In this document: positions 1-64,000 of the stretch, piece after piece
How the letters are laid out: each line of letters opens with the position of its first letter
Position numbering within the stretch: the stretch's first letter is position 1
Origin: a virus
Strand: one strand, 5' to 3'
IMG/VR virus record: IMGVR_UViG_3300033273_000282
Span: 1 to 64,000 of that record
DNA: 64,000 nt
Notes under the pieces: model-generated
What the model was told of the DNA's origin: nothing
The model's database searches: none
Seen by the model: only the letters and a program-made list of their open reading frames with translations
Position numbers and translations under genes: made by a program

Positions 1-2
1 AT

Positions 3-170
3 CACCCAGAGTATAAGACGGATGAAGATGAGATCTTTATCCCACGTAAGTCATTCAAAGAGGATGTAACAGAAGCACTACTCGAAGCAAATCAAAAGTT
101 CTGGAATAGTGGTAATGATGGATATCCCATTGATACCTCATTGGATGATGTTTTTCCTGATGAGAGATAA
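3..170 (+). CDS. C-terminal fragment of an unidentified protein (runs off the left edge)
   Basis: An open frame enters from the left edge and stops at a TAA at 168-170, giving 55 visible residues. The fragment is acidic and hydrophilic, with a DEDE cluster near its start and the ending DDVFPDER. No motif identifies the family and the start lies outside the window. The next candidate gene begins inside its last codons, suggesting translational coupling. That it is coding is an inference from the uninterrupted frame and phage-like composition. Confidence 0.6.
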   Translation, partial: HPEYKTDEDEIFIPRKSFKEDVTEALLEANQKFWNSGNDGYPIDTSLDDVFPDER

Positions 171-324
171 AATAGTCTTCGCCCTACCATTCATACAAAT
201 CATCATAGCATTAGTAACACTATCACGTTTACCTGAACCACCACCACAATACTTCTGTCAACAATCATCATACAATCTAATCGTATGTAATCCTAACAGT
301 CCAGTTAATCTACAACTACGATGA
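160..324 (+). CDS. possible small membrane protein, unknown
   Basis: 54 residues, starting at an ATG that overlaps the stop of the upstream gene and ending at a TGA that overlaps the ATG of the HNH gene. Residues 4-20 are strongly hydrophobic (IVFALPFIQIIIALVTL), so one membrane span or a signal anchor is likely. A short Pro/Cys/Asn-rich tail follows. An upstream ATG in frame at 109 would lie inside the previous gene and is less likely. The overlap at both ends supports a real gene, but nothing identifies a function and it may be chance. Confidence 0.35.
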   Translation: MRDKIVFALPFIQIIIALVTLSRLPEPPPQYFCQQSSYNLIVCNPNSPVNLQLR

Positions 325-917
325 GAGATCTTAAAGAAGTAATATACAAAGGTCATGTAATGCCTGGATATTATATTAATACTAACTCAGAACTATTCAC
401 TACAAGAGTATCTGGTTCAATGGGTATTAATCGACATACTAGAAATAGATTATCATTACATGCTCATTGCTACTCTCAACCATTACGTCAAGTGAAAGGT
501 GTCAAGTATAAGACAGGTAAAATACTTTATCGTCTTGGAACTAGATACACTCACTATGAACAATATAATATCATAGGTAATGAAGTTGGTGTACATGCTC
601 ATCGATTAGTAATGGAAACATATAATCCTTTCCATGATAATATACCTACTGACTTACAACCTTATTGGGATACTCTTCCAACAGTTGTACAAGAATATAT
701 CTACAATGGTATGACTGTAGATCATATTAACCCAGATAAATCAAGACACGATTACAATTATCTCTCTAATCTACAATGGATGACTCATAGAGAGAATCTA
801 ATCAAAAGAGATAACATTATAGGTAACTTTTCCACAGTTGCGGAAAACGTTGTGGAAAAACCTGTGGAAAATAAATGTATTAAAAAACATAGGGTAAGTG
901 TTCTATCATTCGTTTAA
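321..917 (+). CDS. free-standing HNH (homing-type) endonuclease
   Basis: 198 residues. Residues about 131-167 carry the HNH fold signature: VDHIN with the first catalytic His at 135, then HDYNYLSNLQW and a THRENLIKR ending, the usual spacing of phage HNH homing enzymes. The N-terminal part has the 'HRLVMETYNP' block that precedes the HNH core in many such enzymes. It should cut DNA at a specific site and drive spread of its own gene. No intron-interrupted gene flanks it here, so it appears free-standing. The last 30 residues contain a short VAEN/VVEK/PVEN repeat encoded by a nonamer array described separately. Family call is good; target unknown. Confidence 0.85.
   Translation: MRDLKEVIYKGHVMPGYYINTNSELFTTRVSGSMGINRHTRNRLSLHAHCYSQPLRQVKGVKYKTGKILYRLGTRYTHYEQYNIIGNEVGVHAHRLVMETYNPFHDNIPTDLQPYWDTLPTVVQEYIYNGMTVDHINPDKSRHDYNYLSNLQWMTHRENLIKRDNIIGNFSTVAENVVEKPVENKCIKKHRVSVLSFV
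828..871 (+). repeat. cluster of DnaA-box-like nonamers inside the HNH gene
   Basis: Contains TTTTCCACA at 828-836 and its reverse complement TGTGGAAAA at 851-859 and 863-871; a one-mismatch copy lies at 839-847. The three reverse copies start exactly 12 bases apart (839, 851, 863). The outer copies form a perfect 10-base inverted repeat (828-837 with 862-871). TTTTCCACA is the DnaA box sequence I recall for cyanobacterial origins. Single exact copies also occur at 2126, about 8168, about 13850 and about 28763, so only the clustering is unusual. Confidence 0.5.
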
Positions 918-1161
918 ATGTGCTCTGGAGTCGTTGGCTTAGCACGCCTGCTATGGAACGTCAAGTCCCTCAGTGACACCCCTCAAAGTGGCACAGAGAC
1001 CCCTCTCAGGGCATCCTAGAGGCTGTATACTTACTATGTTCTGAGAAACACGAAAATCTCAAAAAAATCAAAAAAACAGAAAGTTAAATTTCTTAAAAAG
1101 TGAGATTTTTGAGTTTTTTCGATTTTTCAGAATTTAAAATAGTTAAACTTTAACAATTTCA
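918..1161. other. 244-base gap with an AT-rich inverted repeat
   Basis: No gene is supported here. The first 110 bases are mixed composition with several short CCCCT/AGGGG-type pairings. From about 1040 on the DNA is very AT-rich. AAAATCTCA at 1053-1061 pairs with TGAGATTTT at 1101-1109, followed by T-rich DNA; this could act as a weak terminator for the HNH gene. Together with the nonamer cluster just upstream, the AT-rich stretch also resembles the layout of a replication origin (inference). Confidence 0.4.
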
Positions 1162-1392
1162 ATGTTTTTCGAGAATTTTGAGTCTTCAGCAGTCAAATCT
1201 ATTGAAGTAGATGATAATATTGTAACTATAGTGTTTAATTCTTCAGATAAAGAATACAAATACAATATTATTGATGAAGAGTTTACAAATACTCTCCAAG
1301 ATAGTATTATTAATAACAAATCAATTGGTAGTTTGATTAATAAATCAATCAAAGATAAATTGATTGTTGAACTAAATACAACTAGTATTTGA
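1162..1392 (+). CDS. KTSC-domain-like small protein
   Basis: 76 residues. The N-terminal block SSAVKSIEVDD followed by a short strand, an EYKYNI strand and a helix with NNKSIGSLINKSIKD closely follows the layout of KTSC domains (SSxVxSIGYD...xYxYxxV...SxGxxxNxxIK). That family is small, about 60-70 residues, so this is essentially one full domain; its role is not established, though KTSC domains are sometimes fused to lysyl-tRNA synthetases and nucleases. First gene after the AT-rich gap, composition AT-rich. Confidence 0.6.
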   Translation: MFFENFESSAVKSIEVDDNIVTIVFNSSDKEYKYNIIDEEFTNTLQDSIINNKSIGSLINKSIKDKLIVELNTTSI

Positions 1393-1414
1393 TTGTAATA
1401 CTAATTAACAAATA

Positions 1415-1570
1415 ATGGCAAAGCTTAATAGAACTTCTCCTCACAAACAACAGTTCGAAGATGAGTACGAAGATTTCGGGTATGATGTAAAGAATGCCCG
1501 AAGATATCAGTCAAACAAAAAACGTACACCAAAATTTAAAGATTACGATGATACCTATGACAGTTATTGA
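1415..1570 (+). CDS. small basic/acidic hydrophilic protein, unknown
   Basis: 51 residues, too short for most gene callers. Mixed charge: a basic start, an acidic FEDEYEDFGYD segment, a basic NKKRTPKFK stretch and a YDDTYDSY tail; Tyr-rich. No family recognised. It sits 22 bases after the KTSC gene with ATTAACAAATA before its ATG, a leader motif also seen before the genes at 1794 and 1973. Probably a genuine phage microprotein because neighbouring genes are packed around it without gaps. Confidence 0.5.
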   Translation: MAKLNRTSPHKQQFEDEYEDFGYDVKNARRYQSNKKRTPKFKDYDDTYDSY

Positions 1571-1638
1571 GCTGTCCACTAATCTCCCCACTGCCCCCCA
1601 TATCGTGTATTGTATATGAGTCGTCAGGAATTGCTTCG

Positions 1639-1779
1639 ATGTTTGATGAACTCTGGTCTGAGATTCAAGACATGCCAGGTGAAATCTTTGACATAGAAGA
1701 TTTCAAAGTTGATGTAAAGGATCCTTGTCAGATTGCCTTAGAGCATGATGCCAAACTCCTCGAAATCCACAACGCTTGA
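1639..1779 (+). CDS. small acidic protein, unknown
   Basis: 46 residues if started at the ATG at 1639, which has AGGAA eight bases upstream. The open frame extends back to 1567, but that would need a TTG start and would run through what looks like a promoter/leader (CCCCCC tract then GTATTGTATATG). Strongly acidic (FDELWSEIQDMPGEIFDIEDF). No family recognised. Confidence 0.5.
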   Translation: MFDELWSEIQDMPGEIFDIEDFKVDVKDPCQIALEHDAKLLEIHNA

Positions 1780-1793
1780 TTAACACTTTTATC

Positions 1794-1967
1794 ATGAATC
1801 GTTCTGAACTTCAATCTCAACTTATCCAGCAAATCATTGATGACATGGACACCAAAACTATGGCAGCATTGTTGTATGATATGATGGACGAAAGTTATGA
1901 TAAGTATTCTGAGAGAGAACTTATCACCGAGATAGAAGAATACTATCCTCACATTCTTGAAGGTTGA
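1794..1967 (+). CDS. small acidic helical protein, unknown
   Basis: 57 residues, acidic and predicted helical (MNRSELQSQL...DDMDTKTMAALLYDMMDESYDKY). A TTG at 1776 would extend it six codons, but the ATG at 1794 is preferred. TTGATTAACA lies upstream, as it does before the next gene. No family recognised. Tight packing with its neighbours supports it. Confidence 0.5.
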   Translation: MNRSELQSQLIQQIIDDMDTKTMAALLYDMMDESYDKYSERELITEIEEYYPHILEG

Positions 1968-1972
1968 TTAAC

Positions 1973-2140
1973 ATGAACCAACTGGAAATGCTGACCCAAC
2001 GTGAACAACTCATGTGTGACATTGATGGCATCGTGGAGGAGTTTTTTGTATCAACTTGGGGCGACGAATATGCCAACGACATGGAAGATTTAATCCGTGT
2101 CCTATGTGATGCTGTCTGCCGTAATTTTTCCACAAACTAA
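1973..2140 (+). CDS. small acidic protein, unknown
   Basis: 55 residues, starting five bases after the preceding stop. Begins MNQLEMLTQREQLMCDIDGI and ends CDAVCRNFSTN; acidic, helical, three cysteines. Its last codons contain a single TTTTCCACA nonamer (2126-2134). No family recognised. One of a run of similar-sized genes in this part of the genome. Confidence 0.5.
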   Translation: MNQLEMLTQREQLMCDIDGIVEEFFVSTWGDEYANDMEDLIRVLCDAVCRNFSTN

Positions 2141-2148
2141 CAACAACC

Positions 2149-2340
2149 ATGCTTTTCACAGTTAAAGACATCGAGTTTGATTTTGATGCTGATGATGTTA
2201 CTCCCGAGGAGATGATTGACATCACTGATGATACATTAGGCACATGGGAAGCTGATGATGAAGACGACCTAATCGATGAGATTAGCACACAAACAGGTTG
2301 GTGCATCCGTTCTATCGATTATGTGGTCCAGTTGAGGTAG
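2149..2340 (+). CDS. small, very acidic protein, unknown
   Basis: 63 residues with an extreme run of Asp/Glu through residues 9-44 (DFDADDVTPEEMIDITDDT...EADDEDDLIDE). Such DNA-mimic-like acidity is common among early phage proteins that bind host enzymes, but that role is only an inference here. Starts eight bases after the previous stop; no motif seen. Confidence 0.55.
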   Translation: MLFTVKDIEFDFDADDVTPEEMIDITDDTLGTWEADDEDDLIDEISTQTGWCIRSIDYVVQLR

Positions 2341-2347
2341 TGGCATA

Positions 2348-2370
2348 CAGGGGGTTGTGGATGCCCCCTG
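2348..2370 (+). promoter_or_regulatory. G/C hairpin directly before a start codon
   Basis: CAGGGGG (2348-2354) and CCCCCTG (2364-2370) form a perfect 7-bp stem with a 9-base loop. The hairpin ends three bases before the ATG at 2374, where a ribosome-binding site should be. It follows the upstream stop by only seven bases and has no T-tract, so translational control of the next gene is as likely as termination. Confidence 0.45.
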
Positions 2371-2373
2371 ATC

Positions 2374-2760
2374 ATGTATTCTATAGAAGTCAACCAAACG
2401 ACACCAAACATGCGTAAGATCGAATCCCAAATGTGTGACGCCATTCAGCGTGGCATTAATTGGCAATCTGGCAACACTGCTGTTACAATTGACGAGGAAA
2501 CTAACACCTCTTCAGTGTTTCTCCATGGCAATCTTATCGCCACTGTGACTGATAACGACATGACCATCTTTGATGGTGGTTGGCAATCCAATACCACAAA
2601 GTCTCGTCTGAATGCTCTCTGTGATGAATTCTGCATCGCTGGTGAGGGTGTCTTTCAGAAAGATTTTAAGTGGTTTGTTCGTAAGTTTGTCGGACAATCT
2701 TCTATCACTGGTAAAGTCTTCAACGTAGAAGATTTCGAGAATGGGTTTGTCTTTGCCTGA
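2374..2760 (+). CDS. conserved-looking phage protein, unknown
   Basis: 128 residues, soluble, with alternating strands and helices (TAVTIDEETNTSSVFLHGNLIATVTDND is strand-rich, the C-terminal half more helical, with KDFKWFVRKFVG). No catalytic motif recognised. Last gene of the small-gene run; a strong terminator follows 46 bases later. The hairpin before its ATG may control translation. The larger size and balanced composition make it a confident gene of unknown function. Confidence 0.7.
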   Translation: MYSIEVNQTTPNMRKIESQMCDAIQRGINWQSGNTAVTIDEETNTSSVFLHGNLIATVTDNDMTIFDGGWQSNTTKSRLNALCDEFCIAGEGVFQKDFKWFVRKFVGQSSITGKVFNVEDFENGFVFA

Positions 2761-2806
2761 TAGATGCACTATCACCTGCCAGCACTTCCGTCTGGTCACG
2801 TATACC

Positions 2807-2832
2807 AACCCTGGCGAAAGTCGGGGTTTTTT
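2807..2832 (+). terminator. Rho-independent terminator
   Basis: A 9-bp stem closed by a GAAA tetraloop (AACCCTGGC / GTCGGGGTT, with two G-T pairs) is followed directly by TTTTTTATT. It closes transcription of the small-gene run that ends at 2760. One of the best-formed terminators in the window. Confidence 0.85.
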
Positions 2833-2859
2833 ATTGTATACAAGTTGACCAAAATGTTG

Positions 2860-2865
2860 TACAAT
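2860..2865 (+). promoter_or_regulatory. probable -10 element (TACAAT)
   Basis: TACAAT lies 38 bases before the ATG at 2904, just beyond the terminator, so a new transcript probably starts here. No convincing -35 at normal spacing: TTGACC is only nine bases upstream. Confidence 0.4.
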
Positions 2866-2903
2866 GCTGTTAAATAGAGACAACACTTTCAAGGGGCATT
2901 CTA

Positions 2904-3035
2904 ATGACAGTTCAGGAAATGTATCAGGAAATAATTGAACAGTCTTTGGAAGATTTGTTGTTGGGATATGATGAGGCATCACAATATGATGATAGAGGTG
3001 AGATCGTGGAGATTGAATATACGACCGCTAATTGA
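2904..3035 (+). CDS. small acidic protein, unknown
   Basis: 43 residues beginning MTVQEMYQEIIEQSLEDLL, an acidic amphipathic helix, with a polar tail (YDDRGEIVEIEYTTAN). Preceded by AAGGGG at a usable distance and by a -10-like TACAAT. It stands alone between a terminator and the G+C-rich cassette. No family recognised. Confidence 0.5.
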   Translation: MTVQEMYQEIIEQSLEDLLLGYDEASQYDDRGEIVEIEYTTAN

Positions 3036-3053
3036 TACAAACTAGGCAGCTGC

Positions 3054-3072
3054 CCGACCAGTTGACAAGGTG
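3054..3072 (+). repeat. repeated upstream element, copy 1
   Basis: CCGACCAGTTGACAAGGTG, about 60 bases before the ATG at 3135. A close copy stands at 4012-4036 before the gene at 4097, and both genes also share AAACAACCC directly before their ATG. Possibly a shared operator or a trace of leader duplication. Confidence 0.45.
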
Positions 3073-3109
3073 GCATAGAACCCCTTGATTTCTGCCCGAT
3101 TCTGTGCCA

Positions 3110-3115
3110 TTGTAT
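3110..3115 (+). promoter_or_regulatory. -10-like element of the cassette promoter series
   Basis: TTGTAT, 19 bases before the ATG at 3135, with a CCC-containing tract upstream as in the other members at 3461, 4070, 4542, 4759, 5111 and 5393. It is the weakest match of the set. Confidence 0.35.
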
Positions 3116-3134
3116 GGGCATGAACAAACAACCC

Positions 3135-3422
3135 ATGCAGTTCCAACTCTTCCTCGGTCGTAACATCCCCGACGCTGGCAAGGTCAGCAAGGCGCTGATT
3201 CGTGAGTTCATCGCTCGGGAGGTCTCCTCTCGCTTCGATGGTTTCACGATGACCGAAGGCGTCGGGTTCTGGAAGGGCGAGCAAGAGAGCGTCGTCATCC
3301 TGACGTTCATCACTGACGAGGCAGACAAGGTTGCTGAGATCGCCCAAGCGTTTAAGGTCGCCTTCCGTCAGGAGAGCGTATTGATGACCGAGATGGCGCT
3401 GCCCGTGTGCCAGTTCGTCTAG
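3135..3422 (+). CDS. small G+C-rich cassette protein, unknown
   Basis: 95 residues from the ATG after AAACAACCC; an in-frame ATG at 3114 lies within the presumed promoter, so the later start is preferred. Alternating strands and helices: FQLFLGRNI, then KALIREFIAREVSSRF, then SVVILTFITD, then AEIAQAFKVAFRQESVL, suggesting one small alpha/beta domain. Codons favour C in the third position, unlike the AT-rich virion genes, hinting at origin from a G+C-rich genome. No family recognised. Confidence 0.65.
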   Translation: MQFQLFLGRNIPDAGKVSKALIREFIAREVSSRFDGFTMTEGVGFWKGEQESVVILTFITDEADKVAEIAQAFKVAFRQESVLMTEMALPVCQFV

Positions 3423-3429
3423 TTACACA

Positions 3430-3450
3430 GGGGCGACCCCAGATCGCCCC
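3430..3450 (+). terminator. G/C hairpin between cassette genes
   Basis: GGGGCGA (3430-3436) and TCGCCCC (3444-3450) pair perfectly around a 7-base loop, seven bases after the stop at 3422 and ten before the next -10 element. No T-tract, so it may be an inefficient terminator or an insulating structure. Confidence 0.5.
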
Positions 3451-3460
3451 ACCCCATGCC

Positions 3461-3466
3461 TATAAT
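3461..3466 (+). promoter_or_regulatory. -10 element TATAAT (cassette promoter)
   Basis: Perfect TATAAT with GATCGCCCC-ACCCCATGCC upstream; the promoter at 4542 has almost the same upstream bases. No -35 hexamer is evident. Transcription would begin very close to the ATG at 3473. Confidence 0.55.
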
Positions 3467-3472
3467 GTCTAC

Positions 3473-3640
3473 ATGATGAATCAAACGAACAACCCCTACG
3501 CTCAGCAGATCCTCGCCAAGGGTCGGGACCTGCCCAAGGCACAACCCTCTACGGGTAAGGTGCCCGCTCGCTTCGCTGATCGCTTCGCTACCTACGAAGA
3601 ATACCAGGAAGCAATGGCAGATTTCCTCAACGGTCTGTGA
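3473..3640 (+). CDS. small cassette protein, unknown
   Basis: 55 residues (54 if the second ATG at 3476 is used). Begins MMNQTNNPYAQQILAKGRDL, with a proline-rich middle and a C-terminal helix (FATYEEYQEAMADFLNGL). The open frame continues upstream, but through the hairpin and promoter. The start lies only seven bases after the -10 element, so the mRNA may be nearly leaderless. No family recognised. Confidence 0.55.
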   Translation: MMNQTNNPYAQQILAKGRDLPKAQPSTGKVPARFADRFATYEEYQEAMADFLNGL

Positions 3641-3644
3641 AACT

Positions 3645-3821
3645 ATGTCTGACATGTTCAACTCTGTTCTCGAATCTCTCCAACAGTTCATTGATGATAT
3701 GGACGCTGATTGGTGTATGGTTTATGATTACATGGAGGCACATTGTGGTGTGTTGACTGAGGAACAATGGGATCAGGTAGAGGTGATCTACCACCAGAAC
3801 TTGACCGACCTTCGCTATTGA
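3645..3821 (+). CDS. small acidic helical protein, unknown
   Basis: 58 residues (MSDMFNSVLESLQQFIDDMDAD...), acidic, helical, with two cysteines and TEEQWDQVEVIYHQNL near the end. It follows the previous stop by four bases and has no promoter of its own, so it is probably cotranscribed. Less G+C-rich than the neighbouring cassette genes. No family recognised. Confidence 0.55.
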   Translation: MSDMFNSVLESLQQFIDDMDADWCMVYDYMEAHCGVLTEEQWDQVEVIYHQNLTDLRY

Positions 3822-3823
3822 TC

Positions 3824-3988
3824 ATGACTGAAACCAAGTTTATTATCTCTGGACGATTTGAACGTCCTAATGGTCACGTAATACGTGATGAGTTGTCCTA
3901 CATTAAGGCGACAAAACAAGAGGCAATTGCTACATGCCAGCGTCTCAATCCTCATTTCCACATTCACACTGTACGAGAGGAAATGTAG
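3824..3988 (+). CDS. small protein, unknown
   Basis: 54 residues, starting two bases after the previous stop. Strand-rich start (TKFIISGRFERPNGHVIRDE) followed by a helix (KATKQEAIATCQRLNP). Coupled to the gene at 3645. Composition is AT-richer than the flanking cassette. No family recognised. Confidence 0.55.
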   Translation: MTETKFIISGRFERPNGHVIRDELSYIKATKQEAIATCQRLNPHFHIHTVREEM

Positions 3989-4011
3989 CGCCTATTTGAT
4001 ACCCAGGGCGG

Positions 4012-4036
4012 CCGACCAGGGTCAGTTGGCAAGGTG
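4012..4036 (+). repeat. repeated upstream element, copy 2
   Basis: CCGACCA, a short insert, then CAGTTGGCAAGGTG: nearly the element at 3054-3072 with a few extra bases in the middle. It stands about 60 bases before the ATG at 4097. Confidence 0.45.
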
Positions 4037-4069
4037 TCCACCATTTCCCCCAAAGCACCCCTGACCCCT

Positions 4070-4075
4070 TATACT
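4070..4075 (+). promoter_or_regulatory. -10 element TATACT (cassette promoter)
   Basis: TATACT preceded by CACCCCTGACCCCT, similar to the promoter at 5393, and 21 bases before the ATG at 4097. No -35 hexamer seen. Confidence 0.45.
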
Positions 4076-4096
4076 GATCTCATCAGCAAACAACCC

Positions 4097-4264
4097 ATGA
4101 GTCAGCAACGCTTCACCGTCTACGTCCCCTCCGATCCCCACGAATCGGTTTCGGTTCATTCCTGGGGTGAGGCGCAGCGTCTGCTGTGTCTGCTCGCTGA
4201 TGAGTTCACCTACGCCGAGATCCGTAAAGATGGCAAGATCTTACAAGACCTCCAGATCCTGTGA
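4097..4264 (+). CDS. small cassette protein, unknown
   Basis: 55 residues from the ATG following AAACAACCC, the same leader as the gene at 3135; the longer frame from 4034 would cross the promoter. FTVYVPSDPHESVSVHSWGEA then RLLCLLADEFTYAEIRKDGKI suggests a compact beta-alpha-beta fold. C-ending codons dominate. No family recognised. Confidence 0.6.
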   Translation: MSQQRFTVYVPSDPHESVSVHSWGEAQRLLCLLADEFTYAEIRKDGKILQDLQIL

Positions 4265-4271
4265 TACCATC

Positions 4272-4523
4272 ATGAGCAAAAAAATGTCAACCAAAGGCAA
4301 CTATTCTTTCTATAAGGTTGAGATCGACCTCCACGAATCTCCCCAGCATCCTATCATCTTTTTCAGGAGAGAACGTAAGTGCAAGACCGCCAAGGGCATG
4401 GATAGGCAGCACAATCGTATTGTGAACGAGACGGTTGATCAGTGGAGACAATACTCTCAGCAGATCCGCCGTTACACCATCTCCCGTGTGCCAGCAGACA
4501 AAGTGGACTATGTGTGGGCGTGA
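4272..4523 (+). CDS. small basic protein, unknown
   Basis: 83 residues from the ATG at 4272, seven bases after the previous stop; the open frame continues upstream inside the previous gene and is ignored. Strongly basic (FFRRERKCKTAKGMDRQHNRI, QIRRYTISRVP), so nucleic-acid binding is possible but unproven. Its stop codon lies in the loop of a GGGCG/CGCCC hairpin. No family recognised. Confidence 0.6.
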   Translation: MSKKMSTKGNYSFYKVEIDLHESPQHPIIFFRRERKCKTAKGMDRQHNRIVNETVDQWRQYSQQIRRYTISRVPADKVDYVWA

Positions 4524-4529
4524 TCGCCC
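4516..4529 (+). terminator. G/C hairpin over a stop codon
   Basis: GGGCG (4516-4520) and CGCCC (4525-4529) pair around TGAT, which holds the TGA stop of the preceding gene. The next -10 element begins 12 bases later. No T-tract. Confidence 0.4.
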
Positions 4530-4541
4530 CCATCCCATGCT

Positions 4542-4547
4542 TATAAT
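4542..4547 (+). promoter_or_regulatory. -10 element TATAAT (cassette promoter)
   Basis: Perfect TATAAT preceded by GATCGCCCCCATCCCATGC, nearly identical to the sequence before the element at 3461. It lies six bases before the ATG at 4554, so a very short leader is expected. Confidence 0.55.
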
Positions 4548-4553
4548 AGGGAC

Positions 4554-4745
4554 ATGATCAAACAACACAACGGCGCTTTCCTCGTCAACGACACCGCTGC
4601 CAACGACCCCATCTGCCAGCAGGTCATGGCATCCTACATCAACCAACTGAAGGCAGAGACCGCTCGCCGTGACCGTATCCGTCAGGGCATCGAACCCGCC
4701 CCCGAAGGACAGTGGGGGAACTGGTCTATCAGCGATCGCCACTGA
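4554..4745 (+). CDS. small cassette protein, unknown
   Basis: 63 residues (MIKQHNGAFLVNDTAANDPI...), helical in the middle (VMASYINQLKAETARRDRI) with a proline-rich, tryptophan-containing tail. The last codons carry the palindrome GCGATCGC (4732-4739), the HIP1 octamer of many cyanobacteria. C-ending codons. No family recognised. Confidence 0.6.
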   Translation: MIKQHNGAFLVNDTAANDPICQQVMASYINQLKAETARRDRIRQGIEPAPEGQWGNWSISDRH

Positions 4746-4758
4746 TCGCCCTAGGGTC

Positions 4759-4764
4759 TACAAT
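4759..4764 (+). promoter_or_regulatory. -10 element TACAAT (cassette promoter)
   Basis: CTAGGGTCTACAATACACACAACACA: the promoter at 5111 has the same 20-odd bases, including the transcribed ACACACAACACA leader. GATCGCCC stands just upstream. Drives the gene at 4789. Confidence 0.55.
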
Positions 4765-4788
4765 ACACACAACACACAAACGGAGCAA

Positions 4789-5070
4789 ATGGAAGCACTC
4801 GAATCGATGATCCCCGAGCGGGAGTCCTTCAACGGTTGGACCAATTGGGAGACTTGGAACGCTGCTCTGTGGATTCAGAACTGCGAGTCGATGTATCGGG
4901 TCGCCCTTGCCTACGTTGAGCAGGCACGACGTTTCAACCACGCTCCCCGCTTCGACTACCTCATCCCTGCCCTTGAGTTCAACTTCGGGCAGATGACCCC
5001 CGACGGTTGCCGTTGGATGGACGGACGGATCAACACCGACGAACTGGACGAGATGCTGAGCGAACTGTGA
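4789..5070 (+). CDS. DUF7249-like small protein with WTNWETWN motif
   Basis: 93 residues from the ATG at 4789, with GGAG seven bases upstream. Residues about 17-30 read NGWTNWETWNAALWIQN, the hallmark of a small phage/bacterial family that I recall as DUF7249 (NGWTNxETWxVxLWIxN). The rest is helical and ends acidic (RINTDELDEMLSEL). The function of the family is unknown. Own promoter and G+C-rich codons like its neighbours. Confidence 0.65.
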   Translation: MEALESMIPERESFNGWTNWETWNAALWIQNCESMYRVALAYVEQARRFNHAPRFDYLIPALEFNFGQMTPDGCRWMDGRINTDELDEMLSEL

Positions 5071-5083
5071 ACCAATGCAACAG

Positions 5084-5104
5084 AGGGGCGCTATGCTGCC
5101 CCCT
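5084..5104 (+). terminator. G/C hairpin between cassette genes
   Basis: AGGGGC (5084-5089) faces GCCCCCT (5098-5104) with an 8-base loop and one extra C. It lies between the stop at 5070 and the -10 element at 5111, the same position as the hairpins at 3430 and 4516. No T-tract. Confidence 0.4.
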
Positions 5105-5110
5105 AGGGTC

Positions 5111-5116
5111 TACAAT
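5111..5116 (+). promoter_or_regulatory. -10 element TACAAT (cassette promoter)
   Basis: CCTAGGGTCTACAATACACA, repeating the promoter at 4759 almost base for base. It is 24 bases before the ATG at 5141. Confidence 0.55.
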
Positions 5117-5140
5117 ACACACAACACAGACAACCACCTC

Positions 5141-5365
5141 ATGCTGACAGCAAACTGGGCAGTTCAACCCGCTTCCTTCGGTTCCTTCGATCAGTGGGGT
5201 TGTGACTGGGCAACCGATATCGACCATGCCTACCGCCTCGCCGCTGCCCTTGGCGAGGACGCCGTGATCTGGCGCTGCCCCCACCAAGGCAACCCCATGG
5301 CATGGGTCACGGTGAGAGCAGACGAGTCGGGCGTCGAAGCGATCGCCTCTCTCTTGTTTGACTGA
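5141..5365 (+). CDS. small cassette protein, unknown
   Basis: 74 residues (MLTANWAVQPASFGSFDQWG...), acidic, Trp-rich, with a strand (AWVTVRADESG) and a final helix (VEAIASLLFD). Own promoter; G+C-rich codons; a GCGATCGC octamer at 5339-5346. The pattern WxCPHQGNPMAWVTV might suggest a compact fold, but no family is recognised. Confidence 0.6.
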   Translation: MLTANWAVQPASFGSFDQWGCDWATDIDHAYRLAAALGEDAVIWRCPHQGNPMAWVTVRADESGVEAIASLLFD

Positions 5366-5392
5366 TCGCTTGACCGATCGCCCCTGACCCTG

Positions 5393-5398
5393 TACAAT
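5393..5398 (+). promoter_or_regulatory. -10 element TACAAT (cassette promoter)
   Basis: GATCGCCCCTGACCCTGTACAAT followed by ACACACAGCACACAGCAACCC and the ATG at 5420; same layout as at 4759 and 5111. Confidence 0.55.
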
Positions 5399-5419
5399 AC
5401 ACACAGCACACAGCAACCC

Positions 5420-5620
5420 ATGAACTTCGCCACAGCATCCAAAGCAGAACTCCTCGCCGCTGGTTTCACGTTCAAGACCGTTCGCCCTCGTCGCCCCCGT
5501 AAGGGTGAGTTGATCTGCCAGCGAGTCGGGTTCAAGACCAAGCGGGGCAGTCAGCAATGGCGTGACCGTGAGCACATCGCCTCTCCCTCTGCCTACGCCG
5601 TGGTGATGGGCAACGGGTGA
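5420..5620 (+). CDS. small basic protein, unknown
   Basis: 66 residues, very basic in the middle (KTVRPRRPRKGELICQRVGF, KTKRGSQQWRDREH), so nucleic-acid contact is plausible. Last gene of the G+C-rich cassette; a long G/C hairpin follows its stop. No family recognised. Confidence 0.6.
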   Translation: MNFATASKAELLAAGFTFKTVRPRRPRKGELICQRVGFKTKRGSQQWRDREHIASPSAYAVVMGNG

Positions 5621-5640
5621 GCACGGCACCCTAGGACACA

Positions 5641-5676
5641 GGGGCGGGGGGGACAGTATATGCCCCCTTGCCCCCC
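5641..5676 (+). terminator. large G/C hairpin at the end of the cassette
   Basis: A GGGGCGGGGGG tract (from 5641) faces CCCCCTTGCCCCCC across GACAGTATATG. The pairing is strong but without a T-tract. It marks an abrupt switch from G+C-rich to AT-rich DNA at about 5700. The rest of the 5621-5830 gap holds a late-promoter motif and no gene. Confidence 0.5.
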
Positions 5677-5746
5677 TAGCGCCCCCGCGCCGAGCGACCC
5701 CAAAAAAGTACCTTCTTTCTAAGCTATAAACGTTTCCAGACGCTCG

Positions 5747-5753
5747 ATAAATA
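5747..5753 (+). promoter_or_regulatory. late promoter motif ATAAATA
   Basis: CGATAAATATTAAAGG, matching the T4 late consensus TATAAATA in seven bases, 78 bases before the ATG at 5831, at the start of AT-rich DNA. Confidence 0.4.
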
Positions 5754-5830
5754 TTAAAGGGAAAACGAGAAATCAAAACAACTCAAAAATAAAAAATTTC
5801 CCAGGTATCAAACGCCCTCAAAAGTCGATC

Positions 5831-6070
5831 ATGAAACACAAAGTAACTTACAGGACGCCTAACGGCGTATTGCAGGAAACCATGTTTGATCAATTTGATG
5901 AATTTTGTGACAGCATGGAGGACGTGGCACAACAATATTACCAGGGACTGAAAGAACCTGGAGATGTCAACATTGAATCGGTATTAGACGATGGAACAAC
6001 CAGAGGAGAGAAAGTTTCCTTCGATGGAAGAACTGAATTCCTATCTGAGCAACATGAAGCTGATGTATAG
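5831..6070 (+). CDS. small acidic protein, unknown
   Basis: 79 residues (MKHKVTYRTPNGVLQET...), acidic, with a strand-rich start and a helix at residues 19-40 (DQFDEFCDSMEDVAQQYYQG). Its 3' end overlaps the next gene in another frame. First gene after the cassette and the first with ordinary AT-rich codons. No family recognised. Confidence 0.6.
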   Translation: MKHKVTYRTPNGVLQETMFDQFDEFCDSMEDVAQQYYQGLKEPGDVNIESVLDDGTTRGEKVSFDGRTEFLSEQHEADV

Positions 6071-6176
6071 ACCTCCTGGTGGGGACTATATGTTACTTAC
6101 AGATTATCTGGACACCATAGAAGAGCGTTTAAGGAGATTAGAGGATGGCACAACTGGTAATACCGACAACGGTTGA
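5991..6176 (+). CDS. small protein with C-terminal helix, unknown
   Basis: 61 residues from 5991. An in-frame ATG at 6024 (50 residues) has AGGAG upstream and overlaps the previous gene less, so it may be the true start. MEELNSYLSNMKLMYRPPGGDYMLLTDYLDTIEERLRRLE reads as two helices around a PPGGDY turn. The gene overlaps the PAAR-like gene by 32 bases. No family recognised. Confidence 0.5.
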   Translation: MEQPEERKFPSMEELNSYLSNMKLMYRPPGGDYMLLTDYLDTIEERLRRLEDGTTGNTDNG

Positions 6177-6510
6177 TACACAGTCAACAGACGGCAATTG
6201 TCTATATCCTGCTGCTGCTCTAGGAGGACAACCGATTGTCTCACCGAACATTAAGATCGATGGGCAACAGGTGGAATTCTATACTGCTTCGACAGTTCCT
6301 GCTACGGTAGAGGGTCAGAAGGTTAACCCACTCATTCCCGCACCCTGCCAACCAGGGGTGAGAGTTATTCAAGCAACAGTAAACACTACTGTATTTTTTA
6401 ACAATCAGTTGCCAGCGGTAGCAGGGGACCAAGCAGCAATGGCGGGTACTGCTAGACCACTAGTTGGTCCATACGGTCCAGCGACAGTATTAATTGGCAG
6501 TTCTGGGTGA
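6145..6510 (+). CDS. PAAR-like baseplate spike-tip candidate (T4 gp5.4 type)
   Basis: 121 residues with AGGAG before the ATG. The C-terminal half has the periodicity of PAAR proteins: TTVFFNNQLPAVAGDQAAM, then TARPLVGPYGPATVLIGSSG, where PAAR repeats show G-x-P-A-A-x-x-G-D and end in TVLIGxxG. PAAR proteins cap the spike of contractile tails and help pierce the envelope; T4 gp5.4 is about 97 residues. Location just before baseplate genes fits. The similarity is motif-level and from memory, so the assignment is tentative. Confidence 0.5.
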   Translation: MAQLVIPTTVDTQSTDGNCLYPAAALGGQPIVSPNIKIDGQQVEFYTASTVPATVEGQKVNPLIPAPCQPGVRVIQATVNTTVFFNNQLPAVAGDQAAMAGTARPLVGPYGPATVLIGSSG

Positions 6511-6522
6511 TTATGGTATAAT
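6494..6522 (+). promoter_or_regulatory. sigma-70-type promoter TTGGCA-17-TATAAT
   Basis: TTGGCA at 6494-6499 and a perfect TATAAT at 6517-6522 with exactly 17 bases between; a TATGG precedes the -10. It overlaps the 3' end of the PAAR-like gene and points at the basic protein gene at 6546. Confidence 0.65.
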
Positions 6523-6545
6523 ATGGGAGTCGTTCTAAGATAATC

Positions 6546-6692
6546 ATGGCAAAAGCAAAGATTGGACTGAGTGGTCAGAAGGTAATCGAAGCTACTCCAA
6601 AGTGTACCCGTCAGGGTAACAGTAAGAATACGAAGTATTCTGCTACTAGCAGAAACAAAGCAAAGAAGAAGTATCGTGGACAAGGTAAGTGA
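6546..6692 (+). CDS. small highly basic protein, unknown
   Basis: 48 residues, rich in Lys/Arg (MAKAKIGLSGQKVIEATPKC, then RNKAKKKYRGQGK at the end). Such short basic proteins near virion genes in cyanophages may bind DNA or RNA; no fold is recognised. It has its own good sigma-70-type promoter. Its last 17 bases overlap the next gene. Confidence 0.6.
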   Translation: MAKAKIGLSGQKVIEATPKCTRQGNSKNTKYSATSRNKAKKKYRGQGK

Positions 6693-7116
6693 AGTAAGAG
6701 AATGGATTAAGCATGTTTCTGTGAAGCGTAGGGAATTGGGTGGTCATGCCATCTGTCCCTACGCTTTTTCTGCGTCTATACATATAGAGGAACGCGCTCT
6801 GAAGGATGTGACTCTGATAGAAGCGGGCGCGGATGTGGTCGTTTTTATTGTTGGAGACTGTAGCGTTGCTGCTATGATGGCAACCGTTGATCATCTTAAT
6901 ATGACCCATAGGGATTATATTTGGTTAGATGACCATAAAGACGAACCAACGTTTATAAATGGCGTTCAAAGTAATTTTGGTAAAGATAATCTGATTTTAT
7001 GCCAGAGGCGTGATAAATTACTACAGGCGAGAGAGAATTTATCAAAAACTGATTATTATAAGTATTGGTCCGAAGAATTATACAATCGAATTGTTAAAGG
7101 GATAGGAACCCCTTAA
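6676..7116 (+). CDS. conserved-looking phage protein, unknown
   Basis: 146 residues from a GTG at 6676 overlapping the previous gene; a second GTG at 6721 is possible and no ATG is suitably placed. Opening SVKRRELGGHAICPYAF, then alternating strand/helix (DVVVFIVGDCSVAAMM, YIWLDDHKDE), and a charged helical end. An alpha/beta fold is likely. I recall similar proteins in other cyanophages but no function. Confidence 0.6.
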   Translation: MDKVSEVREWIKHVSVKRRELGGHAICPYAFSASIHIEERALKDVTLIEAGADVVVFIVGDCSVAAMMATVDHLNMTHRDYIWLDDHKDEPTFINGVQSNFGKDNLILCQRRDKLLQARENLSKTDYYKYWSEELYNRIVKGIGTP

Positions 7117-7150
7117 AAAGTTCTGTTCAACCCCATAAAGGAGAAAACAG

Positions 7151-7333
7151 ATGGCAAATTCACCCGTAGATAAGGGCGAGGACTTTATAAAGTCTGGGAT
7201 GACCCTAATAACCGATAGAGCAAGCGATAAGTACCTTAAGAGTACAAAATACCATATTCCAGAAGATCGTCTCTCAAGACCTTGTGGAGGTGCTGGTGGG
7301 TTTGATGATTACGTGGAGAGGTGGCACGAATAG
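7151..7333 (+). CDS. small protein, unknown
   Basis: 60 residues with a strong AAAGGAG ribosome site. Hydrophilic; ends CGGAGGFDDYVERWHE. Lies directly before the late promoter of gp25. No family recognised. Confidence 0.6.
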   Translation: MANSPVDKGEDFIKSGMTLITDRASDKYLKSTKYHIPEDRLSRPCGGAGGFDDYVERWHE

Positions 7334-7336
7334 GGC

Positions 7337-7343
7337 ATAAATA
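7337..7343 (+). promoter_or_regulatory. late promoter motif ATAAATA before gp25
   Basis: GGCATAAATAATC, 18 bases before the gp25 start, matching the T4 late -10 TATAAATA at seven of eight bases. Expected to be read by the phage late sigma factor gp55 (not in the window). Confidence 0.55.
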
Positions 7344-7361
7344 ATCAATAAAACTACCTTC

Positions 7362-7754
7362 ATGCCTGAATTCCAAACATTTAAGGATTTCAACATCAAC
7401 TTTAAGTCTCATCCCGTAACGGAAGACTTACAAGTTGTAAAAGATAGTGCAGACATCAAACAGTCTATTAAGAGTCTCTTATTGACCCGAAAGGGCGAAA
7501 GACTCTTTAATTCTGATTTGGGAACTGCTCTAGCAGATCTATTGTTTGAACCTTTGGATTTTGGTACAGCAGCGATCATACGAGATGAGATTAATGAGGT
7601 CATCACCACGTATGAACGAAGAATTGAAATCCGTGAATTGAATGTCGATACTAACTTTGATGATAATGGTTATGACATTAATTTAGAATACTCGATTCGT
7701 GGTAGAGCGGATCTACAAACAAACATCGAATTCTTCCTAGAGAGCACTAGATAA
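7362..7754 (+). CDS. 25: baseplate wedge protein gp25
   Basis: 130 residues (T4 gp25: 132). Carries the gp25/W family signature: VKDSADIKQSIKSLLLTRKG, then ERLFNSDLGTALADLLFEPL, and a C-terminal strand pair. gp25 is a small wedge protein that, with gp6, helps join the wedge to the tail sheath-initiating ring. It sits two bases before gp6, a compact wedge operon behind a late promoter. Confident. Confidence 0.95.
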   Translation: MPEFQTFKDFNINFKSHPVTEDLQVVKDSADIKQSIKSLLLTRKGERLFNSDLGTALADLLFEPLDFGTAAIIRDEINEVITTYERRIEIRELNVDTNFDDNGYDINLEYSIRGRADLQTNIEFFLESTR

Positions 7755-7756
7755 CC

Positions 7757-9562
7757 ATGGCGTCATACGTACAAGTATCAAACTTAGACTTTCAAGACAT
7801 TAAAACTGCTCTCAAGGAATATTTGAGAGCACAGTCCGACTTTACATCGTATGACTTCGAAGGATCGTCGATGAGTGTCCTATTGGACATTCTTGCTTAT
7901 AATACGTATTATACAGCGTTCAATGCCAACATGGTGGTGAACGAACTGTTCCTGGACTCAGCAACCCTCAGGGACAACGTTATTGCCCTTGCCAAGCAGT
8001 TAGGATACAGACCCAAGTCAAAGGTCGCTCCAGAGGCACGTGTGACCTTCTCGGTGGACTATCCTAGTGCTGCTCCAAAAGTATCTGTACTACAGAAAGG
8101 AACAGGATTCACAACAGTATTCAATGATACTCTATATTCTTACGTAACGATTGATGACCAGTCGGTGCCTGTGGAAAACGGCGTTGCTTACTTCGATAAT
8201 ATCCCTGTCTATGAAGGAACCCTGATTACTAGCACCTACATCGTCAACACTTCTCTACCCTCCCAGAGGTTTATTATTCAGAACCCAGGCATCGATACTA
8301 GTTCTGTGAGAGTAAAGGTATATGAGAGCGCACAATCGACCTCTTACGCCATTTACGACTATGCTGAGAACATTCTCAATGTAAACTCGGAGTCCAAAGC
8401 ATTCTTCCTTGATGAAGTAGAAGATGAGCGTTATGAGTTGTTCTTTGGCGATGGAGTTCTAGGTAGCAAACTCGATAATGGTAATAAGATTGAGATTACA
8501 TATCTAGTTACTAATGGTGATGTCACTAACGGAGCGAAGAGCTTTACCTTTAATGGTGTCATTACTGATAAGTTTAGCAACACTGGATTCGTTTATAACG
8601 TTTCTGTCAACTCTTCAGCAACCGTAGCAGCAAATGGCGGTGCTGGTATTGAGTCGATTTCTAAGATCAAGTACAATGCTCCAAAGTATTTCAGCACTCA
8701 AGACCGTGCTGTTACTGCTAATGACTATGGTAGCATTGTAAGAAACATCTATCCTGCTATCTCAGACATCATTACATTTGGTGGTGAAGAGGATGATCCA
8801 CCAGAGTATGGCAAAGTAAAGATTGTCATCAAACCAGAAAACGCTAGTTTCTTGTCTTCTACTACAAAGAAGAGCATTGTAGACAAGATGAGAGACTACA
8901 TGGTTGCTTCTATCATTCCAGAGATCATTGACCCATCTATTCTCTATATTGAGGCAACTAGTGCCATCTACTACAACACCTCAGTAACTACAGAGAAACC
9001 TGAAGAGATTAGAAACAAAGTTATCTCTGGTATCAATTCTTACCTAGCACAATCTACCGTAGAGAAGTTTAACGGTAAGTTTCGTTTTAGTAAGTTTGTA
9101 TCAACTATTGACAATAGTGATCGCTCTATCTCCTCTAATGCCACGACGATTATGATGAGGAAGGATTTCTATCCTCAGATCAATTCTACGTCATTCTATG
9201 AGGTTTGTTATCAGAATGAATTCGATGAACCTTGTGATGGTCCAACCCTGATGTCCACAGGGTTTAAAGTCACTGAGTTCCCTTCATACACAGTGTATTT
9301 TGAAGATAGGGATGGCATAATCGTCCTATATAGATTAGACAGTTTGACTGGTGAAAAAATCACATTGAACGATTCTATTGGAACCGTTGATTATGTGAAA
9401 GGTGAGATCAAATTGTATGATGTAACTATCATCCAAGGTAGTTTCAGTGATAACAGAATCGAGATTCGTGTCAAACCCAAGTCGAATGACATCAATGCTT
9501 CTAGAGAACTCTATCTAGACGTTGATGTAACTAAGAGTAAATTCACGGTATACCCAGAGTAA
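7757..9562 (+). CDS. 6: baseplate wedge protein gp6 (baseplate J family)
   Basis: 601 residues (T4 gp6: 660). The N-terminal LDFQDIKTALKEYLRAQSDF, then EGSSMSVLLDILAYNTYYTAF and DSATLRDNVIALAKQLGYRP, is the characteristic start of gp6/baseplate-J proteins. A strand-rich middle and the NDYGSIVRNIYPAISDI segment (about residue 320) follow. gp6 dimers form the continuous inner ring of the baseplate that rearranges on sheath contraction. Neighbours gp25 and gp7-like confirm the assignment. Confidence 0.95.
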   Translation: MASYVQVSNLDFQDIKTALKEYLRAQSDFTSYDFEGSSMSVLLDILAYNTYYTAFNANMVVNELFLDSATLRDNVIALAKQLGYRPKSKVAPEARVTFSVDYPSAAPKVSVLQKGTGFTTVFNDTLYSYVTIDDQSVPVENGVAYFDNIPVYEGTLITSTYIVNTSLPSQRFIIQNPGIDTSSVRVKVYESAQSTSYAIYDYAENILNVNSESKAFFLDEVEDERYELFFGDGVLGSKLDNGNKIEITYLVTNGDVTNGAKSFTFNGVITDKFSNTGFVYNVSVNSSATVAANGGAGIESISKIKYNAPKYFSTQDRAVTANDYGSIVRNIYPAISDIITFGGEEDDPPEYGKVKIVIKPENASFLSSTTKKSIVDKMRDYMVASIIPEIIDPSILYIEATSAIYYNTSVTTEKPEEIRNKVISGINSYLAQSTVEKFNGKFRFSKFVSTIDNSDRSISSNATTIMMRKDFYPQINSTSFYEVCYQNEFDEPCDGPTLMSTGFKVTEFPSYTVYFEDRDGIIVLYRLDSLTGEKITLNDSIGTVDYVKGEIKLYDVTIIQGSFSDNRIEIRVKPKSNDINASRELYLDVDVTKSKFTVYPE

Positions 9563-9568
9563 GATTAG

Positions 9569-12500
9569 ATGGCAGCCAAGAAGAGAAGGTTATCGTCCCT
9601 GATCGAGTCCCAACTCCCAGGGTTTATCCAGTATGAGTACGAAAATTTCTCGAAGTTCGTAGAAAAGTATTACGAACAGCAGGAGTCTGCTGGTCAACCG
9701 TTGGATATTGTCTCTAATCTTAGTCAGTATAGAGATATCAATTTTTATGAGAAGAACCTACTAAGTCAGCAATCTACACTGGTTAGTTCTATTCTTGCTG
9801 ATGGTACTTCTTTTGAGGTAGAAAATGGCGATTCCTTCCCTGAAGAGAATGGTTATGTTCAGATTGGTGATGAGATTCTATTCTACCAGACTAGAAGTGG
9901 TAATGTTTTTAGTGAAGTTTCTAGAGGTGTAAGTGGTAATACTACTCTAGGGGATTTATATACCAAGTCAGCATTCGTTACAACTGCTGCTGCCCCACAT
10001 TATCAGGGTGATGTTGTAAGGAATATTAGTAATCTATTTCTATATGCTCTAGTCAAGGAATTTGAGAAAACATATCTGTCTGAATTCCCAGAGGCATATC
10101 TTAAAGAGGGGGTTGACAAAAGATCCCTAATTAAAAATATTTCTTCGTTCTACAAGGCAAAAGGCACTGATAAGTCGATCAGATTCTTGTTTAACGCTAT
10201 CGTTACTGACGATCCTCTAAATGTGCCTGAGGTTATCAAACCAAAGGACTTTACACTCAAGGCATCGGTATCGGATTGGACTAAAAACTATTCACTAAAA
10301 GCAAAAGTGAACAGTGGTGATGTATTCAGTTTAATTGGTGAGCGTATCACCCAAGAGATTGATGGTTACGATAAAGGCATCGAGTTTGCTCAGGCAATTG
10401 TTGATAATGTTATCTCTATTGGTAATGACGGTCAAGAAGACCTGTATGAAGTAATCCTAGAACCATCAACAGTCAATGGTCAGTTCCAAGTTTCTGGTAG
10501 AACTGAAACTACTGTCTTATTGTCTGCTACTGCTAGTGCTAATGATACGATTACTGTCAAGTCTACAATGGGATTCCCCAAGACGGGTAAGATCCTAGTT
10601 GGCGACGAAGTTATTACATATAAGGACAAAACTGTTAATCAGTTTATTATTGATCAACGTCTTGGTCCTATCAGAAACCATAACATTGGTAAGAGCGTAT
10701 TTCGTTATTCTACCATCACTAGTGGCGATGTAAAAATCACTACTCTAGGTTTGCTGTATAACATATTGCCATCTCAACAGGCACCTTATTCTGTTAGTGG
10801 TGATATTGTACAAGTAGGTGACTCTGGATTTCAAACAAATGATCCTATTGTTTTCGATATTATCCTAAGAAGAAATAGGTGGAGAATCAATGAGTCTCCA
10901 TCTACTCAAACTGTTCAGATCAAAGGATCTGATACCCAGTTTGTTGGTGATGTGGGAGCAGTGTTTGAAGATGATCAATACTATTACATTACCTCTTCTT
11001 CATACCCCACTGGAAATATTCTTGTCGATACCCAGTACACAGAAAATCTACTAGATCAGAAACATCTAAAACTAATTCGTAAGCAACCTGTAACTACTAC
11101 AGAGGTGTATGAAACCTCTAATAGAGATGTTGGTATTTTTATTAATGGTGTTCCCGCTCTGGGATACAAATCTACGGAATTTGTCAAGCAAGGTGCTATT
11201 GAGTCAGTAACGGTTGAAAATAGAGGATTCTCTTACGCTAACGCTCCATTTGTTCTTGTTAACGAACTACCTAATAAAGCAAGGTGTACACTCAATGGTA
11301 GTGTTCTAGATGAAGTTGAAATTCTAACTACAGAAAGCTTTGATGAAGATCCATCTATCAGAATTACTTCTGGTGAAGGAGCAGTTCTAGAACCAGTGAT
11401 TACTGCTGGTGCCATCACCAGTATGAACATTGTTAATGCGGGTAAGTATTACTCTTCTCCGCCAGTCATTCGTATTGTAGATCAACTGGGCAAAGGAAAC
11501 TTTGCTGAATTTGAGGCAATCTTGGATTCTGATGGTAGTATTACCGAAGTAAAGAAAATTTCTAAAGGTAGATTCTACACCAGAGGATATACTAATGTTT
11601 TTGTCGAAGCAGTTGGTAAAGGTGCTGTTGCCTCGGCAAAAATCAAACGTTGGGTATATAATCGCTACGAGCAAATCAAAAATAATCTAGATAGCAGCAA
11701 TGGTACAGTATTTGCTAACTACAACCCATTGAGAGATTATGGTTATGCTTATGTTGCTAATCCAGTCGATGCTAGAAAGAAAGCATATTCTAGTGAGGGT
11801 AGTTATAACACTAACTTGATCAACGAGAACATCCACTCTCCTATTATTGGTTATGCCTATGATGGCAACCCAATCTATGGACCAATTGGATATAGCGATC
11901 CTGTAGATCCTGGTTCTTCGCTAACAAAACTTGCTAGTGGTTATGATCTTAAAGGTTCTAGACCAAATGGTCCTGATACTGGTAAGTATCCACTTGGTAC
12001 ATTTATTGATGACTATGAATGGGTTCCCAGTGTAAACTCTGGTAAAACCGAACTAGATCAAAACAATGGTAGATTCTGTGTAACTCCAGAGTATCCAAAT
12101 GGAACATATGCTTACTTTATTACTGTAGATGCTAATGAAGTTCCTCAGTTCCCATATATTCTCGGAAATAATTTCTATTCACTACCAGTAGACTCTAACT
12201 ACAATTCTAATATTTCTCAAGATGATATTCCTGTAGGGTTGAAAGCACTTAGATCTAGTCTATCGGAAAGGAACGGTAGTGGGTTTAGTGCTTTGATTCA
12301 AGATGTCAAGAAAGGTAATGTCTCATCTGGTTACGTAGAATCTTCTACCGATAACTTCTCTCCTGGTAACACCGTATATGTAAATAATACCAGAACTGAT
12401 GGTAGCGGTGCCGTTGTTACTGTAGATCATGTTACAGGTGTTGATGTTTCGTCGATTGAATGTACTCAGACAAAAGCGACACAAATTAAAATTCAAGAAA

Positions 12501-15500
12501 GTGGATATTTGTTTGCTGGAGATGAAATTACTCAAACAGGAGAAGATGGCACTGTTATTGCTTCTGGAGAACTCATTGGCGATGTAATTAATGCTAGTGA
12601 ACTAGTCCTTAGGAATGTTACTGGAACATTCAATACAACCAGACCTATTAATTCTGAAACTATTGTTGTAACTCTAGTCTTAGATTCTGATGCCAACTTT
12701 ACTGCTGGCGCTACGATGAGATTGACTAATGATGACAATGAAGATCAAGCGACTGGCGAAATCCTAGAAAGTACAACCAGACAGAACTCCGTCAAGGTAA
12801 AGGTAACTAGTAATGATAATTTTGTTGTTACATCTGATTATTATCTAAGAAGTTCTAACCTCAGTGATAGCAACCGTGTAGAGATTATTTCTATTAACTC
12901 ATTGAGCACAGGTCTAAATCCATTCTCTGTGAATGAAAACATTGCTATCGCCACAACTACCGAAAACCACAACCTAGGAGCAGGTGATCAAGTAGTTGTG
13001 GATATTCTACCAAATGATGCTACCACTGAAACCGAATATTATGTAAGGAAGCGTTTGTATCAAACTGCTACTGCTCTACAACCACAACACAATTCTACTA
13101 TTACTGACCCTGGTATTGGTAGTGCTGATGTTCTGAATAGTGGTCTTGGATATACCACTGACACTTATTATGAAGTTGAACTAATTTTTGTCGATGCTAC
13201 CCAAGCAAGAAATGGCGTAGGTCTACCTGGAGACGCTGGCAATGCTTTGGCAACTATTGATGTATCTAATCCACAAGGTTTAGGATCTGGTGGTGTTGGA
13301 TCTATTTTGATTACTACCAAGGGTAAAGGATATAAGAAAGGTGATCGTCTGACAGTTGCTGATGCCGACCTACAGAGGTCTGTTAACGAACCTAGACCAG
13401 ATAGATTGATTCTAGAAGTAGATCATGTTGGATTTGCTTACAATAACACGGTTCTTAAACTAACTAACGTAAATAACCTATCTCAGGACGATTTTATCCA
13501 GATTGGGCCAGAAGTTCTCAAGATTACTGGTGTTGACACCACTACTGACGAAGTAACAGTTGAAAGAGGGCAGCAAAACACAACACCAACAAACCATTAT
13601 GATGGTGCTGCTGTAACACTGAAAGATGGATTCTATAGATTTAGTGATAACTTCAGACCATTTGGTGATGATATCACTAAACCATATCTCAATCAATATA
13701 ATACTGAGACACATGTGATTGATGTTTCATATGATTACAACGCTAACCAACCACAGGTATTGTCTAATAGTTCATCGTTCTTCGATAGTTCTATCCCACA
13801 GAAACTAGTTCAGTTCCAAACTGTAGAGGAAGAAGCATTCAAACTTGAGTTTTCCACAGATAACACAAATTTCCAGGTTAATCCTGTTCTTGATGTTCAA
13901 AAGTATTACAAGTATACTTTTGATGTCAGTCACTTCTCGATGCTTGACACATATCTAGATTTCTCATCTAGTGCTAACTATAATATCTTTACAGAAGAAA
14001 AAGAGACTAGTGGCATTGCTCCTGGTAATGCTGGATCTTTTGTGTCTATTAAATTGGGATTTGGACCTGCTATTTCTACGAATACGTATCAAGAAAGAAG
14101 AGCAATCAATTTCCAGAACTACTTCTACTTTATTAAGGTATCCCCTAATGTAGACACTAGTGGTTCTTATCTAAGAATTATTGATGATCCATTGACAGGA
14201 ATCAAAAATGTCTTGTACAGCACAGACACTAAATTTGTTTATGATGTGAATGAAACCCCAGCATATGATGGTAGTGGTACAATGTCGTATATCACTAGTG
14301 CCAGACTTGCTGAAGGTAGCATCCATTCTGTTAAAGTAGTTAACACTGGTGAGGGATATGCTCAGATTCCTACTGTATATGGTGTCCAACCAACTGCTGT
14401 AAACGAAGCGTTTGTTGACCCTGTATGGGATCCTGTTCTACAGGTTGTCACTGGTTTTAATATTACAGATCAAGGTGGTGGTTATTCCAAACCTATTGTG
14501 TTGCTAACAGACACCGATGGCATCAAATATGAATATGAGTGTAGTCAACTGAACGGCAAACTTAGTCAAGTTGCTGTGTTGAAGCAAGGTAGTGGATTTA
14601 CATACAAACCAACAGCAAAAATTATCGAATCTGACGTAAAGATCTATCTAGAGTCTGATAACATTGGTTTGCCACAAAATGTCAGAATCAATAACCCTGG
14701 CCGTGGTTTCAATGCCGACAAATCTCAGTTGGGTTCTTATGAATCCCCAACAACATTTGTTCTAAGAAACATTAGTGATAGATTCTTCTCTGGCGAGAAA
14801 ATTAGACAGTTGACAACAAATGCTACTGCTGTTGTTGCTCAAGATGGTTTTAGAGAAGGAAGCAACTTGCTGAAAGTTGTTAGCATTAATGGAGTTTTCG
14901 ATAGTGGTAGTGAGATTACATCTGTTCTTGGTAGCAGAACTGCTACACTATATGCTCAGTTGTCTACAGAGTTCGAACCTGATGTAAGGTCTTATGTAGA
15001 CAATTTTGGATACTATACTTCTGATAGAGGAAAACTTAGCAATGCTAATCAACGTCTACAAGACTCTTACTTCTATCAAGACTATTCTTATGTAATTAAG
15101 TCGAAGACTTCTATTACTGAGTGGAGAGACCTAATTAAAAAGACTACTCACCCTGCTGGATTCCAGTTGTTTGGTGAGATGGTTGTCGAAAGTCAAGGTG
15201 AGGCACCGATGCCCACCGCTCAACCATCCCTTAACTATGTTAGCACAGTTGAACTACCACCTGTACAAATTACTTCTCTTTCTACCCAACAGTTAATTAC
15301 ACTTACTCAGTACAAACTAGAGCAACTTAAAGTAGAAGAAGGTCGTGGTTCTATTTCTATCGACACTTTCGATGCTACTGAGACGGTTGCTTATAATGTA
15401 AGTCTTTCTCCTGCTTTTGATGGTACATTCGATCCATCGACAGGTAACTTGATTGGTAACACCGAGTTTACTCTAATTGACGAGAAGAATGGATTAGCAC

Positions 15501-18500
15501 TACAACTTACTAAAGATGAGCAACTCATTTGTACTCTCGATGGTATTTTCCAAGAACCAGGCAAAGCATTTACTATTAGTGGTAACAAAGTTACTTTTGC
15601 TCAACCTCCTCTTGGTGCCCGTGTTGTAGAAGGTCAAGATGTTGACCCTGTTAAATTCTATGGTAGAGCAATCAAATTCAAGGAATCTACTTTCAACGAC
15701 AGATACTTCAGAAAGATTAAATCAATTGCTGATCAATTTGATGGTGTTAAGGTAGACTTCCCTCTATATTGGGAAGATGGTACTATCGTCAAGACAGATG
15801 ATACTGAGAATCTCATTGTTGGTTTGAATGGTGTCATTCAGAAAGCAAGAACTACTGAAACCGAACCATTCGGTAATTCTTACTCTATTATTAGAGATGA
15901 AGATGATACGGTAGCAGATATTATTCGTTTTACAAAACCACCTATTGATAATGAAGATCTTTATGGACCCCCCGAAGAACTTCCAGAAATTCTTAAGAAT
16001 TATGAACAATGCTTTATCTACAGCATTGGTAGTTATGAGCGTTTGAAGATTAATTCTGATTTGTATGAATATAGATTTGGTGGACCATACCTAATTCAGG
16101 ATGAAGTAACTAATTCAGTAAGAAAAATTGATGATCCGAAGTATGCTTTGGTCTTTATCGATGGTGTTCTACAGAGAGATACTGATTCTTATACTATCGT
16201 CGGTCCAAATATTACCTTCACCAAACCTCTTCAGTTCTCCAAGAACCCTGCTGGTAATAGAGCAGTACAGGATGTTAACATCATCTTGATGTATGGTAGA
16301 GATGTAGCAAAGACTCTTACTTTCTACGATTTTGAACCATTTGCTTATAGAAATACTATTACTGTAACACTACGTGGTACTGGTATTGGCGCTAGAATTA
16401 GACCTCAACTTGATCAATTCGCTGGTCAAAACTTCCACCTCAAGCAAGATAGAACTGTCATTGGTAAAGTAAAGAATGTATCTGTTAAGACTGATGACGA
16501 AGCTATTCTCACACTACAACATAATGTAAACGTTGATATTGATGAGAATACAGAGTTGGAAATTTGTCTAGCAAAAGACACATATACAACATATCCTATC
16601 ACTGGACCATATACTGTAGAGGCAACTTACAAGACAGATGACGAAGGAGAAAGAGTTCTAGAGAAGAACGTTCCTTCTTGGTTGTTTGGTGTTGAAGCTG
16701 GTCTCGAAGCATGGAATAACAAGAACTCCATGTTTGCTAATTTGCTACCTGGAGACAAGATTCTCATTGATGGTGAGAGCGAGTATCGTGAGATTATAAG
16801 AACTCCTGATCAAGTATACACCAAGTCATATGTTAATGACTACTATATTGAAAATGAGCACTATGCTAAGGTTCAGGCAACTAACTATGACGGTGACACC
16901 GAAGGCGAAGGTTTAAGTATTACTGCTAATGTAAACCAGTTTGGTGCTATCACTACCCTCAATGTTGCTGACGTTGAGTTTAACCAGAGAGACCTGTCAC
17001 TATTCTTCGACGAAGGTATTCTTCTACAACCAACTGCTTACGAATACTTTACTACCCCCGAAGTTCACTTCATTCCTGTTGACGGGAATGGTGGTGGAGC
17101 GAAAGCATCTGTCATCGCTTATGGTGGTCAGATTCTTGATGTTGTTCTAACTAATGGTGGTAGTGGATACACTCAACCACCAAGAGTTGTAGTAGCAAGA
17201 AGATATAAGAGAATCAAGGAACAGACTCGTAAGATTGATACTCTAATTGAAATTAAAATTCAAACCGAAATTGATTCTGTCTTCTCTATGATCGGTCAAA
17301 CCGAGATTAGAATCGAGGGTGGTCCATTCAGTCCTCAAGCAATTTCTTCTATTATTACTTTCGGTGGATTTGATCCAGAACTGAATACTAATAGACAGAT
17401 TACTGCTCAGATCAATACTCTTGCTGGTGAAGAGCGTCAAGTCAGAATGACTGACCAGAAGTTCCCAACTGTTATTGATATCAAGAGCCCAGTATTAATT
17501 ACCCCAGCAGTTCTTGATCTCAACACTGATAGAATTCTTACTCAGGTTATTGGCGGTGTTGTTGGATTTGAAGCAGTTGCTACTCTGGAGAATATTACTA
17601 CTGAGGAAGTCAATAAGATCATTCAGATCCAGGCAAACAAAGCATTCCAACCAAAAGGAATTCCAACATCTGGTGGTCTTGGAACATTCGTCGATGCTCC
17701 TGTTTCTGATACTTCTACTATCATCTATGCTGCTAACACCCAAGGATTCCCAGATACTCCTGCTAGAATTCTTGTTGGTGGTGAATACATTTACTATAGA
17801 AGAAAAGAAGACGACAGATTCCTCGATGTTGTTAGAGGATATCAGGGAACTACCCCTGGTACTCATGCCCCTGGAACTCTAATTCTATCTCAACCTGAAT
17901 TCACTGTTCTTCTCTCTGGTGGTGTCAACACCATCATCAGTGAAGTCAGTGCTGCTCAATCTTCCATCACAAAGATTGAGAAGAAAGCAGAAATTCAATC
18001 TGTTGCTGAAGAGATTAATGTCTTCACAAACACTAATGAGTACAAACAGGTTCATCAATTAGATGATACTGAAGTTACTTTGGAATCTGTTGAGAAGCAG
18101 ATTACTATCATCCCACCAACTTCATATAATGTTGTTACTGAGACTCACTCTACTTCTTCTAGAGTTTCTAAAGCAACTGCTGGTCTTTCTGATGTCTTTG
18201 GTTTTATTGGCGAAGTCTTAACTGCTGGTCCAGAAGTAACTGAAATTCAACTGACTCAAGAACAACAGATTGAAGCTGATAATACATCGACAGTTTCTTC
18301 TGTTTCTATTGGTAGTGTTGCTGCTACAGCAACTTCTACTTCTAAGGTAGTTACTACATCATATGAGTCTACAGTTGTTACTAACACAGTTGCATTTGAT
18401 GTTCTATCTACTCTAACTAATGTATCCACACAGGTTGTGGAGAATCCACAAACTCGTATTGATTCACTAACATCCAATATTGTAACATTTACTAACCTCA

Positions 18501-19315
18501 ACCTAAACAGAGTTGCCCTGAGAAAAGTTCAAACTTCTGCTCAACCATTCATTATGCACCATAGGGCGACTGAGATTGCTAATTCTGTACAGGACATAAA
18601 CACTGAGTTTACTACTGTAAGTCTTGTACTTGGTGGTGTATTTGGTAGTGCTTCTGGTGGTACGGAAATTGATTACAGATCTGCTGTTGTTGACTATATT
18701 ATTGAAGAGTACGTTCTAGAAACTTTCATTAGACTCAGATCCCTCAGTTCCACTGGTGCTAGAAATACAGTCACTCTTGCTGATCCATATAATGAAGTTA
18801 CTAGGAGAGATGGATCTGTTGCTACTGTAGAAAACAGAGATCAGTCACAACCCTCTGGATTTGAAGAGTATTCTCTTGGTAATGCTGGTTTGACATTGGG
18901 TATTTTTGAAACTAATGCTAAGGTTGATAGTGGTATTGCTTCTGGTCTAACCATTGCTGACGTAGATGCTATCTACCCAACATTGAGCATTCGTGACTTT
19001 GACTTTAGAGAAAATTCTGCTCTACTTGGTAATGGTGATAGATTCAACCTTGGTATTCCTACCTATCAACAACCAATGTCTGAGGTTGTTAATGGTATCA
19101 ATTTCCAAGGTGAAATGACACTAGATTCTAACGAATATTTCCCTGCTTCGGGACATATTATAATTAGAAACAATAGTGGACTATATATTGATACCTTGTC
19201 TGTAATCTCTTATACTGGCAAGAGCGGCACCAACACATTGACTGGATGCCAACTAGAGAGAGGAGTCGGTTTCCCAACTGGTGGAGACTTAGCAACTCCC
19301 TTCTCTATCGTATAA
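9569..19315 (+). CDS. 7: giant gp7-like baseplate wedge protein with YHYH and beta-repeat domains
   Basis: 3248 residues against 1032 in T4 gp7. Residues about 165-215 (DKRSLIKNISSFYKAKGTDK, then IRFLFNAI) match the helical core of T4 gp7 as I recall it (KRDAVARFF...STKGIEASYKFLF), and WRDLIKKTTHPAGF near residue 1855 resembles a later gp7 segment; position between gp6 and gp8 agrees. Residues about 750-870 form a YHYH domain (YAYDGNPIYGPIGY, later NGRFCVTPEYPNGTYAYF). At least seven GG-x-GY type beta repeats are scattered through it, one ending VVLTNGGSGYTQPP. gp7 initiates wedge assembly; the additions probably decorate the outer baseplate. Confidence 0.75.
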   Translation: MAAKKRRLSSLIESQLPGFIQYEYENFSKFVEKYYEQQESAGQPLDIVSNLSQYRDINFYEKNLLSQQSTLVSSILADGTSFEVENGDSFPEENGYVQIGDEILFYQTRSGNVFSEVSRGVSGNTTLGDLYTKSAFVTTAAAPHYQGDVVRNISNLFLYALVKEFEKTYLSEFPEAYLKEGVDKRSLIKNISSFYKAKGTDKSIRFLFNAIVTDDPLNVPEVIKPKDFTLKASVSDWTKNYSLKAKVNSGDVFSLIGERITQEIDGYDKGIEFAQAIVDNVISIGNDGQEDLYEVILEPSTVNGQFQVSGRTETTVLLSATASANDTITVKSTMGFPKTGKILVGDEVITYKDKTVNQFIIDQRLGPIRNHNIGKSVFRYSTITSGDVKITTLGLLYNILPSQQAPYSVSGDIVQVGDSGFQTNDPIVFDIILRRNRWRINESPSTQTVQIKGSDTQFVGDVGAVFEDDQYYYITSSSYPTGNILVDTQYTENLLDQKHLKLIRKQPVTTTEVYETSNRDVGIFINGVPALGYKSTEFVKQGAIESVTVENRGFSYANAPFVLVNELPNKARCTLNGSVLDEVEILTTESFDEDPSIRITSGEGAVLEPVITAGAITSMNIVNAGKYYSSPPVIRIVDQLGKGNFAEFEAILDSDGSITEVKKISKGRFYTRGYTNVFVEAVGKGAVASAKIKRWVYNRYEQIKNNLDSSNGTVFANYNPLRDYGYAYVANPVDARKKAYSSEGSYNTNLINENIHSPIIGYAYDGNPIYGPIGYSDPVDPGSSLTKLASGYDLKGSRPNGPDTGKYPLGTFIDDYEWVPSVNSGKTELDQNNGRFCVTPEYPNGTYAYFITVDANEVPQFPYILGNNFYSLPVDSNYNSNISQDDIPVGLKALRSSLSERNGSGFSALIQDVKKGNVSSGYVESSTDNFSPGNTVYVNNTRTDGSGAVVTVDHVTGVDVSSIECTQTKATQIKIQESGYLFAGDEITQTGEDGTVIASGELIGDVINASELVLRNVTGTFNTTRPINSETIVVTLVLDSDANFTAGATMRLTNDDNEDQATGEILESTTRQNSVKVKVTSNDNFVVTSDYYLRSSNLSDSNRVEIISINSLSTGLNPFSVNENIAIATTTENHNLGAGDQVVVDILPNDATTETEYYVRKRLYQTATALQPQHNSTITDPGIGSADVLNSGLGYTTDTYYEVELIFVDATQARNGVGLPGDAGNALATIDVSNPQGLGSGGVGSILITTKGKGYKKGDRLTVADADLQRSVNEPRPDRLILEVDHVGFAYNNTVLKLTNVNNLSQDDFIQIGPEVLKITGVDTTTDEVTVERGQQNTTPTNHYDGAAVTLKDGFYRFSDNFRPFGDDITKPYLNQYNTETHVIDVSYDYNANQPQVLSNSSSFFDSSIPQKLVQFQTVEEEAFKLEFSTDNTNFQVNPVLDVQKYYKYTFDVSHFSMLDTYLDFSSSANYNIFTEEKETSGIAPGNAGSFVSIKLGFGPAISTNTYQERRAINFQNYFYFIKVSPNVDTSGSYLRIIDDPLTGIKNVLYSTDTKFVYDVNETPAYDGSGTMSYITSARLAEGSIHSVKVVNTGEGYAQIPTVYGVQPTAVNEAFVDPVWDPVLQVVTGFNITDQGGGYSKPIVLLTDTDGIKYEYECSQLNGKLSQVAVLKQGSGFTYKPTAKIIESDVKIYLESDNIGLPQNVRINNPGRGFNADKSQLGSYESPTTFVLRNISDRFFSGEKIRQLTTNATAVVAQDGFREGSNLLKVVSINGVFDSGSEITSVLGSRTATLYAQLSTEFEPDVRSYVDNFGYYTSDRGKLSNANQRLQDSYFYQDYSYVIKSKTSITEWRDLIKKTTHPAGFQLFGEMVVESQGEAPMPTAQPSLNYVSTVELPPVQITSLSTQQLITLTQYKLEQLKVEEGRGSISIDTFDATETVAYNVSLSPAFDGTFDPSTGNLIGNTEFTLIDEKNGLALQLTKDEQLICTLDGIFQEPGKAFTISGNKVTFAQPPLGARVVEGQDVDPVKFYGRAIKFKESTFNDRYFRKIKSIADQFDGVKVDFPLYWEDGTIVKTDDTENLIVGLNGVIQKARTTETEPFGNSYSIIRDEDDTVADIIRFTKPPIDNEDLYGPPEELPEILKNYEQCFIYSIGSYERLKINSDLYEYRFGGPYLIQDEVTNSVRKIDDPKYALVFIDGVLQRDTDSYTIVGPNITFTKPLQFSKNPAGNRAVQDVNIILMYGRDVAKTLTFYDFEPFAYRNTITVTLRGTGIGARIRPQLDQFAGQNFHLKQDRTVIGKVKNVSVKTDDEAILTLQHNVNVDIDENTELEICLAKDTYTTYPITGPYTVEATYKTDDEGERVLEKNVPSWLFGVEAGLEAWNNKNSMFANLLPGDKILIDGESEYREIIRTPDQVYTKSYVNDYYIENEHYAKVQATNYDGDTEGEGLSITANVNQFGAITTLNVADVEFNQRDLSLFFDEGILLQPTAYEYFTTPEVHFIPVDGNGGGAKASVIAYGGQILDVVLTNGGSGYTQPPRVVVARRYKRIKEQTRKIDTLIEIKIQTEIDSVFSMIGQTEIRIEGGPFSPQAISSIITFGGFDPELNTNRQITAQINTLAGEERQVRMTDQKFPTVIDIKSPVLITPAVLDLNTDRILTQVIGGVVGFEAVATLENITTEEVNKIIQIQANKAFQPKGIPTSGGLGTFVDAPVSDTSTIIYAANTQGFPDTPARILVGGEYIYYRRKEDDRFLDVVRGYQGTTPGTHAPGTLILSQPEFTVLLSGGVNTIISEVSAAQSSITKIEKKAEIQSVAEEINVFTNTNEYKQVHQLDDTEVTLESVEKQITIIPPTSYNVVTETHSTSSRVSKATAGLSDVFGFIGEVLTAGPEVTEIQLTQEQQIEADNTSTVSSVSIGSVAATATSTSKVVTTSYESTVVTNTVAFDVLSTLTNVSTQVVENPQTRIDSLTSNIVTFTNLNLNRVALRKVQTSAQPFIMHHRATEIANSVQDINTEFTTVSLVLGGVFGSASGGTEIDYRSAVVDYIIEEYVLETFIRLRSLSSTGARNTVTLADPYNEVTRRDGSVATVENRDQSQPSGFEEYSLGNAGLTLGIFETNAKVDSGIASGLTIADVDAIYPTLSIRDFDFRENSALLGNGDRFNLGIPTYQQPMSEVVNGINFQGEMTLDSNEYFPASGHIIIRNNSGLYIDTLSVISYTGKSGTNTLTGCQLERGVGFPTGGDLATPFSIV

Positions 19316-19324
19316 ATATAAATA
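19311..19324 (+). promoter_or_regulatory. double late promoter before gp8
   Basis: Two overlapping perfect TATAAATA motifs (19311-19318 and 19317-19324), the first overlapping the stop codon of the gp7-like gene, 37 bases before the gp8 start. Confidence 0.65.
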
Positions 19325-19360
19325 AATCAGACAAAACGTTCACACACCGAGAGATTATCA

Positions 19361-21238
19361 ATGGCTGCTATTATCTCAGACAAGTTTAGAATTTTTAACG
19401 CCACCCAATTCCTTGAGTCGTTGTCTGAGCCCACTGGCGGCACAGACACCGACGCCGAGCGAACAAGGATGTATTTCTTTGTGGGTCGCCCCCAAAGATG
19501 GGATGCCTACCTCGAAATCTTCAACCAGAATGCTACCGCTTTTGTAGCAGGTAATGAAGTTTACATTGGCGCTAACTACGCTTCTGCCACTTTCAAGGCA
19601 ACAATTAGAGAAGTATACGAGAACTCCCTCCTTCTCCACAGTGTTGGTCCTCAGACTAACTCTGTTCCTACCCCTGGTCAGGCACTTAAAGGTTGGAACG
19701 GCACTGCCGATACCAACGCCGAAGCACTAACTGGTGTTTATCGTTACGCTACAGAGGACGTTCCTCCTGTACCTCTCGACAACCAAACCGAAAAGTATGA
19801 TGTTTATGACGACATCATCGCTGCTAAGCGTATTACTACTGACTTTGCTCGTAGTGTAATCCGTCGTTTCAACTGGGATACCGCTGCTAACCCAGTATTC
19901 GACATGTGGAAGCCTGACTACTCCACAACCCCTGGTTCTGGTGGTCAGATTGGTAAAGCTGCTGCTACTGGCGCTACCAATATTGCTGATGCTAAGTTCT
20001 ACTTGATCAACTCTCAGTACGAAGTATTCAAGTGTCTCTATAACGGTCAGAATCCTGCCAACCCAGCTGGTCAGCCTGTAACTAACGAACCAAAGACCAC
20101 TCCTTCTGCTGGTCAAGGCACTTACACTGGCGCTGACGGTATCTTTGTTGAAGATCCTGCTGCTAATGGTTACATTTGGAAGTACATGTACACCATCCCA
20201 ACCGATGACGTACTACGTTTCCTCTCCACTGACTTCATGCCTATCGTTCTTCCATCGGACGCTACTCGTCAGGCAACTGAAGCAATTGCTACTGGTGCTC
20301 CTGATTCCATCAATGTTGCTTTAATCGAAGACGGTGGTACTGGTCTAACCAACGGTACATACTATGCTCCTATCGTCGGTGACGGTGCTGGCGGTGCTGT
20401 AGAGATCACCATTGCTGGTGGTGCTCTAGATTCCGTAACCGTAACTAATGGTGGTTCTGGTTATACCTATGCTTCTGTTCCTCTTCAGGACGGTCTAGTT
20501 AATGGCGATCCAGGTTGGACAGGTGCTCCTATCGGTCTCTACACCGACGCTGGTCTAACAACTTCTGCTTCTGGTGCTGTTCCTGCTAACGCTACTGGTG
20601 CTATTGAAGTTATTCTTCCTCCTCAGGGTGGACATGGTTCTAACTTCGAAGAAGAACTCAACGCTAAGCGTATTATGACGAACATCCGTCTAACCTACGC
20701 TGAAGGTTCTGGTGACTTCCCTGTTGACAACGACTTCCGTCGTATCGGTATCATCCGTGACCCATATGCTGCTGGCGGTAGTACTTTCGCCACCGCTCCT
20801 ACCCTAAGTGGTGTTTATGCTGTTAAGGTCAGTGGTGCTACTGCTGACTTCGTTGCTGACGAAACCATTTCTCAGACAACTGCCTCTGGTGGTACTGCTT
20901 ACGGCACAGTCGTATCTTGGGAAAGAGATTCTGGTAACGCTGGTCCTGGTGGTGCTGGTGTTCTTAAGTTTATCCAGTCTCCTTCTCTCCATACCGACGC
21001 TGGTATCGTAAGACTCTTCGAGAACAGTGGTCAAGCAATTGCTGGTGCTCAGTCTCTTGCTTCTGGTACTGTTGATGGCACCAACAACGACACGCTCGTA
21101 GGTGTTACTTTCTCTTCGGGTCTTGCCGCTCCTGAGATTGCCAACAACTCTGGTGAAATCATCTATGTTGAGAACCGTCGTCTCATCACCCGTGCTGCTG
21201 ACCAGATCGAAGACATCAAACTCGTAATCGAGTTCTGA
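19361..21238 (+). CDS. 8: baseplate wedge protein gp8, enlarged
   Basis: 625 residues (T4 gp8: 334). Both ends match T4 gp8 as recalled: SDKFRIFNATQFLESL near the start; FDMWKP; NGYIWKYMYTIPTDDVLRF (T4 GYVWEYLFEIP); FRRIGIIRDPY; and the final GEIIYVENRRLITRAADQ. Between about residues 310 and 400 lies an extra beta domain with VTVTNGGSGYTYASVP. gp8 dimers sit in the outer baseplate and take part in opening during attachment. Own double late promoter. C-ending codons are commoner here than in its neighbours, fitting a highly expressed late gene. Confidence 0.9.
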   Translation: MAAIISDKFRIFNATQFLESLSEPTGGTDTDAERTRMYFFVGRPQRWDAYLEIFNQNATAFVAGNEVYIGANYASATFKATIREVYENSLLLHSVGPQTNSVPTPGQALKGWNGTADTNAEALTGVYRYATEDVPPVPLDNQTEKYDVYDDIIAAKRITTDFARSVIRRFNWDTAANPVFDMWKPDYSTTPGSGGQIGKAAATGATNIADAKFYLINSQYEVFKCLYNGQNPANPAGQPVTNEPKTTPSAGQGTYTGADGIFVEDPAANGYIWKYMYTIPTDDVLRFLSTDFMPIVLPSDATRQATEAIATGAPDSINVALIEDGGTGLTNGTYYAPIVGDGAGGAVEITIAGGALDSVTVTNGGSGYTYASVPLQDGLVNGDPGWTGAPIGLYTDAGLTTSASGAVPANATGAIEVILPPQGGHGSNFEEELNAKRIMTNIRLTYAEGSGDFPVDNDFRRIGIIRDPYAAGGSTFATAPTLSGVYAVKVSGATADFVADETISQTTASGGTAYGTVVSWERDSGNAGPGGAGVLKFIQSPSLHTDAGIVRLFENSGQAIAGAQSLASGTVDGTNNDTLVGVTFSSGLAAPEIANNSGEIIYVENRRLITRAADQIEDIKLVIEF

Positions 21239-21247
21239 TTTACTTTT

Positions 21248-21295
21248 TACTCCGCTAAATACTTCAACGAACAATGTAGAGTATTTGGCGGAGTA
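21248..21295 (+). promoter_or_regulatory. late promoter inside an RBS-masking hairpin
   Basis: TACTCCGCTAAATAC (21248-21262) pairs along 15 bases, with a single T-G, to GTATTTGGCGGAGTA (21281-21295); the loop is 18 bases. The 3' arm contains GGCGGAG, the ribosome-binding site of the ATG at 21298. The late promoter core CTAAATA (21255-21261) is within the 5' arm, so transcripts starting there would lack that arm. Same logic as described for T4 genes e, soc and 49. Confidence 0.75.
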
Positions 21296-21297
21296 AC

Positions 21298-24200
21298 ATG
21301 CCACAGAAGACTAACCTTAATGTAGCACCATATTATGATGACTATGATGCTGGCAAAAACTTTTATAAGGTTTTGTTCAGACCTGGATACTCGATCCAGA
21401 CTAGAGAATTAACTTCTCTACAATCGATTCTCCAGAATCAAATCGAGAGTTTTGGTAAGTTCAACTTCAAACAGGGACAGCAAGTCATTCCTGGTGAGGT
21501 TGGACTTAATACCAAGCTTGATTATGTCAAGTTATCTTCTGTATCTGAAGTCGCCGTAAACGAAGGCGGTCAGATCGTTTATAAGAAATACGACATTAAA
21601 AAACTTGTCGGAACACAACTCTCGGGTCTAAACTCGGGAGTTGTTGGGCGCGTACTGAGTGCTGAGTACGGGTCTGACATCGAAGCAGATACATTGTTCG
21701 TCAAATATACCACAAGTGGTAATGCTAGCAACGAAACCACTTTCAGACAAGGTGAAACGCTAGAAGTTATTGGTGGTATCAACACTCCTCTACTTGTCGT
21801 TGGTACAGATGGTAGCGTACTCCCTACCAGTATTAATGTAGAAGATCCTATTTCTGGTCAGATTTCAACTCTTACCAGTCCTGCTATGGGATTTGCCACT
21901 GCTGTTGATGTACAAGAAGGTGTTTACTTTATTAACGGTTTCTTTGTAAGAAACGAGAAGCAACTCTTAGTAGTTAACAAATATTATAATAAACCATCAG
22001 CAAAGGTAGGTTTTACTGTAAGCGAAGATATTGTAACTCCAGAAGAGGACGCTTCCCTAACAGATAACGCCAGAGGTTTCTCAAACTCCTCTGCTCCTGG
22101 TGCCCATCGTCTTAGCATCAATCTAACCCTAACTAAGTTCGATTACACTGCTAATACTGATAAAAACTTCATCCAACTAGTTCAGATTAAGAACGGAACG
22201 GTAGAGAAGCAAGTAAGACCAGCAGACTATACTCTTCTAGAAGAAACTCTAGCAAGAAGAACTTACGATGAGTCTGGTGACTATGTTGTAGAAGATTTTG
22301 ACTATGATGTTAGAGAGTATTACCAGAGAAGTGGTAATAATGGTGTATATGCTCTCAATACCGAAACTGGTCTAATCAATAAGACTTACACCGAGGCAGA
22401 AGCAGAAGGCAAGATGGTCTTGCATGTAAGTTCTGGTAAGGCGTATGTCAAAGGATATGAAATTATCAACAAAGAGTCCAAGACTCTAGAAGTTAATAAA
22501 GGTAGAGACACCCTACAGCGTGATAATGTAACAATTAAATCTAAAGGTTTATCTGAGTTTAATGTAACCAACGTATTTGGTAGTGTCCCTCTAAACACTG
22601 TTGGTGATGAACTAACAGGTTATCCATCTGTTTCTCTAAACAGTGTATTCAATGATGGTACTATTGGTTTCTCTGGTCTAGAACCAGATGGATATTTTAG
22701 AGACTCAGTAGACAGAAGATCTCAAGTCTTTAATCTAAAAGATGGTATCATGACCATCTATGTACAGTCTCTAGGTGACCAACCTGTACAGACATCTCAA
22801 CTTCCTGATGAAGTATTCTTTGTCACCACCAGAGGCACAGGAACAATCCAGGGTAAGAGTGCTACAGTTATTGGTAAAGCAATTGTTAATCGTCCCGAGG
22901 TTAACCCAGCTAGTAATGCTGTATTTGGTGAACTAACCATTGTTGGTGACAAGAGTGTTCTCGACAATTTTATGAAAGAATATGATGACGGCGAGACTGA
23001 TTTCAGAAGATACATCTATACTTCTCAGACATTGATGGAGACTTCTTCTGATCCATATGGTGTCGTTGTTGACTACAACCCAAGTTTCACTCCTATTGTT
23101 GGTGTAGCAAAACCCAAGAACTTCAGAATGATCAACAGAGGTTCTGGTTTCAATCCAGATTCTGACATCATTTTATCCAAAGGTAGAACTGGTTCTGCTA
23201 CTCCATATAATGCTACCTTTGGTTTCTCGTATTTCAATCCAGTATTCTTCACTAGACTAAAACTAGAGAAGAAGATTATTGCCGATACATTCAAGAATGG
23301 TAAGTATATCTATGGTAAAGAGAGTAAGGCATATGGCGTCATCGAGAATGACACCACAGGTAACTTCAGTGGTATCTCTACTCTATTCGTAACTACTCTT
23401 TCTGGTCAGTTCATCCCTGGCGAGACAATCATTGATGAAGAACAGAACGCTATCAAGATTGCTAAAGAAAACACCATCTCCCACTTTGTTGTCAACAAGA
23501 GAGGCAGCAACTACAATGATGCTTCTAGTGTAGTTATCAATGGTGAAATCTTTGACCAGTCTAAAGTTGATGTTGTTCTGTATGGTGGTGCTGTAGTTCA
23601 GGTTCTTGTTGAAGATAGATCTGCTCTACAACAAACATATGCTACCCCACCTGAAATTCTATTTACAAGTGATGACTCCAATACTGACAAGGCAGTTGTA
23701 ACACCAGTCTTGTTTAAAGACACTGTACTGACATTTACACCACAGAATGTAAAGTCGCTATCTTCTACATTCAACAACTATACATTTACAGCAGACGTTG
23801 ACTTCTCTTCTACGTCTTATGCTACTTACCAGCAAATTAGTGACTTCACTTTCTTTGGAACTAAAGGTAAGAAGTTTATCGAGTGTAATGGTTTTGGAGC
23901 TGATTTGACTGGAGACCTAATCCAAGGTGACATCATTCAGTTTACCGATGCCAACAACAATGTAATTAAGAACATTGTTCAGTACGTAACTCTACCAGAA
24001 AACACTGAGAAGTCTAGAATCTACTTTGATTATGCTCTACCTGATAATGTAACTAACGCTACTATCGTAAGATTACGTCCTATACTAACAAATAGTTCTG
24101 CTACTCTAGTATTCCCAACTGGCAGCAAACAGGTAGCATCTCTCGTCAGTGATGATGCCAACACCAAGTTCAAGTATCATGTAAGAAAGGATTTTGTTAC

Positions 24201-27200
24201 TGATCTGTCTGCTAGTGGTGGTAACCTAACGTTTACTGCTCAACTACCTGTTGGTACACAGAAGTTTGTTCCCTTTACCGAGAATAATTTCTTGATTACT
24301 GTTCTCAGCAAGGGATCTTCTACTGTTGTAGAAAACGGTGATATCATTTATATTGATCCTAGATATATCGCTGTCGAGGATTCTGTCATTACTGCTAGCA
24401 GCGTAACTGCTGGTGCTTTGAGAATCCAGAACCTACCATCTGATTACTTTGGTAATATTATGGATAGTAACTTCCCTGTACTAAAACTAACTGCTACTGT
24501 CGAGATTGACAAAGCACGTCCTAGACTCAAGACTGCTATTAGAGACAAGCGTATTATCGTTGTATCTTCTGGTGACCGTGTAATTCCTATTAGAGGTCAA
24601 GACTACGATTCTGATGTCATCGAGATTTTCTCCTATTCTGACGTATTTAAACTCAAGTATGTTTATGAGGGCACAACAACCAACCCACCTGTAGTTGATC
24701 CTTCTGGCAACTTGGTTAGTGGTACTGACGTAACTTACAAATACAAGTTCGACAATGGACAGAGAGACACTTACTATGATGTTTCTAGAATTGTATTGAA
24801 GCCTGGTTTCGATGCTCCTACTGGTCAACTAGTCGTAGCGTTCGACTTCTTCGAACATTCTCAAGGTGACTTCTGTACTGTTGATTCTTATCTCCATGAA
24901 GCAGGCGTTCTACCTGACGAGATTCCTCTATTCAACTCGACTGTTAACGGTGTCATTTCTCTTAGAGATTCCATCGATTTCAGACCTAAGGTTGATGGTA
25001 ATACCACTATTACTGGTTTCCAAGATCAATCTATTGTCGAAGCATTTGACAGCACAGACTACATTACTTTCCTAGGCACTGGTGGTATTCCAACAGCAAC
25101 ACCTGCTACTGATGCTGGTCTAGCATACACAGTTTCCTTTAGTGAGAAGCAATACCTAGATCGTATCGATGGTCTATTCCTCACCAAAAAAGGTGACTTT
25201 ATCATCAAAGAAGGTAATGCTTCACTCAACCCATCTAAACCAGAACCAGTAGATGATGCTGTTTCTCTCTGCTATCTCCATATCCCTGCTTACACCAACA
25301 ACAGTAAGGATGTAAGAATTGTTCCTGTGGATAACAAGCGTTATACCATGAAGGACATTGGTAAACTAGAGAAGAGAATTGAGCGTCTTGAGTATTACAC
25401 CACTCTAAGCATCCTTGAGCAGCAAGCACTAAACATGCAGGTCAAAGACGAGATTGGTCTAGACAGATTCAAGTCTGGTTTCCTCGTAGATAACTTCGAG
25501 GCACATAGAACTGGCAACCTCAAGTCTGAAGACTACAGATGTGCTATTGATACTCAGCAGTCTGTCCTAAGAGCACAATCTAAAGAAGATAGTTTTGTTC
25601 TCAAAGAAATCAACACTAGAGATGACCAAAGAGCAGTCGATGGTTATGTCATTAACGACGGTGTTGTTACACTACCATATGAAAATGTTGAACTACTAGG
25701 TAATGCTAATGCTACTAACACCATCAATCCTAATCCTTTTGTTGTTATCCAGTATGTTGGTGAGGGTGTTATTTCTCCACAACAAGATTCTTGGTATGAT
25801 CAAAGCATTGCTCCTCTAGTTGTTGACACTAACACTAAACTCAATACCATCTTCTTAGCAAAAGATGTTGTAGCGGATGCTTATTCTAGTCTCTACAACT
25901 CCTTTATTGTGAACTGGTGTGGTACTGATGCTGGATTGCTACCTATCGAGTCTCTTGCTGGTATCAACAGCGAAGACATCGAATCTACTGTAGAACCTGC
26001 TTCTGTTGCCAGTTCTTCTAATGTAAGTCCACAGAACAATGAAGTGGGCAAAGGTGTTGGTACAAGAACTATCAACAATAAGAAAGTCTCCACTGCTCTA
26101 CAGTTTTTCGCCAGATCTATTCCTGTCAAGTTTGTCATGAACAGACTGAAGCCTGACACCAAGGTCTATGTGTTCATGGAAGGTCGTAACATTGATCGTT
26201 GGGTTGTACCTGATAGTCGTTTTAGTGGTCAGGCAGGCAACTCCCTCTCTACTTTCGGCGCTCCTCTAGTCACCGATAGTAACGGTAACCTCTCTGGTAT
26301 CATTCTAGTTCCTGCTGGTCTACCTCCTGTATCTAACACTAGATGGACTGGTAATGTAGATACTGTTGATTATGATCAGACTGGCGAGGAGATTAGATTC
26401 TCTACTGGCACAAAGACTATTAGATTTACTTCTGCTTCGGATGATGCTGACAAGTCTGAAGTAGATACTTATGCTGAAGTCAAGTTCTATGCTGCTGGCA
26501 TTACACCAGAGAATCCTGCTAGCATTACTTCTACCGCTACATCATTCTTCAAAGCAAATGAAGGTGTACAGTTGGTTGATAGCAACACTGATGATCCAGT
26601 CAAACCAAATCCACTTGCTCAAACATTCAAGATTGAGAACTTCGATGGTGGTGTTATGACCACTGGTGTTGATCTTTTCTTCAGCAAGAAGAGTGAAACT
26701 ATTCCTCTTAGAGCATATCTAACGGATGTTGTTGCTGGTAAACCAGGCAAGAATATTATTCCTGGTACACAAGTATCTCTAACTCCTGAGACTTATCTAA
26801 GAGTTTATGTAACTGGAGAGAGTGAGACTGTTACCATCAATCTAGATGAGATTGTAACTGGCAAGACATCTAATGCCTCTGGTCCTATCGCTAAAGTATT
26901 CGACTCGAACCTAGTAAGAGTTGGTGATGACACCAGCACTTCCTTCCAGTTGAATAAGGAACAGGTTTACACTCTTGTTCTAAACAACCACAACGGAACT
27001 TCTTTCGTAGCAAACGAATCACTATCCATTCCTTCTGTTACTACTTACAACAACTTGAACAACACTACTTTAGGTGTATTCATTGCTAAGGATTCTGGTA
27101 AAGTAACTGACCTAAGAGTCAGTGCTGTTGGTGATAACTACGAGACTGCTTCTATTACTATCGAGAGTCCTCAGTTGCCTGGAGGATCTTCAGCAACAGG

Positions 27201-29370
27201 TTCGATTTCTGTTTCTGATGGTAAGGTATACAACTGTGAGGTTTCGCTCTCAGGAAGAGGATATACCGAACCACCATCTGTTGTTGTGAAGGGTGTTGGT
27301 CTTGGTGCTGCTGGTGCTGTTATCGAATCTGTCGTTGAGATTGATACACCTGCTGTAAGAATGGGTATTGCTGTCGATACTGATGGTGTTACCGAATCTA
27401 CAACTCCAACTAGATTTAACTTCAAGCATCCTGTATTCCTACAAAATGATACCGAGTATGCTCTTGCTATCGAGACAGACTCGATTGAGTATGAACTATG
27501 GGCATCTAAACTAGGTGAAGTTGAAATTGCCACTAGCAATATTGTTACTACACAACCTTCTCTAGGTTCTGTTTATAAGTCTCAGAACACTGACACTTGG
27601 ACAGAAGATCTATTCGAAGATATCAAGTTTACTCTATATCGTGCCGACTTTGATACTACAGGTGGCGAGATTGAAGTTACTAATGAAAATCTAGGTTACG
27701 AGAAACTACTCGTTTCTCCTTTTGAGACCAGTGTAAGATCTGCTACTAATGCTACGTCTACCCTTTTTAAGAACAACAATTCTATCCTCAAGGTTTATCA
27801 TAGAGACAATGGTTTTGAAGATACTGGCAACTCTTATGTATTCTTCCAAGAAGCAGAAGACGTTGGTGGCATCTCTGGTGTTACTCTAAACCAGAGACTA
27901 TATAAAGTCTCTAACTCTGGTATTGACACTTATAACATTACAAGTCCAAACGGTGCTGGTTCTAGCATCATTGGTGGTGGTAAGACTGTTCTTGCTTCTT
28001 ACAACAGAAAGTTTGAGCGTCTCTATGCTCAGGTTCCTTATCTACAACTAGATGGTACAACGATCGAGTCGTTCGTTGCTACTACTGACATAGTTCCTGT
28101 TGACTCACAAACTAAGAATTATGTTTCTTATTCCTTTGTTGATTACGAGAAGACATTCCTTGGTGAAGAACACTTCTTCACTAGCCAGAAAGTAATTGCT
28201 TCTAGAATTAACCAGACTATGAATGGTTTGGCACATTCGTTGAAGTATAAGTTTAGACTGTCTACAACAAACTCTGCTCTGTCTCCTGTAATTGATCTAC
28301 GTACTGCTACAGTCAAGACAGCAACCAATAGAATTGAAAATGCTACTGGTTATGAAGATAGATATGGTAAGAGAGATCAGATCGTCAAGTTCCAACCTCT
28401 CTACACTTTGTCTATTGCTGTTACTGGAACAAATGCTGGTCAAGTAGATACTAATCTAACTCTGGTTGGACAAACTTCTAAGGCAGAAGGTCTTATCACT
28501 AACTATGATAGTGGCGATGCTACAATAAGACTAAGAACAATCACTCCGTTCCAACAGGGTGAACCACTAGATCTGATTGGCACTGATGGTGTTCAGATTC
28601 AAAACGTTGGTATTACTATCACCAGTATTTCTGAGATTGATTTTAACTTCAGTGTAGGTTCTAATGTTATTGCTTACTCTCAGACAGATTCTACTGTTGA
28701 TTATGCCAATAAGATTAATGGTAAGGTTATTCTATGGGATGCCGAAGATAAGATTCTAATTGTGGAAAACTCTTATCAACCAATTAATAACAACTACACT
28801 GCTAAGGTTGCTGATGGTGAAGCATATAACAGAGCATCGACCACATCTGCTCAACAACCTGATATCTTTAGAGTTGGTGATGTAGTTCAGTCAACTGGAG
28901 ATGACACTCCTGTATTCGTTGAACTCAATACGATTGAGTATACTACAGGTGTTGATTATGTTCCAGAGACAGATGCCGTTAATAGTTCTTCGGTTGCTAA
29001 GTATGTGACCAAGGAAGTATTCATTGATAATCCTGGTTCTTCTATTGATGTAAGATCCACCATGAATCTTACTGATATTGAGAATGTTAAGATTTACTAT
29101 AAGATTAGAGAGTCTTCTAGTTCAGCAAACTTTGAGGACATTAACTGGGTTCCATTCAATAATGACGGCAACCCAGATGTAAATAACCTTGCTACTCCAA
29201 CTAACTCTATTTCTGGTCAGTTTGAGAAGCAAGTAGATTATCAGGAACTATTATACAGTGCTTCTAATCTACCTGAGTTTACATCCTTCGCTATCAAGAT
29301 TATCATGAAAACTGATAATCCTTCTTATGTACCCAAGATCCAAGACCTAAGAGCTGTAGCTTCATACTGA
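21298..29370 (+). CDS. very large DUF4815 virion protein
   Basis: 2690 residues. The N-terminus PYYDDYDAGKNFYKVLFRPG, then SIQTRELTSLQSILQNQIES, is the signature of DUF4815 proteins, large phage structural proteins of undetermined role. A helical section near residues 1340-1390 (KRYTMKDIGKLEKRIERLEY) looks like a coiled coil. GG-x-GY beta repeats occur, for example near residue 1985 (CEVSLSGRGYTEPPSVVV). Placement after gp8 suggests an outer baseplate or fibre-network component. Read-through translation is probably blocked by the hairpin just upstream. Family call firm, function unknown. Confidence 0.8.
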   Translation: MPQKTNLNVAPYYDDYDAGKNFYKVLFRPGYSIQTRELTSLQSILQNQIESFGKFNFKQGQQVIPGEVGLNTKLDYVKLSSVSEVAVNEGGQIVYKKYDIKKLVGTQLSGLNSGVVGRVLSAEYGSDIEADTLFVKYTTSGNASNETTFRQGETLEVIGGINTPLLVVGTDGSVLPTSINVEDPISGQISTLTSPAMGFATAVDVQEGVYFINGFFVRNEKQLLVVNKYYNKPSAKVGFTVSEDIVTPEEDASLTDNARGFSNSSAPGAHRLSINLTLTKFDYTANTDKNFIQLVQIKNGTVEKQVRPADYTLLEETLARRTYDESGDYVVEDFDYDVREYYQRSGNNGVYALNTETGLINKTYTEAEAEGKMVLHVSSGKAYVKGYEIINKESKTLEVNKGRDTLQRDNVTIKSKGLSEFNVTNVFGSVPLNTVGDELTGYPSVSLNSVFNDGTIGFSGLEPDGYFRDSVDRRSQVFNLKDGIMTIYVQSLGDQPVQTSQLPDEVFFVTTRGTGTIQGKSATVIGKAIVNRPEVNPASNAVFGELTIVGDKSVLDNFMKEYDDGETDFRRYIYTSQTLMETSSDPYGVVVDYNPSFTPIVGVAKPKNFRMINRGSGFNPDSDIILSKGRTGSATPYNATFGFSYFNPVFFTRLKLEKKIIADTFKNGKYIYGKESKAYGVIENDTTGNFSGISTLFVTTLSGQFIPGETIIDEEQNAIKIAKENTISHFVVNKRGSNYNDASSVVINGEIFDQSKVDVVLYGGAVVQVLVEDRSALQQTYATPPEILFTSDDSNTDKAVVTPVLFKDTVLTFTPQNVKSLSSTFNNYTFTADVDFSSTSYATYQQISDFTFFGTKGKKFIECNGFGADLTGDLIQGDIIQFTDANNNVIKNIVQYVTLPENTEKSRIYFDYALPDNVTNATIVRLRPILTNSSATLVFPTGSKQVASLVSDDANTKFKYHVRKDFVTDLSASGGNLTFTAQLPVGTQKFVPFTENNFLITVLSKGSSTVVENGDIIYIDPRYIAVEDSVITASSVTAGALRIQNLPSDYFGNIMDSNFPVLKLTATVEIDKARPRLKTAIRDKRIIVVSSGDRVIPIRGQDYDSDVIEIFSYSDVFKLKYVYEGTTTNPPVVDPSGNLVSGTDVTYKYKFDNGQRDTYYDVSRIVLKPGFDAPTGQLVVAFDFFEHSQGDFCTVDSYLHEAGVLPDEIPLFNSTVNGVISLRDSIDFRPKVDGNTTITGFQDQSIVEAFDSTDYITFLGTGGIPTATPATDAGLAYTVSFSEKQYLDRIDGLFLTKKGDFIIKEGNASLNPSKPEPVDDAVSLCYLHIPAYTNNSKDVRIVPVDNKRYTMKDIGKLEKRIERLEYYTTLSILEQQALNMQVKDEIGLDRFKSGFLVDNFEAHRTGNLKSEDYRCAIDTQQSVLRAQSKEDSFVLKEINTRDDQRAVDGYVINDGVVTLPYENVELLGNANATNTINPNPFVVIQYVGEGVISPQQDSWYDQSIAPLVVDTNTKLNTIFLAKDVVADAYSSLYNSFIVNWCGTDAGLLPIESLAGINSEDIESTVEPASVASSSNVSPQNNEVGKGVGTRTINNKKVSTALQFFARSIPVKFVMNRLKPDTKVYVFMEGRNIDRWVVPDSRFSGQAGNSLSTFGAPLVTDSNGNLSGIILVPAGLPPVSNTRWTGNVDTVDYDQTGEEIRFSTGTKTIRFTSASDDADKSEVDTYAEVKFYAAGITPENPASITSTATSFFKANEGVQLVDSNTDDPVKPNPLAQTFKIENFDGGVMTTGVDLFFSKKSETIPLRAYLTDVVAGKPGKNIIPGTQVSLTPETYLRVYVTGESETVTINLDEIVTGKTSNASGPIAKVFDSNLVRVGDDTSTSFQLNKEQVYTLVLNNHNGTSFVANESLSIPSVTTYNNLNNTTLGVFIAKDSGKVTDLRVSAVGDNYETASITIESPQLPGGSSATGSISVSDGKVYNCEVSLSGRGYTEPPSVVVKGVGLGAAGAVIESVVEIDTPAVRMGIAVDTDGVTESTTPTRFNFKHPVFLQNDTEYALAIETDSIEYELWASKLGEVEIATSNIVTTQPSLGSVYKSQNTDTWTEDLFEDIKFTLYRADFDTTGGEIEVTNENLGYEKLLVSPFETSVRSATNATSTLFKNNNSILKVYHRDNGFEDTGNSYVFFQEAEDVGGISGVTLNQRLYKVSNSGIDTYNITSPNGAGSSIIGGGKTVLASYNRKFERLYAQVPYLQLDGTTIESFVATTDIVPVDSQTKNYVSYSFVDYEKTFLGEEHFFTSQKVIASRINQTMNGLAHSLKYKFRLSTTNSALSPVIDLRTATVKTATNRIENATGYEDRYGKRDQIVKFQPLYTLSIAVTGTNAGQVDTNLTLVGQTSKAEGLITNYDSGDATIRLRTITPFQQGEPLDLIGTDGVQIQNVGITITSISEIDFNFSVGSNVIAYSQTDSTVDYANKINGKVILWDAEDKILIVENSYQPINNNYTAKVADGEAYNRASTTSAQQPDIFRVGDVVQSTGDDTPVFVELNTIEYTTGVDYVPETDAVNSSSVAKYVTKEVFIDNPGSSIDVRSTMNLTDIENVKIYYKIRESSSSANFEDINWVPFNNDGNPDVNNLATPTNSISGQFEKQVDYQELLYSASNLPEFTSFAIKIIMKTDNPSYVPKIQDLRAVASY

Positions 29371-29570
29371 TGAGATATTTAAAAGTTGAAGGTCACGAAA
29401 ATCTTTATCGTGATGTCACCACGGGGGCGATTGTCAACACTGACAAACCCACTCCCAGAAACTTTTCTCGTACATTTAACAATGCACTAGAAGACATAAA
29501 TACATTGAAGGAAGAACTATCTGAAATCAAACTACTTCTTAGAGAGATCGTAAGAAATGCCAGCAATTAA
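29370..29570 (+). CDS. small coiled-coil protein, probable virion-associated
   Basis: 66 residues. The start overlaps the previous stop (TGATG) and the end overlaps the next gene by 14 bases, so it is translated in coupling with the structural genes. N-terminal half polar and strand-like; C-terminal half a heptad-rich helix (FNNALEDINTLKEELSEIKL). No family recognised; an adaptor or assembly role is an inference from position. Confidence 0.65.
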   Translation: MRYLKVEGHENLYRDVTTGAIVNTDKPTPRNFSRTFNNALEDINTLKEELSEIKLLLREIVRNASN

Positions 29571-32500
29571 CGTTAGTAGAACAGATACCTTTGAAACTCA
29601 AAGGCAAAAAATTAATGAGATTGGTCAGAATCTATTTCAGATCTACCAAGGTGGCAGTGACTTGTCTACAGGTGTCCTAAGAATTGGTGACGGAACTGTA
29701 GGAGATCCTTCTCTAGGATTTATTAATGATACCACTCTAGGTTTTTACAAGGCAGGGCAATCTACACTAGGAGTTGCTGGTAGCGGAAAGAAAATTTTTG
29801 ATTATCAACCATCAGAATCAGTTAGTTACCAAGATTTTATTGTAAGAAGAAGTAGTCTCGTAACTACAGGACTAGCACTTACTAGTGGTGGTAGTGGTTA
29901 TGACGAAGGCACTTATCTAGCAGTTGGAATTACTGGAGGAACAGGACAATCTGCTGAAGCCACATTTACAGTAGTTGGTTTTTCTGGTGTAGTAGTACAA
30001 CCTGGAGAAAACTATAACGTAGGAAGTTATTCTTCCGTTCTTGTCAACAACAGCACGGGTACTATTGGTGCCGATCCTGCTATAATTTCATTCACTGTTC
30101 CTGGAATTGATGGAGACATTACTGATGCTGGATCTGGATATCGCCCAGGTGTCTATCTAAATCAAGGTTTTACTGGTGGTAATGGCACTGGCGGCTCCGC
30201 TAATATTACTATTGAGGGAACTGTAGCATTAGGTATTCAAATTAATAATGCTGGTAGTGGACTAGCGGATGGTGAATATCCAGAAATTCCAGTTCTTAAT
30301 ATACCAGCTAATACTTTTGTAGTAACCACTATTACAAATCCAAATGGACCACCTCCAAATAATGTATTCCAAATTGACGGTGTTACTCAACCCACTTTGG
30401 ATCTTTATGAAGGTAATACATATCATTTTGATATTTCCGATGCTACCAATGAAGGACATCCATTTTCAATTAGAGGAGCAGGTGGGTCAACACTAGACAC
30501 TTCGGCTTTCGTAGTTACAAAGTACGGAAATGACGGTGCTGCCAACTCTATTGTTGAAGTTGTTGTAAGACGTAACGCTACTTATACATCTTTGAACACT
30601 GCTATCGAATATTTCTGTGAACAACATGATGGCATGGGTGGATCGGCTAATATTAATAATACTGGTCCAATAGGTTTAACAAGCTCAGCAGCAGGAGGCT
30701 TAGCTACCATTACTGTTGCTGGTGGTGTTATTACAGTAGTTGATTTTATAGGTTCTGCTGCCAAAAACTATGCGTCTTTGGGATCATCTGAATTAACATT
30801 ACATGGACCATCTATTGGTGCTACTACTAATACAGTAGGTGAATTCCAGATTGTGACGGAGACAATTACTGGAACAGTGACAAGCGTTTTTCCTGTTGAT
30901 ACAGGAATTGATTATGATAATGGTGATGTTCTAGGATGGAACAACCTAAGCAGTACACCAGGATCTGGTTTTGAATATACTTTAAATGTAGATCCAGGAA
31001 GCGTTTCTGATATCTCCTTTAGTTCTTATGGATCAGGGTATTCTGCTAATGATGTACTAACTTTACCATCTCAGATATCTGCTAGTGGTACTATTTCTTT
31101 TGTTGATGATTCTTTCGAAATTGAAGTACCAAATTTATCTCAAGCAATTGCCGAAGGTCTTGCTACTGGATTTATTGTTCAAGGAAACAATATTCCTGCC
31201 GATACTACTTTAGAAAGTTTTGACACTACAACAAATATAATTATTCTTAGTGCCGAACCAGCTGGTACAGGTAGTGTAAGTTTTAGTTTTCTTCCTCCAT
31301 GGGGAATTGGGGCAGGATCCAACGAATTTGAATATGAAATCGAACAAGTTGGTGTAGTAAATTCTGTTGTCATTACTGATGGAGGATTTGGATATTCTTC
31401 AGGAGATGTAGTTTCTGTAAATTCTGGAGATCTAACATCAGCAATCACAAAAGTTGTAACTGCTGGACCAATTCAAGAATTGACTTTCAGTCCTGCTCTT
31501 GCTACAGGATCAATTGCTGTAGGCGATTCTCTAAAAGTTCAAGACGGAACAATTGAAAGTGGCACAGCAACAGGAACCACTACGTCAAGCGGTGGAGAAT
31601 TTACAGTATCACAAAGTTCTACAACTGGATCTGGTATAGGTGCTTCTTTCTTGGTTACTAGAGGTGATGGTGGTGAAGTAGGTGCTTTGGGTGAAATTGT
31701 TTCTGTTGATATTGTTGATGGTGGTTTTGGACACGCTGTTTCTGATCAAATCACACTTCTAGGAGCGTCAGTTGGTGGATCTACTCCAGCAGATAATATT
31801 ACTTTCGTTGTAGAAGGTGTTACCGAATCAACATTGGCAGTTGTTAGAAGTGTTCCTTCTGGTCCTATTTCATCTATACTAATTGATGGTGTTGGATTCG
31901 CTGATGCTGATGTATTAGTAGAAGATGGAACAACTTCTCCAACATTTACTGTTGCTACTGCTTCCGTACTGTCGTCAAGATTTTTCATTGATGACGATCT
32001 TCATCCAGATTTAACACTTTATTCTGGAGACACATATAGATTTGATTACACTAGCAGCACTGTTACTGGTGATGGTACATTATTTAAATTAAGTGTTGTT
32101 CCTGATGGAAAGTATTACCTAGTAGAGAACTTAACTGCTGATTTAACACAAGGATCAAATCAAGTAACATTTTCGGATGTTACTGGATTAGTGATTGGTC
32201 TGGGTGCTGCTGTTACTTTTGGTGAAGGTGCTGTACCTGCTAATACAACTATTACTGCTATTGATGGAACTACAGTAACACTCAGCAACCCAGCGACTGT
32301 TGGTGGTAGTGCTACATTTACTTTCAGTGGAACTGAATATACTGATGGAGTTAGTGTAGTAGAAAATGTTCTAACGATTACTATTAATGATAGCACACCA
32401 GATTTATATTTTTATTCCTCTAGTGTAGCAGATGCTGGTGGTAGTGATGGTCAAGAAGCGGTACTAACTACAGACAACAATAACCCCAAAACTTTTGGTA

Positions 32501-34479
32501 GTGGTCTTGCTCTTACTGTTAGTGCTATTGAAAATACTGATGTAATTACTTTTGATGTTGCTGAAGGTGAAATTGATTCTACCCAATTAAATGTCTCCGA
32601 CACTGCTACTATTAATGTTGGTTCATTTACAACTTCTCTTTCTACACCAGCGGCGACTGTAACGGCGCTATCAGCAGATTCTATTACTGCTACTACAGAT
32701 CTTGCTGTTACTGCTACTAACACCAATTTTTCCTCAAATGTAAATATTGGCAATTTTCTCACTGTTGCTCAAGATACTGGAAAGGTAGAAACTTCTGGAG
32801 AAATTAAAACTTTTAATAAGTTTAACTCTAATGATCTTTTGTTTATCGAAAATGCTGAAATTTCCACAGCTCCTGGAACAGCATTGATTCTAAAACCAGG
32901 ATCTACATCAGATGTAACTAAAGTAGATTCTGTTACTGCTCTGAAGATTCCAGCAGGTCTTGAATCAGATAAACCAGCTACCTCAGAAGATGGTTACATT
33001 CGTTTCAACACCACAACAAATCAATATGAAGGATATAGTGCTACTAACGGATCTTGGTCTTCTTTGGGTGGTGTACGAGATCTAGATGGCAACACCACCA
33101 TTCTTGCCGAAGAAACTGTTGGTGCTAATGATAATACTTTATGGTTTATTAATGACAACATTAATACCATGAAGTTCTCTCCTAATTACATGGAGTTTGT
33201 GGATGTCAAGAAGGTTAGATCTATTAACACTTCTGCTCCAGCTTTTACTAACTGGGTGGCAAATGCAACTTTGACAGCAGGTGATTATGTAAAGTATGGC
33301 AATAACATCTTCCTAGTTGTTTCTAGTGGACAAGCAGCAACATCAGGTAGTGAACCAACAGATACTTCTGGTAATGATTTCTCTAATGGTAGTGCTACCT
33401 TAAGATTCTATATCACTGCTGTATCATTTATTACATTTGAAGAAGTATCTGAAGTTCGTATTGACCCAGCGGGATATACAGATCTAGTCATTAACAATGA
33501 ACTAAGGTTCTCTAACAACAATATCTCATCTACTCTAAATGATATTCTATTCTCTCCTAGTTCAGGAAAGAAAGTCAAGATTGATGCTCCGACATCACTT
33601 GTGCTTCCTGTTGGAGATAACAACTCCAAAGGTTCTCCAGAGCAAGGATCTGTTAGATATAACACAGATGATAATCAGTTTGAAGGATACAACGGTGCTC
33701 AGTGGGGCGGACTTGGTGGTGTCAAAGATATTGACCAGGATACTGAGATCAGGGCAGAGTCTGCTCCAGGCGCTGATGAAGATATTTTATTCTTCAAGAA
33801 TGGTGGTAACAATACTCTAAGGGTTACTCAAACTGCCATGGAGTTTGACTCTATGGATACTATCAGTAGTGTCACCAGTAATACACTGAACCTAGAAGCA
33901 ACTGAAGTTACTTTTAATTCTCTTGCTCTTACTATCGACACGGATGCTGTTGACACTTGCTTCTTACTATCCACGAGATCCCAATTTGATATTGGTCTTT
34001 CTTCTGGTTTGAATACCGATCACTTAATTAGATTTAATAATCTTGGCGAGACCATTTACAATCTTGGATTCGGAACTGGTACGGATGATAATATCACTAT
34101 GTTGAATAGTGATCTAACAAACATTAATTATAAAAATGTTAGGTTCTCTACCACTAAACTAGATCTAGAAAAAGGTTTGTTGAATTCTGGTAATGCCACT
34201 GTTTATAATATTTCTACAGAAGCTTCGGCAAAAACTGTTGTTACAGCATACAATACAACAACGGGAGACAAAGAAATTATCGAGTTCTTGGTTATTGATG
34301 ACGGAACCGACGTATTCTTTACAGACACCAACAATATCAAAACAGGAGCAGAACTTATTAGTTCTCTCTTTGATATTGATGGTTCTCAGAATGTTCGTAT
34401 TACTTTGACTCTCGATACTAATCTATCAAATGGTGATAATGTTGAAGTGACTATTGTAAATACTGTTACTAAAAGGTAA
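29557..34479 (+). CDS. large baseplate/pin protein (gp10-like start) with cupredoxin-like domain
   Basis: 1640 residues. The start TDTFETQRQKINEIGQNLF resembles the N-terminal KINENF helix of T4 gp9/gp10. Residues about 95-800 are beta-rich with many GG-x-GY repeats. Residues about 265-365 form a cupredoxin-like domain: TLDLYEGNTYHFDISDATNE, then H301 in GHPF, and C354-x2-H357-x2-M360. A degenerate copy without the His lies near 805-870. Two copies of an EGY...LGGV-D-D module lie near 1140-1215 and 1360-1435. Probably a trimeric outer baseplate protein; exact T4 counterpart uncertain. Confidence 0.65.
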   Translation: MPAINVSRTDTFETQRQKINEIGQNLFQIYQGGSDLSTGVLRIGDGTVGDPSLGFINDTTLGFYKAGQSTLGVAGSGKKIFDYQPSESVSYQDFIVRRSSLVTTGLALTSGGSGYDEGTYLAVGITGGTGQSAEATFTVVGFSGVVVQPGENYNVGSYSSVLVNNSTGTIGADPAIISFTVPGIDGDITDAGSGYRPGVYLNQGFTGGNGTGGSANITIEGTVALGIQINNAGSGLADGEYPEIPVLNIPANTFVVTTITNPNGPPPNNVFQIDGVTQPTLDLYEGNTYHFDISDATNEGHPFSIRGAGGSTLDTSAFVVTKYGNDGAANSIVEVVVRRNATYTSLNTAIEYFCEQHDGMGGSANINNTGPIGLTSSAAGGLATITVAGGVITVVDFIGSAAKNYASLGSSELTLHGPSIGATTNTVGEFQIVTETITGTVTSVFPVDTGIDYDNGDVLGWNNLSSTPGSGFEYTLNVDPGSVSDISFSSYGSGYSANDVLTLPSQISASGTISFVDDSFEIEVPNLSQAIAEGLATGFIVQGNNIPADTTLESFDTTTNIIILSAEPAGTGSVSFSFLPPWGIGAGSNEFEYEIEQVGVVNSVVITDGGFGYSSGDVVSVNSGDLTSAITKVVTAGPIQELTFSPALATGSIAVGDSLKVQDGTIESGTATGTTTSSGGEFTVSQSSTTGSGIGASFLVTRGDGGEVGALGEIVSVDIVDGGFGHAVSDQITLLGASVGGSTPADNITFVVEGVTESTLAVVRSVPSGPISSILIDGVGFADADVLVEDGTTSPTFTVATASVLSSRFFIDDDLHPDLTLYSGDTYRFDYTSSTVTGDGTLFKLSVVPDGKYYLVENLTADLTQGSNQVTFSDVTGLVIGLGAAVTFGEGAVPANTTITAIDGTTVTLSNPATVGGSATFTFSGTEYTDGVSVVENVLTITINDSTPDLYFYSSSVADAGGSDGQEAVLTTDNNNPKTFGSGLALTVSAIENTDVITFDVAEGEIDSTQLNVSDTATINVGSFTTSLSTPAATVTALSADSITATTDLAVTATNTNFSSNVNIGNFLTVAQDTGKVETSGEIKTFNKFNSNDLLFIENAEISTAPGTALILKPGSTSDVTKVDSVTALKIPAGLESDKPATSEDGYIRFNTTTNQYEGYSATNGSWSSLGGVRDLDGNTTILAEETVGANDNTLWFINDNINTMKFSPNYMEFVDVKKVRSINTSAPAFTNWVANATLTAGDYVKYGNNIFLVVSSGQAATSGSEPTDTSGNDFSNGSATLRFYITAVSFITFEEVSEVRIDPAGYTDLVINNELRFSNNNISSTLNDILFSPSSGKKVKIDAPTSLVLPVGDNNSKGSPEQGSVRYNTDDNQFEGYNGAQWGGLGGVKDIDQDTEIRAESAPGADEDILFFKNGGNNTLRVTQTAMEFDSMDTISSVTSNTLNLEATEVTFNSLALTIDTDAVDTCFLLSTRSQFDIGLSSGLNTDHLIRFNNLGETIYNLGFGTGTDDNITMLNSDLTNINYKNVRFSTTKLDLEKGLLNSGNATVYNISTEASAKTVVTAYNTTTGDKEIIEFLVIDDGTDVFFTDTNNIKTGAELISSLFDIDGSQNVRITLTLDTNLSNGDNVEVTIVNTVTKR

Positions 34480-34483
34480 ATAA

Positions 34484-34999
34484 ATGGCAGAACAATTACG
34501 AGCATTTGACTCTCTGGGAGGATTTTCTGTAGAAAATACTACACTAATTAATCCCACAAAAGATGTCCAAAACGTTAACTCATTTGAAGTAAAAAATCGA
34601 TTTTTTACTGACGCTGCTTCTTCTCATTATATTTTGAGAGGAAGCACTACAGCCGTTCTTTCTTTGGATGATGTCGGCAGTCAAATTCCCCTGCCGTCAG
34701 CATCTATCAATTTCATTACAGCACATGTTGTTGGTGTAAACAATACAGGGGCAGGTCACCTATCGACAAAACTAGAATCAACAGTTTCTGTTACTTCTGC
34801 TGGAGTTGTCAGTGAATTATCAAACCTGATTACAATTATTAAAGACAGTGTACCCACAGGAGAAACGTGGACCGTAGAACTATTTGACACAGGTGCTAAT
34901 AATAGATTTAGTTACTCCGTAACTAAGCAAGGTGGTGTTGCTGGACAAACAATTAAGTGGGTAGCATACGTCCAAGTTGTAAGTATTGACTGGACATGA
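34484..34999 (+). CDS. gp9-like baseplate/fibre-connector candidate
   Basis: 171 residues, beta-rich. The C-terminal 90 residues (INFITAHVVGVNNTGAGHLS, later WTVELFDTGANNRFSYSVTK and KWVAYVQVVSID) follow the strand pattern of the C-terminal domain of T4 gp9 as I recall it, the trimer that links long tail fibres to the baseplate. It is shorter than gp9 (288) and lacks the helical N-terminus. Starts four bases after the gp10-like gene. Tentative. Confidence 0.45.
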   Translation: MAEQLRAFDSLGGFSVENTTLINPTKDVQNVNSFEVKNRFFTDAASSHYILRGSTTAVLSLDDVGSQIPLPSASINFITAHVVGVNNTGAGHLSTKLESTVSVTSAGVVSELSNLITIIKDSVPTGETWTVELFDTGANNRFSYSVTKQGGVAGQTIKWVAYVQVVSIDWT

Positions 35000-35001
35000 T
35001 G

Positions 35002-35008
35002 CTAAATA
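35002..35008 (+). promoter_or_regulatory. late promoter motif CTAAATA before the fibre gene
   Basis: GCTAAATAG, 40 bases before the ATG at 35049. The leader ends GCGGAGTAACATG, identical over 13 bases to the leader of the gene at 21298, but here no 5' arm is present to mask it. Confidence 0.6.
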
Positions 35009-35048
35009 GATAGGAGAATAAAATCATCGGCACTGGCAGCGGAGTAAC

Positions 35049-38000
35049 ATGAGTTTTCAGTTAAATTCTGATAGGGAACAACTTAGAGGTGTTGACTCTA
35101 CCATTATTGGTTCTAGTTCTGTCCGTATTAGGGCGGGTCAAGGCACAGAAGAAAGGGAGATCTTTCAAACTAAAGTTGACCCTAGTTCTGGACTGCCTAG
35201 AGTAGGTATCAATAGAACAGGTAGAAGAGTTGACTTTATTAAAGTTACTGCTTCTGGTCAAAATTATACTGATACTCCTACTGTAGAAATTTCAGCTCCA
35301 ACTTTGCCTGGTGGTATTCAGGCAGTTGCTTCTGCTACCACAGACGCTTTTGGTAGAATTACATCGATTGGTATTGACAATCAAGGTGATGGTTATGAAT
35401 TTGCCCCTACTGTAAATATCACTGGCGGTGGTGGTACTGGTGCCGCCGCCGAAGCAGCATTAGATATTATTGAGTTTGAGCTTGACGTTAATGGTGCTAT
35501 CAGAACGTCTACTTCCATCATTTCTGATACAGCAAATATTCTCAACCTGGACATTGATAATCTGGTTACTCCAGATATTAAGATCCGTGCTCCTCATCTA
35601 AAAACATTTATGAATGGTGGTGGAGAAGCATTCCCAACTTCACCAACACCTGTTAATAAAAACGATTATTTCTATGTCCTGAACAATGTTTATCAGGCAC
35701 TTAACAATGGCGTCACTGGTAATATTCCCCCATTCCATGATGATGGTATTGAACTAAATGGTACAGTTCAATTTAAACACATTGGTTATAGGATTGAAGG
35801 AAACCCTGACGTAAAATTCTATGGAGAAGGTGGAAATGCTGGTGTATTCCCACGTTCGATTACTCCACTACTTGGTGATAAGTCAGATAAGATTGCTACT
35901 ACTGAATATGTTCTAAACCTAGCAACAAACGACGTTGGTGGTCGTATCTATGTTTCGGAACAGATTGGTGATGACGACAACGATGGTCGTTCACCAGTTA
36001 ACCCAGTTAGAACAATCAAAAAAGCGTGTCAGTTGGCATGGCAAACTCCTGGTGTTAAGGAGTCGGTTATTGTTGCTGGTGGCAATTATATTGAAGACAA
36101 CCCAATTTCTATTCCACCAGATTGTTCTATTGTTGGTGACAACCTTCGTCTGGTTATTATTAGACCAAACAATCTAAACAAGCACATCTTTAAGTTTGGT
36201 GATAAGAACTACGTTATTGGTGTAACATATCAAGATAAAGTTAACTCTTCTGGTGCTTCTGTCGGCACCTGGGACTTTGCTATGGTCTTCGACGACAAGC
36301 AAAGAATTACATATGATGCCGAAGCTAATGGAGATTTTGGAATTAACTTCCCTGTTGGTCACCAATTCTTTGGACCAGAATCATTTTCGGCACAATTTGC
36401 TTTCAACAGCGGTGGAGCAAGTCTATCTTCTGGTATCCAAATCTTCGGTGTTAGCACTGGTACTCTAGGTAGAATTGGTGCTGTCACATTTGATATTACA
36501 GATACCAACAATCAAAACGTATACCTAGAAGGTAGTGTTGCTGATCTGGTCAAAGAGTCTGGTGCTGGTTTCCAGTCTGCTGAAACATTCCTATTCGGCG
36601 GTACAGGAACTACTTTCTGGAAAGGTACTACAGATTATGATCTCGGAGACGTTGTATTTGCTACAGGTGTTGATAACGAAGGTGGACTAATCGCCAACGT
36701 GTATACTGTTGTTCAAGAAGGTACTTCAGGCATTACTCAACCTGATCACACATCAGGTCAACTTTCTAATGGAACGGTAATCTTTGAATATACTAGAGCT
36801 GCCTACTCAGTCAACTTTAGTGAAATTAACTCAACTCGTGCTGAGGGTGAGGTAGTATTTGTCAACGAAGATCAGGAATCTATTCTACCTATTATTAGAG
36901 TAGATTTCTCACAACAAGGAACTTTTACTGATGGTTTTCAAAGTGATCTTTATGGTAATGCTGAAGACCTTGGTGGTGTTATTTTCTACACCAACCCACT
37001 AGAAGGTGCCAATAACATTCACGACTTCAAAGAAGGTGATGAGATTGAAATTACTGGTATGCCAGTTACAGGATCATACGATCTCACTTTCCTGAATGGC
37101 AAGCAAAGAATTTACAAAGTTCTAGAGGATGCTGATGGTCGTGCTAGAAGATTTGTAATTCCTAAAAAAATTCCAACCTCTTTTAACCTAGAACTAGAAA
37201 ATAACTGGAATCCAGATGATTATGGTGCTGTAGTTAGTGTTAAGTATGCTTCTAAGTCAGTTACCCTATCACTACTAAATTCTCCAAACAAGTTCCCATT
37301 AGCAACACCAGTAGCAAGAAGATATCAAGATGCTTGCCTACAAATCAGAAACAATAGAGACTTCATTGCTGATGAAGTTGTAGGTCGTATTAATGATCAA
37401 TTTAAAAAAGAATACTTCTCTGTATATGATATTGACGCTACAGATCCAGCAGCAGTAGTATTCAAAGTTTTTGCTGGAACGTCTACGTTTGTACACACAT
37501 ATGTGAGTGGTGGTACAGTAACAGTGACTGCTACAGGTAACACTTACAATATTAGTAACTTCGAATATGATAATACTACTGGTGTAGCAACTATTACTAC
37601 ATCTTCCAACCCTGGATTGGTAGAAGATGATACTGTACAACTAGCAGATATTCTAGTTTCTTGTGTCATCAGTGGCGAAGTTGTTGAGAAGACATATCCA
37701 AGTTGGAATATTCCTGTAAGTGATGAAAAGTGTAAGAGAGACGTTCGTCACTTCCTAAATGCTCTAACCCAAGATTTGGAATTTGGTAGCAACTACAATA
37801 TTATCAAAGCTGCTCAAAGATACTTTGATGCTGGACAGATTGAATATGTAGATTATGAAATTATTCAAACTGTTCGTGCTATCGAATATGCTAGAGAACT
37901 AGCAATCTACGCTATGAGAAAGTGGCGTACTGGTGATGGTTCTCCTGGTCAAACAGTGTATGTTCCATCATATGCTTCACAAAATGATCAGTATATCGAT

Positions 38001-41000
38001 CAAACAATTATTGATGATCCTGCTACTCCTGCTTGTGCTAACGTATATAATGCCATCCAAACTCTATCGTATCTCTATGTAGATGTTATAGCAAATAATG
38101 CTTCTGGTACATACCTAGATGCTGCTTATTTGATCTCTAGAAACAAAGATCACATTGCTGACGAAGCGTATCTAAGAACTAAGCAACAGTATCCTTCTCT
38201 TGCTCTCAATAACATCGATGAGCGTAAGTGCCGTAGAGATATTAATTACATCATCACTGGTGTTCTAAGAGACTTGGTTCTTGGTGGTAATACTGGTGCT
38301 GTATCTTATGCCGAGTTGTATTACACAGGCACTGGTCTAACTGGAATCCCTGCTAGTGAACTAGGTGCTACTAGATTTGCTTTCCAGAAAGTAAGAGACT
38401 TGTCTATTCAGGCAATGAGAAACTGGACCACATCTGCTGGTAATCCTGTTTCTCCTCTGTTTACTCTTATTCCTCAGTTTACAGATAACACCATTCTAGT
38501 TGATGCTAACGGAACTCCAACTTTCCAAGGAACTCCAACTGATGCTACCTACGATCCCGCTACTGGTGACTTTGTAATGACGTTTGCTGCTCCTCACGGA
38601 GTAACAACAAACGAATCAATTAGAATTGAAATCGAATCATTCGTATTCAAGTGTGCTATGGACAACTACAGGTCCGAGCACTATCTACCAGAATCTGATC
38701 AAACAGCTGCTACTCAACTTATTCCAGTAGATTCTGTAACTGCTAACACAATCACTATTAATGTTGGTGCTTCTGGTTCTGACGTAACTTTCACACCAAC
38801 TGACGCTACTTACGATCCTTCCACTGGTAACTTCACCATGGAGATCGGAGCCCATACGCTATCACTAGGCGAAGGTATTGTTCTCGATGACAATAGCTTC
38901 ACCTTCAGATGTGCTATGGATGGATATGATTCTCAGAAGACATATCCACGTCCTGGTATCGATCCTTTTGCTGGTAGGTCTATGAAGATCACAGGATCTA
39001 CAGAAACCTCGATTACGGTTAATGTAGGTGCTTCTGGTCCTAACAAAACTTTCCAACCATCCGACGCTACCTATAATCCTGCTACTGGTGACATGGTTGT
39101 CACTGTTGGACAGCATGGATTGGGTGTGGGTCGTAGTGTTGTCCTATCTGATAATAGCTTCACATTTACTTGTGACATGGACAACAACGCCACAGAGAAG
39201 TCGTATCCACGTCCTGGCATCGACCCATTTGCTGGAAAGTCCATTGCTATTACTAGCGTAGGTGTTACAACTCATAGTCCTTCCAACGCTTCCTATGATC
39301 CAGCAGCAGGAACATTACAGTTTACTTTAGTTGGGCATGGATTTAGTAATGGTGACTATATCAAGATCGATGATAATGCTATCACATTTACATGTGATTT
39401 AGATGGTAATGCTTCACAGCATACATATCCGCGCTCTTATGAGTATGCTAGTGGAAGATGGTTTGCTGTTCAAGTAATTGATGCTGACACTTTACAAATC
39501 ACTGGTCTTCCAATCCCAAGAGATCAATCTACACACACTTATGTAAGTTTTGCTCCCAATAGTCTTTCAAGACAAGACGGAACATTTACTATCAATGTAG
39601 GAACTTCTGATGCTGATGTAGAGTTTACTCCTACTAATGCTACTTACGATCCTTCCAACGGAGATCTTGAACTAACTATTGGATCTCATAGTTTGGTGGC
39701 AGGCGAGGGTATTGTCATTGCTGACAATTCCTTGTCCTTCAGCTGTGACATGGATAATCGTGATTCTACCAAGACATATCCACGTCCTGGAATTGATCCT
39801 TATGCTGGCAGATCAATCCCAATTACATCGGTTACTGCTAACACAATTACTGTAAACGCTGGAGTTTCTGGTCCTAACAAGTATTTCACACCAACTGCTG
39901 CTACTTATAGTCCTGTAACTGGTGATATGACTGTCACTGTTGGACAGCATGGTCTAGGTGTTGGACGTAGCGTTGTTCTAGAAGACAACTCCTTCACCTT
40001 CACTTGCCTAACTGATCCTAGTGATCCCAAGACATATCCACGTCCTGGACAGGATCCATTTGCTGGTAAGTCTATTCCCATTACTGCTGTTGGATCTACA
40101 TCTCACGATGTAACTGATGCTCCTTATAATCCTTCTACTGGCATTATTACACTAACAGTTGCTAACCACGGATTCTCCAATGGGGATTACATTAAAGTTG
40201 CTGATGGATCTTTAACATATACATGTGATTTGGATGGCAATACTGTTCAGAAGTCTTATCCACGAGCTGGTTATGACTATCCATCTGGGCGCTGGTTACA
40301 AATCAACGGTGTAACTACAAACACTTTCCAGATCAACGTAGGTCCGTCTTCGTACACTGGCACCCACACCTATGTTGGTGGTACTGCTAGTAATGCTATT
40401 GAACGTCAAGATGGTACATTTACTATTTTTGTTGGTACTTCTTCAGACACTTCGACACATACTTTTGTAAGTGCCACTACTAACGCTATCAAGCACGAAC
40501 CACAATCTACACATTATTTTGAAGGTGCTACTGCTAACTCTGTCAAGCATCTCCCACAATCTACACACACATTTGTTAGAGCAACATCTAACGCCATTAA
40601 GCATGAGCCACAATCCACTCACCAATTCGTCAGTGCTACTACAGGTGCTGTCAAGCATCTACCACAATCGGCACATGATTTCCAACGTGTCATTGGAACA
40701 AATGTAGTTGCTGCTTATCCTTCTGGTGGTAGTCCTGTTTGTGCTGATGTTGAAGCTTCGCTAACAACTTCATTCGCTCTGATTGACGGTATTCTAGAAT
40801 TCGCTGCTGATCCTGATAGTCCTACAGCAATCCAACCTGGAACTACAACAAAAACTACTGGAACATTATTTACTGGAGATAGTATTATCTCCTACCCAAC
40901 CAATGTTCTTAGAGATGCTAATAATAACTATGTTACTATCCGTGGCATTTACGATGATCTACCTATCATCTCAGCATCTCCATATACTCAGAACTCTTCT

Positions 41001-44000
41001 ATTATCTCCAAACTAGGTGGTAGTGGTGCTCTCATTGACGGTTCTAAAGTCAAGAGTCCAAACTGCCCATTCCCTGGTTTGTCTGACGGTAAAGCAACCT
41101 TCCCCAACCAGGGTAAGTCGATGGTTGCTTCGGCATTCACGATTGTTTCTGAACAGAATGGTATTGGTTATAAGGTTATTGAAGATGGTTATACTCAGTT
41201 GGTTTCGGTCTTCTGTATCTTTACTGTTGATGGTATCCTCTGTGAATCTGGTGGTTATGCTTCTGTCACCAACTCTGCTTCTAACTTCGGTACATACGCT
41301 CTAAGATCTGTAGGTATCAGAAGAGAACCATATGAGTTTGACGCTGGATATTCAGATTCTCAAGGATATCAACGTGCTTTCATCGATGTTGTTTCTGAAA
41401 GTATTACTGGTTTCACAGAATTTACCATCGACAACTTAGGTAGAATTCCTCTTGAGCATTATGTTGTCCGTGTTGATGGATATGAATCAGCTGATCTAGA
41501 TGATGAATACTTCATCGATAAAGTAGAAGTTCTTAGAGAGGGTCCTCCTTTCAGAGCAAGAGTTACCTTGACTGATGGTTCTGGCGCTGGAACTATTCAA
41601 TTAAGGAACAAGTCTACTGGTCTCACTGTTTCTCCCGCTTCTCTGTCCCAGTTAAATGTTGCTCTACACAGACCTTCAATTTGTAACTCTTCTTCTCACA
41701 CCTGGGAATTTGTTGGTTCTGGTGTTGACTACAATGCTCTACCAGAAAACGGTGGTATCAAGGTTGATGCCAATGAGCAAGTTTCCGAGAACTATGGTAG
41801 AACATACGTCTCTGGTACTGACGAACTAGGTGACTTTAAAGTTGGCACATTCGCTAAGATTGAGAACAGAACTGGTAACATTACCTTCACGGGTACGGTT
41901 TCGATCTCAGAAGTTGAATTCTTGAAACTGAGAGGTGGCGACGTTGTTGTTACTGGTTTCGATAACAGCAACACCCTTGGTGGTACACTGTCTTCTGACT
42001 CCAAACTACCAACACAGAAAGCAGTTAGAGACTACATCATCAACAACCTTGGTCAGTATTTGAACAAGAACTACTCTACAAACCCAGTTCCTAGAGCACT
42101 TGTTGAACTTACTGACTCTGGTCTAATTTCAGAATCTCAGTTACCTGCTTCCAGTCCAATTGAAGTTTACACTGTAGAAGATCAGGCAGCCAGACTTGCT
42201 CTTGAAGGTATTAGAGCAGGTGACATTGCTATTCAAGATGGTGAAGCATATATTCTAAACACCGATAGTGAGTCGCTATTTGCTGGAATTGCTGTTGATT
42301 CTTCACTACAGTTTACTGCTAATGCTATCTTCACTGGTAGTAATACTGGTGGTAAGATTCAACTTACTGAATATAGACAGGGTGTAGTTAAGAGAATTAC
42401 CATCCCAGATGGTGGTGGTGGTTCTGGATACTCAACTTCCAATCCACCAACTGTTGTCATTACTGATACTGGAACTACACTAGGTCACGTACCTGCTACT
42501 GCTGAAGCAGTTGTTGCTGGTGGTGAAATCGTTGCCATCAACATCACAGAATCTAATGGTTATTTTGGTGGACAAGGATATTCCGATGTTCCAACAATCT
42601 CCTTCACTAATACTGGTGGCGGTTCTGGGGCATCAGCAAACGCTGAGATTGAAAGCAGACTATATGGTAATATTGTTAACGCTATTAAGATTAATGCCAC
42701 TGATACAATTGAGTCTAGTGACGTTCCTTCTGAGACAGTAAACATTATTAGAACCGTTAATACTTCAGGTAGCAATAATGCTAACTGGGTATCTCTAAGT
42801 ACCTCCAGCGTACCTGCTGATAGAATTACAGACGGTCCAATTCCAACTGGTATTCTTGCTAACAACTCTACTGAAGCAAACTCTAATACTGCTCTGTTTG
42901 GTGATCAGTCATATAAGAAAGTTGTTAAGTCTGTTCGTGGTTCTGAAGAGAGATACTTCATTACAACAGCAGATGCTAGTGGTTCTGACTATTTGGTATT
43001 CCTATCAACCAGTCAAAACAACACTGGTCTACTCCTAATCGGTCACCAAGTTACTGGTGTAACTGGTATTCAACCTGGAACGACTATTACACAGATCGCT
43101 GATATCACTGTAGGAACTGACACATTTAAGAGGGTAACACTAAGTGATGGTTTAACAAATGCTATTCCAACAGGAAGTATTGTTGAATTCATCCGACCAC
43201 CATCTCCAATTCTACTAGAATCCACTTCCAGAACTTCTGGATTTATTGAGTCGGTTCAGATTGAAAATGGTGGTCAAGACTTCGCTCAAGACGAGGGCGG
43301 CACCTTTAACTATAACAACGTTGAGGTTTTGGGTGGTGTAGGAACTATCATCCAGAGGATGCAACTCAACTTCAGAATTGAGAGTGGTGTTGTTACTAAC
43401 GTAACTGTTGCTCAAGGTGGTGAGGGATATGAAGCAGACTTCACTATTACTGATATCCCAACAGAAATCGGTACTGAAGGTTCTGGTCTAATTCTACGTG
43501 CTAAGGTCAACACTACCGACAAACAAGAAGGCGACATCGGCATTGACGTTGCCAGAGTAACATCAGACACTCTATCTGATGAAGACTTTGGTACAGTTGG
43601 TGTTGCTAGATTCAAAAAGTCACAGTTTGATGTTGGAGACAATGGTTCGGTAGCACTATTTACTGGTATTGACTCTGGTCTTGATGCTGACTTGCTCGAT
43701 GGTAACCAGAGCACATACTATAGAAACGCTGATAACATTAACGCTGGTAGACTAAAACCTGCTTATCTCTCTGGTGAATATAACATTAGTATTACTCAGC
43801 AATCTGGTAGTACCGCTAAACTAACTGCTAAGACTGGTTCTCTTACATCCGATCTACCTCCAAATGATATCATCGATGGTATCACTGCTGATGTTAGAAG
43901 AAACGATGCTAACCAGTTGTTTGACCCAGCAACTAAAGAAGTTGATGGTGTTATCGTAAGTACAGCAACTGATTACAATACTGTACTTTCCTTTAGAGGT

Positions 44001-46412
44001 GGTGGTTCTGGTACAACTAACCCATATGGTGGTGTTGGCCAAATTGCATTTACTGATGCTAATAATTTCTATGCTAGAGGTTCTTCGGCAAGAGTTGACT
44101 CCGAAGCACAATGGAGTGCTTGGGCAAAAATCTGGACCTCCCAGAATGATTACACTACAGATCCCGTAAATACTGCTGATATTGCTGGTCCTAATGCTTA
44201 TCGCTTGAGAAACAGAACTGGTCTCTGGTATCAGAATGCCAACACGTTTATCTTCGGAGATCTTGGTGATAGAAGACTACCTTCTTACCAGACCGCTAAG
44301 GACTTCAACACTAGATTGAGAGTTCTTGAAGATACTGGTGCTGGTCTAAGATACGATATTTACATTGGTACAGTTACTGCTGCTACTATTACTGCTTTTG
44401 ATAACGCTCCTTTCACCAGCAACCCACCACTAGTCAAACTACTTGACGCTTTTGGTAACGATCCTGGTGAAATTAGAGTTTCTAACATTGAAGTATATAA
44501 TAATGATGGTACTGTTCTTGCTAATAGAACTGCTCCTGGACTTGACTACAGTCAACTATATGCTGTTGTAACTGGTACACTAGAAGTTGGTGGTTCCTTT
44601 GAAACCTCTGGCGGAGATCCAGTAATTGCTCTTGGCGATAATACTGTACAGATCGGTTTTGACGACTACTCAATTTCTTCTTTCGATGGCAATGCTGATG
44701 GTATGCCTGATGGAAACGTAGAAGTTGTACGTCTCGAAAGTGTTGCTGGCGAAGGAAAACTAGTTATTGGTAGAGCAGATGGTGCTCAAGGTAGTGCTAC
44801 CTCACCTGCTATTTGGTTCAGGTCTTCTGATACTATTCCTCAAGATACTACAGGTTACTACACTGTTAGAATGGTTGCCACTGGTGGTGACGCCAACGCA
44901 GGCAGTGGTGCTCTTGATGTTCAAGTAGCAACTCCAAATTCATTTACCGTTGGCAGCAACATTATCTGGAACGAAGGTAACGTAGTATTCAACACTACTA
45001 ATACAGCATCTACTACAGATCAAAATGGTGATATTACTATTAAGTCTGCTGTCTTTAGAGATGAGAATGGAGACTTTGCTGCCAACGTAATTACAGCAGA
45101 CCTTACTGGTACTGCTTCTGGTAACCTAGACATTGACGGTGGCACTTTACAGGGTGATCTGTATATTGGCACAACTGGTTCTCCTAATGATCTATATGTT
45201 AGAGGTAACACTCTAATGGATGGAACAGCAAAGGTAGATGGTGACTTCACTGTTGACTACGATGGCAACCTAATCTTTGCTGATGTATCGGAATCAAAAG
45301 TTGGCATCGGAACAGCATCGTTCCCATCCGATGAACCCACTGCTAAGTTAGTAGTTCAGGGTGCTGCTACATCGTCTACTTCTTTCCTCGTTACAGGTGG
45401 TGGTGCCAATATTGGTTCTGCCCTGAAACTACAACACCAAGGAGCAACAGGTAGTACTGGCACTGATGGTACATGGAATATTGCCTTTGGTGCTAATGAG
45501 TTAGACTTTGGAGTTGGACAAAACAGCGTTGGTGCTGCTGGTGGTATGTACCTCTATCACAAAGATGGTAATACAACTAACGTTCCTTTGATTCTCAAAA
45601 CTCAACATGTTGTTATTCCATTCCGTCTTGGTGTTGGTAACAACAGTCCTGGATTCGGTCTAGATGTATCAGATAATGCTCGTATCGACACCTCTCTCAC
45701 AATTGGTAAGACCAATAACAATAATGGAGCACCAATTTACTTCCTTGGCGCTACTGGTGGATCTTACACTGATGGTTATCTAAGCAACTTCCGTGTTGGC
45801 AATCAAATTAGTGGTGATGACATTTTTGAAATTACTGCTGGTGATCACGGTGATGCCAATAACGAATGGAAGGCAACTCCTGCTCTTGCTATTCAAGGTA
45901 GCAATAATAGAGTTGCTATTAACACAACTGCTTTTGGTGGCACAGATCCTGAAGAAGTTGATGAATTCGACAACCCAATCCAGAGAGTCTATACACTCAA
46001 CATTCAGGGTGATGTTAACTTCAATGGTCAACTATTCAAGGACAACGCTGAGTTTGTTACTTCTCGTTGGACTGAAGCCCCTAACGAAATTGATATTTAC
46101 AGACCTTCTAAGGTTGGTATCAACTTCACAACTGATAAGAACCCAGGTTACGCTCTAGATGTTGAAGGTTCTGTAGATATCAACACATCCACTGTAGGTG
46201 TCGATGGCGACACTACCAACGCTAACGTATTGAGAGCAAATGGAGATCCACAATGGTTGGATACATATGGTGTTATCAAGGCAAACAGAAACAGCATTAC
46301 TGAAAATATCACTATTCCAAATAATATTAATGCCATGTCTGTTGGTCCAATTGAAGTTGGTAGTGGTAACACGATCACTGTTGACGACGGTGGTGTTTGG
46401 ACTATCTTATAA
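35049..46412 (+). CDS. giant tail-fibre/adhesin protein (3787 residues)
   Basis: Largest gene in the window. Order: GG-x-GY beta repeats (about residues 60-135); a right-handed beta-helix start near 296-370 (GDDDNDGRSPVNPVRTIKKA, pectate-lyase-fold type); two copies of a helical module (IADE ... C+RD; about 757-965 and 1020-1130); seven tandem beta modules (about 1162-1800); an 18-residue His repeat (1802-1880); a second adhesin part; DGLDADLLDG-type fibre repeats near 2880; and an ending with GIGTASFPS and AMSVGPIEV...VTVDDGGVWTI, a common phage fibre C-terminus. Probably a trimeric host-recognition fibre. Own late promoter; a chaperone candidate lies downstream. Confidence 0.8.
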   Translation: MSFQLNSDREQLRGVDSTIIGSSSVRIRAGQGTEEREIFQTKVDPSSGLPRVGINRTGRRVDFIKVTASGQNYTDTPTVEISAPTLPGGIQAVASATTDAFGRITSIGIDNQGDGYEFAPTVNITGGGGTGAAAEAALDIIEFELDVNGAIRTSTSIISDTANILNLDIDNLVTPDIKIRAPHLKTFMNGGGEAFPTSPTPVNKNDYFYVLNNVYQALNNGVTGNIPPFHDDGIELNGTVQFKHIGYRIEGNPDVKFYGEGGNAGVFPRSITPLLGDKSDKIATTEYVLNLATNDVGGRIYVSEQIGDDDNDGRSPVNPVRTIKKACQLAWQTPGVKESVIVAGGNYIEDNPISIPPDCSIVGDNLRLVIIRPNNLNKHIFKFGDKNYVIGVTYQDKVNSSGASVGTWDFAMVFDDKQRITYDAEANGDFGINFPVGHQFFGPESFSAQFAFNSGGASLSSGIQIFGVSTGTLGRIGAVTFDITDTNNQNVYLEGSVADLVKESGAGFQSAETFLFGGTGTTFWKGTTDYDLGDVVFATGVDNEGGLIANVYTVVQEGTSGITQPDHTSGQLSNGTVIFEYTRAAYSVNFSEINSTRAEGEVVFVNEDQESILPIIRVDFSQQGTFTDGFQSDLYGNAEDLGGVIFYTNPLEGANNIHDFKEGDEIEITGMPVTGSYDLTFLNGKQRIYKVLEDADGRARRFVIPKKIPTSFNLELENNWNPDDYGAVVSVKYASKSVTLSLLNSPNKFPLATPVARRYQDACLQIRNNRDFIADEVVGRINDQFKKEYFSVYDIDATDPAAVVFKVFAGTSTFVHTYVSGGTVTVTATGNTYNISNFEYDNTTGVATITTSSNPGLVEDDTVQLADILVSCVISGEVVEKTYPSWNIPVSDEKCKRDVRHFLNALTQDLEFGSNYNIIKAAQRYFDAGQIEYVDYEIIQTVRAIEYARELAIYAMRKWRTGDGSPGQTVYVPSYASQNDQYIDQTIIDDPATPACANVYNAIQTLSYLYVDVIANNASGTYLDAAYLISRNKDHIADEAYLRTKQQYPSLALNNIDERKCRRDINYIITGVLRDLVLGGNTGAVSYAELYYTGTGLTGIPASELGATRFAFQKVRDLSIQAMRNWTTSAGNPVSPLFTLIPQFTDNTILVDANGTPTFQGTPTDATYDPATGDFVMTFAAPHGVTTNESIRIEIESFVFKCAMDNYRSEHYLPESDQTAATQLIPVDSVTANTITINVGASGSDVTFTPTDATYDPSTGNFTMEIGAHTLSLGEGIVLDDNSFTFRCAMDGYDSQKTYPRPGIDPFAGRSMKITGSTETSITVNVGASGPNKTFQPSDATYNPATGDMVVTVGQHGLGVGRSVVLSDNSFTFTCDMDNNATEKSYPRPGIDPFAGKSIAITSVGVTTHSPSNASYDPAAGTLQFTLVGHGFSNGDYIKIDDNAITFTCDLDGNASQHTYPRSYEYASGRWFAVQVIDADTLQITGLPIPRDQSTHTYVSFAPNSLSRQDGTFTINVGTSDADVEFTPTNATYDPSNGDLELTIGSHSLVAGEGIVIADNSLSFSCDMDNRDSTKTYPRPGIDPYAGRSIPITSVTANTITVNAGVSGPNKYFTPTAATYSPVTGDMTVTVGQHGLGVGRSVVLEDNSFTFTCLTDPSDPKTYPRPGQDPFAGKSIPITAVGSTSHDVTDAPYNPSTGIITLTVANHGFSNGDYIKVADGSLTYTCDLDGNTVQKSYPRAGYDYPSGRWLQINGVTTNTFQINVGPSSYTGTHTYVGGTASNAIERQDGTFTIFVGTSSDTSTHTFVSATTNAIKHEPQSTHYFEGATANSVKHLPQSTHTFVRATSNAIKHEPQSTHQFVSATTGAVKHLPQSAHDFQRVIGTNVVAAYPSGGSPVCADVEASLTTSFALIDGILEFAADPDSPTAIQPGTTTKTTGTLFTGDSIISYPTNVLRDANNNYVTIRGIYDDLPIISASPYTQNSSIISKLGGSGALIDGSKVKSPNCPFPGLSDGKATFPNQGKSMVASAFTIVSEQNGIGYKVIEDGYTQLVSVFCIFTVDGILCESGGYASVTNSASNFGTYALRSVGIRREPYEFDAGYSDSQGYQRAFIDVVSESITGFTEFTIDNLGRIPLEHYVVRVDGYESADLDDEYFIDKVEVLREGPPFRARVTLTDGSGAGTIQLRNKSTGLTVSPASLSQLNVALHRPSICNSSSHTWEFVGSGVDYNALPENGGIKVDANEQVSENYGRTYVSGTDELGDFKVGTFAKIENRTGNITFTGTVSISEVEFLKLRGGDVVVTGFDNSNTLGGTLSSDSKLPTQKAVRDYIINNLGQYLNKNYSTNPVPRALVELTDSGLISESQLPASSPIEVYTVEDQAARLALEGIRAGDIAIQDGEAYILNTDSESLFAGIAVDSSLQFTANAIFTGSNTGGKIQLTEYRQGVVKRITIPDGGGGSGYSTSNPPTVVITDTGTTLGHVPATAEAVVAGGEIVAINITESNGYFGGQGYSDVPTISFTNTGGGSGASANAEIESRLYGNIVNAIKINATDTIESSDVPSETVNIIRTVNTSGSNNANWVSLSTSSVPADRITDGPIPTGILANNSTEANSNTALFGDQSYKKVVKSVRGSEERYFITTADASGSDYLVFLSTSQNNTGLLLIGHQVTGVTGIQPGTTITQIADITVGTDTFKRVTLSDGLTNAIPTGSIVEFIRPPSPILLESTSRTSGFIESVQIENGGQDFAQDEGGTFNYNNVEVLGGVGTIIQRMQLNFRIESGVVTNVTVAQGGEGYEADFTITDIPTEIGTEGSGLILRAKVNTTDKQEGDIGIDVARVTSDTLSDEDFGTVGVARFKKSQFDVGDNGSVALFTGIDSGLDADLLDGNQSTYYRNADNINAGRLKPAYLSGEYNISITQQSGSTAKLTAKTGSLTSDLPPNDIIDGITADVRRNDANQLFDPATKEVDGVIVSTATDYNTVLSFRGGGSGTTNPYGGVGQIAFTDANNFYARGSSARVDSEAQWSAWAKIWTSQNDYTTDPVNTADIAGPNAYRLRNRTGLWYQNANTFIFGDLGDRRLPSYQTAKDFNTRLRVLEDTGAGLRYDIYIGTVTAATITAFDNAPFTSNPPLVKLLDAFGNDPGEIRVSNIEVYNNDGTVLANRTAPGLDYSQLYAVVTGTLEVGGSFETSGGDPVIALGDNTVQIGFDDYSISSFDGNADGMPDGNVEVVRLESVAGEGKLVIGRADGAQGSATSPAIWFRSSDTIPQDTTGYYTVRMVATGGDANAGSGALDVQVATPNSFTVGSNIIWNEGNVVFNTTNTASTTDQNGDITIKSAVFRDENGDFAANVITADLTGTASGNLDIDGGTLQGDLYIGTTGSPNDLYVRGNTLMDGTAKVDGDFTVDYDGNLIFADVSESKVGIGTASFPSDEPTAKLVVQGAATSSTSFLVTGGGANIGSALKLQHQGATGSTGTDGTWNIAFGANELDFGVGQNSVGAAGGMYLYHKDGNTTNVPLILKTQHVVIPFRLGVGNNSPGFGLDVSDNARIDTSLTIGKTNNNNGAPIYFLGATGGSYTDGYLSNFRVGNQISGDDIFEITAGDHGDANNEWKATPALAIQGSNNRVAINTTAFGGTDPEEVDEFDNPIQRVYTLNIQGDVNFNGQLFKDNAEFVTSRWTEAPNEIDIYRPSKVGINFTTDKNPGYALDVEGSVDINTSTVGVDGDTTNANVLRANGDPQWLDTYGVIKANRNSITENITIPNNINAMSVGPIEVGSGNTITVDDGGVWTIL
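38532..40451 (+). repeat. seven tandem beta modules with an 834-bp super-repeat
   Basis: Modules start at 38532, 38793, 39054, 39276, 39627, 39888 and 40107. Each reads roughly Y-[DN]-P-x-[TS]-G, then HG/HxL, G-x-x-V-V-L-x-D-N-S-F-T-F-x-C, then K-[TS]-YPRPG. Modules 2-4 and 5-7 correspond pairwise at 834, 834 and 831 bases, so a block of three modules was duplicated. Each module keeps one Cys. Confidence 0.85.
40452..40689 (+). repeat. 54-bp tandem repeat (18-residue His/Pro motif)
   Basis: Units begin at 40452, 40506, 40560 and 40614, with a partial fifth at 40668; the period is exactly 54 bases. Protein consensus: STHxFxxATxNAxKHxPQ, the position before PQ alternating Glu and Leu. Each unit has two His. 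Confidence 0.9.
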
Positions 46413-46428
46413 ATAGTTGATATAAATA
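46408..46428 (+). promoter_or_regulatory. double late promoter
   Basis: TATAAATA at 46408-46415, overlapping the stop of the giant fibre gene, and again at 46421-46428, 24 bases before the ATG at 46453. Confidence 0.65.
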
Positions 46429-46452
46429 GATCCGAAGGACAACCTATAACTC

Positions 46453-47361
46453 ATGGCTAGTATTTTAGAAGTAAGTGAGATTAGAGCTGCTGGGGGATCC
46501 ACAGCTCTGTCGCTTAATGCTGATGGCACAGTCAACATGCCACAGGGTATGACGATTGGAGGCACCGATCCTTTTAGTCAACTCGGCATTGAAAGAGGTA
46601 ATCGTGCTGCTCGATCCACCAACGCTGGAGAAGCTGTTAGGTATAATGATGAAGATCATCAACTAGAGCATTACTATGAAAATCCAGCAGGATCTCCTTC
46701 GACAGCTTTGTGGGTTCCTGTTGGCGGCAGAAAATTGGTTGCCTGGGTTGAAAGATCTGATTCTTTCGGCAGTGTTGATATTGTTTGGGGTCCTGGTACA
46801 ACTGCCAACCCACCACAATTCTATCACTCGTATGAAATTGTAATGAACTTCTATGAGCAAGGTGGTGGTAATGGTGAGTATTACTGTCGCTTTATTAAAG
46901 CAGATGGTAGTGTAGATACATCCACTAACTATTTCCACATGGGTTCTGGTTGGCACGCTAATGATGGTCGTCCTAGAGATGCTTCAGGAACTGGTGGTAG
47001 AAGCTACTTCCAGATTACTACATTGAATAATAGTTATGAACTACAGTCAAACGGCGAAGCTTCTTGGTCTACTCATTTGTGGGTAGGAAATACACCAAAT
47101 AGTTCTACAGCTAACTATTGGTCATTCTTCTATCATGGTGGAGGTGCTACAGAACAAAATGGTGGAGCATACTATGGAGGTGGTACTTGGAGAGGTGCTT
47201 CCCAATATAACGGCACTGGATATCCTTTGAGTGGAATTAGAGTTTATAACAACCAAAACATGAGAGGTGTTTCTAATGGTTGTAACTTTGCTTGTGCTGT
47301 TTATGCTACTCAACCATCTATTAGGGACTACCCTGCTGCTGGTCCATACATGAATGTTTGA
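46453..47361 (+). CDS. tail-fibre/adhesin-like virion protein
   Basis: 302 residues. The N-terminal MASILEVSEIRAAGGSTALS is a common start of phage fibre proteins. The C-terminal 200 residues are Gly/Tyr/Asn/Trp-rich (GGGATEQNGGAYYGGGTWRG), like a surface-exposed receptor-binding head, and contain an SGIRVYNNQNMRG strand pair near the end. Own double late promoter directly after the giant fibre. It may form the distal tip or a short fibre. No enzyme motif. Confidence 0.65.
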   Translation: MASILEVSEIRAAGGSTALSLNADGTVNMPQGMTIGGTDPFSQLGIERGNRAARSTNAGEAVRYNDEDHQLEHYYENPAGSPSTALWVPVGGRKLVAWVERSDSFGSVDIVWGPGTTANPPQFYHSYEIVMNFYEQGGGNGEYYCRFIKADGSVDTSTNYFHMGSGWHANDGRPRDASGTGGRSYFQITTLNNSYELQSNGEASWSTHLWVGNTPNSSTANYWSFFYHGGGATEQNGGAYYGGGTWRGASQYNGTGYPLSGIRVYNNQNMRGVSNGCNFACAVYATQPSIRDYPAAGPYMNV

Positions 47362-47390
47362 TTGTTCTTCTACTACCACAATTTAAAGAA

Positions 47391-47747
47391 ATGAAAAAAC
47401 TAAGAGAAATTACTAGAGAAGAAAAAATTAATTTTTATTGGAATCTAGGAGAAAGACCAGAAAATTATACCCACGTACATGGTGATGGTACATCAAGACC
47501 ATACACTCGGGAAGAATGGGAGGACATGATTTGGGAGCACAGAAGACATCCAGATCTATACAACAAAGATCTTTCATACATTGGTAAGCGTAGAGAGAAA
47601 TATCCCGATGAAACAGAGCAAATTGATGCTATCTGGAAAATTCTCAAGCACCTAAGAGACAATGGTACTGACCTTGGTCCAGAGGGAGCGGTGCTTGACG
47701 AAATCTTAAGTGTAAAAACATCTATTAGAAAACCCTCTGGTCTGTGA
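47391..47747 (+). CDS. probable tail-fibre assembly chaperone
   Basis: 118 residues from the ATG at 47391; the open frame extends upstream but the ATG after ATTTAAAGAA is more natural. The C-terminal YPDETEQIDAIWKILKHLRD ... VLDEILSVKTSIRKP resembles the YPxxxDQLDALWH...IQAVKxKYPK ending seen in small proteins encoded beside fibre genes (XkdW/tail-fibre-assembly type). Charged, helical, no transmembrane span. Position right after the adhesins supports an accessory folding role. Confidence 0.5.
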   Translation: MKKLREITREEKINFYWNLGERPENYTHVHGDGTSRPYTREEWEDMIWEHRRHPDLYNKDLSYIGKRREKYPDETEQIDAIWKILKHLRDNGTDLGPEGAVLDEILSVKTSIRKPSGL

Positions 47748-47753
47748 TATAAT
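47748..47753 (+). promoter_or_regulatory. -10-like TATAAT before the oxygenase cluster
   Basis: GATATAATTAATTG, 19 bases before the ATG at 47773 and just after the upstream stop. No good -35 hexamer at 17 bases. Confidence 0.4.
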
Positions 47754-47772
47754 TAATTGAATTTCTTTTTAT

Positions 47773-48354
47773 ATGGATTTATTTGTTACTAAAGTATCTG
47801 ACTTTATCATTAAAGACATTGATACGATCCGATATGATATTATTAACTATATCCTAGAGGAAGAATCTAGTGCTCCTGTACGTGGTTCATATTCTATGAG
47901 AGGAGACACTGGATACCACTCCAGTGATACTTTGTGTGATCTAAAAACAGATTGGTCAAAAGATCTGAAGCTTCTTCTACATAGAATGCTTGAAGAACAT
48001 GCTGTTTCACAAGACAGAGCAATCCCACCCCCAGAACTTTCTAGGATTAATTGTTGGGGTATGGTGATGAGGAAAGGAGATCATTCTGTTTTCCACAACC
48101 ATCCATCTTGTATGTATAGCGGAGTGCTGTACTTAGATGTTCCTGAAGGTTTAGAAAAAGAAGGGCAACTTGTTTTTGTGGATCCAAGAACTCAAACCAG
48201 AGTTGGTAAGTATTACGATCACACGGTGTATCATAAAATTACTCCTAAGATTGGTCATGCCTATGTTTTCCCAAATTGGTTGGATCATTATGTAGAACCA
48301 CATTTTTGTGAAGGTGATCGAATCTCTATTTCGTTTAACCTTGCCGAGTTTTGA
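47773..48354 (+). CDS. 2-oxoglutarate/Fe(II) oxygenase (TIGR02466 type)
   Basis: 193 residues. GDHSVFHNHPSCMYSGVLYL with candidate iron ligands H108/H110, LVFVDPRTQ, the distal H172 (DHYVEP) and a 2-oxoglutarate-binding Arg in RISISFN match the putative 2OG-Fe(II) oxygenases grouped as TIGR02466. Members are presumed to hydroxylate proteins or small molecules; substrates are unknown. First of four consecutive oxygenase genes between the fibre and neck genes. Position suggests a virion-related substrate, but that is inference. Confidence 0.75.
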   Translation: MDLFVTKVSDFIIKDIDTIRYDIINYILEEESSAPVRGSYSMRGDTGYHSSDTLCDLKTDWSKDLKLLLHRMLEEHAVSQDRAIPPPELSRINCWGMVMRKGDHSVFHNHPSCMYSGVLYLDVPEGLEKEGQLVFVDPRTQTRVGKYYDHTVYHKITPKIGHAYVFPNWLDHYVEPHFCEGDRISISFNLAEF

Positions 48355-48360
48355 TAAATA
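48354..48360 (+). promoter_or_regulatory. late promoter motif ATAAATA
   Basis: TTGATAAATATT, overlapping the stop of the first oxygenase and 29 bases before the ATG at 48390. Confidence 0.5.
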
Positions 48361-48389
48361 TTTAAACACACCATTACTACGTGATAACA

Positions 48390-48578
48390 ATGGACACAGC
48401 AGAACTTAGAAAAAACTTTGACGATCAACTTGCTAACACTGATAAGCAAATTGCTGAACTAGAAGCAAACCTCGCCAAAGCAAAAGAATATAGACTAAAG
48501 TTGGTTGGTGGTCTAGAAACCCTAGATCTACTCAATCCCAAAGAAGAAACACCTGCTGAAGAACCAGCAGCAGAATGA
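48390..48578 (+). CDS. small coiled-coil protein
   Basis: 62 residues. One long helix with heptads (LRKNFDDQLANTDKQIAELE, then NLAKAKEYRLKLVGGLETL) followed by an acidic, Ala/Pro-rich tail. GTG at 48381 is an alternative start. It overlaps the next oxygenase gene by four bases (ATGATAA). An oligomerising adaptor is plausible; no family recognised. Confidence 0.6.
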   Translation: MDTAELRKNFDDQLANTDKQIAELEANLAKAKEYRLKLVGGLETLDLLNPKEETPAEEPAAE

Positions 48579-49273
48579 TAAACGCTAAAGATTTTGACAT
48601 CGACCCCTCATCTTGGGAGGTCGATGTTCTTCATATTGGACAGTCTCAAAATAGATTGGTGAAGATTAGAAACTTTTTCTCTAACCCTGATAAGGTTAGA
48701 GAAATTGGTATGCAAGCAGAACTGAAGAGCACTATCATGGGAGAAGTCTCTGCCATTCCTGGATACACAGGTAGGATAGGTGGAGTTGACATGAAGTTCT
48801 TTACTAATTTCAGAACTCCAATACTAGAAAGAATGGCTGCTCCCATGACCATTCTACACAATCCTAAACTAAGCATCTTTACAATACAAAGATATAAACC
48901 AGGGACTGAGTGTAGAGTTATGAGCATGTATCCACATGTAGATTGGATGCACTATGCTTGTGTGCTATCATTGAACACAGAAGAAGAATTAGCAGGCACT
49001 GATAGTGGCACAGGGTTCTGTAGACAGATTGAAACTGGTATGGAACACACTTGTTCCGACATCAATTATCGCCACCTTAGAGCAAGGAACCTGGATGAAT
49101 CTATGACTACTCTAGACCCTTCTACATTTGATAGAAAGGGTTGGGAGTTGTACCACATAGAACCACATGAATATAATACTCTGGTAATATACGAGGGTAA
49201 TGTCTGGCACATACCATATTTCAATACCAACTGGAAATGTGATCGATTAACCTTTAATGGATTTTTGAAATGA
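48575..49273 (+). CDS. 2OG-Fe(II) oxygenase-like protein (DUF6445 type)
   Basis: 232 residues. PHVDWMHYACVLSLN with H121-x-D123, then GTDSGTGFCRQ, and the distal GNVWHIPYFN with H212 follow the double-stranded beta-helix oxygenase layout; the overall pattern fits the family I recall as DUF6445. N-terminal region with SNPDKVREIGMQAE is typical of phage P4H-like enzymes. Reaction presumably hydroxylation; substrate unknown. Coupled to both neighbours by 4-base overlaps. Confidence 0.65.
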   Translation: MINAKDFDIDPSSWEVDVLHIGQSQNRLVKIRNFFSNPDKVREIGMQAELKSTIMGEVSAIPGYTGRIGGVDMKFFTNFRTPILERMAAPMTILHNPKLSIFTIQRYKPGTECRVMSMYPHVDWMHYACVLSLNTEEELAGTDSGTGFCRQIETGMEHTCSDINYRHLRARNLDESMTTLDPSTFDRKGWELYHIEPHEYNTLVIYEGNVWHIPYFNTNWKCDRLTFNGFLK

Positions 49274-49812
49274 CCTTTGATGCTATTTGGTATAAAACTA
49301 CTTTACCTAAAACTGTTATCAATTCTTTTTTAGAAGAATCTAAATTGTATGATACAGAACAAGCATCTTTGAGAGAAGATGTTATAAATTTAGAAACTAG
49401 AGATAGTAAAATTGCTTGGTTATCCAGTAATCATTGGATTGCTGGATTTTGTTATCATTATGTTTTACAAGCAAACGAAGGTAATTTTGGGTATGATATA
49501 AAACCTTTTGGAGATAAGTTTTTACAGTATACAACTTACTCGGAGGGTGAGTATTATGATTGGCATGTAGATACTATTAGAAACCAAGACTCAATAAGAA
49601 AATTATCTTTCACTCTACAGTTATCAGATCCAGAAGATTATTCTGGTGGTGAGTTACAATTTATTGATGAAGGAGATCAAATGTTTTTTGCTCCGAAAGA
49701 ACGAGGTACTATTATTGTCTTTGACAGTAGGGTAAAACACCGTGTGAAGAAAGTTAGATCTGGTTGTAGAAAATCTTTGGTTGGTTGGGTAGAAGGTCCG
49801 AGATGGAAGTAA
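49270..49812 (+). CDS. PKHD-type prolyl-hydroxylase-like oxygenase
   Basis: 180 residues. All expected residues are visible: H99-x-D101 (YDWHVDT), H157 (RVKHRVKKV) and R167 (CRKSLVGWVEGP), with LSFTLQLSDPEDYSGGELQF between. This is the PKHD/PiuC-like layout, whose members use 2-oxoglutarate, O2 and Fe(II). Starts on the stop of the previous gene (ATGA). Substrate unknown. Confidence 0.85.
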   Translation: MTFDAIWYKTTLPKTVINSFLEESKLYDTEQASLREDVINLETRDSKIAWLSSNHWIAGFCYHYVLQANEGNFGYDIKPFGDKFLQYTTYSEGEYYDWHVDTIRNQDSIRKLSFTLQLSDPEDYSGGELQFIDEGDQMFFAPKERGTIIVFDSRVKHRVKKVRSGCRKSLVGWVEGPRWK

Positions 49813-50330
49813 GAAAAGATTGGTTAGTCTTAGAGTGTCAAGGTCTTCTGGATGTCTCTAGTTTTATAGAATCTCCTCCAATAAAACTAGAAAGAGAAAC
49901 ATGTGATATCATTCAAGGAAAAACTTCTTCTAGATACAACCACCCAGCATTTAAAGAATTACACTACGATTGTAAGAACAAACTAGAGTATCTACTACAG
50001 GAAAAATTATATCCTACTTACTACTTCGATAGATTTTATTTCAATGGTAGTAGAATGGATAGACATGTAGATAGAGAATCTTGTGAGATTAGTGTGTCTG
50101 TAAATATAAGTTCTAACTTAGATCATGATTGGGGTCTTTGGTTTGAACTAGAGGATTCGTTTGAGTGTTTTACTTCTCCTGGAGATGCTATAATTTACCG
50201 AGGAATAGAGGTCCCTCACTGGAGAAAGAAAATGGTTGGAAACAAGAAATCGTATTTCCACCAGTTGTTCTTACACTACGTTAGAGCAGATGGACACTAC
50301 CTAGAATACGCCTATGACAGAAGATCCTAA
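49803..50330 (+). CDS. 2OG-Fe(II) oxygenase, P4H-like
   Basis: 175 residues from the ATG at 49803, overlapping the previous gene by ten bases; the longer frame needs a TTG start. H88-x-D90 (DRHVDRESCEISVSVNI) and distal H139 (GIEVPHWRKKM) mark the oxygenase core; FTSPGDAIIYRG is the usual strand before the distal His. The C-terminal LHYVRADGHYLEYAYD is also typical. Last of the cluster; a late promoter for gp13 overlaps its stop. Confidence 0.75.
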   Translation: MEVRKDWLVLECQGLLDVSSFIESPPIKLERETCDIIQGKTSSRYNHPAFKELHYDCKNKLEYLLQEKLYPTYYFDRFYFNGSRMDRHVDRESCEISVSVNISSNLDHDWGLWFELEDSFECFTSPGDAIIYRGIEVPHWRKKMVGNKKSYFHQLFLHYVRADGHYLEYAYDRRS

Positions 50331-50333
50331 ATA
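50327..50333 (+). promoter_or_regulatory. late promoter motif CTAAATA before gp13
   Basis: ATCCTAAATAGT, overlapping the stop of the last oxygenase, 25 bases before the gp13 start; it should drive gp13-gp16. Confidence 0.6.
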
Positions 50334-50358
50334 GTATTAGGGACTTTGTGTAAGATAC

Positions 50359-51189
50359 ATGGCATCGCCAAGCACTAGGCAGGAACTAATTGATTACTGT
50401 AAACGTCAGTTGGGTGCTCCTGTATTACAAATTAACATTGCTGATGAGCAAACTAGTGACATCATCGATGATGCCATTCAGTTCTATCACGAACATCATT
50501 TTGATGGACTTGAGAAAATGTATCTCAAGCACAATATCACTGATCTAGACATCACTAGATTTACCACACAAAATGAGGTCACTCAGACTGTAGACCCAGA
50601 TGCTACTGGTTGGGAGCACAGAAAGAACTTCCTAGAGATCCCAGAGCATGTGATGGGCATCAGTAAAGTATTTGGTGTATCATCCAATTTCGTTCGTAAT
50701 GAACTGTTTGGTATGACAAACCAGTTCTTCCTGATGGACATGTTCTCCTTCTCGAATGGATTCAAGATGGGGAACTTTGACTTGACCAACTTCTATATGG
50801 TCAAGCAGTATTTTGAAACTCTGGATCAAGTTATCAATACTGGTTCTTTTGTACAGTATAGATTCACCAAAAGGCAGGACAGACTGTACATTGACATTGA
50901 TACCAGCAGACTAGTAGAAGGTAACTGGATTCTAATCGATTGCTGGGGTGCTGTAGATCCAGAAACATACACCCAAGTATATAATGATTCATTTGTAAAG
51001 AGGTATGCTACTGCTCTAATGAAGAGGCAGTGGGGAGCAAACCTCATCAAATTTAATAATGTACAACTTCCTGGTGGCATCACTCTCAATGGTCGTCAGA
51101 TCTGGGAGGATGGAAACAGAGAAGTTCAGCAACTTGAGTCAGAAATGCTGACCAAGTATTCCCTTCCACCTATGGATATGATCGGATAA
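50359..51189 (+). CDS. 13: neck protein gp13
   Basis: 276 residues (T4 gp13: 309). Starts RQELIDYCKRQLGAPVLQIN with DEQTSDIIDDAIQFYHEHHF, the typical gp13 N-terminus, and ends with a conserved QLESEMLTKYSLPPMDMIG tail. gp13 forms part of the neck that closes the filled head and accepts the tail. First gene of the gp13-14-15-16 operon, with one base between it and gp14. Confident. Confidence 0.9.
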   Translation: MASPSTRQELIDYCKRQLGAPVLQINIADEQTSDIIDDAIQFYHEHHFDGLEKMYLKHNITDLDITRFTTQNEVTQTVDPDATGWEHRKNFLEIPEHVMGISKVFGVSSNFVRNELFGMTNQFFLMDMFSFSNGFKMGNFDLTNFYMVKQYFETLDQVINTGSFVQYRFTKRQDRLYIDIDTSRLVEGNWILIDCWGAVDPETYTQVYNDSFVKRYATALMKRQWGANLIKFNNVQLPGGITLNGRQIWEDGNREVQQLESEMLTKYSLPPMDMIG

Positions 51190-51190
51190 G

Positions 51191-52312
51191 ATGCCAACAT
51201 CACCATATTTTCCTACTTACTATAGCGGTTATTCTGGCGAGCAAAATCTCGTACAGGATCTCGTTGACGAACAGATTAAACTGTTTGGATCAGACATCTA
51301 CTACATGCCAAGGACAATCCTAAAGGATAATACTTTGGATGATATCATCTATTCAAAGTATGAGTCTCAGTTTCAAATTGAGATGCTACTAGAGAATGTT
51401 ACTGGATTCGGAGAGACATCTGAGTTCATCAGTAAGTTCGGTCTACGTATTACAGATGAAGTAAAGTTCCGTGTATCTACAAGACGCTGGGACGAAGCTT
51501 CGAATGGATATGATCTGACTGTAGATGGTAGACCCAATGAAGGGGATCTTCTATACTTCCCTCTTACAAAAGACTTATATGAAATCAAATTTGTAGAGCG
51601 AGAGCAACCTTTCTACCAGATGGGTAAACTCCAGTTCTACACAATGACTGCCGAGATCTACGAGGTTGGTAGTGATAGTATTGAAACTGGTGTTGCTGAG
51701 ATCGATGTAATCGAAACAACTCAGTCTAGTTCTATCAAACTCTTCATGGACCCTGGTGGTACAGGAGACTTCATTGTTGGTGAAGAGATTGTGGGAGATG
51801 AGTTCCTTGCTAAGGCAACAGCAAGCATTGATAGTGGTGCCGTAGATAGTGTAATCATGACAGACACTGGTCTGTACTACAATCAGGCACTACCACCAAC
51901 AGTCACATTCACTGGAGGAGGAGCAACTACAAATGCTACGGGTACTGCTACGGTTTCTGCTACTGGTCTTATTACTGGTATCGTTATCACAGATGGCGGC
52001 AGTGGTTATACTTCTGAACCTACTGTCACAATCGACTACTCACCCAAAGACAATAGAGCAGAAGTCAAATCCTGGGATAGTGCTACCAGAGCACTCGAAG
52101 TCATCAACAGAACAGGAACGTTTACTACAGCGGAACTAGTTACTGGTCTAACCTCTGGTGCTAAGTGGAGTCCTGAGTCTTTCAACACTCTAAATAATAC
52201 CAACAGCAACTACGATCAAAATTATGAGATCGAAGAAGAGGCTGATGAATTAATCGATTGGGGAGAAATTAATCCCTTCGGTGAGTATGGTAACTTTATG
52301 GATTCATTCTAA
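51191..52312 (+). CDS. 14: neck protein gp14 with an inserted beta-repeat domain
   Basis: 373 residues (T4 gp14: 256). The N-terminal half (YYSGYSGEQNLVQDLVDEQI, then FGSDIYYMPRTILKDNTLDD) and the C-terminal DELIDWGEINPFGEYGNFMD are typical gp14. Between about residues 195 and 300 an extra segment carries two beta repeats (VIMTDTGLYYNQALPPTVTF and GIVITDGGSGYTSEPTVTID), the same family found in the tail proteins. gp14 seals the neck with gp13. The stop overlaps the gp15 start. Confidence 0.9.
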   Translation: MPTSPYFPTYYSGYSGEQNLVQDLVDEQIKLFGSDIYYMPRTILKDNTLDDIIYSKYESQFQIEMLLENVTGFGETSEFISKFGLRITDEVKFRVSTRRWDEASNGYDLTVDGRPNEGDLLYFPLTKDLYEIKFVEREQPFYQMGKLQFYTMTAEIYEVGSDSIETGVAEIDVIETTQSSSIKLFMDPGGTGDFIVGEEIVGDEFLAKATASIDSGAVDSVIMTDTGLYYNQALPPTVTFTGGGATTNATGTATVSATGLITGIVITDGGSGYTSEPTVTIDYSPKDNRAEVKSWDSATRALEVINRTGTFTTAELVTGLTSGAKWSPESFNTLNNTNSNYDQNYEIEEEADELIDWGEINPFGEYGNFMDSF

Positions 52313-53115
52313 TGCTTGGGGCACATTTTTATAACGAAGCTACCCGTAAGACCGTTATCGGTTTTGGTACGCTATTCAATAACATTGAACTTAAAAAAGT
52401 AGATCCCAACACAGGTGATGTGTTGGAGGTTGAAAAGGTTCCTCTTGCTTATGGACCTAAGCAAAAGTTCTTGGCACGTCTGGAGCAGAATCCAGATGTA
52501 GCAAACAAAGTTGCTATTACACTACCACGTCTTTATTTTGAGATGACTGGTATCACGTATGATGCTGCTCGTAAGACAAGTCCTGTACAAAAATACAGGA
52601 CTACTATTGCTGATGACGGCACAGAAGTTAAGACACAGTATGTTCCAGTTCCATACGATATGTCATTTGAACTAGGAATTATTGCCAAGTCTCAAGATGA
52701 TGGTCTACAGATTCTGGAACAAATTCTACCTTTCTTCCAACCAAACTTTAACATCACTCTCAACATGATTAGTGATATGGAGGAAAAGAGAGACATTGCT
52801 ATCGTTCTAAACAACATCAATTATGAAGATGATTGGGATGATAATTTCCTTGATCGTAGAAGTATTGTTTGGACTCTAAACTTTACTGCTAAGTCTTACA
52901 TCTACGGTCCTTACACCAACACAGGTATCATTCGTAAGGCAACTATTTACGAATCCGCTGGTGACCTTGCTCAAAGCAGAAGAACTGCTGCCTACAGTTA
53001 CTCACCTAAGGCACTAGAAGATAAGAACAATGATGGTGTTATCAATGCTGCTGATGATGAATTAATCATCTCTACCGACGACTTTGGATTTAATGAAGGG
53101 ATTGAAATCTTATGA
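52312..53115 (+). CDS. 15: tail terminator/sheath stabiliser gp15
   Basis: 267 residues (T4 gp15: 272). Begins MLGAHFYNEATRKTVIGFGT and contains LPRLYFEMTGITYDAARKTS and the YGPYT strand, the usual gp15 markers. gp15 caps the finished tail and joins it to the neck. Ends with a four-base ATGA overlap onto gp16. Confidence 0.92.
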   Translation: MLGAHFYNEATRKTVIGFGTLFNNIELKKVDPNTGDVLEVEKVPLAYGPKQKFLARLEQNPDVANKVAITLPRLYFEMTGITYDAARKTSPVQKYRTTIADDGTEVKTQYVPVPYDMSFELGIIAKSQDDGLQILEQILPFFQPNFNITLNMISDMEEKRDIAIVLNNINYEDDWDDNFLDRRSIVWTLNFTAKSYIYGPYTNTGIIRKATIYESAGDLAQSRRTAAYSYSPKALEDKNNDGVINAADDELIISTDDFGFNEGIEIL

Positions 53116-53531
53116 GCAAATTTGAAGAGAACATGGAAAATATCTTTGATATCGAAGTTGAGTCTACAGATATTGAACCGTCCAAACCAGCGCCACCAAA
53201 GGCAGATAAAGACGATCAAACTAAAGACTATGAGTATACCCGTGGGTCTTTGTACTCACTCATAGACAAGGGCAGAGAGGCGCTAGACGGCGCTCTAGAG
53301 GTTGCTCAGGAGTCAGGGCACCCTAGGGCATACGAAGTCGCTGTGAACGCCATGAAGCAGGTAGCAGACGCCACTGACAAACTTATTGATCTTCAGCAGA
53401 AGATGAAAAACCTTGAGGCACCTACCAAGAGGGAGACCAACAACACTACAAACAATCTATTTGTTGGCAGCACAGCAGACCTCCAGAAAATGCTCAAACA
53501 AATAAATAAGAATGAAGAGAAAGGAGAGTAA
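53112..53531 (+). CDS. 16: small terminase subunit gp16
   Basis: 139 residues (T4 gp16: 164). Acidic N-terminus, then two long helices: LYSLIDKGREALDGALEVAQ with SGHPRAYEVAVNAMKQVADA, the conserved gp16 HPRA(Y/F)EV block, followed by TDKLIDLQQKMKNLE. The gp16 ring stimulates the gp17 packaging motor and marks DNA. Unusually, gp17 does not follow; it is not in the window. Confidence 0.9.
   Translation: MSKFEENMENIFDIEVESTDIEPSKPAPPKADKDDQTKDYEYTRGSLYSLIDKGREALDGALEVAQESGHPRAYEVAVNAMKQVADATDKLIDLQQKMKNLEAPTKRETNNTTNNLFVGSTADLQKMLKQINKNEEKGE
53502..53508 (+). promoter_or_regulatory. late promoter motif ATAAATA
   Basis: CAAATAAATAAG within the end of gp16, 22 bases before the ATG at 53531, which also has GGAGAG as ribosome site. 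Confidence 0.45.
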
Positions 53532-53977
53532 TGTTAGTCACACCAATTGGTAAAATTACATCATTGGATTCTGCTTCCGATATTGACGCTGGGTATCCTT
53601 CTGGTAATGGAGGTGGCGTGTTGAATGGAAAAGAAATTCTACGAGCAAGCATTGTTAAAATTAACAATGCTTCAGACAAACCTGTTTGTGCCAGAGTAGT
53701 TAGAGTTACTGGTCTCAATACAACGACTGGAGAACCATATAGTATTTTCCAGCAAAATAATATTGAGACTTTCAACTATCACGATATGATTATTGCTGCT
53801 GGTGAGACTGCCTACATCAGAAAAGAACCTACTCAAACTACTTTCGACGATCCTGACATTCCAACTTACAAGGATCAACCAGCATCTGGTGGAGAAACTA
53901 TTCAGATAAGATTGGCACCAAACCAAACTGCTGGCACTGGTTATGTCTATGCTTCCCCTGTAACAATCGTTGGGTAA
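53531..53977 (+). CDS. probable small virion protein, unknown
   Basis: 148 residues, nearly all beta-strand and turns (LRASIVKINNASDKPVCARV, later ETAYIRKEPTQTTF and TGYVYASPVTIVG). Late promoter motif and good ribosome site; it directly follows gp16. The composition is like phage decoration or tail proteins, but no family is recognised. Confidence 0.6.
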   Translation: MLVTPIGKITSLDSASDIDAGYPSGNGGGVLNGKEILRASIVKINNASDKPVCARVVRVTGLNTTTGEPYSIFQQNNIETFNYHDMIIAAGETAYIRKEPTQTTFDDPDIPTYKDQPASGGETIQIRLAPNQTAGTGYVYASPVTIVG

Positions 53978-53982
53978 TAAAT

Positions 53983-54264
53983 ATGAAGTCGTTTAAAGAC
54001 CTCAGGGATGACATTCAAGAAGCAGCCTGGACTAGAAAAGAAGGTAAGAAACAGTCTGGTGGTCTTAACGAGAAAGGACGAAAGTCTTACGAAAGAGAAA
54101 ATCCAGGATCTGACCTTAAAGCACCAAGCAAGAAAGTTGGAAATCCCCGTAGGAAATCATTCTGTGCTCGAATGAAAGGAATGAAAGCAAAACTAACTTC
54201 CAAGAAAACAGCACGTGATCCAGACTCCCGTATTAACAAATCATTACGAGCCTGGAATTGTTGA
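53983..54264 (+). CDS. basic DUF6321-like phage protein
   Basis: 93 residues, very basic (KKQSGGLNEKGRKSYERENP, later RRKSFCARMKGMKAKLTSKK) and ending DSRINKSLRAWNC. This Lys/Arg-rich pattern is a widely conserved phage family that I recall as DUF6321; its role is unknown, possibly nucleic-acid binding or packaged. An ATAAATA motif overlaps its ATG and is therefore unlikely to be its promoter. Confidence 0.65.
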   Translation: MKSFKDLRDDIQEAAWTRKEGKKQSGGLNEKGRKSYERENPGSDLKAPSKKVGNPRRKSFCARMKGMKAKLTSKKTARDPDSRINKSLRAWNC

Positions 54265-54274
54265 CCTGAATAGA

Positions 54275-54280
54275 TATAAT
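54275..54280 (+). promoter_or_regulatory. -10-like TATAAT
   Basis: AGATATAATTACAT, 19 bases before the ATG at 54300. TTGACC lies only eight bases upstream, too close for a standard -35. Confidence 0.4.
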
Positions 54281-54299
54281 TACATTATTAGAATGGCAT

Positions 54300-54455
54300 A
54301 TGGAAATGAGACTAAACTCAGATGACATTGCACGTTTGATTCGTGCTTGTGAAATGTACAAGGACTACACAGGATCTGAATACATGTGGGACGAGTATGA
54401 TCGTCTCGAAAAGAAACTGATGTATTACGAAGAAGAGAATTGCCCTGAGGAATAG
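54300..54455 (+). CDS. small acidic helical protein, unknown
   Basis: 51 residues (MEMRLNSDDIARLIRACEMY...DEYDRLEKKLMYYEEENCPEE); one or two amphipathic helices and an acidic end. A TATAAT-type promoter stands before it. Not in a longer open frame, so easily missed; gap size and promoter support it. No family recognised. Confidence 0.5.
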   Translation: MEMRLNSDDIARLIRACEMYKDYTGSEYMWDEYDRLEKKLMYYEEENCPEE

Positions 54456-54480
54456 TCAGGAAGTCAAGACAAAACCACGC

Positions 54481-54539
54481 TACAATAAGCTACAGATAGG
54501 TAGCAGAAGGCGGGATCCTCCTAGATAAAGTAGCTGCTA
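54481..54539 (+). promoter_or_regulatory. petE leader with -10 element and two exclusive hairpins
   Basis: TACAAT (54481-54486) is a likely -10. GCTAC (54489-54493) can pair with GTAGC (54500-54504), or TAGCAG (54501-54506) can pair with CTGCTA (54534-54539). The two pairings share bases and exclude each other. CCTCCT at 54517-54522 is an anti-Shine-Dalgarno-like run. No ordinary ribosome site precedes petE. Confidence 0.4.
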
Positions 54540-54548
54540 TAAAGTTAT

Positions 54549-54872
54549 ATGAAGTTTATTCTAGGACTTCTAGCTACAATGTTTCTCGCATTCCCAGCAT
54601 GGGCAGTCGATGTCCAAATGGGATACGACGGAAACCTCGTCTTCGAACCAGCAGAAGTCACTATTTCCGCTGGTGAGTCAGTTCATTTTGTTAATAATAT
54701 GCTTCCTCCTCATAATGTAGTGGTGGAAGATCATCCAGAAATTTCACACGAAGGTCTCGCTATGATGCCTGGCGAAGAGTTCGATGTTGTATTTGCTGAA
54801 GCAGGTGACTATACTTACTGGTGTGGTCCTCATAAGGGGGCTGGCATGATCGGTACAGTACATGTTGAATGA
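54549..54872 (+). CDS. petE: plastocyanin
   Basis: 107 residues. Signal peptide MKFILGLLATMFLAFPAWA with cleavage expected after A19, so exported to the thylakoid lumen. Copper ligands H55 (PPHNVVV), C92, H95 and M100 (YWCGPHKGAGM). Carries electrons from cytochrome b6f to photosystem I. Slightly shorter than host plastocyanin, as usual in phage copies. Overlaps PTOX by four bases. Likely host-derived; it would keep lumenal electron transfer going during infection. Confidence 0.97.
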   Translation: MKFILGLLATMFLAFPAWAVDVQMGYDGNLVFEPAEVTISAGESVHFVNNMLPPHNVVVEDHPEISHEGLAMMPGEEFDVVFAEAGDYTYWCGPHKGAGMIGTVHVE

Positions 54873-55375
54873 TGAAAAAACTAAACACTGTTGTTTTAGA
54901 CATCACTGTTGCAATACTAGACTTCCTTTATCAAGGAAGAGACTATCCCCGCTTTTGGGTGCTTGAGGAAATTGCTCGGGCACCCTATTTTGCGTTCTTA
55001 AGTGTCTTACATTTTAGAGAAAGCATGGGACTTCGTGGTCCTGAGCACATAGATCTAATGATAGAACACTTCGAGCAATCAATCAATGAAACAGAACATC
55101 TGGAATACATGGAAAGCAGGGGCGGTAATTCTTATTGGATTGATCGCTTTGTTGCCAAACACCTCGTCCTTATCTATTATTGGGTCAATGTGGTTTATTA
55201 CTGGGTGGCTCCTAAGTCTGCATACCATTTGTCGTATGAAGTAGAGATTCATGCTGCTACAACATATGCCAAATACTTGGCACTCAATGGTCACGATGAA
55301 AAGATCCTTGAGATCTTAAATGATGAACTACAGCACTCTCGTGAATTAGAAAAAGCGATGGAGAATGTCAAATGA
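54869..55375 (+). CDS. plastoquinol terminal oxidase (PTOX)
   Basis: 168 residues. Di-iron alternative-oxidase family: LEEIARAPYFAFLSVLHF (E33), E74-x-x-H77 (NETEH), YEVEIHA (E124/E126) and E153-x-x-H156 (DELQH). Oxidises plastoquinol and reduces O2 to water, relieving over-reduction of the plastoquinone pool. Compact compared with plant PTOX. Starts on the petE stop (ATGATG) and ends on the start of a membrane microprotein gene. Confidence 0.93.
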   Translation: MMKKLNTVVLDITVAILDFLYQGRDYPRFWVLEEIARAPYFAFLSVLHFRESMGLRGPEHIDLMIEHFEQSINETEHLEYMESRGGNSYWIDRFVAKHLVLIYYWVNVVYYWVAPKSAYHLSYEVEIHAATTYAKYLALNGHDEKILEILNDELQHSRELEKAMENVK

Positions 55376-55590
55376 AATGGAAATGGGGTAAGGATATAGA
55401 TCCACCAGATCACGTAACCAAAGCAGAAGTGCAGGAGATGATCGACGATGCCATACGAAAACATAATCGTAATGCTGGAATTATCAGCATGTGTGTTGGT
55501 TGGGTTGTTCTTGCACTTTTTGCTGAAGGTCTGCTTCGACTTATTGGAGTAATCGATCCCGTATTACCATGGCTCAACATACACTTATAA
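55372..55590 (+). CDS. single-pass membrane protein, unknown
   Basis: 72 residues. A charged N-terminal helix (HVTKAEVQEMIDDAIRKHNR) is followed by a hydrophobic span at about 36-61 (GIISMCVGWVVLALFAEGLL). Overlaps PTOX by four bases and the next gene by 22. Location inside the electron-transport island suggests the thylakoid or inner membrane, but no family is recognised. Confidence 0.65.
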   Translation: MKWKWGKDIDPPDHVTKAEVQEMIDDAIRKHNRNAGIISMCVGWVVLALFAEGLLRLIGVIDPVLPWLNIHL

Positions 55591-55751
55591 TTGAATGGAT
55601 AGGCATTATCTTTGCCCTGGTATTTGGTGTGACCATGTTCTGTCAAGGTCATGCTATATTTCATGGTAAATATGGATATAGACATTATGAGCGTGATAAG
55701 CAAAAGATGTCTGATGCCCGTAAACAAGTAGAGGATTTATTTAAAAAATGA
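55569..55751 (+). CDS. single-pass membrane protein, unknown
   Basis: 60 residues. N-terminal membrane span at about 5-27 (TLIIEWIGIIFALVFGVTMF), then a His/Tyr-rich and charged cytoplasmic-type tail (GKYGYRHYERDKQKMSDARK) ending in a helix. Overlaps both neighbours, ending ATGA onto gnd. Function unknown. Confidence 0.65.
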   Translation: MAQHTLIIEWIGIIFALVFGVTMFCQGHAIFHGKYGYRHYERDKQKMSDARKQVEDLFKK

Positions 55752-56767
55752 AAGTAGGAATAATTGGACTAGGTAGGATGGGCGAGGGCATGTCCCGTCG
55801 TCTCATTGCTGCTGGTCACGAAGTACACGGATTTAGAAACAATGTTCAAAAAGCTGAGGCACAATATGAGGCGGGTTATATCAGTGGATATACCACTTCT
55901 ATACAAAGCCTTGTTCAAGTAGTTGGTGACAAAGGTCCTGGCGTCTATATGATGGTAGTACCAGCAGAAACTGTGGAGGACACACTTAATGAGTTACTAC
56001 AATTTTGTGTGGAGGGTGATATTATTATTGATCATGGCAATTCCAATTTTAAGGACTCTAGACGGAGGGCAGAAAGGTTGTCTAAACTGGGCATCCAATA
56101 TCTTGACTGTGGTACTAGTGGTGGTGTTTACGGTTTGGAGCGTGGATACTGTCTTATGGTTGGTGGTTCAGATACTGCAGTATCCGTCTGCCGTCCTATC
56201 TTTGACGCACTCGCCCCAGGCATCGATGCTGCCCCTAGAACCGATGACAGAAGCTACGTTACACCTGCTGAATCAGGTTGGTTACGTTGTGGCGGTCCTG
56301 GAGCAGGTCACTTTGTGAAGATGGTTCACAACGGGATTGAATATGGTATAATGCAATCCTATGCCGAAGGTTTCAACATTCTCCATGAAGCAAACGCAGG
56401 TGCTAAGTATGTCAAAGCAGGAGACGCAGAGGTCGCCCCAATGGACAACCCTGCCGATTATCAGTATGATATCAACGTTGCTGAGGTGGCTGAGTTATGG
56501 CGTCGTGGTAGCGTGGTTGGTAGTTGGTTACTCGATCTTACCGCTGATGTTCTACGGCACGATAGAGAGCTTAGCAAATTCGATGGGGGAGTTAGCGACA
56601 GTGGTGAGGGTCGTTGGACGGTTCACGCTGCTGTGGATCTTGGCGTACCCGCTCCTGTCATCAGCAGTGCGTTGTGGGCACGCTTTGAGTCGCGCCGTCT
56701 TGGTGCTTTCACAGCCAAGGTTTTGAATGGAATGAGAGCTATGTTTGGTGGTCATGACGTTCGCTGA
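55748..56767 (+). CDS. gnd: 6-phosphogluconate dehydrogenase, decarboxylating
   Basis: 339 residues, the shorter bacterial type. NAD(P)-binding MKVGIIGLGRMGEGM (GLGRMG at 7-12), then DIIIDHGNSNFKDSRRR, the substrate site GGPGAGHFVKMVHNGIEYG with the catalytic Lys, and SDSGEGRWT near the end. Converts 6-phosphogluconate to ribulose 5-phosphate with NAD(P)H and CO2. Next to zwf, so phage supplies the two oxidative pentose-phosphate dehydrogenases. A 43-residue ORF overlaps its last 14 bases. Confidence 0.95.
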   Translation: MKVGIIGLGRMGEGMSRRLIAAGHEVHGFRNNVQKAEAQYEAGYISGYTTSIQSLVQVVGDKGPGVYMMVVPAETVEDTLNELLQFCVEGDIIIDHGNSNFKDSRRRAERLSKLGIQYLDCGTSGGVYGLERGYCLMVGGSDTAVSVCRPIFDALAPGIDAAPRTDDRSYVTPAESGWLRCGGPGAGHFVKMVHNGIEYGIMQSYAEGFNILHEANAGAKYVKAGDAEVAPMDNPADYQYDINVAEVAELWRRGSVVGSWLLDLTADVLRHDRELSKFDGGVSDSGEGRWTVHAAVDLGVPAPVISSALWARFESRRLGAFTAKVLNGMRAMFGGHDVR

Positions 56768-56885
56768 TGTCTTACTTTGGGGAGCAATACCCTTTTTATG
56801 TGCCACCCTGTTCTTTGGAGCCTATAAGGGTGAAACTCAATACTACGATTCGGACGACTATGATGGAAACGGCACCGCTCACTAA
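56754..56885 (+). CDS. membrane microprotein overlapping gnd and zwf
   Basis: 43 residues, below usual length cut-offs. The start lies in the gnd 3' end and the stop beyond the probable zwf start. MTFADVLLWGAIPFLCATLF is a membrane span, followed by GAYKGETQYYDSDDYDGNGT, an acidic tyrosine-rich tail of the kind seen in other small phage membrane proteins here (compare 61188). Accepting it explains why the zwf N-terminus looks over-long. Inference from composition and layout. Confidence 0.55.
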   Translation: MTFADVLLWGAIPFLCATLFFGAYKGETQYYDSDDYDGNGTAH

Positions 56886-58200
56886 GGGAATTGTTATCTT
56901 TGGAGCAACGGGAGACCTTTGTAAAAAGAAACTAATTCCAGCACTCTACAAACTATGGCAGAAAGATCTTCTACCAGACAACTTTTTAATTACTGGTTGT
57001 GCCAGAAGATCACCATCTGCTAAAGAGTGGAAAGAATCTCTGGGAAATTATCCAGAAGAGTTCTTCTACCATTTAGATTATGTTTCTGCTGATTTAGATA
57101 ATCCAAATTCTCTCAGGGCACTTCCACATTATCTAGATGATATGACTTACTTTCTTTCTGTTCCACCAGAAAGATATGCTTCAGCAATAGAATCACTCAA
57201 ATCTATAGGTAGGTTAGATGATCCAGAAAAAACTAGGGTGGTTATCGAGAAACCCTTTGGGCACGATTATAAATCTGCTGATCATTTATCATCTGTGGTG
57301 GCTCGACATCTACGCGAGAAACAAGTATATCGCATTGACCATTATCTCGGCAAAGATACTGTTAATAATATCCTTGCCACTCGCTTTAGTAATATACTTC
57401 TGGAGCCACTTTGGAACAGGCAGTACATAGATGAGGTACAGATCTTTGCTTCTGAAACTATCGGTTGCGAAGGTCGTTCTCAATACTATGAGACTGCTGG
57501 TGCTGTGCGTGACATGCTACAGAACCATATTCTACAGGTGTTTTCACTGGTTGCTATGGAACCTCCCTGTCGTATGGACGCTAGGGAAGTCAGACGTGAG
57601 AAGACAAAAGTTCTTGCTGCTACTCGCTTAGGGGAGGATACAACCTTTGGACAATATGCTGGCTACAAATCTGAAGAGGGCGTTGATCCTAACAGTGGCA
57701 CTCCTACCTTCGTTGCTGGTACTTTATACTGTGATAACTGGCGTTGGGAGGGAGTTCCTTTTCGCTTCATGACTGGTAAGAAACTTCCCTACCAATGTGT
57801 AGAGGTAGTTATTAAACTCAAGGTACCACCACTCAAACTATACGAGGGCGAAGTAAATGATCGTATCGTTATGCGTTTACAGCCTAATCCTCATCTGGAT
57901 ATCCGTATGGATATCAAAGCACCTGGACTGAACGATAGTCTAGAACTTGCTACACTTACTCATGCCTATCCTCAGGACAGAGCGGTTGATGGCTACGAAA
58001 AACTTTTATATGATGCTATCAATGGTGATCAATCACACTTCGTCCATGTTGATGAAGTCATGGAGTCTTGGAGGATTGTAGATGACCTTCTTTGTACTGG
58101 TGATAGTTGTCCAATTCGCACTGTCCCTTACATCTACACTGGTGGGTGGGGTCCGACGTACAAGACCGAACGCATCACGAAATGGGATTACCCTTCTTGA
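56860..58200 (+). CDS. zwf: glucose-6-phosphate dehydrogenase
   Basis: 446 residues from the ATG at 56860 (a second ATG follows at 56863). KGIVIFGATGDLCKKKLIPA is the coenzyme site and RIDHYLGKD the substrate/active site. An upstream ATG at 56767 would add 31 unusual residues that coincide with the 43-residue membrane ORF in another frame; homologues normally begin about ten residues before the IVIFGATGDL block. Oxidises glucose 6-phosphate and makes NADPH. It lies between gnd and psbD, and a promoter for psbD overlaps its stop. Confidence 0.93.
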   Translation: MMETAPLTKGIVIFGATGDLCKKKLIPALYKLWQKDLLPDNFLITGCARRSPSAKEWKESLGNYPEEFFYHLDYVSADLDNPNSLRALPHYLDDMTYFLSVPPERYASAIESLKSIGRLDDPEKTRVVIEKPFGHDYKSADHLSSVVARHLREKQVYRIDHYLGKDTVNNILATRFSNILLEPLWNRQYIDEVQIFASETIGCEGRSQYYETAGAVRDMLQNHILQVFSLVAMEPPCRMDAREVRREKTKVLAATRLGEDTTFGQYAGYKSEEGVDPNSGTPTFVAGTLYCDNWRWEGVPFRFMTGKKLPYQCVEVVIKLKVPPLKLYEGEVNDRIVMRLQPNPHLDIRMDIKAPGLNDSLELATLTHAYPQDRAVDGYEKLLYDAINGDQSHFVHVDEVMESWRIVDDLLCTGDSCPIRTVPYIYTGGWGPTYKTERITKWDYPS

Positions 58201-58225
58201 CAAAGAGTATGAAGAAGTGTAAACT
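58197..58225 (+). promoter_or_regulatory. sigma-70-like promoter for psbD
   Basis: A perfect TTGACA at 58197-58202, overlapping the zwf stop, then 17 bases and TAAACT (4 of 6 to TATAAT) at 58220-58225. Could give expression before late genes start. Confidence 0.5.
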
Positions 58226-58242
58226 AAATATCATAATAAATA
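58224..58242 (+). promoter_or_regulatory. late promoter motifs for psbD
   Basis: CTAAATA at 58224-58230 and ATAAATA at 58236-58242, the second 12 bases before the psbD ATG. Combined with the sigma-70-like site this suggests two phases of transcription. Confidence 0.5.
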
Positions 58243-58254
58243 CGATTGGAGGTT

Positions 58255-59316
58255 ATGGCTTCTTCAACTCTTTCGCCGCCCATTTCACAGCGAGGTTGGT
58301 TCGATGTCCTGGATGACTGGCTTAAACGAGACCGCTTTGTATTTGTGGGCTGGTCTGGACTATTACTTTTTCCCACTGCTTATCTGGCAATTGGTGGCTG
58401 GCTTACTGGCACGACGTTTGTTACAAGCTGGTACACCCACGGGCTTGCGTCTTCTTACCTTGAGGGCGCTAATTTTCTCACGGCAGCAGTGTCAACTCCT
58501 GCTGACGCTATGGGTCATTCTCTTCTTCTACTTTGGGGTCCTGAGTCTCAGGGAGACATTATCAGGTGGTTCCAACTGGGAGGACTCTGGAATTTTGTGG
58601 CGCTCCACGGAGCCTTTGCTCTCATAGGATTTATGCTTCGGCAGTTTGAGATTAGTCGTTTAGTAGGTATTCGTCCGTACAATGCTATCGCTTTTTCAGG
58701 TCCGATTGCTGTCTTTACTTCTGTTTTTCTAATTTACCCTCTCGGACAATCCAGTTGGTTCTTTGCGCCGTCGTTTGGTGTTGCAGCGATATTTAGGTTC
58801 CTCCTATTCCTACAGGGCTTCCACAACTGGACGCTCAACCCGTTTCATATGATGGGTGTAGCAGGTATCCTTGGAGGAGCCTTGCTTTCTGCGATCCATG
58901 GTGTTACAGTAGAGAATACTTTGTATGAAGACGGTGAGCAAGCAAACACGTTCAAAGCATTCGACACAACTCAAGAAGAAGAAACTTATTCAATGGTTAC
59001 GGCTAATCGTTTTTGGTCGCAGATTTTCGGTATTGCGTTTAGCAATAAGCGTTGGTTGCATTTTTTCATGTTGTTTGTTCCTGTTATGGGTCTCTGGACA
59101 TCTTCAATCGGGATCATCGGTCTTGCACTCAACCTTCGTGCATACGATTTTGTAAGTCAGGAGATTAGAGCGGCAGAGGATCCTGAGTTTGAGACGTTCT
59201 ACACCAAGAACATTCTATTGAATGAAGGTCTACGTGCTTGGATGGCACCAGTCGATCAGCCACATGAGAACTTCGTCTTCCCAGAAGAAGTGTTGCCAAG
59301 GGGCAACGCTCTGTGA
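58255..59316 (+). CDS. psbD: photosystem II D2 protein
   Basis: 353 residues, the usual D2 length, from the ATG at 58255 with GGAGG five bases upstream; the open frame begins earlier at a [43 protein letters not shown] and the C-terminal [12 protein letters not shown] are unmistakable D2. Five membrane spans; binds P680 chlorophylls, pheophytin, QA and the non-haem iron with D1. No psbA lies in the window. A perfect terminator follows at once, so psbD is an isolated transcription unit. Host-derived auxiliary gene. Confidence 0.98.
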
Positions 59317-59324
59317 TATACTAC

Positions 59325-59347
59325 GAGGGTCAAACGACCCTCTTTTT
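59325..59347 (+). terminator. Rho-independent terminator of psbD
   Basis: GAGGGTC (59325-59331), loop AAAC, GACCCTC (59336-59342) and TTTTT: a perfect 7-bp stem nine bases after the psbD stop. The ATG of the next gene is at 59349, immediately after the T-run. Confidence 0.9.
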
Positions 59348-59348
59348 A

Positions 59349-59573
59349 ATGGAAGAAGAAGTTAAGTGGATCGATGATGCCTTCCGAATGGAGAAGACAC
59401 GCATGGGTCTCTGGAAAAGCGTACTCAAGGAGGGAGAAAAAGATTTCATCTTTGGACTTGAGCATGACTCGGTAGTATCGATTAGCCGATGGCATCTGAA
59501 GTGCCTACAGGATGGTACACTTGATCAGCACACTAAGGTTGTCAACGATGGTAAAGTTGGTGGTAAGCTGTAG
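59349..59573 (+). CDS. small protein between psbD and cp12, unknown
   Basis: 74 residues from the ATG just after the terminator; a GTG at 59313 would start before it. Acidic, mostly helical (EEEVKWIDDAFRMEKTRMGL...), with FIFGLEHDSVVSISRWHLKC in the middle. Because its start lies directly after the terminator stem it can only be made by read-through or a promoter I do not see. No family recognised. It is followed by a 100-base gap with an AT-rich inverted repeat (GACTTTTT / AAAAAGTC) and a late motif. Confidence 0.6.
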   Translation: MEEEVKWIDDAFRMEKTRMGLWKSVLKEGEKDFIFGLEHDSVVSISRWHLKCLQDGTLDQHTKVVNDGKVGGKL

Positions 59574-59644
59574 GGAAAATGACTTTTTAGTTACAAAAAA
59601 GTCGAAAAAAAAATTCTGGCAATTTTTTTGCCCCCAGGGTTTTT

Positions 59645-59651
59645 CTAAATA
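59645..59651 (+). promoter_or_regulatory. late promoter motif CTAAATA before cp12
   Basis: TTTCTAAATATATC, 23 bases before the cp12 ATG, after an AT-rich gap with weak hairpins (GGCAA/TTGCC near 59615). Confidence 0.45.
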
Positions 59652-59674
59652 TATCTAACGTGTGAACTCCAGTC

Positions 59675-59887
59675 ATGGAAAACATCGAACAACACATTGA
59701 GAAGGACAAAGCGATTCTTCAAGATCCCACCCTCTCTCCACAGATGCGCCGACATACTGCTGAAGAGTTGAAAGAGCTTGAAGAATACGCAAAGCGTCAT
59801 CCAGACGATCATCATGATCCCACTCCATTGGAGTTGTATTGTGACACGCACCCTGGAGATCTGGAGTGTAGAGTATACGAAGACTGA
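59675..59887 (+). CDS. cp12: CP12, Calvin-cycle inhibitor
   Basis: 70 residues. The C-terminal ELYCDTHPGDLECRVYED has the paired Cys C56 and C65 eight residues apart and the ECRVY(D/E)D ending of CP12. The N-terminal Cys pair of host CP12 is absent; the helical middle (HTAEELKELEEYAKRHPDD) stands in for the AWDxVEEL region. CP12 ties up GAPDH and phosphoribulokinase. With zwf and gnd it would divert carbon to the pentose phosphate pathway. It ends on the start of the next gene (TGATGA). Confidence 0.88.
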   Translation: MENIEQHIEKDKAILQDPTLSPQMRRHTAEELKELEEYAKRHPDDHHDPTPLELYCDTHPGDLECRVYED

Positions 59888-60489
59888 TGAACTTTATTGG
59901 CATTTACGATGATTTCCTTACCAAAGAGGAATGTGAGATTGTTATCTCCTATTTTCATAAGAATAAAGAGAGACAAGAGGAGGGTCAGATTGGCTACGGG
60001 TTTGTGGATAAAGATCTAAAAGATTCAACAGATCTCTATTGCTTCTTTACTGACTCTCTATTCACCCACCAGATCCTCTACAAGGGCATTGAAACTGCCT
60101 TTAAGAAGTATGAGGAGGAACACCCCGCCTTCCAGTACACAGATCGTTTTCACCTGTGTGACGGGTTCAACATCCAAAAGTATGAGCCAGGGCAGGGATT
60201 CAAATTATGGCATCATGAGACTACCAACTTTGTAAACTATCCAAACCCCCAGACCACGAGAGCACTGGCATGGATGGTCAACTTGAACGATGTGCCCGAC
60301 GGAGGTACGATGTTCTTGGAGCAAGACTTTACAATGGAAGCAAAGACTGGTAGAGTGAGCATCTGGCCAGCAGCATGGACACATGTACATAAAGGTCAGG
60401 TTTCAGAACAGCACACTAAATACATCGCAACAGGTTGGTTTAATTATGACATCCCCAACTATGAACAAGACGTTCGTGATTTACAGTAA
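59887..60489 (+). CDS. 2OG-Fe(II) oxygenase, prolyl-4-hydroxylase-like
   Basis: 200 residues. IYDDFLTKEECEIVISYFHK is a typical P4H start; FNIQKYEPGQGFKLWHHETT gives an H109-x-E111 in place of the more common HxD; RALAWMVNLNDVPDGGTMFL and WPAAWTHVHKGQ (H166 or H168) follow, then TKYIATGWF with the 2-oxoglutarate Lys. Fifth oxygenase in the window but away from the other four. Its 3' end overlaps glutaredoxin by 29 bases. Substrate unknown. Confidence 0.85.
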   Translation: MNFIGIYDDFLTKEECEIVISYFHKNKERQEEGQIGYGFVDKDLKDSTDLYCFFTDSLFTHQILYKGIETAFKKYEEEHPAFQYTDRFHLCDGFNIQKYEPGQGFKLWHHETTNFVNYPNPQTTRALAWMVNLNDVPDGGTMFLEQDFTMEAKTGRVSIWPAAWTHVHKGQVSEQHTKYIATGWFNYDIPNYEQDVRDLQ

Positions 60490-60703
60490 ACAAGGATGTC
60501 CTTTTTGTACGAAGATCGAAAAGGTCATGAAGTTGTCGGAACAGAAGCATGTAATCTACATGCTAGACAGAGACTTCACTAAAGAAGAATTCTATAATGA
60601 GTTTGGCTTTGGTTCTACCTTCCCTCAAGTTATCCTGGGTGAAGAAAAACTCGGTGGTTGTACAGACACCGTGGCATATTTGAAAGAGAACGGAATGATT
60701 TAA
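60461..60703 (+). CDS. nrdC: glutaredoxin
   Basis: 80 residues from the ATG at 60461. Thioredoxin-fold with active site C13-P-F-C16 (FVIYSKQGCPFCTKIEKVM), the cis-Pro TFPQVILGEEKLGG and TDTVAYLKENG at the end: a complete small glutaredoxin. Probably the reductant for ribonucleotide reductase (T4 nrdC analogue). Upstream in-frame starts would lie deep in the oxygenase gene. Ends TAATGG onto the next gene. The symbol follows T4 usage. Confidence 0.88.
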   Translation: MNKTFVIYSKQGCPFCTKIEKVMKLSEQKHVIYMLDRDFTKEEFYNEFGFGSTFPQVILGEEKLGGCTDTVAYLKENGMI

Positions 60704-61053
60704 TGGAAGAACTCTATTCGCTAGTTGAAGCATCGATAGACGTAGCGGTATTTCAGAAGAAGTTTATCTTTAATATGTACGGTTACCTCAAAGGTCAGGG
60801 TGCTAAACGGAAAGTAGCGACAGAGTTCTTGGATAGTCCCACTAGAGTCAACCTCCAGCAAACTATTGCTGATCTTGATACCTACATTAAAGGTGGGGAC
60901 AAGACCATTAAGGAGGGGTACTGTTTTCTGTCTAAGCCTGAAGCTCGGAAGATTAGAACTTATTTGATCAAGATTATTGAAGACGCTGAACGTTATGAGT
61001 ACGATCGAAGACCAGGCAGAAGGAAGAAATCTACCAAGATTCTCAATAAATAA
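60703..61053 (+). CDS. conserved-looking phage protein, unknown
   Basis: 116 residues from the ATG that overlaps the glutaredoxin stop. Helical; KKFIFNMYGYLKGQGAKRKV, EFLDSPTRVNLQQTIADLDT and a very basic tail (YEYDRRPGRRKKSTKILNK). Balanced composition and coupling support a real gene; I recall similar small proteins in cyanophages but no function. Confidence 0.6.
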   Translation: MEELYSLVEASIDVAVFQKKFIFNMYGYLKGQGAKRKVATEFLDSPTRVNLQQTIADLDTYIKGGDKTIKEGYCFLSKPEARKIRTYLIKIIEDAERYEYDRRPGRRKKSTKILNK

Positions 61054-61066
61054 AGGAATAGAGTTA

Positions 61067-61186
61067 ATGTTGCCAAGGGCGGCAAGGAGGGAAAAAAAGA
61101 GTCCAATAGACTTGGATGTCACTCTCCCCTTCTTTAAGTGGCGAGTACGTTTCAAGTTCTCGTTAGATGTAGTACGCCAGGAGTAA
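61067..61186 (+). CDS. small basic protein, unknown
   Basis: 39 residues from the ATG at 61067, which has AAGGAA upstream and an ATAAATA motif at 61046. An earlier ATG at 60995 would give 63 residues but overlaps the previous gene. MLPRAARREKKSPIDLDVTL then FFKWRVRFKFSLDVV; amphipathic strand-rich. No family recognised. Confidence 0.5.
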   Translation: MLPRAARREKKSPIDLDVTLPFFKWRVRFKFSLDVVRQE

Positions 61187-61187
61187 C

Positions 61188-61418
61188 ATGGAAACCAACG
61201 TAATCCTTTTCTTCTCCGCAGTGGCTATGATTGCCACGTTTATGATCGGAGGAATCATTGGTTGGACATACAGACAAGAAGTGTCCAAGCCCAAGCTCGT
61301 AGTCAATCATCCAGAAATGTTTGATGATGAAGGTCAATACATCAACGAGGAGTTGGTAGCAGTTCGTTTCATTGAACTGGACGACTCTTACTATGAGGTT
61401 GACGAAGATGACGAGTAA
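61188..61418 (+). CDS. single-pass membrane protein with acidic tail
   Basis: 76 residues. N-terminal span at about 5-27 (VILFFSAVAMIATFMIGGII), YRQ junction, then an acidic tail ending YYEVDEDDE. The architecture (short exterior, one span, acidic Tyr-rich end) parallels the 43-residue gene at 56754. Leader GGAGTAACATG. No family recognised. Confidence 0.65.
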   Translation: METNVILFFSAVAMIATFMIGGIIGWTYRQEVSKPKLVVNHPEMFDDEGQYINEELVAVRFIELDDSYYEVDEDDE

Positions 61419-61428
61419 CCTGTATAAT
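61399..61428 (+). promoter_or_regulatory. sigma-70-type promoter TTGACG-18-TATAAT
   Basis: TTGACG (61399-61404) and TATAAT (61423-61428), spacing 18, in the end of the membrane gene and 22 bases before the ATG at 61451. Probably drives the thyX-phoH run. Confidence 0.6.
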
Positions 61429-61450
61429 TATTACTAACGATACTTTTATC

Positions 61451-61903
61451 ATGGCTAAGAAACTGCCCGACAACGCCCTGCTCTCTGAGATTTTTCAGCA
61501 GGTGTCTTCTGCTAAAACAAAGGCAGAGAAGGTCAAACTTCTACGGGAGTACAATACGAACGGACTTCGCTCCGTTCTTATCATCAACTTTGATGAGTCC
61601 CTAAAGTTCCTTCTCCCTCCTGGTGAGGTACCTTACACTAAGAACGAAGCACCTGCTGGAACAGAGCATACACGTATCGATCATGAGTATCGTAAGTTCT
61701 ATCGCTTCTTCAAGGGTGGTGATGGTTCTTTGACCAGTATGCGACGTGAGCAACTGTTCATTCAGTTGCTTGAAGGACTACACCAAGACGAAGCAGAAGT
61801 GCTTATTATGGCTTGTAATAAAGATCTTCAATCGAAGTATCGTATTACCAAGCAGGTAGTTTCTGAAGCATTCCCTGCTATTGAGTGGGGGAATCGTGGA
61901 TGA
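61451..61903 (+). CDS. DUF6433-like conserved phage protein
   Basis: 150 residues. N-terminal helical block (LLSEIFQQVSSAKTKAEKVK, then YNTNGLRSVLIINFDESLKF), a central PPGEVPYTKNEAPAGTEHTR segment and C-terminal helices. It matches a family common in T4-like phages that I recall as DUF6433; its role is not established. Has its own promoter and overlaps the next gene by four bases. Confidence 0.65.
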   Translation: MAKKLPDNALLSEIFQQVSSAKTKAEKVKLLREYNTNGLRSVLIINFDESLKFLLPPGEVPYTKNEAPAGTEHTRIDHEYRKFYRFFKGGDGSLTSMRREQLFIQLLEGLHQDEAEVLIMACNKDLQSKYRITKQVVSEAFPAIEWGNRG

Positions 61904-62217
61904 TGTGGGACAGCAACAATGAGGTGGCAGAGAGGGAGGACAAATACTCCATTGCTTTGCTAGAACTCGACTGCCAACCCGACGCTGCTAAAAATCCTAA
62001 ACTCCCTAGAAATTCATACTTAGTAACCTACATGATCAACGGTGTCGTTCATTACGACATCGCTGTAGGTCTAAGGTCTAATATATTTGACTGCTACTAT
62101 GACAAACTCGGAAGAGGAGCTATTCGGGGGATCGTCTGGACCGATGGAAAAGTTGTCGCTAAGCTCTTTAACAAAAAAGAATATCTCAAAGAACATAGAG
62201 GAACTACTAAAACGTAA
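61900..62217 (+). CDS. small protein, unknown
   Basis: 105 residues from the ATG that overlaps the previous stop (or 104 from 61903). Strand-rich: YSIALLELDCQP, SYLVTYMINGVVHYDIAVGL, CYYDKLGRGAIRGIVWTDGK, ending basic. A small beta-barrel-like fold is possible. No family recognised. Confidence 0.6.
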   Translation: MMWDSNNEVAEREDKYSIALLELDCQPDAAKNPKLPRNSYLVTYMINGVVHYDIAVGLRSNIFDCYYDKLGRGAIRGIVWTDGKVVAKLFNKKEYLKEHRGTTKT

Positions 62218-62347
62218 AGACGATACGTTTAATTTCTCATCTGAAACTGAGGATCTCGAAGAACTAGCCGACGAGATCTTCGACGCACTTTATTACCACA
62301 CCCTGAAACAAAATGAAGACACGTCAAGCGATTCGCAAAGCACTTGA
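62144..62347 (+). CDS. small acidic helical protein, unknown
   Basis: 67 residues from 62144; an in-frame ATG at 62099 would add 15 residues but without a ribosome site. MEKLSLSSLTKKNISKNIEE, then LLKRKDDTFNFSSETEDLEE, then an acidic helix. Its first 74 bases overlap the previous gene in another frame. No family recognised. Confidence 0.5.
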   Translation: MEKLSLSSLTKKNISKNIEELLKRKDDTFNFSSETEDLEELADEIFDALYYHTLKQNEDTSSDSQST

Positions 62348-62483
62348 ACAGCCTTGGCTTTATGATGACAATGAGTTAGAATACATGAAGGCTAAGCTTA
62401 AAGAGCGTACCCTTAAGAGGAAGAAGGAACTCTGGGCACGCCGCTGTGGTCAAGGATTTAGTAATTATGAGTGCCCTGAATGA
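62313..62483 (+). CDS. small basic helical protein, unknown
   Basis: 56 residues, too short for most callers. MKTRQAIRKALEQPWLYDDN, then a very basic helix (YMKAKLKERTLKRKKELWAR) and RCGQGFSNYECPE with two cysteines. Overlaps the previous gene by 35 bases and thyX by four (ATGA). RNA or DNA contact is plausible. No family recognised. Confidence 0.55.
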   Translation: MKTRQAIRKALEQPWLYDDNELEYMKAKLKERTLKRKKELWARRCGQGFSNYECPE

Positions 62484-63169
62484 ACGTACGCCTTATCTCT
62501 GTAACCCCTGACGCTGAGAAAACGATGGGGTATGTTGCTCGTGTGAGTAACCCTGCTAACCAAGAGAATCCGAACGTCGCTGGTCTGCTGAAGTATTGTA
62601 TCAAGCACAACCACTGGTCTGTGTTCGAGCAATCCTTCATGACGTTGGAGATTGAGACGAATCGTGGTATCGCAGCTCAAATACTGCGCCACCGTTCGTT
62701 CACATATCAAGAGTTCTCTCAACGGTATGCTGATTCTTCCTTACTCTCGGAGAACATTCCTCTTCCAGAACTCCGTCGTCAGGACACCAAGAATCGTCAG
62801 AATTCCATTGACGATATTGATGATTGGACTCAGACGAGGTTCAACATGAAGATGACTAGACTCTTCACTCAATCCATGGATTTGTACAAAGAGATGTTGG
62901 ATGCTGGCATTGCTAAGGAGTGTGCCCGTTTTGTTTTACCTCTCGCTACTCCTACTCGCATCTATATGAGTGGCTCATGTCGCTCATGGATCCACTATAT
63001 AGATTTACGTTCCGCCCATGGAACTCAGAAGGAACACATGGAGATTGCTGAGGCTTGCCGACGTATCTTCATTTGTAAGTTTCCCACCGTCGCAGAAGCA
63101 CTCGGATGGTCTTGTCCTAATAATGACTGTGAATGTGATGATATCCAACCCGCACTAAGGATTGACTGA
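62480..63169 (+). CDS. thyX: flavin-dependent thymidylate synthase
   Basis: 229 residues. The ThyX signature RHRSFTYQEFSQRY (R70-H71-R72, S80, R82) is intact, and H43-N44-H45-W46-S47 and the C-terminal RSAHGTQKEHMEIA are present. Makes dTMP from dUMP using FAD and methylene-tetrahydrofolate, replacing ThyA. Fits the nucleotide supply served by the pentose-phosphate genes. The start overlaps the previous stop; ends TGATGG onto the next gene. Confidence 0.97.
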   Translation: MNVRLISVTPDAEKTMGYVARVSNPANQENPNVAGLLKYCIKHNHWSVFEQSFMTLEIETNRGIAAQILRHRSFTYQEFSQRYADSSLLSENIPLPELRRQDTKNRQNSIDDIDDWTQTRFNMKMTRLFTQSMDLYKEMLDAGIAKECARFVLPLATPTRIYMSGSCRSWIHYIDLRSAHGTQKEHMEIAEACRRIFICKFPTVAEALGWSCPNNDCECDDIQPALRID

Positions 63170-63408
63170 TGGCTTGTTATCCTGTAAAAAACTTGAAAAC
63201 GGGAGAGACCATGGAACTCTTCATGCCTCTCGCTGAGTATGAACAATGGAGAAAAGACAATCCCGACTGGGATAAGGACTGGGAAGCAGGGACAGCTGGT
63301 GCTGTCTCTGGTGTGGGGGATTACCAAGACAAACTCCCACAAGGTTTCAAAGACCGTCTGAACAACGTCAAAAAACACCACCCTTACGCTAAATTCGATA
63401 GAATCTAA
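63169..63408 (+). CDS. small FmdB-like phage protein
   Basis: 79 residues. CYPVKNLKTGETMELFMPLA followed by YEQWRKDNPDWDKDWEAGTA has the layout of small phage proteins related to FmdB regulators (Y-x-V-K-x-x-x-T-G-E then a DNPDW helix), although the zinc-ribbon cysteines are missing. C-terminal helix with KDRLNNVKKHHP. Overlaps the thyX stop by one base. Tentative family. Confidence 0.45.
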   Translation: MACYPVKNLKTGETMELFMPLAEYEQWRKDNPDWDKDWEAGTAGAVSGVGDYQDKLPQGFKDRLNNVKKHHPYAKFDRI

Positions 63409-63412
63409 GCCT

Positions 63413-64000
63413 ATGCCCGCAACCAAAAAGCAACCCTCAATGGTCGGACTCACCAAAAGACAGATGAAACGGAAACCAATCGGAACACAACACCTCATAG
63501 ACATTAAACCTATGACTCCTGCTCAGGAGAAGGTGTTTGAGGCTTATGCTCAGCAAAAGAATCTGTTCCTCTACGGGGCTGCTGGTACTGGTAAATCATT
63601 CGTGGCAATGTATCTCGCACTGAAGGAGATCCTTCAGGAGAACAGTCAGTACGAGAAACTATACATCGTTCGCTCTCTGGTTCCCACTCGTGAGATCGGC
63701 TTCCTCCCTGGTGATCATGAGGACAAGTCCAACTTGTATCAGATCCCATACAAGAACATGGTCAAATACATGTTCGAGATGCCTGATGACAGCTCCTTTG
63801 ACATGCTGTATCAGAACCTGAAGGGTCAAGATACTATCTCCTTCTGGTCTACATCATTCATTCGTGGCACTACTATTGACAATGCTATCGTTATTGTTGA
63901 TGAGTGTCAGAACCTCAACTTCCACGAGCTTGACTCCATCATCACCCGTCTTGGTGTCAACTCTAAGATTATTTTCGCAGGTGATATTGCTCAGACTGAT
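63413..64000 (+). CDS. phoH: PhoH-like ATPase (runs off the right edge)
   Basis: 196 codons are visible and the frame is open at the window end. Walker A GAAGTGKS (G55-S62), then YIVRSLVPTREIGFLPGD, and Walker B IVIVDECQN (D163-E164) followed by a GDIAQTD sensor are the PhoH family pattern. PhoH-like proteins are P-loop ATPases carried by most cyanophages; their role in infection is unsettled. Starts four bases after the previous stop. Truncation is from the window only. Confidence 0.92.
   Translation, partial: MPATKKQPSMVGLTKRQMKRKPIGTQHLIDIKPMTPAQEKVFEAYAQQKNLFLYGAAGTGKSFVAMYLALKEILQENSQYEKLYIVRSLVPTREIGFLPGDHEDKSNLYQIPYKNMVKYMFEMPDDSSFDMLYQNLKGQDTISFWSTSFIRGTTIDNAIVIVDECQNLNFHELDSIITRLGVNSKIIFAGDIAQTD

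Follow-up and report, generated by a model that had tools for sequence, protein, structure and literature searches.

Four divergent genes of the 2OG-Fe(II) oxygenase superfamily between a fibre cassette and gp13 in a T4-like cyanophage

We found that a T4-like cyanophage genome of about 200 kb carries four divergent members of the 2OG-Fe(II) oxygenase (double-stranded beta-helix) superfamily, here termed ox1 to ox4, between a fibre cassette and the neck gene gp13. The first of them closes a fixed cassette of fib, PHROG_2504 and ox1, the last two form a widespread, almost obligate neighbour pair, and cc, ox2, ox3 and ox4 overlap one after another in a run that a conserved late-promoter-like motif precedes. 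The fixed cassette, the conserved pair and the late-type motif together favour late modification of fibre-associated virion proteins. Here we infer the chemistry, substrates and timing of each enzyme, and put at roughly 45% the probability that ox1 to ox4 hydroxylate such proteins late in infection, with ox3 and ox4 acting as partners.

Layout of the oxygenase row

Cyanophages and pelagiphages belong to the most abundant viruses, and 2OG oxygenases are among the commonest of their genes that lack an assigned function. The window analysed here spans the initial 64 kb of a virus record of 200,309 bp that is related to T4-like marine cyanophages. An earlier note on this DNA had described four consecutive, divergent oxygenases between fibre and neck genes, a coiled-coil gene among them and a fifth oxygenase farther on. 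All four ORFs were present on the + strand (Table 1), with cc (PHROG_580) between ox1 and ox2, and the flanks were confirmed as a 3787-aa fibre-like ORF with the PHROG_2415 and PHROG_2504 genes upstream and gp13 downstream. The fifth, ox5, proved real (PF13640, 36.2 bits), and pairwise identity among the five window oxygenases was 22–32%, which bears out the divergence. A profile search revealed at least 12 2OG-Fe(II) oxygenases in the genome; with its 12 scattered at random, four in five consecutive genes would be rare (P = 0.0055). The proposed coupling by overlaps was seen for cc and ox2 (4 nt), ox2 and ox3 (4 nt) and ox3 and ox4 (10 nt), and did not extend to ox1, which is 26 nt from cc and hence not overlap-coupled.

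Table 1. Features in and around the oxygenase row (positions in the window)
Feature	Position	Strand	Description
fib	46453..47361	+	302-aa fibre-like protein, PHROG_2415 (function not assigned there); first in fib-small-ox1 cassette
small gene	47391..47747	+	PHROG_2504, 118 aa counted from ATG; second in cassette
ox1	47773..48354	+	PF13759/TIGR02466 2OG-Fe(II) oxygenase; HxH...H, R183; PDB 3bvc, 2rg4
late-promoter-like motif GATAAATA	48353..48360	+	28 nt upstream of cc
cc	48381..48578	+	65-aa small coiled-coil-like protein, PHROG_580
ox2	48575..49273	+	DUF6445, PHROG_1644 'minor coat protein', apparent 2OG-Fe(II) oxygenase fold; H121xD123...H212...R224
ox3	49270..49812	+	PF13640, PKHD/P4H-like 2OG-Fe(II) oxygenase; H99xD101...H157...R167
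ox4	49803..50330	+	PHROG_2954 'ferrochelatase', probable 2OG-Fe(II) oxygenase fold; H88xD90...H139
late-promoter-like motif CTAAATA	50327..50333	+	32 nt upstream of gp13
gp13 neck protein / head-tail adaptor Ad2	50359..51189	+	PHROG match; boundary of row
ox5	59887..60489	+	PF13640 2OG-Fe(II) oxygenase, after CP12 gene; outside tandem

All four proteins keep the iron motif and distal His that had been reported, the motif being HxD in ox2, ox3 and ox4 but HxH in ox1. Profiles linked ox1 and ox3 to solved structures of the double-stranded beta-helix fold. ox1 matched PF13759 at 72.7 bits and TIGR02466 above its cut-off; across its relatives H108-x-H110...H172 was invariant or nearly so and R183, at +11 after the distal His, was kept in more than 90%. 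The HxH...H pattern is invariant in the ox1 family and recurs in the PDB relatives 3bvc and 2rg4. ox3 matched PF13640 at 60.1 bits, with H99 and H157 invariant among relatives and D101 and R167 (+10 after the distal His) conserved in more than 90%. Its best PDB relatives by profile were bacterial PKHD/PiuC proteins and prolyl 4-hydroxylases, and the best NCBIfam equivalog model for these enzymes reached 66.8 bits against a cut-off of 143; judged by sequence, ox3 is only a superfamily relative of PKHD/PiuC or prolyl 4-hydroxylase.

The genome has a further oxygenase cluster at record positions 164231-168031 (locus L183), where genes resembling ox1, ox2 and ox4 closely precede an ORF of 1713 aa. 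Inspection of translations between 54549 and 59316 of the window revealed plastocyanin-, gnd-, zwf- and psbD-like ORFs, a row of genes for photosynthesis and carbon metabolism, with CP12 farther along at 59675.

Folds behind the 'minor coat protein' and 'ferrochelatase' labels

The sole Pfam match of ox2 was PF20043/DUF6445 (39.3 bits), and H121, D123, H212 and R224 (+12 after the distal His) were invariant in 29 relatives from viral contigs. A sequence search of the PDB with ox2 returned nothing relevant. When its AlphaFold (AF2) model (pLDDT 89.3) was searched with Foldseek, the top matches were lysyl hydroxylase LH3, a Pseudomonas P4H acting on EF-Tu, and PKHD proteins, suggesting that the PHROG_1644 'minor coat protein' is apparently misnamed and has a 2OG oxygenase fold. 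A tRNA-like stretch upstream of ox2 at two other loci (L059 and L060) was not confirmed by ARAGORN.

The ATG start of ox4 lies within a longer ORF started by TTG. The protein matched PHROG_2954 at 182.8 bits, no Pfam family with an E-value of 1 or less, and nothing relevant in a sequence search of the PDB; H88, D90 and H139 were invariant in 25 relatives from viral contigs. The Foldseek matches listed for its AF2 model (pLDDT 93.3) were 2OG oxygenases, with the EF-Tu-modifying Pseudomonas P4H at the top, and there was no ferrochelatase among the 50 listed. TM-scores for ox2 and ox4 were moderate, mostly 0.4–0.65 over the query, as expected of distant relatives, and profile–profile comparison of either protein with ox3 gave weak, shallow alignments. 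The three invariant Arg of ox4 (R77, R91 and R141) all lie outside the usual 2OG-carboxylate position, and no obvious 2OG-binding Arg was seen 8–14 residues past the distal His. This absence, together with HxH in ox1, leaves room for unusual chemistry.

With neither a family match nor a ferrochelatase among the 50 listed fold matches, ferrochelatase identity was not supported for ox4 (PHROG_2954, T4-GC 615). The 'ferrochelatases' of Syn9 and HTVC008M likewise lacked a Pfam match at the same E-value limit. On the modelled fold, the PHROG_2954/T4-GC 615 'ferrochelatase' of cyanophage and pelagiphage records, a label spread over about 150 phage records, is probably a 2OG-Fe(II) oxygenase. Other names in such rows also disagreed with profiles: the 'DNA endonuclease V' of Sf-FP1 (L257:4673-5260) matched PF13640 above the cut-off and that of Syn9, gp53 (L256:1797-2381), below it, and no endonuclease V family was matched by either.

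Gene partnerships, timing and candidate substrates

A scan with PHROG_2504 yielded 16 loci, and in all 15 that were assessable fib lay upstream and an ox1-family gene directly downstream. This order held with or without gp13 nearby; at one locus (L352) a gap of about 1.6 kb separates fib from PHROG_2504. The pairing of ox3 with ox4 was examined by a scan with ox4 alone, which returned 52 loci, one of which starts inside ox4. In 50 of the remaining 51, ox3 closely preceded ox4 on the same strand, in most cases as its immediate neighbour, and one was without it; many of these loci are near-identical, with 33 distinct ox4-family sequences beneath them, weak ones counted. The pair occurs across several genome contexts, and T4-like cyanophage synteny may account for part of the conserved gene order. 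One half of the PHROG_3531 profile was matched by ox4 and the other by ox3 and ox5, hinting at fused relatives; single-frame fusions of ox3 and ox4 were absent from the fetched loci. A single locus, from a metagenome-assembled genome, held a bacterial relative of ox4, which gives the family an essentially viral appearance.

The ox3–ox4 pair also bears on published observations. Pelagiphages have been reported to carry 'ferrochelatase' adjacent to a 2OG oxygenase as partner genes (PMC9599517), and seasonal enrichment of 'ferrochelatase' plus oxygenase has been described, naming phrog2954 and phrog61 (PMC11561400). The pelagiphage pair is likewise PHROG_2954 (ox4) beside a 2OG oxygenase (ox3 in the window), so the ox3–ox4 neighbourhood would account for the published pattern, and both adjacency reports most likely describe this pair. 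As the 'ferrochelatase' would itself have the 2OG oxygenase fold, the pair would be two oxygenases rather than haem synthesis plus an oxygenase. If PHROG_2954 is truly a second 2OG oxygenase, published inferences on viral haem and iron metabolism need revision and the seasonal signal would reflect one two-enzyme unit.

With regard to timing, 15 of 20 distinct cc genes and 15 of 16 distinct gp13 genes have a TAAATA-type motif upstream, for cc mostly between -25 and -27; the motif resembles the T4 late promoter TATAAAT used by Sullivan et al. (PMC3037559). The cc gene itself is present before gp13 with or without ox2 to ox4. In the genome NATAAATA occurs 33 times on the + strand and once on the - strand, a bias that is weak evidence alone because most genes are on +, and 22 of the 33 + strand copies are followed by a gene start within the next 70 nt. 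Motif conservation at cc and gp13, together with this placement, makes late expression of cc-ox2-ox3-ox4 likely.

The earlier note had proposed hydroxylation of virion proteins, citing Pro/His-rich repeats and closeness to fibre genes. Short Pro/His repeats did not track the oxygenases, and the 3787-aa protein is average in Pro (4.4% versus 4.1% genome-wide) and low in His (1.1% versus 1.6%). Nor was closeness to long ORFs (900 aa or more, a crude proxy for fibre genes) significantly above chance over eight genomes, with 21 of 72 oxygenases (13.5 expected, P = 0.08) and 7 of 44 oxygenase clusters (7.4 expected) near one. Both reasons were thus lost, and the hydroxylation proposal is still the best guess on other evidence, namely the cassette, the late motif and PHROG_7759. 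Protein substrates are also favoured by the structures closest to ox2, ox3 and ox4, among them the protein hydroxylases LH3 and EF-Tu prolyl hydroxylase, and by a JmjC_2 gene in the comparable row of phage Sf-FP1.

Collagen-like Gly-X-Y fibres were rejected as a general substrate, being found in none of the eight genomes and only at some ox3–ox4 loci. At L042:1068-7331 and similar loci a very long fibre of this kind (about 350 triplets) lies a few genes upstream of the pair.

PHROG_7759 is a small protein with conserved Pro motifs and is very common, with at least 585 relatives in viral contigs. In other phages, among loci (L258-L337, 73 of 80 assessable) that were chosen by similarity to members found near oxygenases, an oxygenase was directly adjacent in 20 of the 24 with one within 5 kb, against 8.5 expected from shuffled positions; the oxygenase ORFs formed 26 clusters at 60% identity. 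We regard PHROG_7759 as a candidate for a partner, or a substrate, of 2OG oxygenases in phages. It is absent from the window's genome, so that the link is not directly relevant to the row described here.

Based on these data, we propose that the cc-ox2-ox3-ox4 run would be expressed late, together with virion genes, and that the enzymes, with 2-oxoglutarate, O2 and Fe(II), would hydroxylate certain residues in virion proteins associated with the fibres, either ahead of virion assembly or in its course. ox1 might act on fib or its small partner PHROG_2504, and ox3 and ox4 might act jointly on a shared protein substrate, as two subunits or in two steps. A broader and more tentative suggestion, which we hold to be possible but less likely than not, is that marine T4-like phages have dedicated virion-protein hydroxylation systems in which each oxygenase, alone or paired, travels with the small fibre-associated protein that it modifies; the units would be fib-PHROG_2504-ox1, PHROG_7759 with its adjacent oxygenases, and the ox3–ox4 pair. 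If so, fibre proteins would be oxidised late in infection, tuning stability or adsorption. The fixed gene partnerships supply concrete candidate substrates.

Other possible roles and comparison with known phages

Metabolic roles for cyanophage 2OG oxygenases were proposed by Sullivan et al. 2010 (PMC3037559). As auxiliary metabolic genes, the enzymes would have metabolites or proteins of the host as substrates and would draw down 2-oxoglutarate or redirect nitrogen and energy metabolism, consistent with the many copies per cyanophage, with published proposals (PMC3037559, PMC9602691) and with the position of ox5 beside CP12, a host-metabolism gene. We regard this as doubtful for the row, because a 2-oxoglutarate sink needs neither four divergent enzymes nor a conserved pair, a late-type motif precedes cc-ox2-ox3-ox4, and ox1 is fixedly linked to two virion-like genes. 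That same linkage, to protein-coding fibre-cassette genes rather than pathway genes, argues against tailoring of a small molecule, glycan or other virion-attached group by a pathway including halogenases and carbamoyltransferases. A 2021 comparative study proposed such tailoring for a cyanophage cluster with halogenase and 2OG oxygenases (PMC7824862), tryptophan halogenase genes stand in comparable rows of Sf-CH11 and Sf-FP1, and a Nol-like carbamoyltransferase adjoins the ox3–ox4 pair in S-SSM5; the window's row is without any such partner genes, and we consider the idea unlikely here.

2OG oxygenases that act in nucleic-acid modification or repair exist, and AlkB/ALKBH structures appeared lower down in the ox2 and ox4 fold searches. 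A role of this AlkB- or TET-like kind, an idea that PMC3037559 credits to Weigele et al., is quite improbable: no AlkB family scored above cut-off for any of the four, the best structural matches were protein hydroxylases or PKHD proteins, and the row sits away from replication genes. We likewise find it very improbable that one or more of the proteins are inactive and recruited as structural parts. The 'minor coat protein' label of ox2, the HxH that replaces HxD in the ox1 family and the missing distal Arg of ox4 would suit this idea, but the ligands of ox2, ox3 and ox4 are invariant or nearly so among distant relatives, a conservation for which proteins without activity would have no need. 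Late hydroxylation of fibre-associated virion proteins is thus the reading that we prefer.

Oxygenase rows are known in related phages. T4-like cyanophages were described with up to five 2OG oxygenases per genome (Sullivan et al. 2010, PMC3037559), and S-SCSM1 with 24 copies (PMC9602691). In Syn9, gp50–gp54 are recorded as a 2OG oxygenase, two endonucleases V, a minor coat protein and a ferrochelatase, and appear to be five oxygenases in a row, with Pfam or family-profile support clear for gp50, gp52 and gp54 and weaker for gp51 and gp53. HTVC008M has five in a row (gp068–gp072) between gp13 and a baseplate gene, and in S-SSM5 (042–049) and S-SM2 oxygenase runs adjoin tail genes. In two sponge-associated Synechococcus phages, the 2OG oxygenase rows that precede gp13 contain tryptophan halogenase genes (L114:4717-6273 and L257:496-2052). 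The Sf-FP1 row also includes a JmjC_2 (PF08007) protein, Sf-FP1_99 (L257:5241-5936). The JmjC_2 family includes known protein hydroxylases.

Among PDB relatives, the enzymes closest to ox3 by profile and to ox4 by fold are bacterial PKHD/PiuC proteins and prolyl 4-hydroxylases, such as the Pseudomonas P4H acting on EF-Tu; ox3 differs from them in scoring far below the NCBIfam equivalog cut-offs. The 2OG oxygenases of T4-like cyanophages share the families seen here (PF13640, PF13759, T4-GC 101/155/412/615), occur several per genome and have the gp13 and fibre regions among their known sites, as in the window. The runs of Syn9, HTVC008M and S-SSM5 are as long as the window's or longer, and in HTVC008M and S-SSM5 they too have baseplate, fibre or neck genes close by; as a row, the window's example is ordinary among these phages. 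The other runs differ in membership and order, and the names endonuclease V, minor coat protein and ferrochelatase are attached to several of their members. The window's run differs from earlier cyanophage descriptions in including a DUF6445 member, and earlier work had filed two of its four families under other names. In summary, the families are known; newer here are the ox3–ox4 pairing, the invariant fib-small-ox1 cassette and the conserved late-promoter-like motif before cc-ox2-ox3-ox4, and the comparison yields two useful corrections, to the PHROG_2954 and PHROG_1644 labels, along with testable gene partnerships.
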